Positions 1 to 46,306 of a DNA stretch of 46,306 bases are shown here, piece by piece. The position numbers and the translations under genes were made by a program. Location: positions 1 to 46,306 of the forward strand of contig JACPEW010000022.1 in assembly GCA_016183305.1 (NCBI GenBank), given 5' to 3'. This stretch comes from Candidatus Daviesbacteria bacterium. GTDB taxonomy: Bacteria > Patescibacteriota > Microgenomatia > Daviesbacterales > UBA10151. Position 1 is the stretch's first letter. Each line of letters begins with the position of its first letter. The notes below the pieces were generated by a model. That model did not search any database, was not told where the DNA came from, and saw only the letters and a list, made by a program, of their open reading frames with translations.

Positions 1-13
1 TATCTTCATCAGG

Positions 14-2383
14 TTATTTTTGTTCTAATTTGTAAACATCAAGGGTAGTTTTAACTACTGTATCAGGATTTAAGGAAATACTATCTATTCCCTCTTTTAC
101 TAAGAACTTAACGAACTCTGGAAAATCAGATGGGGCTTGACCGCAAATTCCTATATATTTCCCTCTGGCCTTACACTTTTTAATAACTTCCGAAATTAAA
201 ATCTTAACTGACTCATCATTCTCATTAGCAATCCCTTTTATTTTCTCATTGCCATCCCTGTCAATACCTAAAGTCAGTTGTGTTAAATCATTACTTCCTA
301 TACTCATCCCATCAAACACATCCAGAAATTGATCAGCTAGTAAAACATTAGCCGGTATCTCACACATCACAAAAATTTTAAGTTTGGGGAATTTTCTCCT
401 GGATAATCCATTATCTTCCAAAAGTTTTACCACTCTTTTGCCTTCTTCAGGAGTCCTGCAAAAAGGCACCATTACTGCTGTATTGGTTAAACCCATCCCG
501 TCAATTACTTTTAAGAGTGCCTTAATCTCTAACACAAAAGCAGGGGCAAAATCTGAAGAATAATATCTGGAAGCCCCCCTAAAACCAATCATTGGATTCT
601 CCTCAACTGGCTCAAATAAATAACCGCCCAGCAACGATCTATACTCGTTGCTTTTAAAATCAGAAAATCTAACAATTACAGGGTTTGGGTAAAAAGCTGT
701 AGAAATTCTGGCTACACCAAAAGCTAGCTTATCTATATAAAATTGTTCTTTATCTGCATACCCTAAAGTTTTTTGATCTACTTTTTCTCTAACTAATTTA
801 GGCAAATTTTGATAGTTGATTAAAGATAAGGGATGAATCCCAATATCTGAGGCTATAATAAATTCCTCTCTCGCCAGTCCCACTCCTTTATTTGGTAAAA
901 ATGATTTTTCAAAAGCAGTTGAAGGTGTAGCTATATTCATCATAATATGAGTTTTCGGCTGAGGGATTTTTTTAACATCATCTTCAATGATTTTAAAATT
1001 CAATTTTCCCTTATAAACCCTGCCTTCGTCATCAGAACAATCAACAGTCACCTCTTGCCCATTTTTAATTTTAGAGCTAGCATTGGTACAACCAACAATT
1101 GCAGGAATACCCAGCTCCCGGGAAACAATGGCTGCATGGGAGGTCCTTCCCCCTTCATCAGTCACAATCCCTGAGGCAATTTTCATAATTGGCTCCCAAT
1201 CAGGATCAGTCATTTTGGTAATTAATACTTCATCTTTTTTGAATGATTTAATATTTTTAGGATCTAAAATTACTCTGGCTGGACCAGCAGCAATTTTGTT
1301 GCCTACAGATATACCTGCTGCTAGCTTAACCCCCTCTTCCTGCATGACATATTCTTTTATTTTGGAATAATCTTTGACTGCATTAACTGTTTCTGGCCTG
1401 GCTTGAATAATATATAGTTTATTATTTATTCCATCTTTGGCCCATTCCAAATCCATGGGAGTCCATTTATGTTTCTTCTTACTATAATGGTCCTCAATTT
1501 TCATTGCCCATTTAGCTAATATTAAGATTTCTGAATTATTTAATGTAAATGATCCTTGTTCCTTTTTGGAAGTTTCAATAATTTGAGTCGGCTTAGTACT
1601 GCCATAAATCATCTTTCTAACCTTACTCCCTAATTTCTTTTCTATAATTGCTGAAGTTTTTTTGAAGACTAAAAACTCATCTGGTATTACCTCGCCCTGG
1701 ACTATCATTTCACCCAGACCCCAGGAAGAATTAATAAGCACTATATCCTTAAAACCTGTTTCAGTATCCAGAGTAAACATTACCCCGGAACAACCCAAGT
1801 CTGACCTAACCATTTTCTGTACTCCTACAGATAAGTAAACTTTTAAATGGCTAAATCCTTTATCTGCCCTGTAAGAAATAGCCCTATTGGTAAAAAGTGA
1901 GGCCATGGCATTTTTAATGGCTGTTAAAATATTTTCCTCTCCTCTAACATTTAAATAAGTTTCCTGCTGGCCAGCAAAAGATGCTTCTGGTAAATCTTCT
2001 GCTGTGGCTGAGGAACGGACTGCATAATCAGAACCCTGACCAAACCTGTTTTCAACTTTTTTAAAGGCTTCATTGATAGCAAGTTTTAAGCTTTCGGGAA
2101 AATCAGCATTCCTAATTTTAGCCCTAATGCTTGCGCCACATCTTTCTAACTGACCTAAATTTCTAGTATCTAAACCAGACAGTTGTTGATTAATATAGTC
2201 AGCCAGTCCTGTCTGAGATAAAAAATGCTTATATGCAGTAGCAGTCACTATAAAACCACCGGGGATATTGATATTAGTATCTTTAAAAGCTTGAATCATC
2301 TCCCCCAAAGAAGCATTCTTACCTCCCACCCCAGCAATATCATTAATATCAACTTCCTCAAAAAGCTTAATATACTCAGACAT
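14..2383 (-). CDS. ppsA: phosphoenolpyruvate synthase (pyruvate, water dikinase)
   Basis: 789 aa ORF; N-terminal ATP-grasp region (GGKNASLGEM, AVRSSATAEDLPEASFAGQQETYLNV), swivelling His domain (TDEGGRTSHAAIVSRELGIPAIVG) and PEP-binding barrel (MIGFRGASRY, SIGSNDLTQLTLGIDRD). Confidence 0.96.
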   Translation of the reverse strand: MSEYIKLFEEVDINDIAGVGGKNASLGEMIQAFKDTNINIPGGFIVTATAYKHFLSQTGLADYINQQLSGLDTRNLGQLERCGASIRAKIRNADFPESLKLAINEAFKKVENRFGQGSDYAVRSSATAEDLPEASFAGQQETYLNVRGEENILTAIKNAMASLFTNRAISYRADKGFSHLKVYLSVGVQKMVRSDLGCSGVMFTLDTETGFKDIVLINSSWGLGEMIVQGEVIPDEFLVFKKTSAIIEKKLGSKVRKMIYGSTKPTQIIETSKKEQGSFTLNNSEILILAKWAMKIEDHYSKKKHKWTPMDLEWAKDGINNKLYIIQARPETVNAVKDYSKIKEYVMQEEGVKLAAGISVGNKIAAGPARVILDPKNIKSFKKDEVLITKMTDPDWEPIMKIASGIVTDEGGRTSHAAIVSRELGIPAIVGCTNASSKIKNGQEVTVDCSDDEGRVYKGKLNFKIIEDDVKKIPQPKTHIMMNIATPSTAFEKSFLPNKGVGLAREEFIIASDIGIHPLSLINYQNLPKLVREKVDQKTLGYADKEQFYIDKLAFGVARISTAFYPNPVIVRFSDFKSNEYRSLLGGYLFEPVEENPMIGFRGASRYYSSDFAPAFVLEIKALLKVIDGMGLTNTAVMVPFCRTPEEGKRVVKLLEDNGLSRRKFPKLKIFVMCEIPANVLLADQFLDVFDGMSIGSNDLTQLTLGIDRDGNEKIKGIANENDESVKILISEVIKKCKARGKYIGICGQAPSDFPEFVKFLVKEGIDSISLNPDTVVKTTLDVYKLEQK

Positions 2384-2414
2384 AAGGTAATTTCATTGTA
2401 ACCTAAATCAGTTT

Positions 2415-3440
2415 TTATTTTAAGTACTTATTAAAGAAATTAACTGATCTTTGCATGGCCAGACTAAATGAAGGCTCAGAAATATTATGATCAGCCCCGG
2501 AGTAAGTATAAAACTCTGAATATTTTCCAGCCTGGCCCAATCGTGCTTTTAACCCTTCTGAAAACTGCCAGGGCACCTCTTCATCAGATAAACCTGCATG
2601 AAGTTGCACAGGGGCACTAACGAATTGTAAATTATAATTAGGGTCAATAGACTGCCAGAATTTTGGATTTTGCTGTAGGGTACCATATTTTTGAATTAAA
2701 TCGGCCCGGCTCCGGTTACGCAAAGCAAGCTCGTTAGGAGGCGTGCTGTAAGTTGCCCTTCTTTGCCAGTTATTCATTAGATCATCATAAGTGCCTACCA
2801 CTCCTCCCCAAATTACTGCAGCCTTAATATCAGGAGAAATAACTAAACTTCTTAAGGTAATATTTCCTCCCAAAGAATGCCCCCACATGCCTATTTTATT
2901 AGGATTAACATCAGGTAATTTTTTAACAGAAGCTAAAGCATTTAATACATCAACTGTATAAGCTGGAGAATAATAAGATCCTTCAGGAGCACCTTCTGAA
3001 GAACCATTCCCTCGGTAATCTGGCTTGAAAATAATATAGCTGTCTCTGGCAAAAGCATCTACATAAGCGGTATATCTTTCTGTAGTCCTATACTGTGTTG
3101 GCGGGATGTAACCGTGGTTAAAGATAATAACAGGCCAACCACCAGCAGGTTTGTTACCAATAGGTATAGTCAACAGTCCATAGATTTTTAACCCATCAGA
3201 TAAATATGAGGCAATATACTGGTGGTAATTTTCCCCGTCCTCTAAAGTTTCCTCTATCTTTAAATTAGAACCAGGATAAACTCCAGCCCTCATAGCAGAA
3301 ATTGTTAAAGGATCTTGTTGCCCGTTTTCAATTTGCGCTACAGGGTTTATAGATTCCTTTTTATTATTCGAATAATTCTTAATAAAAACCACCGCGAATA
3401 AAAGCAAAAATATTGCTAACAAAAGGGGTACTTTCTTCAT
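2415..3440 (-). CDS. secreted or membrane-anchored alpha/beta hydrolase (S9 peptidase / dienelactone hydrolase-like)
   Basis: N-terminal hydrophobic segment, then GHSLGG nucleophile elbow and ADHNISEP catalytic-His region. Confidence 0.85.
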   Translation of the reverse strand: MKKVPLLLAIFLLLFAVVFIKNYSNNKKESINPVAQIENGQQDPLTISAMRAGVYPGSNLKIEETLEDGENYHQYIASYLSDGLKIYGLLTIPIGNKPAGGWPVIIFNHGYIPPTQYRTTERYTAYVDAFARDSYIIFKPDYRGNGSSEGAPEGSYYSPAYTVDVLNALASVKKLPDVNPNKIGMWGHSLGGNITLRSLVISPDIKAAVIWGGVVGTYDDLMNNWQRRATYSTPPNELALRNRSRADLIQKYGTLQQNPKFWQSIDPNYNLQFVSAPVQLHAGLSDEEVPWQFSEGLKARLGQAGKYSEFYTYSGADHNISEPSFSLAMQRSVNFFNKYLK

Positions 3441-3518
3441 ATATCTAGTATATCTAAAACCAGGCTCTTGAGAAGAAGCTTAAAATCTTATCAACTATAA
3501 ATTAATATATCAAATGAG

Positions 3519-3566
3519 TTGACAATTCGGTTTTAATTTGGATATATCAATAAATTATGCTATACT
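3519..3566 (+). promoter_or_regulatory. putative promoter for the orphan RNA: TTGACA (3519-3524) and extended -10 TGCTATACT (3558-3566)
   Basis: TG-C-TATACT is an extended -10. TTGACA is 18 nt from an alternative TATATC at 3543-3548. The promoter points into an ORF-free interval. Confidence 0.5.
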
Positions 3567-3572
3567 AAAGTT

Positions 3573-3669
3573 ACAAAAACCTGTATTCTGAACTGTCATC
3601 GGACGGTGGCGTGTCTAGGACAACTAGAATAGGAACGTGATTGGAGATAGCCCGGAAGGGCTATTTTTT
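3573..3669 (+). ncRNA. candidate structured small RNA, family unknown
   Basis: ORF-free interval bounded by an extended -10 and an intrinsic terminator. Internal complementarity: CC(TG)TATTCT 3580-3589 / AGAATAGG 3626-3633; GTCATC 3595-3600 / GGTGGC 3605-3610 with GGAC loop; alternative TCTAG 3614-3618 / CTAGA 3624-3628. Confidence 0.5.
3647..3669 (+). terminator. Rho-independent terminator of the candidate ncRNA
   Basis: ATAGCCC-GGAA-GGGCTAT perfect 7-bp stem followed by TTTTTT on the + strand. There is no T-run in the minus-strand sense. Confidence 0.85.
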
Positions 3670-3670
3670 G

Positions 3671-4262
3671 TTATCTGAATGGCCATTCATCAACAATATG
3701 TTTCTTGATAATAGCCTTATATATTTTCCCGTCATCCTTTTTTAGATCATAAAACCTCCTAATGCTCCCTGCTACCATATCAGCCATTTGAATTAATTCG
3801 TCTGATTTGGAATCAACCATCTTGCAATTTTTCATTACTATTTTCTGTTTGGAATTTAACTGTTTGCGGAGATAAGTTAAAAAGCTTTTGCGGAATGTTC
3901 TATCTCCACTGCCATCAATCCTAATCTTTGCATCCAGGATACTATTATTGCTGTGTTCTAAAACTAATTTTATAATATAGCTATAAAAAGAATTCTTGTT
4001 ATTCTTAAGTTCTGGGCTTTTTACCAGAGATTTATCAACAACTATCGCTCTGATAGTGAAATTAAATTTATTAACAGCATGAAGAAATGATTCCCTTATC
4101 TGACGGCGGGATTTAAAGAATTTAAACTCAACATTATCCGGATACTTCAATTAAAGCTTCTAAGTCATCTTCAAAAATTACGCATGCAATTATGAAGTGC
4201 GAGGTGGACCCTTTATCTAATTTAAATCCCGGATCACCTGAATCATCAATAAAAACCAGCAT
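3671..4262 (-). pseudogene. DUF3800-like gene, split by a frameshift and probable internal deletion
   Basis: 4262..4134 encodes MLVFIDDSGDPGFKLDKGSTSHFIIACVIFEDDLEALIEVSG*. The overlapping ORF 4150..3671 in another frame encodes KYPDNVEFKFFKSRRQIRESFLHAVNKFNFTIRAIVVDKS..., which together match the DUF3800 architecture. Confidence 0.75.
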
Positions 4263-4367
4263 ATATTAATTATATCAGCAAGAATTATTAAATATTAGCT
4301 GCAATTCCCGGAATACTTATCTAAGCACTATCATTTTATATAGCTAACAGTATTTATTTTGAGCTTT

Positions 4368-5834
4368 TTAAGCATAGCCAGGGAAATAATCTACTTTAAT
4401 CTGGTTTTGAAAAATACCCATATCTTTGAGTGTTTTTTCAAAAGCATCTACCATTAAGTGAGGTCCGGAGATATAGAAAACCCTCTCTTTATAATCCGGC
4501 ATCTCCTTTTGTATCATCATAGCATCAATATACTTCCCTTTGTCTGTTAATATATAAACTGTTTTAATACCTAATTTCCAGGCAGCAATCTTGAAAATAT
4601 CTTTATAGACAATATCTTTTGCTGTTTTGTTTGAATAAAGCAAGATGATATCTCTTTTTTGATCAGTATCTATTAGATATTTAATCATACTTCTAAAAGG
4701 AGTTATTCCAATGCCTCCAGCTAAAAAAGCCAGCTTCTTGGTTTGATCTTCTGGCAAAGTAAAATCCCCTGTAAGCTGCGAAGCTACAATGATCCTTTTA
4801 GAATCCACCGATAAGAGTGCTTTTTTAAAACTGCTGGACTCAGGATAAAATTTTACACCAATTTGTAAATTATCTTCTGTAGGTGATGAGGCAATAGTAA
4901 AATATCTTCTATTACCTCTGCTGTCAGGATTGTTATGTCCCAGCGTCCATTCCAGATATTGTCCTGGCAAAAAGATAAACTTTTGACTTTTGCTGAAAAG
5001 AAAATCATAAATATCAGGGGCAATTTGAATTTTTTTCTTTAAACTTAATATTAGCTTTTCTTTTGGGCTGACTAGGTAAGAAAACACATTTCCTGCAAGC
5101 AAAGCCCATTCAGGTCTGGTATATAATAAACCCACCAAAACTCCATAAAAAATCTGCATTTTTTTATCAGAAGGACTAGTTTGCGGTTCAGGCAACATCA
5201 CAAAGGCAAAGAAAAATATTGGAGATTCTAATATCAATCCTTGAGTAATTACTAGCAGATCATTTCCTCTTAAGAAGCTCGGGATCAAGACTATGGCCAA
5301 AGCAGTCAATAAAAATATTAATGTCATTTTTTCCCTTTTAATTTTCCTGACAATCAATATTCCACCAGATATGACAAACAACACCATCCAAATATTCCCT
5401 ACCCACCAACTGGCTCCTATATTTAAAGTAATTGTACCTAAGGCAACAGCAAAAGCTGAAGGATTAAATAGATGTTTTTTAGCTATAGCCACAATGTATT
5501 TGGAAGCCATAGCAAAGAAAGCTATTAAAAAAAGCGTTGGTAAACCATCCAATGAATCAACCGGCGTCATAATTAAAGCCAAAATTAAGGCTGTAATATA
5601 GGGTGATTCCAAATTAGTAGGTGCATAAAACACCCTAGCCAATATTGTATTAATAACCCAACAAACTGCAGCGAGAAAAACAGCTGATAAGAATAAATCA
5701 AACGGGTTAAATGGCAGTAACCCGAATATACTTAATACTAAGGCAATTAGCAAAAGGGTGATCAGAAAATATAGCATCAACCGGTACATAGTAGTGCTAT
5801 TTAAAAAATCATCTACGTATTTAACCATGAACAT
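4368..5834 (-). CDS. membrane oxidoreductase: NqrB/RnfD-like transmembrane domain fused to a ferredoxin-NADP reductase-like FAD/NAD domain
   Basis: N-terminal multi-TM region with NPSAFAVALGTITLN; C-terminal RRYFTIASSPTEDNLQIGVK (FAD) and LAGGIGITPFRSMIKYL (NAD) motifs. Confidence 0.82.
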   Translation of the reverse strand: MFMVKYVDDFLNSTTMYRLMLYFLITLLLIALVLSIFGLLPFNPFDLFLSAVFLAAVCWVINTILARVFYAPTNLESPYITALILALIMTPVDSLDGLPTLFLIAFFAMASKYIVAIAKKHLFNPSAFAVALGTITLNIGASWWVGNIWMVLFVISGGILIVRKIKREKMTLIFLLTALAIVLIPSFLRGNDLLVITQGLILESPIFFFAFVMLPEPQTSPSDKKMQIFYGVLVGLLYTRPEWALLAGNVFSYLVSPKEKLILSLKKKIQIAPDIYDFLFSKSQKFIFLPGQYLEWTLGHNNPDSRGNRRYFTIASSPTEDNLQIGVKFYPESSSFKKALLSVDSKRIIVASQLTGDFTLPEDQTKKLAFLAGGIGITPFRSMIKYLIDTDQKRDIILLYSNKTAKDIVYKDIFKIAAWKLGIKTVYILTDKGKYIDAMMIQKEMPDYKERVFYISGPHLMVDAFEKTLKDMGIFQNQIKVDYFPGYA

Positions 5835-5858
5835 ACTTAATTAAAGGATATGGAAAAA

Positions 5859-6320
5859 TTATTGTACAACAATAGTGCCAAATTGGCTGGAGTTTAAATG
5901 ATTATGGTACTTATAAGTACCTGCTTTATCAAAAATTAAAGACAGGGTTTCTCCATCCGCAAAATTACCTAAATTAAGCTGTGGATAATCAGTATGTGAA
6001 GGATGAGGAGAAGAATCAACCGTTGCAGCGCTACCACTTTTGTTAGTCCATAAAACCTTTGTTCCAATTTTTATTGTTAAATCTTTTGGAGAAAATCCAT
6101 CAACTGCTAAAATAATCCTAATTTGAGCACTTTCAGTTGCAGAAGGACCCGCAGAAAAATTAGTTGCTAAAGGAATAACAACAGAAGAATCCTTACTAGA
6201 TCTTTCTTTATTAGCTAGTACAAAATAATAAATTAATCCATAAATCACTAACCCAATAATTCCATAAATTAAAACCCATTGCCACAAAGGCCTTTTATTA
6301 TAACTACCATTCTCAGTCAT
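5859..6320 (-). CDS. membrane-anchored cupredoxin-like protein
   Basis: One N-terminal TM helix; KIGTKVLWTNKSGSAATVDSSPHPSHTD and FDKAGTYKYHNHLNSSQFGTIVVQ fit a plastocyanin-like fold. Confidence 0.8.
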   Translation of the reverse strand: MTENGSYNKRPLWQWVLIYGIIGLVIYGLIYYFVLANKERSSKDSSVVIPLATNFSAGPSATESAQIRIILAVDGFSPKDLTIKIGTKVLWTNKSGSAATVDSSPHPSHTDYPQLNLGNFADGETLSLIFDKAGTYKYHNHLNSSQFGTIVVQ

Positions 6321-6324
6321 AAAT

Positions 6325-6726
6325 TTAATATACAGCAGTTTGGTTTATTTTCCAGAATTTAACTAATACTGCTAATATTAAAAACCACAGAATCAAGATA
6401 TTAACTAACCCTAGCCCTAGATTCCTCAAACCGAAAAATGATATTGACCAAGTAGCATTAAAAAATAAATGGATCCAAAATAGCTGTAAGGCGTTTTGGC
6501 TGGCTTTTTTCCCGGCAGACCAAATTAAGTAGGCTGATAATCCCATTAATATATACAAAGTAATCCAAACCGGACCAAAAATAGAATTAGGTGGAGCAAA
6601 CGCAGGTTTGCTTAAGGCAGCATACCAAACAGGAATGGCTGAAACAGTAAAAAAAGAACCAATGATTCCAGCTCCCTCACAAATGAAAATATATAGCAAC
6701 AGTTTGGACAGGTTTTTAATTTTCAT
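6325..6726 (-). CDS. tspO: TspO/MBR family tryptophan-rich sensory protein
   Basis: 133 aa multi-TM; IPVWYAALSKPAFAPPNSIFGPVWITLYILMGLSAYLIW and LFFNATWSISFFGLRN are TspO hallmarks. Confidence 0.92.
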   Translation of the reverse strand: MKIKNLSKLLLYIFICEGAGIIGSFFTVSAIPVWYAALSKPAFAPPNSIFGPVWITLYILMGLSAYLIWSAGKKASQNALQLFWIHLFFNATWSISFFGLRNLGLGLVNILILWFLILAVLVKFWKINQTAVY

Positions 6727-6806
6727 TTTCTATAACTTATCATTGCACATTTTTTGACAGATTTAAAGTCTTGAAGCAAATTCTTTTATAATATAAACTA
6801 ACATAA

Positions 6807-7919
6807 ATGAGCAATGATAAACAACCGATTTCATATTCTTCAACAGGCGTTGATTACAATGTCATGGATCCTCTGAAAAAATTGGCACAAACAGCAGGCA
6901 GGCAAACCTCTAACAACCTTTCTGTGTTTGGTATCAAAGAAGTAACAGAAAGCAGGGGCGAATCAGCTTATGTCTGGGAAGAAGAAGATTCTTACCGGGC
7001 TTTTGTAATTGAAGGGTTAGGAACTAAAAATTTAGCCGCAGATCAAGTCAGTAAAATCACCGGTAAAACATACTATGATTCAATTGCCCAGGATACAGTG
7101 GCAGCAATTGTTAATGACATTATTACTGTTGGAGCAATACCTCAAGTTGTTAATGCCTATTTTGGCTCAGGAGGACCAGAATGGTTCTCTGATACTATCC
7201 GCTCCACTGCTTTAGTGAAAGGCTGGGCAAAAGCCTGTAATTTGGCAGGAGCTGCCTGGGGCGGTGGAGAGACACCAGGATTATCTGGAATTATCAATCC
7301 TGAGACTTTAGACTTGGTAGGATCTTGTATTGGAATTATTAAACCAAAAAACAGACTTACCTTAGGTGATAAACTCCAAGCAGGTGATGCAATATTACTT
7401 ATAGAAAGCAGCGGTATACATACTAATGGTTTATCATTAGCCAGAACTATTGCTGAAAAATTACCTGCGGGGTATCAAACAAAATTATCTAATGGATCAA
7501 TGTTTGGCGAGGCCCTCCTAATGCCTACTCATATTTACGTTAGGGTAGTTAAAGATTTATTTGACAGTGCGGTTGATGTCCGCTACATGGTTAATATCAC
7601 TGGCCATGGCTTTAGAAAATTAATGAGGGCCAATAGGGATTTTACTTATCTAATTAACCAAACCCCACCGGTTTCCCCACTTTTTGATTTTATTAAGCAA
7701 CAAAGTGGCAATGATGACAGTCAAATGTATGGAAACTTTAATATGGGCGCAGGATTCGCAATTTATATACCAGCAGATCATATGGAAAAAGCTCAAGCAA
7801 TTATTACTAAAAATAATTTAAAATCCTGGAATGCCGGTACTATAGAGAATGGACCAAAGCAGGTAGTACTTAAGCCAAAAGATATTACTTTTACAGCAGA
7901 AACTTTAGGAGTCCGTTAA
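6807..7919 (+). CDS. purM: phosphoribosylformylglycinamidine cyclo-ligase (AIR synthase), divergent
   Basis: YSSTGVDYNVMDPL start, IEGLGTKN, GGGETPGLSGII and SSGIHTNGLSLAR motifs of PurM. Confidence 0.88.
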   Translation: MSNDKQPISYSSTGVDYNVMDPLKKLAQTAGRQTSNNLSVFGIKEVTESRGESAYVWEEEDSYRAFVIEGLGTKNLAADQVSKITGKTYYDSIAQDTVAAIVNDIITVGAIPQVVNAYFGSGGPEWFSDTIRSTALVKGWAKACNLAGAAWGGGETPGLSGIINPETLDLVGSCIGIIKPKNRLTLGDKLQAGDAILLIESSGIHTNGLSLARTIAEKLPAGYQTKLSNGSMFGEALLMPTHIYVRVVKDLFDSAVDVRYMVNITGHGFRKLMRANRDFTYLINQTPPVSPLFDFIKQQSGNDDSQMYGNFNMGAGFAIYIPADHMEKAQAIITKNNLKSWNAGTIENGPKQVVLKPKDITFTAETLGVR

Positions 7920-8893
7920 GGTCTTTCTTTGTGGGTTTTAGGAATTAATTTTTCAGACATTGAATCACCGCTATAAATACAGTTAATTGCTTCTGCTAAA
8001 AGCTGAGCTACGGAAATAACAGTAAATTTAGGGTTTTCTAATATTTCTTTTTTCAAAGGCACAGTATCTGTAAGAAAAACCTTATCAATCTTTGAAGCTT
8101 TAATTCTTTCCAAAGCTGGACCAGACAAAATTCCATGAGTAGCTACTGCAGAAACGCTTTTAGCTCCCCTGTCAGAAATTAATTTGGCAGCTTCACAAAT
8201 AGTTCCAGCTGTATCAATCATATCATCAACTATTAACACATCTTTTCCTTCGACTTCGCCTATCATACCTAGAGATTGGCTTTCATTTCTTTTCATCACA
8301 TCTCTCTCTTTGAAAACTATGGCCACCCCATCAGCATCCAAAAGTTCTGAATAGAAAGTAGCTTTAGGTACTCCACCCTTATCAGGTGATGCGATTACTA
8401 AATTAGAAGGAAAAGCTTTCTTAAGATCTGGCAGAAAAGAATAGCTGCTGTATAGGTTATCCCAAGGAATTTCCACAAAACCAGATTCCTGTTCACTATG
8501 AATATCCACAGTTAAAATCCTATCTGCCCCAGCAAATTCAATAAGCCTTGCTATTATAGAGGCAGAAATAGGCACCCTTGGCCTGTCTTTTCTATCCTGC
8601 CTGGAATAACCAAAATAAGGGATAATGGCAGAAACCTCAGATGCAGACGACCTCTTGGCTGCATCTATAATCAATAATAATTCCATGATGTTAGTATCAA
8701 CAGGAGGGCAAGTTGGTTGGATTATAAAAACATCTCTTTTACGGAGGTTTTCCGGGATAACAACTCTTTTCTCGCCATCAGAAAAAACAGTGACAGTTTC
8801 ATCGGCTTCTTTTCCTAAAATTTTGGCAATACCGCGGGCCAGAGGTAAATTAGCAGTTCCTGTTAGAAGTACAAACCCATTGCTATTAGCCAT
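7916..8893 (-). CDS. prs: ribose-phosphate pyrophosphokinase
   Basis: PYFGYSRQDRKDRPRVPISA, VDIHSEQESGF and VLIVDDMIDTAGTICEAA (PRPP-binding loop). Confidence 0.96.
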   Translation of the reverse strand: MANSNGFVLLTGTANLPLARGIAKILGKEADETVTVFSDGEKRVVIPENLRKRDVFIIQPTCPPVDTNIMELLLIIDAAKRSSASEVSAIIPYFGYSRQDRKDRPRVPISASIIARLIEFAGADRILTVDIHSEQESGFVEIPWDNLYSSYSFLPDLKKAFPSNLVIASPDKGGVPKATFYSELLDADGVAIVFKERDVMKRNESQSLGMIGEVEGKDVLIVDDMIDTAGTICEAAKLISDRGAKSVSAVATHGILSGPALERIKASKIDKVFLTDTVPLKKEILENPKFTVISVAQLLAEAINCIYSGDSMSEKLIPKTHKERP

Positions 8894-8902
8894 ACAACAT
8901 TA

Positions 8903-9883
8903 TTATACAAGCTTACTGTCTTTAAGTAAAACTTTACCTAAATTATCCTTTATTCTTTCTCCCATTGGGTATTTAACTGAAGGAAACTTTTTACCGGTAA
9001 TTTTTTCATAAATGGAAATATATCTTTGAGATAAATCTACAATTAATTGCTTACTCATTTTTGGCGGTTCCCCATCTCCTTTATAACCTTTTTTAGCATA
9101 CCAAAGTCTTAAGAATTCTTTATCAAAGTTTTCTGGCTCTTGCCTTTTCTCAAATCTTCCTTTATATGTTTTCTTAATCCAAAACCTGGAACCATCAGGG
9201 GTATGCAGCTCATCAATTAAAATTAGTTTTCCATCTAGTAAACCAAATTCATATTTAGTGTCAACTAAAATAATCCCTGCTTTAGCACAAATTTTAATCC
9301 CTCTTTCAAAAAGAGCCAAAGTTGCTTCTTTCATCTGTTTCCAGATTTTTGGTGAAACAATCTTTTTCTGCAAAATTTCTTTTTCAGTCAATCTCTCATC
9401 ATGTCCTTTTAATGCTTTTGTAGTTGGGGTAATAACTGGTTCAGGTAACTTCTGATTTTTTCTTAATCCATCTGGAAATTTAATACCGTATATTATCCTT
9501 TCCCCTTTCTCGTAAGATCCCCAGATAGAAGTATTTGTTACCCCGCTGATATAACCCCTGATTACCATTTCAATAGGAATCAACTCTGCTTCTTTAGAAA
9601 TAGTGACATTAGGATCTGGGATAGAAATTATATGGTTGGGCACTATGTCTTTAGTTTTTTCAAACCAAAAAGCAGACAATAAATTTAAGACTGCGCCTTT
9701 AAAGGGAATGCAGCCTAAAATTACATCAAAAGCTGATTGTCTATCTGTGGTAATAATAACTCTTTTATCATTTAAGATATAATAATCCCTCACCTTACCA
9801 CTGCTTTTTTTACCAAGACTAGGAATATCAACAGATTGAAGACTAAGAGGAATACTTTGTAGGATTTTTTTACTTGTTACCAT
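8903..9883 (-). CDS. purC: phosphoribosylaminoimidazole-succinocarboxamide synthase
   Basis: SSGKVRDYYILNDKRVIITTDRQSAFDV, EMVIRGYISG, LVDTKYEFGLLDGKLILIDELHTPDGSRFW. Confidence 0.97.
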   Translation of the reverse strand: MVTSKKILQSIPLSLQSVDIPSLGKKSSGKVRDYYILNDKRVIITTDRQSAFDVILGCIPFKGAVLNLLSAFWFEKTKDIVPNHIISIPDPNVTISKEAELIPIEMVIRGYISGVTNTSIWGSYEKGERIIYGIKFPDGLRKNQKLPEPVITPTTKALKGHDERLTEKEILQKKIVSPKIWKQMKEATLALFERGIKICAKAGIILVDTKYEFGLLDGKLILIDELHTPDGSRFWIKKTYKGRFEKRQEPENFDKEFLRLWYAKKGYKGDGEPPKMSKQLIVDLSQRYISIYEKITGKKFPSVKYPMGERIKDNLGKVLLKDSKLV

Positions 9884-10370
9884 ATTTATTTAAACTGACA
9901 GCTTTTTCCTCAACTTCCATTGCCAACCTTTTTTTATATGCTACTAATTTTTCTTTTAACTGAGGATTGCTGGTTGCTAATATTTGTACTGCTAAAATCC
10001 CGGCATTCCTTGCTCCGTTAATTGCCATCGTTGCTACTGGCATCCCTGGAGGCATTTGTAAGGTTGACAAGAAAGCATCTACCCCGGAAAGTGTTCCGCT
10101 TTCTAAGGGCACACCTATTACTGGCAGAGGAAAACGGCTGGCAATTACCCCAGCCAAATGCGCTGCCATCCCTGCTCCCACAATAATTACTTTCACTCCG
10201 CTTGATTTTGCCTCCTCAATTAATTCTTCTGTTCTTTCAGGAGAACGGTGAGCTGAAGAAATAGTCATCTCAAACTTAACTCCAAATTCTTTTAAAATTT
10301 TTGCAGCCTCTTCCATTTTAGGCAAATCAGAATCTGAACCGGTTAAAATTAAAACTTCATTATTGTCCAT
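9870..10370 (-). CDS. purE: N5-CAIR mutase (PurE, class I-like)
   Basis: TGSDSDLPKMEEA, SSAHRSPERT, GAGMAAHLAGVIA, SGVDAFLSTLQMPPGMPVATMAI. Confidence 0.95.
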   Translation of the reverse strand: MDNNEVLILTGSDSDLPKMEEAAKILKEFGVKFEMTISSAHRSPERTEELIEEAKSSGVKVIIVGAGMAAHLAGVIASRFPLPVIGVPLESGTLSGVDAFLSTLQMPPGMPVATMAINGARNAGILAVQILATSNPQLKEKLVAYKKRLAMEVEEKAVSLNKYGNK

Positions 10371-10373
10371 GGA

Positions 10374-11810
10374 TTAACTTTTATCACTAATTTTTTCTGC
10401 AGTCAATTCAGCAATTTTTTTAGCTAGCGCTAAAGCTTTTTTAGCTGAGTTTCCAATATGGCTTTGCGCATCTAAATCTTGAGTTATTTCTACTGGTTTT
10501 AAATATCGTCCAATAAAAGGATTTTCTTCTAATAAATCTTCCATGGGATTTGTTTTGCCTTCTTGGATAGCCTCCCAAACCTTCATGGAAATTTGCCGGA
10601 GCTCCTCATGCATTTTTTGCCTGTCTGCCCCATTCTTAACAGCTTTAATAATTACTCCTTCGCTGGCTGAAAATGGCCAATATGTTTCTAAGTTTTTCTT
10701 AATCCTGCTTTCATGGATTAATAAACCAGAAACAATTTTGTCAGAAGAGGTTAACATTTCATCAATTGCTAAAAACATATCTGGAAGTTGCGAGCGTCTA
10801 TTTGCAGAATCATCCAAGGTTCTTTCCAGCAACATATGCGAAGCATTGTCCCAAGAGACTCTAGAGAGGTTAACTACTAACCTGGCCAAAGAACAAATCT
10901 GTTCAGATTTAATTGGGTTTTTCTTAAAGGGCATAGCAGAAGAGCCAACCTGATTTTTACCAAATGGTTCTTGCCATTCCCCAAAGCCTGGTGATTGTAA
11001 AACCCTTAAATCAAAAGCAAACTTATATGAAGACTGGGCAATAGAGGCTAATACATCTGCTATTAATACTTCTATTTTTCTAGGTGATGTTTGGTTGGTA
11101 ATTTCAAAAGGCTCTAGCCCTAATTTACCTAAAACCTGCTGTTCCATTTCTTGCGCCTCTTTTTCCCCCATTAAACTAACGTAACTTGCAGAAGTTCCAA
11201 CTGCCCCTTTTAAACCCTTGCTTTTAAAATTCTTTTTAACAAATTGCAAAAATTCTAAATCCAGTAATAAATCCTGGGCATAAAAAGCAAACCTGTAACC
11301 TAAAGTTGTAGGTTCTGCTGGTTGCAAATGAGTATAACCCATGCAAACAAAATCAGCATATTTTTCTATTTTCGAAGAAAACGCGAGTAGCAACGCTACG
11401 AGCATCTTTTCAACCACTACCAAAGCTTGAAAAATTCTAATAGATTCTGCATTATCATTAATATCCATAGAGGTAGCTCCCAGATGAATTTTCCCTCCAC
11501 CAATTTTTGCTTTTTCAGCAAACTCTTTAATTGCTGCTACCACATCATGACGGGTCTCTTCCTCAATTTCCCAAATCCTTGCTATATCTATTTCATCCTG
11601 GTGAGCTTCTAAATCTTTTAACTCATCCTGGGAAACTAGACCTTGTTTTGCCTCGGCCCTTGCCATTTCCACCCAAATCTTCCTCCAGAGTTTATATTTA
11701 TTCTCTTCAGAAAAAATACCTCTCATTTCTTCGCTACCATATCTCCAAGAAAAAGGTGACTGGTAACTTCCGTGATTTTGACTTTTTACTTTTGACTTTT
11801 GACTTTCCAT
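10374..11810 (-). CDS. purB: adenylosuccinate lyase; start most likely ATG 11810, not the 11876 start in the ORF track, which would overlap purH
   Basis: GYTHLQPAEPTTLGYR, GSSAMPFKKNPIKSEQI signature, IHLGATSMDINDNAE. Confidence 0.95.
   Translation of the reverse strand: MESQKSKVKSQNHGSYQSPFSWRYGSEEMRGIFSEENKYKLWRKIWVEMARAEAKQGLVSQDELKDLEAHQDEIDIARIWEIEEETRHDVVAAIKEFAEKAKIGGGKIHLGATSMDINDNAESIRIFQALVVVEKMLVALLLAFSSKIEKYADFVCMGYTHLQPAEPTTLGYRFAFYAQDLLLDLEFLQFVKKNFKSKGLKGAVGTSASYVSLMGEKEAQEMEQQVLGKLGLEPFEITNQTSPRKIEVLIADVLASIAQSSYKFAFDLRVLQSPGFGEWQEPFGKNQVGSSAMPFKKNPIKSEQICSLARLVVNLSRVSWDNASHMLLERTLDDSANRRSQLPDMFLAIDEMLTSSDKIVSGLLIHESRIKKNLETYWPFSASEGVIIKAVKNGADRQKMHEELRQISMKVWEAIQEGKTNPMEDLLEENPFIGRYLKPVEITQDLDAQSHIGNSAKKALALAKKIAELTAEKISDKS
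11778..11805. repeat. heptamer array x4 at the purB 5' end
   Basis: TTGACTT TTTACTT TTGACTT TTGACTT; encodes most of MESQKSKVKSQN. Confidence 0.85.
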
Positions 11811-11811
11811 A

Positions 11812-13347
11812 TTAATGTCTAAAAGCCCTCCTCCCTGTAAATACCATTGGTATTCCTGCCTCATCAGCTGCATCAATTGATAACTGGTCCCTTAAAGACC
11901 CGCCTTGCTCAACAATTGCCCCTATTCCAGCTTTTGCTGCCATTTTTACACTATCATCAAATGGAAAAAAGCTATCGCTAATTAAAATCCCTCCTTTAGC
12001 AAAATCTCCTGCTTGTTCTAAAGCAATTTTAGTAGCGCCTACCCTGGATGTTTGCCCTGAACCAATTCCCCGGGTCATTGGGATATCTTTATCAATTACA
12101 ATCACTGCATTAGACCTGACAGCTTTAACACATTTAAATCCAAACTGCATTTGTTTTAGTTGCTCCTTTGTTGGTTTATTTTTAGTCACCATTTTCCAAG
12201 CAGCAAAGCTTTCTTTCACATTATCATCAAAGTCTTGCAAAAGTACAGCCCCTGCAAAATATTTTAAATCCCATTTCCCGTTTCTATTTAGGGGAATTTC
12301 TCCAAAAGTATAAACTCCCATGCTTTTGCGGACTTTTTTCAAAAGCTCCAAAGCATCAGGAGTTACATCTGGCACCGCAACAATATCAATATTTTCTTCT
12401 CTCTCATTTTTAAAAGTAGCCACATTTCTAGCAGCTTTTAAATCCATCACTTTATTCAAAACAATTACACCTCCAAAAGCAGACACAGGATCTGCCTCAA
12501 TGGCATAATATAAAGCTTCCCTGGCATCTTTGCCTGTTGCTATCCCGCAAGGGCTTAAGTGCTTAATCACACAAGCAGCAGGACCTTTAAATTGTCTTAC
12601 AGTTTCTATACCTGCCTGGATATCACCAATATTAGTTCCTGATAATTCCCTGCCCCAAAGATGTTTTAATTTAGTAAATGGTGAGTTGGTATTAGGTATT
12701 AAATATAAAGCACCTTGCTGGTGCGGGTTTTCCCCATAACGTAAGACATTAGTTCTTTTTAGAGGTACAGTTACTTCTTTAGGAAATTTTTCTTTTGAAA
12801 AAAAGTTACCTATTTGAGAATCATAAAAAGATAAATGATAAAAAGCTTTAGCCGCCAATTGTTGCCTTAACTCATCAGTAACTTCTTTGTTTTCCATAGC
12901 TCTTGCTATCTTCTCATAATCTCCTGGGTCTACCACCACTAAAACATTTTGGTGATTTTTAGCAGCAGCCCTAATCATAGTTGGACCTCCCACATCTATT
13001 GTTTCTATGCCAGGCTTTTGTTCGAATGGATAAAGATTACAAACCACCAGATCTATTTGAGGAACTTTTAAGTTATTAGCCTGCTCAAGATGTGATTTGT
13101 TTTGCCTATCATATAAAATCCCCGACTCTATTTGAAAACTAATAGTTTTCATCCTGCCATCAAAAGAATCCCTGGGGTTACCAGTAATTTCTTCAATTGG
13201 AGTAACTGCAATATTCTCTTTTTGTAAAACTTCAAATGTCCCACCAGTAGAAATAATTCTGTAGCCTAAATTTACTAAAACTTTAGCAAAATCCACAATT
13301 CCTAATTTATTAAAAACTGATAAAAGTGCAAATTTTTTGTCTTTCAT
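11812..13347 (-). CDS. purH: bifunctional AICAR transformylase / IMP cyclohydrolase
   Basis: MGS-like N-terminus (ALLSVFNKLGIVDFAKVL, ISTGGTFEVLQ, DGRMKTI) plus AICARFT domain (LRYGENPHQQGALY, IKHLSPCGIATG, GIGSGQTSRVGATKIALEQAGD). Confidence 0.95.
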   Translation of the reverse strand: MKDKKFALLSVFNKLGIVDFAKVLVNLGYRIISTGGTFEVLQKENIAVTPIEEITGNPRDSFDGRMKTISFQIESGILYDRQNKSHLEQANNLKVPQIDLVVCNLYPFEQKPGIETIDVGGPTMIRAAAKNHQNVLVVVDPGDYEKIARAMENKEVTDELRQQLAAKAFYHLSFYDSQIGNFFSKEKFPKEVTVPLKRTNVLRYGENPHQQGALYLIPNTNSPFTKLKHLWGRELSGTNIGDIQAGIETVRQFKGPAACVIKHLSPCGIATGKDAREALYYAIEADPVSAFGGVIVLNKVMDLKAARNVATFKNEREENIDIVAVPDVTPDALELLKKVRKSMGVYTFGEIPLNRNGKWDLKYFAGAVLLQDFDDNVKESFAAWKMVTKNKPTKEQLKQMQFGFKCVKAVRSNAVIVIDKDIPMTRGIGSGQTSRVGATKIALEQAGDFAKGGILISDSFFPFDDSVKMAAKAGIGAIVEQGGSLRDQLSIDAADEAGIPMVFTGRRAFRH

Positions 13348-13364
13348 GGTTTTTGATTATTGTG

Positions 13365-13403
13365 TCATTCTGGTAAGCGGGTCTTTGAGCGCATCCAGAA
13401 TGA
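13365..13403. repeat. intergenic inverted repeat between purH and purP
   Basis: TCATTCTGG (13365-13373) / CCAGAATGA (13395-13403), perfect 9-bp arms with a nested GCG/CGC. Confidence 0.75.
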
Positions 13404-13411
13404 TATAAATA

Positions 13412-14554
13412 TTATGTTAATATTTTTTCCAGTTCCCCTTTCCCTAGAGCTTCCTTTATTTCCATTGCTATTCTTTTTCCCATACTAATATTTTGTCCAT
13501 ATAAATATCCGCTATAAGGGGTAGCAAAAATTCCCGGGCTGCCTGGCATTCTGGGTGACACATCAAAAACAATAATTTCTTTTTTAGGAGGGCCGGCAGT
13601 AATCATTGTCTGTAAACCAAATGGACCAATTACTCCAGGTGGAATTAATTTTTGAGAAGCTTCTACGAATTTTTCTCCCATTGCATATGCATCCTCTAAT
13701 AAAGATTCTAAAACAGTTACAGCAATATGCCCTGCCTCCTCATACTTTACATCAATTTTCTTTACTAGTTCTTGCCCGTAAATACCTGGTAGTTTTGTTA
13801 ATCCTTCAATATTAGTTTGCCTTCTGGTATCAGTACCAATTAGTTCTACTTTACTACTAAGTGGTGAATAAAAGAAATTAAAGTTAACCTGAACCCCTAC
13901 TACAAACTCCTCTATGACACACTTTTCAATTTGTTCCAGGGTAAACTTGCCTAAACCTAATCCTTGAGTTACCCCAATTTGGTATTCTTCAAAAGACTGC
14001 GCAAAGAAAAAGGCTCTCTCAAAACCTCTTTCCTTTTCCAAAACTTTAACAATACAAAGCCTATCAATATCTTTAGGGTCTTTAAATTGTTTTGGATATC
14101 TAATATTTGCCTCATCTAATAAATCATATTGATTGGGTTTTACTCCTCTTTCTTCTGCTTTCAGTAAAAACTTATTACCAAACATTGGTACTTTAAACTT
14201 AGTTTCAATTGCATTGTAATCATTAATGTAGACTTCAAAAGACCTATGAGGAATAAAAATGCAATTTCTATCAAGCAGTTGTTTTTGAATTTCCGGTTTT
14301 AAAATACCAGAAAACTTTTCTAGTTCTATTACTTCATCAACAATTCCTAAATCTCCGTTGCTTTTGTAATATCTAGAATAAGTTTTATCCCTGCCTCTTT
14401 GTACCACTACTAAAGTCTTAAACCCCATGTCTTTAGCCCCTCTGCATACATCTAAAGCAGAATGACTCCCCAAGACTGCAATTGTTATATCTGAAAGTTT
14501 TGAGATTTTAGTTGTAGTTTTGAGTTTTGACATTTGAGTTTTGAATTTAATCAA
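13412..14554 (-). CDS. purP: PurP-like ATP-grasp ligase (formate-AICAR ligase family), divergent paralog
   Basis: ITIAVLGSHSALDVCRGAKDMGFKTLVV, VPMFGNKFLLKAEE, FYSPLSSKVELIGTDTRRQTNIEG, GPFGLQTM; several canonical motifs altered. Confidence 0.8.
   Translation of the reverse strand: MIKFKTQMSKLKTTTKISKLSDITIAVLGSHSALDVCRGAKDMGFKTLVVVQRGRDKTYSRYYKSNGDLGIVDEVIELEKFSGILKPEIQKQLLDRNCIFIPHRSFEVYINDYNAIETKFKVPMFGNKFLLKAEERGVKPNQYDLLDEANIRYPKQFKDPKDIDRLCIVKVLEKERGFERAFFFAQSFEEYQIGVTQGLGLGKFTLEQIEKCVIEEFVVGVQVNFNFFYSPLSSKVELIGTDTRRQTNIEGLTKLPGIYGQELVKKIDVKYEEAGHIAVTVLESLLEDAYAMGEKFVEASQKLIPPGVIGPFGLQTMITAGPPKKEIIVFDVSPRMPGSPGIFATPYSGYLYGQNISMGKRIAMEIKEALGKGELEKILT
14519..14546. repeat. heptamer array x4 at the purP (13412-14554) 5' end
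   Basis: TTTGAGT TTTGACA TTTGAGT TTTGAAT; encodes FKTQMSKLKT. Confidence 0.85.
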
Positions 14555-15563
14555 GTACCTCCTTTAGCTTATTTATTTTTACAGCATTTTTGATTTCTCT
14601 GGCAATCCTTCTTCCAGTACTCATTGGCTCATCATAAAGTAAATATGTATAAGGAGAACCATCTATAAAACAATTAGTTCCTGCCACAATTCTAGCTGAA
14701 ATTTCTATAGTATAAATTTCCTCTGTTGAAGTAATAATAGTTTCCAAACAAAACGGTCCAAATAAACCTTTAGGAGAAATTAGTTTCTTAGAAGTTTCTA
14801 TTACCCTTTCTGCCATGGAAATTGCCTCAGCCATAAGCGACTCCCTAATAGCCATTGGAATATTTGCAACAACTTCAAAAGATGGTTCAATATTTAAACC
14901 TTCTTGGTTTTTAGCAGGAATTCTGCCTAAAGAATCGACATTAGTTTCATACCTTTTATCAATACTCATCAGTTCTACTTTTTTTGTTAGAGGAGAATAG
15001 AAAAAATGGAAATAAACAGGAACTCCAACCACATATTCTTGAACCATAAATCTTTCCTCGTTATAACTCCGGAGTTTCTCATCAAATTCTTTTTGGTTCC
15101 TGGCGGTAAAATAACCCTTACCACCTGCAGCCCCATAAGATTTCACAATTACTGCCCGGTCAATCTTATCTCCTTTTCTAAAACGGTGTGGCACTTTAAT
15201 CCCTGCCTTTTCCATCCACTCCCTTTGCATTTTTCTGTTTTCTTCCCAATCCAAAACCTGTTTATTGCCAAAATAAGAAACCTTCATATTTTTATTTTGA
15301 TCCATACCAAGGTATGCCACAAAAGAACCATGAGGAATAATAATAGAATTTCTTTTTAATAATTCTTTTTCTAATTTGGGAAAATCTGTCCAGGATTTAA
15401 CTTCTAAAATTTCATCAATAAAATTATTGTAAGATTTATATAAAGGAATTCTTTGTGGAGTAACAACTACTGCAGTTTTAAAACCCTCGTCTTTTGCCCC
15501 TTTTAAAATTTGCAGGGCAGAGTGAGAACCCAAAGTTACAATTGTGTAGTTTGTAATTCCCAT
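14547..15563 (-). CDS. purP: formate-phosphoribosylaminoimidazolecarboxamide ligase (PurP), canonical-looking copy
   Basis: TLGSHSALQILKGAKDEGFKT, IIPHGSFVAYLG, YGAAGGKGYF, HFFYSPLTKKVELMSIDKRYETNVD, GLFGPFCLE, EISARIVAGTN. Confidence 0.9.
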   Translation of the reverse strand: MGITNYTIVTLGSHSALQILKGAKDEGFKTAVVVTPQRIPLYKSYNNFIDEILEVKSWTDFPKLEKELLKRNSIIIPHGSFVAYLGMDQNKNMKVSYFGNKQVLDWEENRKMQREWMEKAGIKVPHRFRKGDKIDRAVIVKSYGAAGGKGYFTARNQKEFDEKLRSYNEERFMVQEYVVGVPVYFHFFYSPLTKKVELMSIDKRYETNVDSLGRIPAKNQEGLNIEPSFEVVANIPMAIRESLMAEAISMAERVIETSKKLISPKGLFGPFCLETIITSTEEIYTIEISARIVAGTNCFIDGSPYTYLLYDEPMSTGRRIAREIKNAVKINKLKEVLD

Positions 15564-15610
15564 AACTTATTATAGTCAAAACACTACCAAAAATCAACAA
15601 CTTGTGCTAA

Positions 15611-16903
<1,293 letters not shown>

Positions 16904-16905
16904 AT

Positions 16906-18438
16906 CTATTCCCATTCCATGGTGGCTGGGGGTTTGTTGGTGATATCATAGACAACCCTGTTTACTCCTGAGACTTCTGTCACAATCCTTAAACTAATTT
17001 TTTCCAATACTTCATAAGGCAGTTTAGCAAAATTAGCAGACATAGCATCTTGGGCCTCTATTGCCCTAATAGCAATAGTTTCACCATAAGCTCTTTCATC
17101 ACCCCTTACTCCAGTAGTTTTTATACCAGCAAATACAGCAAACGCTTGCCAGAGTTTCCCCGCTAATCCATGCTTCTCTATTTCTTCTTGAACGATTTTG
17201 TCCGATTGTCTTAAAATGTTTAACTTTCTTTCATCTACCTCACCTATAATTCTCACTGCCAGACCTGGCCCAGGGAAAGGTTGCCTATTAATAATTTCCT
17301 CAGGTAATCCTAAAATCTTTCCAACCTGCCTTACTTCGTCTTTATAAAAATTCCTTAAAGGTTCTATTAACATTAAATTCATATCTTTAGGTAATCCTCC
17401 CACATTATGGTGGGATTTTATTATTACTGAATGCTTAGACCCAGCTGACTCAATTACATCAGGATAAATTGTTCCCTGGACTAAAAATTTAGCACCGGTT
17501 CTTTTAGCCAATTTTTCAAAACTTTGGATAAAAGTCTTACCAACCGCTTTTCTTTTTTGCTCAGGATCAGAAATTCCTTTTAGGGCTTTTAAAAACTCAT
17601 TTTTTGCATCAATAATTTGAATATCCATTTTGTAATGACTGGAAAAGACTTTTCTTAAGGCATCTGTTTCCCCCTCTCTCATCAGTCCTGAATCTATATA
17701 AAAGGAGGTTAAATTCTTACCAATTGCTTGATGTACCAGAAGTGCTGCTACTGAAGAATCTACTCCACCGGATAAGGCGCAAATTGCTCTCTCTTCTCCC
17801 ATAGAATCTTTAATATCTTTAATAAGATTTTCTACAGATTCTTTATCCAAGCTTTTCTTTTTAGGAGTAATCTCACAAATCTTTAAAAAGTTTTCTAAAA
17901 GCTGGCCTCCAAATTGGGTATGAACTACTTCTGGATGAAATTGGATACCAAATATTTTTTTGTTTTTGTTTTCTATCACTGCGTGAGGAATAGTCTCTGT
18001 TACTGCCATAGTCTCAAATCCAACAGGTACTCTAACCACCTCATCCCCATGACTCATCCAAACTGTAATGCCATCAGGTATACCTTTTAGTAATTGAAAA
18101 TTGAAAATTGAAAATTGAAAATTTAATGTAGCTGGTCCATACTCTTTCTTAAATCCAGCATTTACTTCACCACCTAATAAATGGCAAATTAATTGTTCTC
18201 CATAACAAATCCCTAAAATTGGAATCCCTAATTTAAAAACTTCAGGATCAATAGTTGGCGCCCCTTTGGCATAAACAGATGCAGGACCTCCTGAGAATAT
18301 AATTCCTCTGGGCTTTGCCTTCTTTATTTCTTCCATAACCAACTCAGGAATAGTGATCTTAACCTCCACCCCTAATTCTTTTATTCTCCTTGCTATTAAA
18401 TGCGCTGTTTGTGAACCAAAATCTATAAGTATTACCAT
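16906..18438 (-). CDS. guaA: GMP synthase (glutamine-hydrolysing)
   Basis: GICYGEQL glutaminase triad region, ALSGGVDSSVAALLVHQAIG PP-loop, QPFPGPGLAVRIIGEV, YDITNKPPATMEWE C-terminus. Confidence 0.98.
   Translation of the reverse strand: MVILIDFGSQTAHLIARRIKELGVEVKITIPELVMEEIKKAKPRGIIFSGGPASVYAKGAPTIDPEVFKLGIPILGICYGEQLICHLLGGEVNAGFKKEYGPATLNFQFSIFNFQLLKGIPDGITVWMSHGDEVVRVPVGFETMAVTETIPHAVIENKNKKIFGIQFHPEVVHTQFGGQLLENFLKICEITPKKKSLDKESVENLIKDIKDSMGEERAICALSGGVDSSVAALLVHQAIGKNLTSFYIDSGLMREGETDALRKVFSSHYKMDIQIIDAKNEFLKALKGISDPEQKRKAVGKTFIQSFEKLAKRTGAKFLVQGTIYPDVIESAGSKHSVIIKSHHNVGGLPKDMNLMLIEPLRNFYKDEVRQVGKILGLPEEIINRQPFPGPGLAVRIIGEVDERKLNILRQSDKIVQEEIEKHGLAGKLWQAFAVFAGIKTTGVRGDERAYGETIAIRAIEAQDAMSANFAKLPYEVLEKISLRIVTEVSGVNRVVYDITNKPPATMEWE
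18094..18121. repeat. heptamer array x4 inside guaA
   Basis: Four perfect consecutive TTGAAAA units. Confidence 0.95.
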
Positions 18439-19220
18439 TTTGCTTCCTTAACAAACCTTACTATATTTTCAAACAATGGTAAACCCTGTGGCTTTTCTAC
18501 TGATCCTCTTCTCCAATTAGGATGTTGTTCAATCCTGACAAAACATTCCGGGTGTGGCATCATCCCTAAAATCCTGCCAGTAGTATCTGTTATTCCTACA
18601 ATTGCATTCAATGCGCCATTTGGATTATCAGGATATTTTTGAGTTGGTTGGCCTTTTTCATTCACATACCTGAATGCTACTAAATTATTTTCCTCTACTT
18701 TTTTCAAAGTTTTTTCATCAGTTAAAAACTTGCCTTCACCATGAGCAACCGGCAGCCAAATTATTTGATTATCTAAACCCGCAAAAAATGGGCTGTTATT
18801 TTTCTCATTAAGTTTCACTTTAATCCATCTGCATTCAAAATGTCCGGAATCATTATTAGTCAAAGTCACATCCATCTCTCCAACTTTCCTAAAAGGCAAC
18901 AGCCCAGTCCTTACCAAAACCTGGAAACCATTACAGACTCCTAGTATTACTGTATCCTTTCTTTCAATAAACTGTCTCATCCCGTTACCTAAAAAAGCAG
19001 TTAACTCTATTGCTAAGATTTTTCCTGAGACAATATCATCACCATAAGCAAACCCGCCTGGTAAAGCCAAGACTTGATAATCTTTCATTTTTCTCTGACC
19101 GCTCCTTAAAAGGTTAACATGGACCACTTCAGGATCCCCACCTGCTGCTTTAAAAGCATAAGCCATTTCTGCGTCTCTGTTTGTCCCATCTGCTTTTAGT
19201 ACTAATACTTTAGGTTTCAT
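18432..19220 (-). CDS. purQ: phosphoribosylformylglycinamidine synthase, glutaminase subunit
   Basis: LALPGGFAYGDD, ILGVCNGFQVLVRTGLLP, GMMPHPE. Confidence 0.95.
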   Translation of the reverse strand: MKPKVLVLKADGTNRDAEMAYAFKAAGGDPEVVHVNLLRSGQRKMKDYQVLALPGGFAYGDDIVSGKILAIELTAFLGNGMRQFIERKDTVILGVCNGFQVLVRTGLLPFRKVGEMDVTLTNNDSGHFECRWIKVKLNEKNNSPFFAGLDNQIIWLPVAHGEGKFLTDEKTLKKVEENNLVAFRYVNEKGQPTQKYPDNPNGALNAIVGITDTTGRILGMMPHPECFVRIEQHPNWRRGSVEKPQGLPLFENIVRFVKEAKW

Positions 19221-21933
19221 GAAAAAGCCTCCTCATTGGCTTCTGCCAAGTTTTCTTCAGATCCCTAACCGCAACATTAAATAATTTATCCAAATTTATC
19301 ATTGCTTCTTCTTGTGTTTTACCTAAAATCTTAAATGGCATTTTGGAAAAAAGTTGCTTGGCTACTTGCTCATCTTTTACCTCAACAATAAAAGTGCCTG
19401 CTGTTTCATTAAATAAGGATTCCACCTGGGAGGTGGGCTTTGACACCTCCCAGGTGTCTATGACTACCCCCATATTACCTCCAACACACATCTCAAAAAT
19501 AGCAGTAATCACTCCTCCTTCTGACACATCATGGCAGGATAAAATTTTATTCTTTTGGATACCTTGATAAATTGCCTCAAAAGTTTTTGGTAATAATTTA
19601 AGGTCCACTTTAGGAACAACATTTTTGTTATCAACTTTTCCCACTAAAACAATTGTTGATCCAGTTTTCTTAAAATCAGCTGTTACAGTCTTAGAAGCAT
19701 CAGGAATTTTCCCAAAAACAGACATACATAAAGTAGGAGGAATTTTAATAATAGTCCCATCGCTGCCTCTGTATGTTGAGGATAAACTGTCTTTTCCGGA
19801 AATCACCGGGATTTTAAAAGCTTTCATTAAATCCACAACTGCATCAACCATCTGGTCTGTTGCCCAAATAGTTTCCTCATCAGGAAATGGGCAAATATAA
19901 TTATTTATTAAAGAGGCATTTTTATAATCCCCTCCTACTGCCACAAAATTTGATAAGGCCTCTGCTCCTGCCCAAATACTACCCCAGTATGGATCAATAT
20001 TATTAAAGCTGGGATTTAATCCATGCGAAATTACAACCCCATATTTTTTATCTAAAAAAGGCCTTAAAACTGGTGAATCATTTGGACCATCAAGGCTTAC
20101 ACCAGAAAAGGGTTGCAAATCATTTGTACCCTGCACCGAATGGTCGTACATTCTAACAATTGGCTCTTTTGAACAAACATTTCCATCTGAAACAATTTTG
20201 TTAATCTCCTTTATCCACTCTTTTTCATTTTTTGGCACAGATCCTTCGACTCGCTTCGCTCGCTCAGGATGACTTTTAATATTTTTAGCAATGAGGATCT
20301 TTTTTGGTAAGCCATGATGTAGGAACTCCATATCTAAATCACATACAACTTTATTATTAAAAGTCACTTTTAATTTTTTACTGTCATCAAATTCTCCAAG
20401 TAGCGCATATTCAACGTTGTATTTTTTACAGATTAACTCAAATGCTTTGAGATTCTTCCTTTCTAAAACTACAACCATTCTTTCCTGCGACTCTGAAACC
20501 CAAATTTCCCAGGGAGCCAAGCCATGATACTTTAGCGGAGCTTTACTCATATCCACACTTACTCCTAATTCTTCTCCAATCTCTCCAACTGCAGAAGAAA
20601 ATCCTCCCCCTCCAACATCTTGTATCAATCTAATCAAACCTTCATCTCTTGCCTCAAGCAAAGCATCAAACATTCTTTTCTCTTCAATGGCATTGCCAAT
20701 TTGTACAGCTGAAGCATTAACTTCTTTTGTTTTATCAGTCATTTCTCCGGAAGAAAAAGTAGCCCCGTGAATACCATCCCTGCCTGTCCTGCCACCTACA
20801 ACAATTATTAAATCACCTTTTTCTGGTTTATCTTTTTTTGCATATTTTTTAGGTAATATTCCATATGCCCCAACAATTACTGAAGGCCTTGCCCGGAAAT
20901 TTTGATGGAAATGAACTGACCCATTATTAGTAGGAATTCCCATTCTATTCCCATAATCCCTGACGCCTTCCACCACTCTTTTTAATAAGTACTTTGGAGG
21001 CAAACAACCAGCTGGTAAATCTTTATCCTTTAAATCAAGCGGAGCAAAACAGAATATATCTGTGGAAGCAATATTTTTAGCTCCTTTGCCTGTTCCAGCA
21101 ATATCCCTAAATACTCCACCAGACCCAGTCATTGCCCCTCCATATGGTTCTATAGCAGACGGAGCATTATGGGTTTCTACCTTACCGCAAATAGCAAAGC
21201 CGTCATAAAAATCCATCACCCCGGAATTATCATCAAAAGCAGAAACAATATTTTTATTATGCTTTAAGGCTTCTTTTTTAATCCTTTTAATTAAAGGTTC
21301 TTTCTTTTTTCCATCAACTATTAAACCTGCTTTAAATGTTTTATGTCCTGAGTGTTCGCTCCAGGTTTGAGCTAAAGTTTCAAGTTCTAAATCTGTTGGA
21401 TCTTTCTCCATTTTTTGGAAGTATTTTTGAATTGTTCTCATTTCTTCCAAATTAAGGAAAAGCTTATCTTTCGACAACTCCATTAATTCTTCATCACTAC
21501 AATTTCTAATAGGGATAATTTTTGTCTTACCTGTTTTTCCTTCCAAAATTAAAGTTTTTGGTTCTTCTGTTACTATATGTTCTGTCAAAGGGTTAAAGAT
21601 GGGTGTATTGTTTGTATATTCTACAGAAGTATCTGCAGCTAAAAGTTTTATACCCAAATCTGAGGCAGCTTTCATAATTGATGCAACTTCAGGATTCATT
21701 ACCCCAGGTTTATAAGAAATCTCAACTGTAGTTACACCTCCCAAGCCACCTGGGGGGTGGGCTTTGACTCCCCCCAGGTGTGTGATTGGCTGATTTATGC
21801 TATATTTTTGGTTTATTTTTTCAGCCAGTAATTTCTCCGCCAAAATCTTAGCTTCTTTTTCAGATATACCCTCAAGCCGGTAAACTTTAATATTTTGTTG
21901 TCCGCTTGTCTGCACTCTGACTTTTTGAATCAT
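19210..21933 (-). CDS. purL: phosphoribosylformylglycinamidine synthase II with N-terminal PurS-like region
   Basis: WSEHSGHKTFK, KVETHNAPSAIEPYGGAMTGSGGVFRDI, NNGSVHFH, QDVGGGGFSSAVGEIGEELGV, ISGKDSLSS, CHDVSEGG. Confidence 0.96.
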   Translation of the reverse strand: MIQKVRVQTSGQQNIKVYRLEGISEKEAKILAEKLLAEKINQKYSINQPITHLGGVKAHPPGGLGGVTTVEISYKPGVMNPEVASIMKAASDLGIKLLAADTSVEYTNNTPIFNPLTEHIVTEEPKTLILEGKTGKTKIIPIRNCSDEELMELSKDKLFLNLEEMRTIQKYFQKMEKDPTDLELETLAQTWSEHSGHKTFKAGLIVDGKKKEPLIKRIKKEALKHNKNIVSAFDDNSGVMDFYDGFAICGKVETHNAPSAIEPYGGAMTGSGGVFRDIAGTGKGAKNIASTDIFCFAPLDLKDKDLPAGCLPPKYLLKRVVEGVRDYGNRMGIPTNNGSVHFHQNFRARPSVIVGAYGILPKKYAKKDKPEKGDLIIVVGGRTGRDGIHGATFSSGEMTDKTKEVNASAVQIGNAIEEKRMFDALLEARDEGLIRLIQDVGGGGFSSAVGEIGEELGVSVDMSKAPLKYHGLAPWEIWVSESQERMVVVLERKNLKAFELICKKYNVEYALLGEFDDSKKLKVTFNNKVVCDLDMEFLHHGLPKKILIAKNIKSHPERAKRVEGSVPKNEKEWIKEINKIVSDGNVCSKEPIVRMYDHSVQGTNDLQPFSGVSLDGPNDSPVLRPFLDKKYGVVISHGLNPSFNNIDPYWGSIWAGAEALSNFVAVGGDYKNASLINNYICPFPDEETIWATDQMVDAVVDLMKAFKIPVISGKDSLSSTYRGSDGTIIKIPPTLCMSVFGKIPDASKTVTADFKKTGSTIVLVGKVDNKNVVPKVDLKLLPKTFEAIYQGIQKNKILSCHDVSEGGVITAIFEMCVGGNMGVVIDTWEVSKPTSQVESLFNETAGTFIVEVKDEQVAKQLFSKMPFKILGKTQEEAMINLDKLFNVAVRDLKKTWQKPMRRLFHET
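19423..19456. repeat. 34-nt palindromic element inside purL (copy 1)
   Basis: CACCTGGGAGGTG-GGCTTTGA-CACCTCCCAGGTG: perfect 13-bp arms with an 8-nt loop. Confidence 0.9.
20240..20273. repeat. ATCCT...AGGAT palindromic element inside purL
   Basis: GATCCTTCGACTCGCTTCGCTCGCTCAGGATGAC; encodes SHPERAKRVEGS in the purL frame. Confidence 0.8.
21747..21780. repeat. 34-nt palindromic element inside purL (copy 2)
   Basis: CACCTGGGGGG-TGGGCTTTGACT-CCCCCCAGGTG: perfect 11-bp arms; shares the core GGTGGGCTTTGAC and total length with copy 1. Confidence 0.9.
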
Positions 21934-21938
21934 ATTTT

Positions 21939-23897
21939 TTAACTCTTAACTCTCTCTATATCCCTCCAGCCAATATCTTTCCTATAATGTAAATTATCTC
22001 CCTTAATATTAATTAACCTCATTGCCTGGTACGCTTTTTCCCTGGCTTCCAAAATATCCTTTCCTTCAGCTACTAAGTGAAATATTCTACCACCGTTTAC
22101 TAAATATTTATTATTAGATTTTTTAATCCCTGCCCCATAAATAGTTATGCCTTCTTGTTTTATTGCTTTATCTAATCCCAAAATTTGTTTATCCCTTACT
22201 TTTGAATAATCACCAGGATACCCTTTTGCAGCACCAGCAATACTAATTCTTATTTTAGTATCAACTTTTATTTTTAATTTATCTAGTTTAGTCTGGACAA
22301 CTTTTTCTGCTATGTCTAAATAATCAGTTTGAATACTTGGTAAAATCACTTCAGCTTCAGGGTCGCCCCATCTGGCATTAAATTCGATGATAAAAACTTT
22401 TCCATCAACTACAATTCCACCCAAATATAACACTCCCTCATAAAACCTATTTTCTTTTTTTAATCCATTAATTGTTTTTTTAAATATTTTTGATATTTGA
22501 TCTTTGATTTTTGATATTACCATCGGGTTACTAACACATCCCATCCCACCTGTATTTGGGCCTTTATCACCATCATTAACTCTTTTATGATCTTGAGCAT
22601 ATCCTACTATTTGAAAATTATCTCCATCACAAACAGCAAATGCAGAAAATTCCTCTCCCATTAACCACTCTTCTAGTAAATAAGTTTTTCCAGCTAACCC
22701 AAACCTCTCCATTTCCTTAATAGCAGCAGTTGTCTCATCTAAATTAGCAGCAGGAATAACTCCTTTACCTTCAGCTAAACCAGCTGCCTTAACAAACCAT
22801 TTGTTATTAGGATTTTTCTTCGCAAACTCTATTCCAGCTTTTTCTGACTTAAATATTTGGTACTTGGGATTTGGTACTTGGTACTTTTGCATGAATTTTC
22901 TTGCCCAAGCTTTATCCCATTCAATTTGCCCAGCTTTCTTAGTTGGACCAACAACAGTTATTTTCTTTTTAAGCAACTCATCCACCAGTCCTACTGCTAC
23001 TGCATTATCTTGGGCAACATCCACCAAATCCACTTTTTCTTTTTGGCAAATTTCTATAATCTCTTTAACACTAGTAGTTTTTAAATGGGGGTAAGTAATA
23101 ACTTGTTTTTGAGTATTAATCTGCATTAAATCATTACCAGGCACCGCTAAAATTTTACCTACTTTGGGAGATTGTGCATATTTATCAACTAATGCTGCCC
23201 CTCTTCCACCTCCATCAATTATTAAGATAGTTTTTAGATCCTTCGCTTCACCCCAAGGGTACTTGCCACTTCGTGGTGGCGCGCTCAGGATAACACTTCG
23301 TGTCAGTTTAGCTAATACCTCTACATATAGTTTATTCTCTTTTACTTTTAATCTTTTATATAAAGATTCTACTGTATCTCCTTTTCTAATTTTCTCAAAA
23401 CACCTTCCTAAAACTGGTCCAAAATCAAACTCATGTGTTAAAAAATGAACTGAAGAACCAGCATAGCTAGACTTATTATCTAGAAAGTTTTGAATCGCTA
23501 AATCAGCTAATTTCCCTTTATTCCAAAGCCCCAAACTTTTATCTGGATTTCTTACTATCCCTTCTAAACTGTCTGGTATTAGCCCGGGATGTAAGTTTAG
23601 AATTTTATCCGGAAAAGTATCAATGACTTCTGAAACAATAATCTGTTTCCATCCAGCCAAACAAATATATCCTACATTTAACTTCTTTAAAACTTCTAAT
23701 AGTTCTTCTTTTTCAGGGACTATCTTAACAGGAAGTTTGTGCTTTCTGGCTCTTTCCAGTCCAAGAGCCTCAGATGTATCAGCAATAACTGCTACCAAAT
23801 CCGCCTGAATTTTTCCTGACTCCACCCCGTCAATGATTGCTTGGAAATTTGTGCCAGTTCCTTTATTAGAAATTAAAACAGCTAACCTACACATCAT
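21939..23897 (-). CDS. fused GAR transformylase (PurN) - GAR synthetase (PurD)
   Basis: N-terminus RLAVLISNKGTGTNFQAIID / KILNLHPGLIPDS / HFLTHEFDFGPVLGR (PurN). C-terminus ILIIDGGGRGAALV / AAGLAEGKGVIPA / DHKRVNDGDKGPNTGGMGCVSNPMV / EFNARWGDPEAEVILP (PurD). One uninterrupted 652 aa ORF. Confidence 0.93.
   Translation of the reverse strand: MMCRLAVLISNKGTGTNFQAIIDGVESGKIQADLVAVIADTSEALGLERARKHKLPVKIVPEKEELLEVLKKLNVGYICLAGWKQIIVSEVIDTFPDKILNLHPGLIPDSLEGIVRNPDKSLGLWNKGKLADLAIQNFLDNKSSYAGSSVHFLTHEFDFGPVLGRCFEKIRKGDTVESLYKRLKVKENKLYVEVLAKLTRSVILSAPPRSGKYPWGEAKDLKTILIIDGGGRGAALVDKYAQSPKVGKILAVPGNDLMQINTQKQVITYPHLKTTSVKEIIEICQKEKVDLVDVAQDNAVAVGLVDELLKKKITVVGPTKKAGQIEWDKAWARKFMQKYQVPNPKYQIFKSEKAGIEFAKKNPNNKWFVKAAGLAEGKGVIPAANLDETTAAIKEMERFGLAGKTYLLEEWLMGEEFSAFAVCDGDNFQIVGYAQDHKRVNDGDKGPNTGGMGCVSNPMVISKIKDQISKIFKKTINGLKKENRFYEGVLYLGGIVVDGKVFIIEFNARWGDPEAEVILPSIQTDYLDIAEKVVQTKLDKLKIKVDTKIRISIAGAAKGYPGDYSKVRDKQILGLDKAIKQEGITIYGAGIKKSNNKYLVNGGRIFHLVAEGKDILEAREKAYQAMRLINIKGDNLHYRKDIGWRDIERVKS
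22488..22515. repeat. heptamer array x4 inside the purD part
   Basis: TTTTGAT ATTTGAT CTTTGAT TTTTGAT. Confidence 0.75.
22857..22884. repeat. heptamer array x4 inside the purD part
   Basis: TTGGTAC TTGGGAT TTGGTAC TTGGTAC. Confidence 0.85.
23238..23303. repeat. compound palindromic element at the purN-purD junction
   Basis: ATCCT (23238) ... AGGAT (23287) enclosing CAAG-GGTA-CTTG and GCCAC-TTCGTG-GTGGC, followed by ACAC-TTC-GTGT. Confidence 0.8.
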
Positions 23898-25287
23898 AAG
23901 ATATTTCTTTTTTTCTTTCTCCTATATCTACTGGGTAATTACCGGTAAAACAGGACGTACAGAGCAAATCTTCAGATAAACCAGTGGCTTTTATCAAACC
24001 TTCGTAAGATAAGTAATGTAAAGAATCTACCCCTAATTCTTTTCCTATTTGCTTAGTATCTTGACTTGCTGCAATCAAATCTTTTTGATTCGGGGTATCT
24101 ATTCCGTAAAAATCCGGGAATTTAACAGGTGGCGAAGAAACCAGTAAATGAACTTCCTTTGCCCCGGCATTCCTTACCATCTTAATAATTTGCTTGGAGG
24201 TTGTACCCCGGACTATTGAATCATCGATAATAATAACCCTTTTACCTTCTATAGCATGCTTCATTGGGTTAAGCTTTAGTTGAACTATATTTCCTCTGGT
24301 GTGTTTTTCCGGAGAAATAAAAGTCCGGTGGATATAGCGGTTTTTAATAAGCCCCATCTCAAAAGAAATTCCTGATGCCTTTGAAAAACCTAAGGCTGCA
24401 GGAATTGCAGAATCAGGTACTGGAATAACCACATCAGCTTTAATATTGTTTTCTTTTGCTAATTCTATCCCCAAATTTTGTCTAACTTGATCAACGCTTC
24501 TTCCTAAAATAATTGAATCAGGTCTGGCAAAATAGACAAATTCGAATACATCTAATTTTTGTTGGCCTTTTTCTACCTGAATACTTTTAAGTCCTTTTTC
24601 AGAAATTACCACCATCTCTCCAGGTTTAACTGGTCTTACTAACTTTGCTCCCACAGTATCAAGGGCGCAGGTTTCTGAAGCTATGACAAATCCTCCATTC
24701 AATTTACCAATACTTAAAGGTCTAATCCCAAAACTGTCCCTTGCTGCTACTAGCTTTTTCTCATCCATTACCAGAAGGCAAAATACTCCGGTAAAAAGAG
24801 GGTAGGCTTTTCCGATTGCTTTCTCTAAGTTTAACCCTTTTTTCATATAAACAGCAATTGCTTTAGTGATCATTTCTGAATCATTTAAACCCTGCGTGGG
24901 AATTTTTTTATTTTTCAGAAATTCTTTTAATTTAATAACAGAAGGTAAGTTGCCATTATGAGCTAAAGCTATATATTTACCGGAAGAAATTTTTTCTAAA
25001 ATAGGTTGGGCATGAGTAATTTTTGAATCACCTGAGGTAGAATAACGGTTATGGCCAATTGCCAGATACCCTTTTAATTCCTTGAGATCTTGCTCCTCAA
25101 ACACATGGGCTACTAAACCCATGCCCTTATGCAAATAGATTTTTTTACCATCAGAGGATGCAATGCCTGAAGATTCTTGACCCCTATGTTGAAGAGCCCA
25201 AAGGCCTGGATGAACTAAACGGGCTGCCTCAAACCCTTTCCCGTATACTCCGAATATTCCGCATTTTTCTCCTATTCGGTTTCCCAT
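23887..25287 (-). CDS. purF: amidophosphoribosyltransferase
   Basis: CGIFGVYG N-terminal Cys nucleophile after a short leader, LWALQHRGQESSGIAS, YFARPDSIILGRSVDQVR, VIIIDDSIVRGTTSKQIIKMVRNAGAKEVH. Confidence 0.97.
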   Translation of the reverse strand: MGNRIGEKCGIFGVYGKGFEAARLVHPGLWALQHRGQESSGIASSDGKKIYLHKGMGLVAHVFEEQDLKELKGYLAIGHNRYSTSGDSKITHAQPILEKISSGKYIALAHNGNLPSVIKLKEFLKNKKIPTQGLNDSEMITKAIAVYMKKGLNLEKAIGKAYPLFTGVFCLLVMDEKKLVAARDSFGIRPLSIGKLNGGFVIASETCALDTVGAKLVRPVKPGEMVVISEKGLKSIQVEKGQQKLDVFEFVYFARPDSIILGRSVDQVRQNLGIELAKENNIKADVVIPVPDSAIPAALGFSKASGISFEMGLIKNRYIHRTFISPEKHTRGNIVQLKLNPMKHAIEGKRVIIIDDSIVRGTTSKQIIKMVRNAGAKEVHLLVSSPPVKFPDFYGIDTPNQKDLIAASQDTKQIGKELGVDSLHYLSYEGLIKATGLSEDLLCTSCFTGNYPVDIGERKKEISYDV

Positions 25288-25336
25288 AGCCTAATATATA
25301 CCAATTGCACCCCAAAATGCAAGTTTAGGCCATAAG

Positions 25337-26923
25337 TCAGCTATTGGAATCCTTTTCAGGGGAATAATCAGTTATTAGATTTTCTGGCTTAACAGCCACA
25401 TGGCTGGATATTCGATCTAGCACCCTGCTTAAGGTTTCAGTATTAATTCTTGGCATCTTAAAACGGGCTGAGGTAACTTGATCATCTCTTGTAACAACTC
25501 CATTATTAAGAGCAGGCAAAGTGCTCCTGACTTCCTTATACAAAGATTCCATCAAGAGAGTATATACTGCATTTCCTCTATCGCTATCGCCATACATCTT
25601 ATTTAGTTTTTCCTGAAAAGCTTGTAAAGTTCCTAGCAGGATATCACTGTCTTCTGGAGAATATGAACCATCTCTAGCTCTTTCTTGCACTAATTGCCCA
25701 TATGTAGGATTAACTCCCTGAGCCAGCTGATCTTGCATTAAGCCAAAAAGGCTAAACCCCTCACCGTTTTCCACTCTTTGTTGGGCATCTGGTCTTATTG
25801 TAAAGTCTATATCTACTACTGATCCAGCTGATAATGCTGGAGCAGGATTCTCAGCAACTGGTGTGGCTGACGCTGTCAATGGAGCCTTAGCAACCGCAGT
25901 ACCAGTTAACCAAGCATTTGCTGTCGCTGTTGCTTCATGACTTGTTATAAAGGTAGCGGTAGGTGTTGGAGTTAGTGCTTGTCCTGCTAATGCAGTAGCA
26001 ATTAAACCAGCTCTTGCTGTAGCAGTTTCTGCTGCAGACTCTCCTGTGGTTGTACCTGTAGATATTGGTGTAGGTATTGCTATAATCTCCCCTTGACAGC
26101 CTCTTGCTGTCCAAGCCAATAAAGCTGCCAAAGCAAGGGCTGCAAGGATTCCTGCTGGTAATAGACAACCTGGCCTCTTGGCCTCTTTTTCAATTCTTCC
26201 AGCTTCCTCGGGGCTGATGCTAGTTTCTGGTTTTAAAAGTTTGCTTAATACAATTAGTTCTTCTTCTAACGATTCCTTCTGCTTTCGTTCCTCTCGTTTC
26301 TGTTTTTTTAAAGCCCGAACAGCCTCCGGATCAAGATAGCATTCTAATCTTCTATTAATACGGGCCATATATTCAGCTAAAGAGCCAATACCTGCACCAG
26401 CTGCAATTTTCTTATCTTTATCTGTAAATGGAGTAGTTAAACGATGTTTACGGGCAGGCATTCTTAATCTATTAACTAAATCCCTCCAACCAAGACCATA
26501 TTTTACATGGCCATCACCCACAGACTGACGTTCAAGGCCTGTCTGGTACTTTGCTTCTTGTTCATCTGTCCAACCTATTGAACCAAAATATGAACGAGGT
26601 TTCCAGTCAGATGTTGGTCCAGCGAAAACAGCTGGAATCAAACCATCTTTTGTTGGTATTATTAACTCTCTTCTCCTTCCCAATCTTTCTACTGCAATTT
26701 CCCTCTTGTGCTCATCTGATTCTCCCGCTAAAAATGGATCATTTTTAATAAATGAGACTTCTGCATCAATCCTACCTGCTTCTATTGGATTATCCGGATT
26801 TAGAGCATCAGGATGTAACTCAGCATACGGTTTACTTCTAGCAATCAATACATCTCGATTTCTCTTAAACTTAGCTAATCTTTCTTTTGTCCAGCCAGAA
26901 GCAGATTTACTGCCTTTATTCAT
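25337..26923 (-). CDS. single-pass membrane protein of unknown function with Ala/Thr/Pro-rich linker
   Basis: Charged N-terminal half, TM helix LLPAGILAALALAALLAWTARGC, then TPTPTATFITSHEATATANAWLTGTAVA linker and a C-terminal domain. Confidence 0.6.
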   Translation of the reverse strand: MNKGSKSASGWTKERLAKFKRNRDVLIARSKPYAELHPDALNPDNPIEAGRIDAEVSFIKNDPFLAGESDEHKREIAVERLGRRRELIIPTKDGLIPAVFAGPTSDWKPRSYFGSIGWTDEQEAKYQTGLERQSVGDGHVKYGLGWRDLVNRLRMPARKHRLTTPFTDKDKKIAAGAGIGSLAEYMARINRRLECYLDPEAVRALKKQKREERKQKESLEEELIVLSKLLKPETSISPEEAGRIEKEAKRPGCLLPAGILAALALAALLAWTARGCQGEIIAIPTPISTGTTTGESAAETATARAGLIATALAGQALTPTPTATFITSHEATATANAWLTGTAVAKAPLTASATPVAENPAPALSAGSVVDIDFTIRPDAQQRVENGEGFSLFGLMQDQLAQGVNPTYGQLVQERARDGSYSPEDSDILLGTLQAFQEKLNKMYGDSDRGNAVYTLLMESLYKEVRSTLPALNNGVVTRDDQVTSARFKMPRINTETLSRVLDRISSHVAVKPENLITDYSPEKDSNS

Positions 26924-26994
26924 TTGCTTTAATTGGTCAATTTCTCTTTGTGCATAATCTATTAAGTCCTCAACTGCTAGACCTTCATTTCTTA

Positions 26995-27300
26995 CTACAT
27001 CTTGTCCTGTTTTAGAGTATCGTATATCCGGATATCATACTCGCCAGTTGTAATAGCTACCAAACCATGATGGAACGTTTCCCATTTTGAAAATTGTTTC
27101 CTGCTTATATCATCTGACTTCAGAGCAGGATGGCTAGCTAAACTGTTAAGTTTTGCTTGGGGATTAATACTCTGTCGCTTTGGATCAATTGTACTAATAT
27201 ACCAGGACTGAGATAATTCATTAACTGCAGTTATAACTTCCTTTCTAGTTGGAAGTCTTTGTAATAACGATTGTCTGGCTTCTGCTCTTTCAATAACCAT
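26995..27300 (-). CDS. hypothetical protein; possibly the N-terminal part of the downstream membrane protein
   Basis: 101 aa ORF ending IRIYDTLKQDKM*. The frame of the 25337-26923 ORF stays open upstream into this region. Confidence 0.4.
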   Translation of the reverse strand: MVIERAEARQSLLQRLPTRKEVITAVNELSQSWYISTIDPKRQSINPQAKLNSLASHPALKSDDISRKQFSKWETFHHGLVAITTGEYDIRIYDTLKQDKM

Positions 27301-27372
27301 ATCCTATATAGTTTAACAGACCTATAATTAAAATGCAAATTACCTACTATCCATAAATGGTATACTAGTTTT

Positions 27373-27738
27373 ATGGATCAAAAGAATTTACCTAATAGAA
27401 AAGTGCTTTCCTTTAAGTATGCTTGTTCAGGAATCTATGCTGCTTTAAAGGAAGAACCAAATTTAAAATTCCATTTTATAGCAGGCATTATTGTAATTTT
27501 AACCTCTGTTGCTTTAAAAATATCTATTCAAGATTGGCTGATTATAATTTTCCTGATTGGATTTGTTATATCTTTGGAACTAACGAATACTGCTATTGAG
27601 GCAGTTGTTGATGCTTTTACAGATAAGGAACACCCAGGAGCAAAGCTTGTTAAAGATATTTCTGCAGGAGCAGTTTTAGTAGCTGCCATTACTTCTGCTA
27701 TTATTGGCTTAATAATCTTTCTGCCTTATATCTCATAA
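27373..27738 (+). CDS. dagK: diacylglycerol/undecaprenol kinase family protein
   Basis: SFKYACSGIYAALKEEPNLKFH, LELTNTAIEAVVDAFT, AKLVKDISAGAVL. Confidence 0.92.
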   Translation: MDQKNLPNRKVLSFKYACSGIYAALKEEPNLKFHFIAGIIVILTSVALKISIQDWLIIIFLIGFVISLELTNTAIEAVVDAFTDKEHPGAKLVKDISAGAVLVAAITSAIIGLIIFLPYIS

Positions 27739-28262
27739 TGATAAACAAGGATTTATTTTTTCTGATATTTAATTTAAGTGGACAAAACCCAATCATAGAC
27801 CAGCTGATGATTTTTGGGACTAATGAGCTGATTTATTTAACTTTTTTATTTGTTTTACTACTGGCTGTTAAAGGCGGAATAAAAGAGAAAAAGAGTTTCC
27901 TGCTGATTATACTCAGTTTACCTATTGCAGTCTTAATAATTAAAGGGGTTCATCTTTTTGTTTACGAACCCCGCCCATTTGTGACTTTTAACTTAACTCC
28001 TTTAGTATCTGAAACATTAAATGCTGCCTTTCCTTCAAGGCATGCTACTATCTCAGCAGTCATTGCTTTTGCTTTTATCTACTTTAAATCAAAATATACT
28101 CTTCCTCTGCTGCTAGTTATGGTCTGGATTTCTATCTCAAGAGTATATGTAGGAGTGCACTATCCTTTAGATTTAATCGGTGGTTGGGCAACAGCAGTTA
28201 TCTCCTTAACCATTGCGCTGCAGATTAAAAAAATACTTAAAATTGGTTTTTTAAGAGCTTAA
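27738..28262 (+). CDS. PAP2-family phosphatase (undecaprenyl-diphosphatase-like)
   Basis: KGVHLFVYEPRPF, FPSRHATISA, SRVYVGVHYPLDLIGG. Confidence 0.9.
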   Translation: MINKDLFFLIFNLSGQNPIIDQLMIFGTNELIYLTFLFVLLLAVKGGIKEKKSFLLIILSLPIAVLIIKGVHLFVYEPRPFVTFNLTPLVSETLNAAFPSRHATISAVIAFAFIYFKSKYTLPLLLVMVWISISRVYVGVHYPLDLIGGWATAVISLTIALQIKKILKIGFLRA

Positions 28263-29516
28263 GATTTGTTCAAACTTATCTTTAGTCTTAAAAGGCCCAA
28301 TAACTTGCAAATTGTATTTTTCTTTTACAAATAACTCTTTTGCCAAATCTTGAACATCTTTTTTAGTAATCTTATCAATCTTTTTTAAGACTGCATCAAA
28401 AGTTGTGATTTTCCTATCCAAAACAAAAGTAGTGCCAAAATATTCTGCCAAGAAATTAGTTGATTCTTCCTGGAGGGCTAGTCTGCCTCTAATCATCTCT
28501 TTGGCTTTTTTCAACTCATCATCTGTCACTTTCTCTGATATCAAAAGCTGAAGTTCTGCTAAAATTACCTCCAAACCGTCATAAACTTTTTCTAATTTTA
28601 AACCGGCATAAACAGTAAAAGAACCTGTATCTTTATAGCTGCTGTGCTGGGCACTGACATGATAAGCCAGACCCCGGCGTTCCCTGACTTGAATAAATAA
28701 CCTGGAAGACATACCCTCTCCTAAAATAGCTCCTAAGATCCGGGCAATATAGCGTTTATCATTATCCCGGTCAAAACCCTCCATCCCTAAAACTAAATTA
28801 GCCTGATCAGTTACTTTATGGAATACATCAACTTTTGCTTTAGTTTGTTTTTGCTTTTTATATGGTTTAAAAGGGTATTTTGATCTTGTAGGCAAATCTA
28901 AAAAATACTCCTGAGCAATTTCTTCTATATTGTCTGGTAAGTTTCCAACATAAACTAAAGCCATATTATCTGGAGCATATAAAGAGTCCATATAAGAAAA
29001 CATCTGCGGACGGTTAATTGAAGCTACTGTTTTTTCATCTCCTCCAATATCCCAACCTAATGGTTGATCACCGTATTGTAATCTTTCATATAATTCCCAG
29101 ACGTATCTTGCTGGATTATCCCTGTACATCCTAAGCTCCTCTACTATTACTCCTTTTTCCCTCTTAATTTCTTCTTCTGTTAAAAGAGATTCTTTAATCA
29201 TTGAAGAAAGCAGATCAGAGGCTAATTTAATGTGCTTGGCTGCGGATTTAATCCAGTAATAGGTTACTTCTTTATCTGTGGCAGCATTATTAACTGCACC
29301 AATACTATCAACCATGGTGGCAATTTTTTCTGCTGAAGGAAATTTTGTGGATCCTTTGAAAAACATGTGTTCTAAAAAGTGAGAAATCCCATTAGTTTTT
29401 CTTGTTTCATACCTGGAACCAGCCCCTACTGCTACTAAAGTAGTTAAAGAATCAAGATGGGGTAAATCAATAGTTATCAGAGTCAAACCATTTGCTAATG
29501 TTTTAATTTTATGCAT
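28251..29516 (-). CDS. M16 family zinc peptidase (processing peptidase-like)
   Basis: GISHFLEHMFFKGS (HxxEH) and EKGVIVEELRMYRDNP. Confidence 0.93.
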   Translation of the reverse strand: MHKIKTLANGLTLITIDLPHLDSLTTLVAVGAGSRYETRKTNGISHFLEHMFFKGSTKFPSAEKIATMVDSIGAVNNAATDKEVTYYWIKSAAKHIKLASDLLSSMIKESLLTEEEIKREKGVIVEELRMYRDNPARYVWELYERLQYGDQPLGWDIGGDEKTVASINRPQMFSYMDSLYAPDNMALVYVGNLPDNIEEIAQEYFLDLPTRSKYPFKPYKKQKQTKAKVDVFHKVTDQANLVLGMEGFDRDNDKRYIARILGAILGEGMSSRLFIQVRERRGLAYHVSAQHSSYKDTGSFTVYAGLKLEKVYDGLEVILAELQLLISEKVTDDELKKAKEMIRGRLALQEESTNFLAEYFGTTFVLDRKITTFDAVLKKIDKITKKDVQDLAKELFVKEKYNLQVIGPFKTKDKFEQILSS

Positions 29517-30174
29517 TTTTAATATGTTTTAATATTTCTTCCACTGTTTCTTGCTGGGTCAAATTTGAATTATCAATTATAACTGCATCCTCAGGAACCC
29601 TCAAGGGTGAGACTGCTCTGGTAGAGTCTGCTTGATCTCTTTTTTCCATATCTTGTAAAACCATTTCATATATTATATGAGGATCCTTTTCTACTAATTG
29701 CTTGAACCGCCTTTCTGCTCTAATTTTAATATCAGCAGTTAAATAAAATTTATGTTTAGCATTAGGAAAGATTTCTGAACCAATATCCCTGCCTGTCATC
29801 ACAGTATTATAAGAATTTACTAATCTATATTGGATCACTTTAGTTGCCTCTCTAACCTCCCCGATTGCAGCAATAATGGGCACCAATTTAGTTACTTCTG
29901 GATCATGCAAATGATCAGTAATATCATCACCGTCAACCATAAATCTTGCTTCATGATCTTGGGTTTTTGTCTCTAATTTCAGGTTTTTAAAAACTTCAAC
30001 AATCTTTTCTTTATCAGTTAAAGGAATATTATTCCGCAAAACCATAATACTGCCAGCGCGGTAAATTGAACCAGAATCAATATATTGATAACCTAATTTT
30101 TGGGCCAATAAAAATCCGACACTGTTTTTACCTGAAGATGTCGGACCGTCAATAGTTATAACTTCTGTTTCCAC
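29509..30174 (-). CDS. cmk: cytidylate kinase (GTG start)
   Basis: ITIDGPTSSGKNSVGFLLAQKLGYQYIDSGSIYRA, TGRDIGSEIFPNAKHKFYLTADIKIRAERR. Confidence 0.95.
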   Translation of the reverse strand: METEVITIDGPTSSGKNSVGFLLAQKLGYQYIDSGSIYRAGSIMVLRNNIPLTDKEKIVEVFKNLKLETKTQDHEARFMVDGDDITDHLHDPEVTKLVPIIAAIGEVREATKVIQYRLVNSYNTVMTGRDIGSEIFPNAKHKFYLTADIKIRAERRFKQLVEKDPHIIYEMVLQDMEKRDQADSTRAVSPLRVPEDAVIIDNSNLTQQETVEEILKHIKNA

Positions 30175-30202
30175 AAGGATCTAGTTTACCATACTGAAGC
30201 AT

Positions 30203-31588
30203 TTACTGTAATGGCTTTACTTTGGAACCAGAGGAGGTATCTTCTACTTCAAAGCCTAATTTTTTGATCTCATGGCGGAGTTTATCTGACTCTTTAAAAT
30301 CACCAGAATTCCTTGCTTGTTCTCTTTTATGGACTAATCTCATTACTTCTTTAGGCGCTTCTATTTGTTTGCCTAAATACTCATCTAATTTAAGCCCTAA
30401 AACATTATCCATCTCCAAAATAGTTTTTGCTTTAGCAGAAGTTGGATAATCAGATTTAACCAGTTCCCATAAAACTGCAAGAGCTTGCGGGGTATTAAGA
30501 TCATTTTCTAGAACTTGCCTAAACCTTTGCTCATATTCTGCACACCCTACTTTTGGCTGCTCCCAACCTCTTATCTCGTGCCTCAAATTATTCAAAGCAT
30601 TTTGGGCAGCTTCTAAAGATTTCCAGGTAAAATTTAACTCATCCCGCCAGTGGGCTGTTAAGAATAGATATCTTAAAGCTAATAACTCAAAACCCTTTCC
30701 TATAATCTCATCAATTCTATAATAATTCTTTTTGGATTTGCTCATTTTTTCTCCATCTACTTGCAGGAAATTATGATGGACCCAAATCTGCACAAAAGGC
30801 TTACCAGTAGCTGCTTCTGATTGCGCTATCTCATTTGTATGATGGACTGGAATATGATCTATCCCTCCTGTATGAATATCAAAAGAATCTCCTAAGTATT
30901 CCATACTCATTGCAGAACACTCAATATGCCAGCCAGGAAATCCTTCTCCCCAGGGAGATGGCCATCTCATACTATGATCAGCAAAATGTCCTACAGTAAA
31001 AAACCACAAAGCAAAGTCTTGGGGGTTTTTCTTTTGTTTATCAACCACCACATCTTGCCTTGCTCCTGCTTCTTTTTCTTCTAACTTTTGTCCTGATAGT
31101 TTTGTGTAGTTTGGGAATTTAGAAATATCAAAATAAATTGCTTGGTTTGTTTGATAAGTAAAACCATTTTTTTCTAACTTGTGGATTAATTTAATTTGCT
31201 CTTTTATATGGTCTGTTGCTTTAGCTACAATATTGGGTCTTTTAATATTGACTGTTTCAACAGATTTCCAAAAATAATCCTCATAAAATTTTGCTATTTC
31301 CCAAACAGTCCTGCCAGACTCCCTGGCTCCTTTTTCTATCTTATCCTCACCAGAATCCTCATCAGAAACCAAATGCCCCACATCAGTAATATTCATCACA
31401 TGTTTAACTTCAAACCCTTCAGTTTCTAAAACTCTTCTTAAAATATCATCACCTACATATTTTCTTAAATGGCCAATATGAGTATAGTCATAGACTGTTG
31501 GCCCACAGGCATACATCCCAACATGAGGTGGGTTAATTGGACTGAATTCTTCTATCCTACGCGATAAGGTGTTATATAGTTTTAACAT
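30203..31588 (-). CDS. cysS: cysteinyl-tRNA synthetase
   Basis: [69 protein letters not shown]. Confidence 0.97.
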
Positions 31589-31590
31589 AA

Positions 31591-31696
31591 CTCAAAATTC
31601 AAAACTCAAGGCTCAAAACTTAAACTTAAAACCTAAAACTAATTTAGTTTTTACTTTTGAGTTGCAGCTTTGACATTTGACATTTGAGTTTTGAGT
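31591..31696. repeat. two opposed heptamer arrays forming an inverted repeat upstream of cysS
   Basis: CTCAAAA TTCAAAA CTCAAGG CTCAAAA CTTAAAC TTAAAAC CTAAAAC (31591-31639), opposed by TTTGAGT ... TTTGACA TTTGACA TTTGAGT TTTGAGT (31656-31696). Confidence 0.85.
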
Positions 31697-31701
31697 TTCC
31701 A

Positions 31702-32109
31702 CTATCCTCCTACCCCTCTTTTAATTTCAGCCTTTCCAGCATAAACTATTGCTGGATTAATTGGTTGTTTTTTCTTTTCTTCTTTTTCCATTTCAGCTAC
31801 TTGCTCCTCTTGTTGCTGAGCTTGCAATCTTTGCTGCTCTTTTTGTTTATTTTCCATTCTGACTTTTTGTTGAGCTACTGTCAAATCACTTAACCATCTT
31901 CTGGTATAAGCAAGTTGTTTTTGTCTGTCTATTTCTTTTTGCTGGTCTTCTTGTTGTTTTTGTTGGAGTTGTTGAGGAGTAAGTTGGGGTGATGTGGCAG
32001 ACTGGATCCCTTGCTCAATAGCTTCTCCTACTGAGTCTTTTATATCCTGTACTACTTCTCCACCTGTTTGTTCTATCTCATCCTGAAATTTTCCAATTAC
32101 ATTAGCCAT
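31702..32109 (-). CDS. Gln-rich coiled-coil protein of unknown function
   Basis: 135 aa; PQQLQQKQQEDQQKEIDRQKQ ... KEQQRLQAQQQEEQVAEMEKEEKKK. Confidence 0.65.
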   Translation of the reverse strand: MANVIGKFQDEIEQTGGEVVQDIKDSVGEAIEQGIQSATSPQLTPQQLQQKQQEDQQKEIDRQKQLAYTRRWLSDLTVAQQKVRMENKQKEQQRLQAQQQEEQVAEMEKEEKKKQPINPAIVYAGKAEIKRGVGG

Positions 32110-32130
32110 AAATATATTCTAGCACAAGCT

Positions 32131-32179
32131 CACCCCGGAGGTGAAGCTAAGCTGTCGCCTGGATCACACCTCCGGGGTG
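32131..32179. repeat. intergenic palindromic element related to the purL 34-nt palindromes
   Basis: CACCCCGGAGGTG (32131-32143) and CACCTCCGGGGTG (32167-32179), perfect 13-bp arms, 23-nt loop, no T-run. Confidence 0.85.
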
Positions 32180-32182
32180 TGG

Positions 32183-32776
32183 CTAGTACTCTTTTCTTCC
32201 CTCTAATGCTCTTGATAAAGTTGTTTCGTCTGCATACTCTAAATCTGACCCAACCGGTAAACCTCTTGCAATCCTGGTAACTTTTACTCCTAAAGGAGAA
32301 ATTAATCTTTGGATATACATAGCAGTAGCTTCCCCTTCCATGGTTGGATTAGTGGCTAAAATTATTTCCTTTACTTTATCATCCTTAAGTCTTGGCAATA
32401 ATTCTCTAATATGAATTTCTGAAGGACCAATGTTTTCCAAAGGGGAAATCACTCCATGCAGGACATGATAAAGACCTTTAAAATTAGCTTTTTCTAAAGC
32501 TAAGACATCTAGAGGATTTTCCACTACTGCTATTACTTCTTTATCCCTGGAAGGATCGGCACAAATTTGGCAAGGATTTTGCTCTCCAATATTAAAACAA
32601 ATAGAACAAATCTTTGTTTTCTCCTTCATTCCTATTGCTGACTCAGCTAAAGCCTTAGCTTCTTCTATTGGGGCATTGAGAAGATAATAAGTTAACCTCT
32701 GAGCAGTCTTAGGCCCAATCCCAGGTAATCTTTCAAAAGCCTCTATTAGATTTTGAACTGACTTTGGAATTTGCAT
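32183..32776 (-). CDS. recR: recombination protein RecR
   Basis: LPGIGPKTAQRLTYYLL, CSICFNIGEQNPCQICADPSRD zinc motif, Toprim VVENPLDVLALE, ATNPTMEGEATAMYI. Confidence 0.96.
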   Translation of the reverse strand: MQIPKSVQNLIEAFERLPGIGPKTAQRLTYYLLNAPIEEAKALAESAIGMKEKTKICSICFNIGEQNPCQICADPSRDKEVIAVVENPLDVLALEKANFKGLYHVLHGVISPLENIGPSEIHIRELLPRLKDDKVKEIILATNPTMEGEATAMYIQRLISPLGVKVTRIARGLPVGSDLEYADETTLSRALEGRKEY

Positions 32777-32826
32777 ACCCTGAAGCCAATTTTACCAAAA
32801 TGCAGAGTACTATACTATGTGCAGGC

Positions 32827-33105
32827 TTACACCCCCGGGATACCCATACCACCCATCATGGGTTTCATCTCATCAGCAGCAACTTTTTGAGACTGTTTTA
32901 AAGCCTCATTAACAGCTTCTGTAATTTTATTAAAATCCTGCTCCCCTGAGATAAAAATTACTTTTTGATCTGCAGTCATCACTACTGTTACACCTTTATG
33001 CTCAACTGTGATTTTAATCTGAGCAAGTTTTTTTTGCAGCTCCATTGCCTGATCTCTCATCTTTTTGAGATCCCCCAGCTGTTTTAAATTATCCATCAGT
33101 CCCAT
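32827..33105 (-). CDS. YbaB/EbfC-family nucleoid-associated protein
   Basis: 92 aa; LKKMRDQAMELQKKLAQIKITVEHKGVTVVMTADQKV. Confidence 0.88.
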   Translation of the reverse strand: MGLMDNLKQLGDLKKMRDQAMELQKKLAQIKITVEHKGVTVVMTADQKVIFISGEQDFNKITEAVNEALKQSQKVAADEMKPMMGGMGIPGV

Positions 33106-33170
33106 AAATACTATTATATAATAATTGTCATTCTTGTAAAAGACATTACTTAGAATTGTCTTTACGAATT

Positions 33171-33887
33171 CTATATTGAGAGTTTCCTGAGTAAGTTTAA
33201 CAAAATCATTCTATTTTCTACTGAATCAGTCACAAAACCGCTTACAATTAGGTTAGCTTTACTAAAATTCCAGTATTTATCTATAAAAGGCTTTACGAGA
33301 TTGATATCAAGGCTTTTAACCAATTCAATATAATCTTCTGTAGACACAACTCCTTTATTCATCAAAGCTTCTCTCATCATCCCTAAGACATAATCAGGAC
33401 GATCATCGTCTATCAAAACTCGGTTAATATGATGATTCTTGGCTGATTCGTACTCTTCTTCAGTCGGGCCAAAAGCTTTCAGATAAAGTAACGATTGGAT
33501 AATAGCATCAACCACTCTAAATAGATTCTGGGGGTCTGTTTGAGTTGTAATATCTATGTAACCAAACAACTGGTAGCGAACCGACTCCATTGTTACCTCG
33601 TAAACTAAGCCAGTATCATATCTTAATACTTTACGAAGCCGGCTATTAGGACTACCTGTCATAATTCTCTTTAGCAGCTGCTGGATTATACAATCTTGTA
33701 GTTCTACTTCTTTATAGGATCCAGGGAAAGTTAACGCAATCCTACAGGTCTTCACTCTCGGTATTGGTGAAAAGAAAACCGCTAAATCAGAAAAGCTACT
33801 ATTATCAAAATGAGGATAACCTTTAAACTTTTTATCTGAAGAGTATTTATTAAAATAATTCCCAACCAAATTTTTTATATACCACAA
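33171..33887 (-). pseudogene. C-terminal remnant of an M16 peptidase-like protein, no HxxEH domain
   Basis: RIALTFPGSYKE, GSPNSRLRKVLRYDTGLVYEVT, TEEEYESAKNHHINRVLIDDDRPDYVLGMM resemble the M16 C-terminal half. The ORF opens only about 5 codons before its TTG start. Confidence 0.65.
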
Positions 33888-35473
33888 AACCTGGAAATCA
33901 AACTACAGATAACCAGAAGGCTCAAGCAAAAGAAGCTGACAGGACAAACAACCAACCACATCAAGAAACTATCTCCCCTAGAGACAGATGGAGAGCTGCT
34001 GAACAACAAGATCAACATAGAGAAGCACAAGGACAACAAGAACTTGGAAACTTGCAATCAGAAGGAGAAAGATTAGCTTCTCTAGTATACACCCCTGAGG
34101 GACAACAACAGGTGGCTCAAGTAAAAACAACCATAACTCAAATCGTGGATGCAACTACAAAACAACCTAAGCTTGAAACTGTTCATCCTGGTTTTGATCG
34201 TTCGCCAGTTGCGATTGCTGAAGTTAGACAACGAAACGAACAATTATTGCAAGCATGGCAACAAAGAAAAACAGCTAGAATTGAAGCATTATTAAGAGGA
34301 GAGACTATGACTCATTTAGAAGCTAATGCTTATTTAGCCCAAATTCTTAACCGAGAACCTCTACCTACTAGAGATATCGAGGAAAGTAATAAAAGGCAGA
34401 ACTTGCTAGATCAGTTTAACAGACAAAGGCAAGTTATTGGTCGAATGCTTCTATACCGAGATAGTGAACAGTTACCAATAGGAAGTAGATATCTATTAGT
34501 AAATGCAAAGCGACTAAAATTTTACAAGATTAGTACAAATGAAGCCCAAATAAGTTTTGCGAAAGGCTGGGATGGAACAAAAAATAGCTTACAAGAAAAA
34601 AGTACCAACCCTAATCATGTTACTTCTTCAGAGGCAAGAATAATCTTAGAACAACTTAATTCAGTGCAACAGACAGGCACGGCTCTTAATAACTTACTGC
34701 ATGAACCGGTTCAGTTTAGTACTTACAGTGAAGCAATAGCCAATTTTGTCAGATTTAGAGCTAGAATTGGTGAAAGATTATTCTTAGGTACTAACCATGA
34801 ACACAGTCAAGCTGAAATGCAGTTTATTGATTCATATATAGAAGATATTGTTAATCGACATATTACAGTAGTTTTTATTGAACAAGGAGGACTAACCGCT
34901 AAAGATAACCTCGATCGATGGCTTTATGAAAATGGATACACTCAAACAGCTAATACTGTTGTTGGTGAACTATCTCATTTAGCTCAGGATTTAAGCTCCA
35001 AAGGAATACGTGTATTGAACATGGATTTAAGATTTAATCCCTCTGCCCTACCCTTTGCCTTGAAAAGATTCGGCCTAGAAAGAACTATACGAGATTTAAA
35101 TTGGGATCTTAGTTTTAAAGCTGCCAGCTTCTTAAATGCAGATACTGCTCAGATGGATCAAAACAGAATTCCCGAGATTATTACCCGGCTAATAATACAA
35201 GCGGGGGGGCAGACAACTCAAGAACAGGTAGCATCACTAATCCAAGGCAGAGACTGGACTAATGATGATTACTTTACTGATTCTGACAGGGAAGAATATA
35301 TGGCAAATATTATTCAAGGAGAAAAGATAGCAGTAGCAGCACATAGTGCTCACGCTAGTGCCTTACTTGCCAGACTGCACGGAAATCAGCAAGTAGATAA
35401 CCTAAATATATCTACTGACTTAAACAAAATAGATAGAGTGGTTGCTGAAACAAAGAGGAGAAGTAGTAATTAG
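33854..35473 (+). CDS. uncharacterised protein with possible TraB/ChaN/erythromycin-esterase (Tiki-like) fold; 5' end apparently truncated
   Basis: Frame open from 33854 with no ATG/GTG before TTG 34052. Upstream codons read TKPGNQTTDNQKAQAKEADRTNNQPHQETISPRDRWRAAEQQ. Motifs ERLFLGTNHEHSQAEMQFIDSYIEDIV, HITVVFIEQGG, DREEYMANIIQGEKIAVAAHSAHASALL. Confidence 0.55.
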   Translation, partial: NNSQPNFLYTTKPGNQTTDNQKAQAKEADRTNNQPHQETISPRDRWRAAEQQDQHREAQGQQELGNLQSEGERLASLVYTPEGQQQVAQVKTTITQIVDATTKQPKLETVHPGFDRSPVAIAEVRQRNEQLLQAWQQRKTARIEALLRGETMTHLEANAYLAQILNREPLPTRDIEESNKRQNLLDQFNRQRQVIGRMLLYRDSEQLPIGSRYLLVNAKRLKFYKISTNEAQISFAKGWDGTKNSLQEKSTNPNHVTSSEARIILEQLNSVQQTGTALNNLLHEPVQFSTYSEAIANFVRFRARIGERLFLGTNHEHSQAEMQFIDSYIEDIVNRHITVVFIEQGGLTAKDNLDRWLYENGYTQTANTVVGELSHLAQDLSSKGIRVLNMDLRFNPSALPFALKRFGLERTIRDLNWDLSFKAASFLNADTAQMDQNRIPEIITRLIIQAGGQTTQEQVASLIQGRDWTNDDYFTDSDREEYMANIIQGEKIAVAAHSAHASALLARLHGNQQVDNLNISTDLNKIDRVVAETKRRSSN

Positions 35474-36306
35474 GATCTACTGGCTGACTCCACCACATTC
35501 CTCAGTAAACAGGCAATTGTTAAAGGCCCAATTCCACCAATGGTAGGACAGTATAATTTGGCTTTTTGAGAAACAGATTCTTCTTCAATATCACCATAAA
35601 TCTTTTGTTCCCCATCAACATCTTCTTTACCCACTCCTACCCCAATCACAAAACTTCCCTCCTTAATTTTATCCCCAGTAATAATATATTTTCTACCTGT
35701 AGCAGAAATTATTACATCAGCATTTTTAATAAGTTCCTCGGGATTTTCTGTTTTAGAATCAATCAAATTAAATGGTATTTGCTTTTCTGTTAACAAATCC
35801 CTGGTAGGTCCACCAGCAGTCCTGCCTTTCCCCAAAAGTACTATTTTTTTACCTTCTAAAAATTCTTCTGTGGAAGAGAATCCTTCTAATTTAGCAAAAG
35901 CTCCCAGCATTTCCCAAATCCCCAAAGCAGTAGCTCCTCTAAATTTGGAATCTGGTAAAAATCCATCCACATCTTTTTCTGGCCTTACTAAACTAGCCAA
36001 AGAGGCAAAATCCCAAGTTTCAAAAACAGGGTATTGGATAATTATCCCATGAACGCTGGGATCATTATCCAATGTTTGTAAAGTCTCCTTACATTTTTCC
36101 AACTCATGACCCTGGAATTGATAAAGATCTGCTATTACTCCCACTTTCTGAGCAGCTTTAATCTTTCTATTAACATAAATTTTAGAAGCGGGGTTGTCTC
36201 CTGCTAAAATAATGGCTAATTTGGGGCTTAAAGATTGTTCCGCAATTTCCTTTTGCAGGCTTTCTAAAATTTTATCTGCAACTTCTTTTCCGCTTACTTT
36301 CATCAT
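35470..36306 (-). CDS. folD: methylene-THF dehydrogenase / methenyl-THF cyclohydrolase
   Basis: DNPASKIYVNRKIKAAQKVGV, GIIIQYPVF, KDVDGFLPDS, GKGRTAGGPTRDLL, GVGVGKEDVDGEQ. Confidence 0.94.
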   Translation of the reverse strand: MMKVSGKEVADKILESLQKEIAEQSLSPKLAIILAGDNPASKIYVNRKIKAAQKVGVIADLYQFQGHELEKCKETLQTLDNDPSVHGIIIQYPVFETWDFASLASLVRPEKDVDGFLPDSKFRGATALGIWEMLGAFAKLEGFSSTEEFLEGKKIVLLGKGRTAGGPTRDLLTEKQIPFNLIDSKTENPEELIKNADVIISATGRKYIITGDKIKEGSFVIGVGVGKEDVDGEQKIYGDIEEESVSQKAKLYCPTIGGIGPLTIACLLRNVVESASRS

Positions 36307-37592
36307 TTAATTCCTGGAACCGGGAATCTTCCAGTAAATTGTTCTATTTCCTTCCTAATTTGCTCGAGGTTTTTGTTTTTACTCAAGTTTACTTTAACCT
36401 CTTTAATAAAGTCTTTTCTTTTATCCTGCTCTTTTGGTAAATCCAAACCTCTAATTTCTTCTAAAGCTCTTTTAATCCAGCCAGCAATTTTAATCATATC
36501 TTTCTCCTTCATTCCTCTGGTAGTTAAAGCTGGTGTACCTAGCCTAATACCTGATGGATAAAAAGGAGAAGCAGGTTCACCTGGAATAGTATTTTTATTT
36601 ACTGTAATCCCAGCTGCTTCTAAAGCAAACTGTGCTTGATAACCCATTCCATAACCATATTTAGTTAAGGATAACAGGATTAAGTGTGTTTCTGAAACAG
36701 TCCCTAACTCTTTTGCTAATACTGCTGCATTCTTAGCAACCTGAACAGCATATTTTTTGAATGAAGGTTTTAATGCCTCTCCTAAAGACACCGCAATAGC
36801 TGCTGTTTGATGATTATGAGGACCACCTTGAATACCTGGAATAATTGCCCTTTCTATTTTTCCTTTAATTTCTGGATCTTTTTTCAAACCTCTATCTGTT
36901 ACCAAAATCATTGCTCCTCTAGGACCTCTTAAGGTTTTATGAGTAGTAGTCATAATAATATCCACAAATGGGACTGGTGAGGGATGAACTCCGCCAATAA
37001 TAAGTCCAGTAATATGTGAACAATCAGCCACCAGGACTGCTCCTACTTTATCAGCAATTGCCCTAAACTTTTTATAATCCAGCTTAAAAGGATATGCCGT
37101 AGTTCCTACCCAGATCATTTTGGGTTTATGTTTTGTAGCTAATTTTTCTAACCCTTCAAAATCTATTTTCCAGTCATCACCAACTGTGTAATTTATAGCT
37201 TTATAGAAAATACTGGAAAAATTTAAGTGAGCCCCATGAGTTAAATGACCCCCCGATGATAGAGCCAATCCCATTACTACATCTTTTGGCTCACAAACTG
37301 CCATAGTTACAGCCATATTAGCTGGAGAACCAGAATAGGATTGGACAAAAGCAACTGGCACACCAAATAGTTTTTTAGCTAAATCCACAGCATAATTTTC
37401 AATTTTATCTATAACTTCATTACCACCATAATATCTTCTGCCAGGAAAACCTTCCGAGTATTTGTTAGTAAGAATGGAACCTAAAGCTTTGAGGACATTT
37501 TCAGAGACATAATTTTCTGAAGGGATCATTTCCAAACCATATTTTTGCCTATAAGCCTCTTCTGCAATTAATTTAAAAACCTTTAATGCCAT
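36303..37592 (-). CDS. glyA: serine hydroxymethyltransferase
   Basis: LEMIPSENYVSENVLKALGSILTNKYSEGFPGRRYYGG, VQSYSGSPANMAV, TTTHKTLRGPRGAMIL. Confidence 0.97.
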   Translation of the reverse strand: MALKVFKLIAEEAYRQKYGLEMIPSENYVSENVLKALGSILTNKYSEGFPGRRYYGGNEVIDKIENYAVDLAKKLFGVPVAFVQSYSGSPANMAVTMAVCEPKDVVMGLALSSGGHLTHGAHLNFSSIFYKAINYTVGDDWKIDFEGLEKLATKHKPKMIWVGTTAYPFKLDYKKFRAIADKVGAVLVADCSHITGLIIGGVHPSPVPFVDIIMTTTHKTLRGPRGAMILVTDRGLKKDPEIKGKIERAIIPGIQGGPHNHQTAAIAVSLGEALKPSFKKYAVQVAKNAAVLAKELGTVSETHLILLSLTKYGYGMGYQAQFALEAAGITVNKNTIPGEPASPFYPSGIRLGTPALTTRGMKEKDMIKIAGWIKRALEEIRGLDLPKEQDKRKDFIKEVKVNLSKNKNLEQIRKEIEQFTGRFPVPGIK

Positions 37593-37642
37593 TTGGATGA
37601 AAGTATTGTTAACTACAAGCCATTATTTTGTCAAGGAGGAAA

Positions 37643-39235
37643 TTAATTTACAGTATCTGAATTAAAAATCTCTGCTGCTGCCCTTATAATCTCATCATCT
37701 TGGGCAATCTCAATATTAGCAATATCCTCTCTTCTGGCTGACCTGCTACCTAAAACTGTAGATACCCTAATACTTCTTCCTAAAATATCAGACAAGATCC
37801 CCTCTAATAAATCTCTATTTTTTGGAGCCTCAAGAATCCTTTGGTGAAAAGCATAAGGCACCTCAATTGCCACTGATGTGCCAGAACAATCTAGAATATT
37901 AATTGATCTAAGCAGTGCCTCCAGGGAAAAATTAACCGGGCGGATGGTTTCTAACACAAAGGTCCATTTTTCCTTAAGTCTAATAATATCTTCATTATCC
38001 TCATTTGAAGCCACAGAAGGAATAACCGATGTTGGCACAACAACCTCCTGAGGCTCTATGGCTGAAAAAACAACAGGTGAGGGTAATTCTGATTGATCAT
38101 CTGATTGACCATTACAGATCTCTACTACAACCAGCTCTAAAGGTAAAGAAGGAATAGAAGCAAATTTTAATTTTTCTAAAGCAGCTTGTAATAAATCTAA
38201 AGTTTTTGTTAAGTCTTGATTAGCAAACTGCCCGCTTAACTTTACCAAGCTTTGGTATTTATCTTCAGTTAAATGAGATTTAACCAGTTGTTCTCCTACC
38301 CCATTTTTTATTAAAGCCAAGCTCCTTAGACTATCCATCAAAGATAAAATAAGCTGTTTAATATCTATCCCTTTTTCTACCTGCTTGCCAATATTTAACA
38401 ACCCTGCCTTAGCATCTTTATTATTAAAACTTTGTATCAAATCCAAAACATCCTCAAACTGGCCTGATTTAAAGTTTTCTTCTATTAGCTTAGCTGTTAT
38501 TTTTTCTCCCAATGAGGCTACCTGATCTAATAACTTAACCCCATCCCTAAAAGAACCATCAGACTTTTTAATTAAAGCTTTTAAAGCCTCATCATCTATA
38601 TCAATTTTTTCTTCAGTGATAATCTTTTTTAGAGCTGTTAATAATTCTTCTGAGCTTGCTAATTTAAAATCTAATTTTTGTACCCTTGATAAAATAGTTT
38701 GAGGAACTTTAGCTCCTTCAGTAGTAGCTAAAATAAATAAAGTATGAGCAGGAGGCTCTTCTAAGGTTTTAAGTAAAGCATTAAAAGCCTCAGTTGTTAA
38801 CATATGAACCTCATCAATAATATAGACTTTTTTCTTCGCTGAGCTAGGAGCAAGTTTTATTTTATCCCTCAAAGACCGGATATCTTCTATGCCTCTGTTT
38901 GATGCAGCATCAATCTCAATTAAATCCAGATTACTTCCATCAGTTATAGAAATACAGGTGGGACATTTGTTACAGGGAAAGTCGCTAGTCGCTAGAGTCA
39001 AGGAACTAGAAGTATTATTATCTTGACTCTTGACTCTCGGCTCTTGACTCTCGCAATTGACCATCTTAGCCAAAATCCTAGCTGTTGAGGTCTTACCTGT
39101 GCCTCTGGGGCCTACAAAAAGATAAGCATGAGCTAATTTGTTATTTTGGAAAGAGTTACTAAGAGTTTTTTTAACAGATTCTTGACCTATTAACTCGGAT
39201 AAGGCTTGAGGGCGGTATTTTAAATAATAAACCAT
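37643..39235 (-). CDS. dnaX: DNA polymerase III subunit gamma/tau
   Basis: KYRPQALSELIGQESVKKTL, FVGPRGTGKTSTARILAK, KKKVYIIDEVHMLTTEAFNALLKTLEEPP. Confidence 0.96.
   Translation of the reverse strand: MVYYLKYRPQALSELIGQESVKKTLSNSFQNNKLAHAYLFVGPRGTGKTSTARILAKMVNCESQEPRVKSQDNNTSSSLTLATSDFPCNKCPTCISITDGSNLDLIEIDAASNRGIEDIRSLRDKIKLAPSSAKKKVYIIDEVHMLTTEAFNALLKTLEEPPAHTLFILATTEGAKVPQTILSRVQKLDFKLASSEELLTALKKIITEEKIDIDDEALKALIKKSDGSFRDGVKLLDQVASLGEKITAKLIEENFKSGQFEDVLDLIQSFNNKDAKAGLLNIGKQVEKGIDIKQLILSLMDSLRSLALIKNGVGEQLVKSHLTEDKYQSLVKLSGQFANQDLTKTLDLLQAALEKLKFASIPSLPLELVVVEICNGQSDDQSELPSPVVFSAIEPQEVVVPTSVIPSVASNEDNEDIIRLKEKWTFVLETIRPVNFSLEALLRSINILDCSGTSVAIEVPYAFHQRILEAPKNRDLLEGILSDILGRSIRVSTVLGSRSARREDIANIEIAQDDEIIRAAAEIFNSDTVN
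38980..39050. repeat. opposed heptamer arrays inside dnaX
   Basis: AGTCGCT AGTCGCT AGAGTCA AGGAACT (38980-39007) and TTGACTC TTGACTC TCGGCTC TTGACTC (39023-39050); AGAGTCAAG / CTTGACTCT are complementary. Confidence 0.9.
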
Positions 39236-39276
39236 AGGACTATTTTCCTCCGTAAAATAAGCAAAACTACTAACCG

Positions 39277-39690
39277 TTAACTATGATGAATCCCCAGTAA
39301 GTGATTTAAACCATGGCTAATTAAGTTCTTAATCTCTTCATCAACAGAAATTCCATCAAGCGAGGCATCTTCAATTACTTGCGGATAGGAAACAACAATA
39401 TCTCCTAATCTTAACCACTTATCAGGAGCTGCTACAAACCCAATCCTAGGAACATGCTGTAAACTTGAAGGAGAAGCATCTTCCAAAGCAAAAGATAATA
39501 CATTTGTAGTTGAGTCTAAACCTCTATACTTACGGTTTAGCTCATGCATCTTTCTATCACCAACAATATTAATCCCCACCTCAATCCGGCCTGAGATACG
39601 AAGTTTAGCAAGTTTATCCAACACTACTGCTTTAATATTATCTTTATTGATATTATATCTAGGATCTGAGTTGATAATAATATTGATCAT
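39277..39690 (-). CDS. ybeY: endoribonuclease YbeY
   Basis: LNRKYRGLDSTTNVLSF, GDIVVSYPQV, ISHGLNHLLGIHH metal site. Confidence 0.92.
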   Translation of the reverse strand: MINIIINSDPRYNINKDNIKAVVLDKLAKLRISGRIEVGINIVGDRKMHELNRKYRGLDSTTNVLSFALEDASPSSLQHVPRIGFVAAPDKWLRLGDIVVSYPQVIEDASLDGISVDEEIKNLISHGLNHLLGIHHS

Positions 39691-39707
39691 AATTTAAGTA
39701 AAAAATG

Positions 39708-39728
39708 TTTTTACTTTTGCCTTTTTAC
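39708..39728. repeat. short heptamer array with inverted partner between ybeY and yqeY-like genes
   Basis: TTTTTAC TTTTGCC TTTTTAC, preceded by the inverted arm AAGTAAAAA. Confidence 0.55.
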
Positions 39729-40172
39729 TTATTTGGCTAGCTTCTCCTTTACCATGGCGCCCGCAGTCCCTCCATCTGCCTGACCTTTAACTTTCTCCAT
39801 CACTGCTCCTATTACTTTTCCCATATCAGCTAAACTGGCTGCTCCTGTCTCATTTATAGTCTCTTCTACAATTTTTGACAAGTCCTCTTGTGACATCTGG
39901 GCAGGCAAGTAAGCTTGCAAAACTACTAATTCTTTTTCCTCTTTTAAAGCTCCCTCTTCCCTGCCACCTGCCCTAAAGCCTTTTGCTGCTTCTTTTCTTT
40001 TTTTAACTTCACGGGCTACTACAGTCAATATCTCATCATCAGATAAAACATCACCTTTTGAGATCTCTTTATTTTTAATTTCAGACAAAAGTAACCTTAA
40101 GGTAGAAACTTTTACTTCATCCCTGGCAAGTTGGGCATTTTTCAAATCATTTTGCAGATTATCAGTTAGCAT
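39729..40172 (-). CDS. GatB/YqeY domain protein
   Basis: LRLLLSEIKNKEI, KKRKEAAKGF, DMGKVIGAVMEKVKGQADGG. Confidence 0.92.
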   Translation of the reverse strand: MLTDNLQNDLKNAQLARDEVKVSTLRLLLSEIKNKEISKGDVLSDDEILTVVAREVKKRKEAAKGFRAGGREEGALKEEKELVVLQAYLPAQMSQEDLSKIVEETINETGAASLADMGKVIGAVMEKVKGQADGGTAGAMVKEKLAK

Positions 40173-40175
40173 AAA

Positions 40176-40373
40176 TTACGCACCCCAGCGGCGGGCCCTC
40201 ATAATTTTTCGTCTTTTTTCAGCTAAATACTCTTGGCGTTTTTGTGAAGGCTTTTTATAAACTGATCTATCTCTGATTTCCTGCACTAAGCCTTCAGCCA
40301 CTACTCTTTTCTGAAACTTTCTAATTACTGCATCTGTTGAATCACCTGGACCGGCTCTAACAATAATGCTCAA
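40176..40373 (-). CDS. rpsU: 30S ribosomal protein S21 (TTG start at 40373 preceded by GGAGG)
   Basis: SIIVRAGPGDSTDAVIRKFQKRVVAEGLVQEIRDRSVYKKPSQKRQEYLAEKRRKIMRARR. Confidence 0.9.
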   Translation of the reverse strand: MSIIVRAGPGDSTDAVIRKFQKRVVAEGLVQEIRDRSVYKKPSQKRQEYLAEKRRKIMRARRWGA

Positions 40374-40458
40374 GTAAAAACACCTCCTTTTAGTAATGGA
40401 CAAATTGGCAGAATAACTATATTAACAAACAAAGGCATGTACCAATTTAGTCCAAAAA

Positions 40459-40800
40459 TTATACCATCTTTTTCCAAATACCACCTAAAAGGTGGAAGTG
40501 CAAATGAGGTATATGTTGCGCTTTACCGCCATTTACTACTACCCGGTATAAATTATTGTCTAAATTATACTGCTTTACCAGCTGACTTACTACTGTATAA
40601 ACTCCAGCCAACAAATTACCATACTCTGTATTTAAGTCCTGTATTCCAGCTATATGCTGCTTAGGTATGATTAAAAGATGAATATCTGCTACTGGATTAA
40701 TATCAGGAAAAACCACTATAGTATCTGATTCATAGACTATATTAGATGGAATCTCTCTTTTAATTATTTTACAAAAAAGACAATCATCCACTCTAACCAC
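40459..40800 (-). CDS. HIT-family (HinT-like) nucleotide hydrolase
   Basis: CLFCKIIKREIPSNIVYESD, DINPVADIHLLIIPKQHI, GGKAQHIPHLHFHLLGG (HxHxH). Confidence 0.94.
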   Translation of the reverse strand: MVRVDDCLFCKIIKREIPSNIVYESDTIVVFPDINPVADIHLLIIPKQHIAGIQDLNTEYGNLLAGVYTVVSQLVKQYNLDNNLYRVVVNGGKAQHIPHLHFHLLGGIWKKMV

Positions 40801-41899
40801 CCACCATCTTTTTCAAAAGATCCAAAGTTCTAGTTTGTCTTAAAGCATGTCTTAGATGCAACCTTGGTTCTTGAGCTTCAAATTGTTGTTTTACTTTAGC
40901 ATCCTGGATCTTATCTACTTCTGCTTGCAACTCTGCATCAGAAATGACTACATTTTCCATCCTGGCAATTTCTGCCAAACCTAACTCCATCCTAACATTT
41001 TTCTCAGCTTGTACCCTCCACTCATTTTTTAGCTGTTCTAAAGTTTTACCTTGACCCTTTAGGTAATCATCCAGTAAAAGCCCCATATCTGCCACTCTTC
41101 TTTGTAAAGAAACTAGCATCCTGTTTAATTCATCTTGGATCAAAATCTCTGGTAGTTCTACTGTGGTAATTTTTTCTACTTCTTGCAAAATTGCTTCTTC
41201 ATAATCTAACTCATTATTGTAGGAAACATTTGTTTCTAAATCTTTTTTAATTTTTCCTTTTAAATCAGTAGGGCTTAAGGCTCCCATTGCTTGGGCAAAA
41301 GCATCATTTGGACCACTGGCCTGACCATTACCAGAAACAACAGGTTTTCCGCCTTGAAAATTAATAGACCCACCCTGTCCAACAGCTGATCCAGGCCCGG
41401 TAGAAGCTGGTTGATTAGCAGAAGGTTGCTGCATACCAGCTTTAACTGACCATCTTTTATATAAATCATCAATCACCTTATTAACCTCTTCTTCTGTTAC
41501 AGCTTTAGGAGTGGTTCTGGTAGCTTTTATAGCTTTGTAAGAACCAACAGTAACATTTGGCCTATTAGTTACCGTTGCTTTAAATTGCAGTTGGTTGCCT
41601 TTAGTAAAAGATAAAAGATCATATTTTGGATAATCAATTGGGATAATATCAGTTCCTTTTAAGGCCTCAATTAAAAAATTAGGCATGGCAGTTTTTAAAA
41701 CTTCATCTTGGAGCCTGGTTCCTAATTGCTGTTCCACCATACTTACAGGTGCCTGGCCTTTTCTAAAACCAGATAATTCCACATCCTGAGCCATCCTTTG
41801 TAAGGTTTGATCCCAGGTAGTTTGAAGGTCTGTCCAAGGCACTGTAATAGTAACCTCAACTATACTTTTTGGTTGTTTAACAATATTTTTAGCAATCAT
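40793..41899 (-). CDS. tig: trigger factor lacking the FKBP-type PPIase domain
   Basis: ELSGFRKGQAPVSMVEQQLG signature; a Gly/Ser/Gln linker replaces the PPIase domain; helical C-terminal chaperone domain. Confidence 0.87.
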   Translation of the reverse strand: MIAKNIVKQPKSIVEVTITVPWTDLQTTWDQTLQRMAQDVELSGFRKGQAPVSMVEQQLGTRLQDEVLKTAMPNFLIEALKGTDIIPIDYPKYDLLSFTKGNQLQFKATVTNRPNVTVGSYKAIKATRTTPKAVTEEEVNKVIDDLYKRWSVKAGMQQPSANQPASTGPGSAVGQGGSINFQGGKPVVSGNGQASGPNDAFAQAMGALSPTDLKGKIKKDLETNVSYNNELDYEEAILQEVEKITTVELPEILIQDELNRMLVSLQRRVADMGLLLDDYLKGQGKTLEQLKNEWRVQAEKNVRMELGLAEIARMENVVISDAELQAEVDKIQDAKVKQQFEAQEPRLHLRHALRQTRTLDLLKKMVGG

Positions 41900-41934
41900 T
41901 ATGAAAGGTAATGTACCAGAATTGGAGCTTAAAA

Positions 41935-43164
41935 TCAATGAGAAAGAGTTATTTCAATTAACTCCTTCAGGGTTTTAAATTCTGTTTCTTTTTCACTTCT
42001 TTTCTTAACTTCTAATTTATCCTCTGTTTTTTTGGAAATTACTACCCTGTATGGAATCCCGATTAAATCAGCATCAGCAAATTTAGCCCCTGCTGAAATC
42101 TCCCGGTCATCAAACAACACTTCTATTCCTTCTGCTTGCAATAGTTTATAAACTTCTTCAGCTTTATCTTTTACTGCTTTATCATCTAAATCCAATCCCA
42201 CAATATGCACTTGGAATGGAGCCACACTTTCTGGCCAAATAATTCCTCTCTCATCACTGCCTACTTCTACCACTGCTCCCATTACCCGGGAAATTCCGAT
42301 CCCATAACAACCAGCAGAAACCAATTTTTGCTTACCATCTTTATCAGTAAACTTTAAATTAAAAGCCTCAGCAAAAGATGTTTTTAGAGGAAAAATATTG
42401 CCAACCTCAATTGCTTTTTTCTCTTCTAACTTTCCTCCACATAGAGGACAAGCTATATTTTGCTCAAGCTCCCTGTTGACAGCTGCATGGCAATTAGTAC
42501 AAACCATCACAATATCCTCCCCATTTGAGGTTAAAGTTTGAAATTCCTTAGATAAATCTGAAAAAGTGCCTCCACCAGCTTTTGTTTCTACTACAGGCAA
42601 ACCGGTTCTTTTAAATATTTTTAAATAAGCTTTCCCAACTTCCTCATAATAATTATTCCGATCCTCATCACTAACATGGAAGCTATATAAATCTTTCATC
42701 AAAAACTCTCTGCCTCTTAAAACTCCTGATTTAGCTCTCGGCTCATCCCTAAATTTATTTTGTATTTGGTATAAAGATAATGGTAAGTCTTTGTATGAAT
42801 GGATATATTCTACAACTAAAGGATAGATTATTTCCTCATGAGTAGGGCCCAAAGCATACTCTGCTCCATGTCTGCTTTTTAGCTGAAAAAGAACATCAAA
42901 AGACTGCCACCTGCCTGTTTTAACCCAGTTCTCTTTTGGTTCTAAAGCAGGCATCAGTAATTCTTGCCCACCTATTGCATTCATTTCCTCTCTGACAATA
43001 TCAGAAATTTTACTTAATACTCTCCAACCTAAAGGAAGATAAGTATAAACTCCTGCCATTTCTTGATGGATAAACCCACCTCTAATTAATAACTGATGGT
43101 TTATTGATTCTGCCCCACTTGGTGCTTGTTTTAAAGTTTTAGGAAACAATTTTGAGTATTTCAT
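41935..43164 (-). CDS. proS: prolyl-tRNA synthetase, INS editing domain absent
   Basis: Class II motifs QIQNKFRDEPRAKSGVLRGREFLMKDLYSF and GCYGIGISRVMGAVVE; 409 aa; CTNC...CPLC in the INS position. Confidence 0.95.
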   Translation of the reverse strand: MKYSKLFPKTLKQAPSGAESINHQLLIRGGFIHQEMAGVYTYLPLGWRVLSKISDIVREEMNAIGGQELLMPALEPKENWVKTGRWQSFDVLFQLKSRHGAEYALGPTHEEIIYPLVVEYIHSYKDLPLSLYQIQNKFRDEPRAKSGVLRGREFLMKDLYSFHVSDEDRNNYYEEVGKAYLKIFKRTGLPVVETKAGGGTFSDLSKEFQTLTSNGEDIVMVCTNCHAAVNRELEQNIACPLCGGKLEEKKAIEVGNIFPLKTSFAEAFNLKFTDKDGKQKLVSAGCYGIGISRVMGAVVEVGSDERGIIWPESVAPFQVHIVGLDLDDKAVKDKAEEVYKLLQAEGIEVLFDDREISAGAKFADADLIGIPYRVVISKKTEDKLEVKKRSEKETEFKTLKELIEITLSH

Positions 43165-43203
43165 ATATGATCCTTACTAATATATTCTATCTTAAGAGGT
43201 TCT

Positions 43204-44307
43204 TTAAAACAATTTGCGGATATCTGAGTAGGTCACTAGCAAAGCTAAAGCCAGTAAAACAGCAAAACCTATCTGATGAACTAACCTTTCTACATTTTCT
43301 TTAATTCTCTTACCGCTGATTACCTCAATTACCAAAAAGAGTAACCTACCCCCATCTAAAGCAGGTATAGGCAAAACATTAAAGATAGCCAGTGTTAAAG
43401 AAATCACTCCAACAAACCAAAGATAAGGTAAAAGCACTATTGCTAAGCCTCCTGAAGATAGTATTTCATTAGTTATAACAGCCAAGCCTACTGGACCACT
43501 AACTGATTTAGAAACTTGGCCAAAATCCCCATAAACTAACTGGCTAACTAATTTACTAAGACCTGCAAAAGTTAATTTAGTTAAATCCCAAGAATAACTT
43601 ACTCCTGAGAATATTTTCTCAGACAAGGAAGAATAATGTTTAAAAGGGATTGGACTAAATACCACTCCTATTAATACATCCCCATTTTCTACCTTCTTTG
43701 GAGTAATATTAACAGTTCTTAGATTATTCCCACCACTATCTGCTAGCTTTAAAGTAATAGACTTGTTATCTTGCGATCTAATGAGTTTTCTAGCATCCTC
43801 AATATCTTTGACCTTTTTATCATCAATGCTGACTAATTTTTCTCCTGGTTTTATACCAACTTTTTGAGCTGGAAAATCTTTTTGAACCTGGGCAATATAT
43901 ACTCCTGGTTCTAAAACAGGATAAATAATCCGGAAGTTTTGCGCTGCTATTACTACATAAAACAATATCCAAGCCAATACCAGATTCATTAATACTCCTG
44001 CCACCACCACAGTTATTCTTTGCCAAACACTCTTGGCCCGGAAATCTTTATTATGTAATCCCTTTGTGCCTGTTGTCACCATATCCACTTCATCTTCTCC
44101 TAATAACCTGACAAATCCTCCCAGAGGCAACCAGTTAAAAGAGTATACGGTTTCTCCAATTTTTTTACCCCAGATTCTGGGAGGTATACCAAATCCAAAT
44201 TCCAATATCTTAATACCAAACCTTTTAGCCACTAAAAAATGCCCAAATTCGTGGATCAAGACTAAAACTAACAAGGTGATGATAAAAATAAGAATAGATA
44301 TAATCAT
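43204..44307 (-). CDS. rseP: site-2 protease family (RseP-like, M50) with PDZ domain
   Basis: LVLIHEFGHFLVAKRFGI, PLGGFVRLLGED, NVLPIPALDGGRLLFLVIE. Confidence 0.95.
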   Translation of the reverse strand: MIISILIFIITLLVLVLIHEFGHFLVAKRFGIKILEFGFGIPPRIWGKKIGETVYSFNWLPLGGFVRLLGEDEVDMVTTGTKGLHNKDFRAKSVWQRITVVVAGVLMNLVLAWILFYVVIAAQNFRIIYPVLEPGVYIAQVQKDFPAQKVGIKPGEKLVSIDDKKVKDIEDARKLIRSQDNKSITLKLADSGGNNLRTVNITPKKVENGDVLIGVVFSPIPFKHYSSLSEKIFSGVSYSWDLTKLTFAGLSKLVSQLVYGDFGQVSKSVSGPVGLAVITNEILSSGGLAIVLLPYLWFVGVISLTLAIFNVLPIPALDGGRLLFLVIEVISGKRIKENVERLVHQIGFAVLLALALLVTYSDIRKLF

Positions 44308-44317
44308 TGCTTAATTT

Positions 44318-44374
44318 TCAATTGAAAATTGTTAAATTGATTATTCAATGAAAATTGAAAACTGAAAATTGATA
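44318..44374. repeat. degenerate TTGAAAA heptamer region between rseP and frr
   Basis: TTTTCAATTGAAAATTGTTAAATTGATTATTCAATGAAAATTGAAAACTGAAAATTGATAA; contains the unit that is perfect in guaA. Confidence 0.65.
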
Positions 44375-44375
44375 A

Positions 44376-44930
44376 TTATATTTGCGTTAGCTCTTCCTCC
44401 TTAGCTTTTCCCAATTGTTCAATTTCGGCAATTTTTTTATCTATTAACTCTTGTAGTATTTTTTCCCTTCTAAAAAACTCATCTTCCCCAAACTGACCTT
44501 CATCTGATTCCTTTTTCCAAGCGTTCCTAAAATCCTGTCTGATTTGTCTAATAGATACATGTGCTTCTTCTATTTTTTTGTGCAGTAGCTTTATAAACTC
44601 TTCTCTTCTTTCTGACGTAAGAGGCGGGATTGGCAAACGGATTAAAGTTCCTTCGTTAGAAGGATTTAAGCCCAAATTAGCTTCTTGTATAGCTTTTATC
44701 ACATTATCTAAAACCGATACATCCCAAACCTGAACTGTTAAAAGAGTTGGTTGAGGAGCAGATATATTCCCTACCTCACTGAGCTTCATCTTAGATCCAT
44801 AAGCTAAAACTGGAATATTTTCTATTAAAGAAGGGTTAGCCCTACCAGCCCTGATACCAGCAATTTCCACCTTAAAGTGGTGTAGCACAGCATCAATTTT
44901 GGCATTTGGGTCAGTTAAAATCGGATCCAT
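44376..44930 (-). CDS. frr: ribosome recycling factor
   Basis: AGIRAGRANPSLIENIPV, SNEGTLIRLPIPPLTSERREEFIKLLHK. Confidence 0.96.
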   Translation of the reverse strand: MDPILTDPNAKIDAVLHHFKVEIAGIRAGRANPSLIENIPVLAYGSKMKLSEVGNISAPQPTLLTVQVWDVSVLDNVIKAIQEANLGLNPSNEGTLIRLPIPPLTSERREEFIKLLHKKIEEAHVSIRQIRQDFRNAWKKESDEGQFGEDEFFRREKILQELIDKKIAEIEQLGKAKEEELTQI

Positions 44931-45385
44931 TACTCTCCTAAAGCTATTCTTTCAAATCTGCCTACTTGAATATTTTCTCCTAATTTACCCGCTACAGATT
45001 TTATTAAAGCATCTATAGTTAAACCTGCTTCTCTAATATATTCTTGTTTAAGTAAATCTTCAACTGAGGAAGGGTTCATTGAAGCAATTTGCAAAGATAA
45101 TTCATGAGCTAAATTTTTAAAATCCTCTGTTCTGGCCACAAAATCTGTCTCACATAATAGTTCTACTAATACTCCAACTCTTCCTCCGTGCGAATAAACA
45201 TCAACAATACCAGTTTTTACTTCCCTGCCTTCTTTAGAAGCTGCTTTTAAAAACCCCTTTTGTTTAAGCCAGTCTTTGGCTTTATCAAGATCACTATCAG
45301 ATTCACCAAGTGCTTGTTTGCAATCAGCAATACCAGCTCCTGTCTCGCCACGAAGTTGTTTAATTAAATCTACAGATATACTCAT
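44930..45385 (-). CDS. tsf: elongation factor Ts (short form)
   Basis: IKQLRGETGAGIADCKQAL, GRVGVLVELLCETDFVART. Confidence 0.95.
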   Translation of the reverse strand: MSISVDLIKQLRGETGAGIADCKQALGESDSDLDKAKDWLKQKGFLKAASKEGREVKTGIVDVYSHGGRVGVLVELLCETDFVARTEDFKNLAHELSLQIASMNPSSVEDLLKQEYIREAGLTIDALIKSVAGKLGENIQVGRFERIALGE

Positions 45386-45393
45386 AAATCACT

Positions 45394-46242
45394 TCACTCA
45401 ACAATTCTCTCTGCATCCTTAACTGCCTTCTTCTCTACCATCTCCTCTGCTGCTGCCACCTCTATCTTTAGTTCTTCCGCAATCTCTTCTTCATTTGCAG
45501 TTTTTTGCACTAATTTCTTTTCTTCTTCTTGGGCTTTTTCTTGAGCTGCTTTTCCAGCCTCTTTTTTACCTGCCCCATAAGCCTCTGCTAAAGCCCCAAC
45601 TAAGATCTTAATAGATTTTATAGCATCATCATTACCGGGGATAGGATAATCAATTTGTGTTGGATCAGAGTTCGAATCAGCAAGGGCTACTACTTTGATA
45701 TTTAATCTCTTAGCTTCTCTGATAGCAATATTATCTGATACCGCATCGGTCACGAATAAAGCATCCGGAAGTTTTGCAAGATCCATGGCTCCGGCAAAAT
45801 CCTTTTGTAGTTTACCCATTTTTCTCTCTAAAAGAAGTTGTTCTTTTTTTGTATATTTGGCAAGTTGACCTTTTTCTTTTTGATCTAAATATTCTTTGAG
45901 CTTTTTAATATTCTTTTGGATTTCAGAAAAATTAGTTAAAAATCCTCCCATCCATCTTTCTATTAAATATGGTGCCCCTAATTCTTTTGCTAACTCTTCA
46001 ATTATTGGTCTTGCTTGTTTTTTAGTTCCTACAAATAGCAAGGTTTTACCCTCTTTGCCTAAATTGTAAACAAATTCAGCAGCTTCTTTCAGTAATTTTT
46101 CTGACTGGGTTAAATCAATAACAGAAACCCCTTCCCGGGCGCCATAAATATATGGTCTCATCCTGGGATGACCACGTCTAACCTGGTGTCCGAAATGGAC
46201 CCCTGCTTCTAATAATTCTTGTAATGAAGGTAATGTATACAT
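45394..46242 (-). CDS. rpsB: 30S ribosomal protein S2
   Basis: LLEAGVHFGHQVRRGHPRMRPYIYGAREGVSVIDL, RWMGGFLTNFSEI, DSNSDPTQIDYPIPGNDDA. Confidence 0.98.
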   Translation of the reverse strand: MYTLPSLQELLEAGVHFGHQVRRGHPRMRPYIYGAREGVSVIDLTQSEKLLKEAAEFVYNLGKEGKTLLFVGTKKQARPIIEELAKELGAPYLIERWMGGFLTNFSEIQKNIKKLKEYLDQKEKGQLAKYTKKEQLLLERKMGKLQKDFAGAMDLAKLPDALFVTDAVSDNIAIREAKRLNIKVVALADSNSDPTQIDYPIPGNDDAIKSIKILVGALAEAYGAGKKEAGKAAQEKAQEEEKKLVQKTANEEEIAEELKIEVAAAEEMVEKKAVKDAERIVE

Positions 46243-46245
46243 CTT

Positions 46246-46296
46246 AGTCTCTTCTCCTCCTCATAGTCAGTAGCTTCAGAGACTTAAAACTATGAG
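46246..46296 (-). promoter_or_regulatory. predicted H-type pseudoknot in the rpsB 5' leader
   Basis: Minus strand: CTCATAGT (46296-46289) pairs ACTATGAG (46267-46260); interleaved AGTCTCT (46284-46278) pairs AGAGACT (46252-46246); SD GGAGG lies at 46260-46256. Confidence 0.6.
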
Positions 46297-46306
46297 TGTG
46301 TAATAA

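Follow-up and report, generated by a model that had tools for sequence, protein, structure and literature searches.

Palindromes within coding genes have been portrayed as something peculiar to Rickettsia, apart from intragenic REPs scattered among other organisms, and the Rickettsia palindromic elements (RPEs) were reportedly described by Ogata and colleagues in 2000. RPEs, which have been reviewed (PMC2229807; PMC10969869), are 105–146 bp long (PMC2229807), are reported to lose their repeat identity over time (PMC6649704), and in R. conorii were reported with CGTC at one end (PMC3733652). REP superfamilies with a GTAG or a CGTC tag consist of hairpins of 20–40 bp at moderate copy number, some of them intragenic; the CGTC REPs have the CGTC tag, a stem of 8–9 bp and a loop of 4–5 bp, and in recB of Xanthomonas REPs are found at similar sites in related genes (PMC3733652). 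MITEs such as Correia/NEMIS, RUP and ERIC measure about 100–200 bp and have target duplications of the TA type (PMC2229807). In mitochondria of Nematomorpha, perfect inverted repeats of up to 284 bp lie in coding genes and are apparently actively maintained (PMC6649704).

Here we describe a 34-nt hairpin, type A, which works like the RPEs but is apparently a different, undescribed family. It was found in a 46,306-nt stretch of DNA from a Candidatus Daviesbacteria draft genome, hereafter the window, where two copies lie in purL together with a third palindrome. The features discussed below are as follows:

19210..21933, minus strand: purL (FGAM synthase), host of three inserts; a 907-aa ORF, intact and open throughout
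19423..19456, minus strand: type A hairpin at PurL site 3, CACCTGGGAGGTG-GGCTTTGA-CACCTCCCAGGTG, peptide DTWEVSKPTSQV
20241..20270, minus strand: REP-like palindrome at PurL site 2, sequence GTCATCCTGAGCGAGCGAAGCGAGTCGAAGGATC, peptide SHPERAKRVEGS, of a different family from type A
21735..21746, minus strand: CACCTCCCAAGC, beside the site 1 copy, which resembles the arms and may be the leftover arm of an older hairpin
21747..21780, minus strand: type A hairpin at PurL site 1, CACCTGGGGGG-TGGGCTTTGACT-CCCCCCAGGTG, peptide HLGGVKAHPPGG
32131..32179, strand unassigned: type B hairpin with a 23-nt loop and 13-bp arms CACCCCGGAGGTG/CACCTCCGGGGTG, lying in the spacer that separates recR from the ORF at 31702–32109

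The purL product contains AIRS, AIRS_C and FGAR-AT linker domains (Pfam) and can be aligned with the solved PurL structures 3viu and 3d54. By PurL, the closest named relatives are Daviesbacteria and Levybacteria (Microgenomates). The ORF translates through both type A hairpins to give DTWEVSKPTSQVES and THLGGVKAHPPGGLGG, and the coordinates, frame and peptides that a first-pass annotation had assigned to these two 34-nt palindromes agree with both sequence and ORF. Both copies are in sense orientation. The site 1 copy is read in the CAC CTG frame and scored 60.9 bits with a covariance model of the element; the site 3 copy is read in the xxC ACC frame, scored 58.2 bits, has a stem of 13 bp instead of the usual 11, and its loop TGTCAAAGCCCA is one substitution away from AGTCAAAGCCCA. 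Folded as RNA, they reach -24.7 kcal/mol (z -3.4) and -29.3 kcal/mol (z -7.3), respectively.

The same annotation had counted three palindromes in frame in purL. All three are indeed there, but they fall into two unrelated families, and the idea that they are one element was rejected. The palindrome at 20241–20270, which runs from ATCCT (20241–20245) to AGGAT (20266–20270), differs from type A in sequence, in folding (z -0.5 as RNA) and in copy number, being single in the window's genome even with up to 3 mismatches allowed. It is scattered through genomes of the taxonomic family (23 of 43), and in one of them (G043) PurL site 2 holds this family at the same position and in the same frame. With its sequence GTCATCCT...AGGATC it resembles REPs of the CGTC kind (PMC3733652), although its tag is AGTC, its outer stem has 5 bp and its fold is weak. 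Across G000, G003, G014, G033, G040 and G043, PurL site 2 is occupied by unrelated CGTC-like palindromes that differ by species (GTCATCCT.., CGTCATTCTGA.., CGTCATTCCTGCG..). An intergenic palindrome, GTCATTCTGG...CCAGAATGA, at 13360–13408 in the window, 5' of a purH-like gene, also resembles CGTC-like repeats. The neighbouring genes form an unusual mixture of purine enzymes: at 11812–15563 two tandem DUF1246/DUF1297 proteins adjoin a PurH-like AICARFT/IMPCHase, these two domains being the pair found in archaeal-type PurP. At 21939–23897, a PurN-like formyltransferase domain is fused with the domains of GAR synthetase (PurD).

Type A consists of an 11-bp GC-rich stem of the pattern CACCT-NNN-AGG / CCT-NNN-AGGTG and a near-invariant 12-nt loop, AGTCAAAGCCCA. 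The motif GGTGGGCTTTGA occurred 6 times in the 940-kb draft genome, in every case forming the loop of a hairpin with an 11-bp stem; its reversed control gave 0 matches in the same genome. All six copies are in frame and inside long ORFs, namely purL (two copies), aspS, and genes for HMG-CoA reductase, MurB and a repeat-rich surface-type protein. Of these hosts, purL was identified through Pfam and AspRS through a PDB search; the other three names, as well as TlyA, TsaD, TrpRS and CCA-adding enzyme in other genomes, are our presumed assignments from recognizing the sequences. The covariance model recovered exactly these six copies in the window's genome at 58–62 bits, other matches there reaching at most 33 bits, including the opposite-strand readings of the six hairpins (at most 32 bits). 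Its only extras were two relatives with longer loops, one at 32130–32180 in the window and one in a helicase-like gene. Rfam gave no match above gathering score; the only one, mir-3155, was at chance level (24.4 vs 70 bits). The search motif leaves nine pairs of the stem free; among 94 motif hits these were Watson-Crick in 812 of 846 cases, compared with a mean of 601 and a maximum of 631 when stem partners were shuffled. Since pairing lies so far above the shuffles despite 31 different outer arms, changes in one stem arm are matched in the other, against a constant loop.

The window's type B hairpin, located 3' of recR, has CACC...GGTG arms as in type A. Further type B loci are found in the window's own genome (C28:45850-45900) and at L103:1623-1673, L103:3822-3872 and L099:3753-3803, and homologous elements occur in purL, aspS and the helicase-like gene in this genome and its relatives. 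A further purL site is taken by type B in G013 and G029; in G032 it carries a relative of type B. Two unrelated genes, those for TlyA (L036, L030) and PurL (L107), contain a third type, which is longer (CACCTCGGATGGTGGCAGGCT...GAAGCCATGACTCC...).

Within the taxonomic family, 24 of 45 genomes had the type A motif when at most 1 mismatch was allowed; carriers usually have 1–12 copies each, and the reversed control was found in 0. Further genomic copies, whose absence would have counted against the first-pass annotation, are therefore many. In the class outside the family, the exact motif was detected in 4 of about 330 Microgenomatia genomes (G133, G213, G226, G342), G213 having 8 copies, and in the phylum outside the class it was detected in 2 of about 263 (G508, G604). 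Viral contigs were considered as carriers and dismissed, as their 5 loop matches, none with a complete hairpin, are due to chance.

We then related the copies to the reading frames of their hosts. Sixty-eight of 81 copies (84%) lie in ORFs of at least 150 aa, compared with 78% of control positions; this gives no preference for genes over intergenic DNA, and it means that type A is not excluded from genes. Classical REPs are mostly excluded from them. The copies in such ORFs are distributed over the frames as 23 sense2, 22 antisense2, 16 sense0, 6 sense1, 1 antisense1 and 0 antisense0, so that five of the six possible frames are used, and the one left out, antisense0, contains a TGA stop. This uneven use favours hydrophilic peptides such as TSEESKPTSEV, TSEVGFDSSEV and HLEGVKAHLRG. 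The sense orientation of all copies in the window's genome was rejected as a general rule (47 sense and 32 antisense overall). As RNA, type A hairpins reach -19 to -29 kcal/mol, and stable hairpins within genes would suit a segment that is skipped or removed, whether intron-like, intein-like or by translational bypassing as in some yeast mitochondria. Such a segment would have no need to keep the frame, yet every copy in a long ORF keeps the frame without a stop, the frame with the TGA being avoided altogether, and we regard this explanation as highly improbable.

A 34-nt hairpin requires two further nucleotides (modulo 3) for a net gain in frame. TC was present at both flanks in 13 of 90 copies (odds ratio 7.5, p=6e-4, relative to independence), and the association was found in the sense2 and antisense2 classes, in which different residues are encoded, and in none of the other frames. 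Any matching flanking dinucleotide was seen in 20 of 90 copies (11.6 expected), with no excess of longer target duplications at 3 nt or more. It is thus supported, but not proven, that a copy arrives as 36 nt, that is, 34 nt plus a repeated TC, equal to 12 codons. The presence of a 2-nt direct repeat in a minority of copies only weighs against this model, and the exact gain of 36 nt is not readable from the alignments because empty sites vary in length among themselves.

Comparison between species revealed occupied and empty states of the same positions. Across 19 PurL sequences, a site may be empty or hold a type A copy, a different palindrome or a remnant. Site 1 is occupied in G040, G041 and G033 by copies with other stems or in another frame and is empty in G039, G037, G043 and others, and site 3 is filled differently or empty in relatives, so the encoded peptides are absent or replaced at the same site rather than conserved. 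The OB-fold loop of AspRS behaves likewise: only some species have a copy there, stems and frames vary among these copies, and the solved Thermus enzyme 1n9w has a short loop at this position. In MurB, the copies of two genomes share a site but have their loops in opposite orientations (sense in G000, antisense in G028). Because the PurL and AspRS loops vary in this way, with different stems, frames and orientations, other palindromes or nothing at all, type A copies are insertions. They can also be hit themselves: in purL of G014 (L105) a 24-nt palindrome of another family, TCCCTCGACTTCGCTCGGGACAAG, is nested in the type A loop with the frame kept, and in pfkB-like genes (L046, L070) a new copy overlaps an old one. 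These results support the view that copies adopt length-tolerant positions of unrelated housekeeping genes. The earlier placement of the inserts in surface loops is better called putative, being suggested by alignment gaps, from which the PurL placement is drawn, and by the short loop of the solved AspRS. That the sites are length-variable in relatives would also fit ordinary lineage-specific loop variation, with palindromy that is coincidental or made by local slippage. This account is refuted by pairing far above that of the shuffles and by a 12-nt loop that recurs unchanged across genera and in genes unrelated to one another, and we give it practically no credence.

Shared sites showed a different aspect of the element. 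At the same position, frame and orientation and with a like stem, elements were identical at 32–34 of 34 nucleotides, while their flanks were 64–76% identical. Among codons for the same amino acid, 66 of 66 were identical inside elements compared with 493 of 975 in flanks, the former value being inflated, since detection by the loop motif favours conserved copies and the pairs were picked for identical or almost identical stems; over all same-site pairs it was about 108 of 115. The TlyA copies of three species were identical at 34 of 34 nucleotides with flanks at 68–74%, and share the uncommon TTCCAGG stem at the same codon, where two other genera have truncated remnants of the same arm. The remnants and the shared uncommon stem argue for descent. 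At the shared site of the CCA-adding enzyme, the only two differences amount to one compensatory pair change. Such near-absence of synonymous change is unlike what is expected of freely decaying selfish DNA. Selection on the hairpin, templated correction or re-insertion may each account for this conservation.

The codon identity, the TlyA copies with their remnants and the compensatory change would all be in line with a functional hairpin, in which the host selects on DNA or RNA structure and the element is now a dispersed cis-element and not a parasite; it might serve as a protein-binding site, an mRNA folding signal or a ribosome-pausing signal. However, the copies follow no positional rule, occurring in both orientations, in five frames and in genes unrelated to each other; many orthologues are without them, and the codon identity is in part an effect of how pairs were found. 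We therefore judge a host-selected cis-element to be rather unlikely. Alternatively, identity at shared sites may come from independent re-insertion, that is, repeated recent arrivals of circulating elements in tolerant loops, which is really a sub-hypothesis of a mobile repeat. From species to species, one and the same loop does differ in the stem, frame and palindrome family that it holds, and the distribution among genomes is patchy, but the TlyA evidence for descent speaks against it, and we consider it very unlikely.

Taken together, we think it probable that type A is a small non-autonomous mobile repeat which is spreading in Daviesbacteria-like genomes and is tolerated inside genes. The element is dispersed and palindromic, its stems covary, related species differ in whether a given site holds a copy, and the host genes read through it in frame. 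We infer that a trans-acting recombinase or transposase would recognise the loop and/or the single-stranded hairpin. Insertion of 36 nt would add 12 stop-free, mostly hydrophilic codons at positions that already vary in length, and insertions that break the frame or disrupt the core would be lost by selection. Once a copy is in place, its pairing and sequence may be upheld because the hairpin is under selection, because new copies keep arriving at that site or because changes are corrected from a template. RAYT-type genes are common (39 of 43 genomes), and 20 inspected Y1_Tnp (RAYT-type) genes from six genomes had no type A copy closer than about 1.3 kb. As a separate observation, a perfect hairpin, ACTACCTTCCCACAT/ATGTGGGAAGGTAGT, adjoins a RAYT-like gene of the window's own genome (L210:1020-1053), with GTAG near its end, and possibly the two make up a REPtron in CPR.

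Of the described systems, RPEs are the closest in behaviour. Like them, type A palindromes are dispersed, in frame and stop-free in many unrelated protein genes, translated, tolerated, and accompanied by other families in one genome, so the likeness to RPEs proposed by the first-pass annotation holds for these features. It does not extend to identity: at 34 nt and with ends CACC/GGTG, type A is set apart by size from RPEs as described and by end tag from those of R. conorii. It also differs from RPEs in its near-invariant loop, its covarying stems, the scarcity of synonymous change at shared sites, and its host, the CPR Microgenomates. With REPs it has in common a short hairpin, moderate copy number and some intragenic copies, but neither the GTAG nor the CGTC tag is present, the fixed part is the 12-nt loop, and no flanking RAYT was seen. 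As in MITEs, the element is small and non-autonomous, has inverted repeats and is fused to ORFs, whereas its size and the possible TC repeat are unlike theirs. It resembles the coding palindromes of Nematomorpha in its location in coding genes and its apparent maintenance, and differs from those long palindromes in being one short dispersed unit. To our knowledge, the latter share no short repeated unit. Descriptions of such elements in CPR bacteria, of which the first-pass annotation knew none, were not found in the open-access literature either, in a search that was not exhaustive.

In summary, our results suggest that streamlined CPR genomes would offer a second, independent and comparative system for studying how selfish DNA adds peptides to conserved proteins. 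The same loops of PurL, AspRS, TsaD, TlyA and MurB are recurrent hosts, and with many species pairs per site one can ask directly how long an insertion is, how its frame is chosen, whether its orientation flips and how it decays. For elements of this kind, apparent maintenance at the nucleotide level is unexpected. We put forward only tentatively, as something less than an even prospect, that type A is a new family of translated hairpins and that some active process preserves their nucleotide sequence within essential genes, the stems changing by compensation and shared sites staying almost free of synonymous change at distances where about half of the same-residue codons in the flanks differ. 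If this is true, either the host uses the hairpin, or unknown machinery re-templates it.
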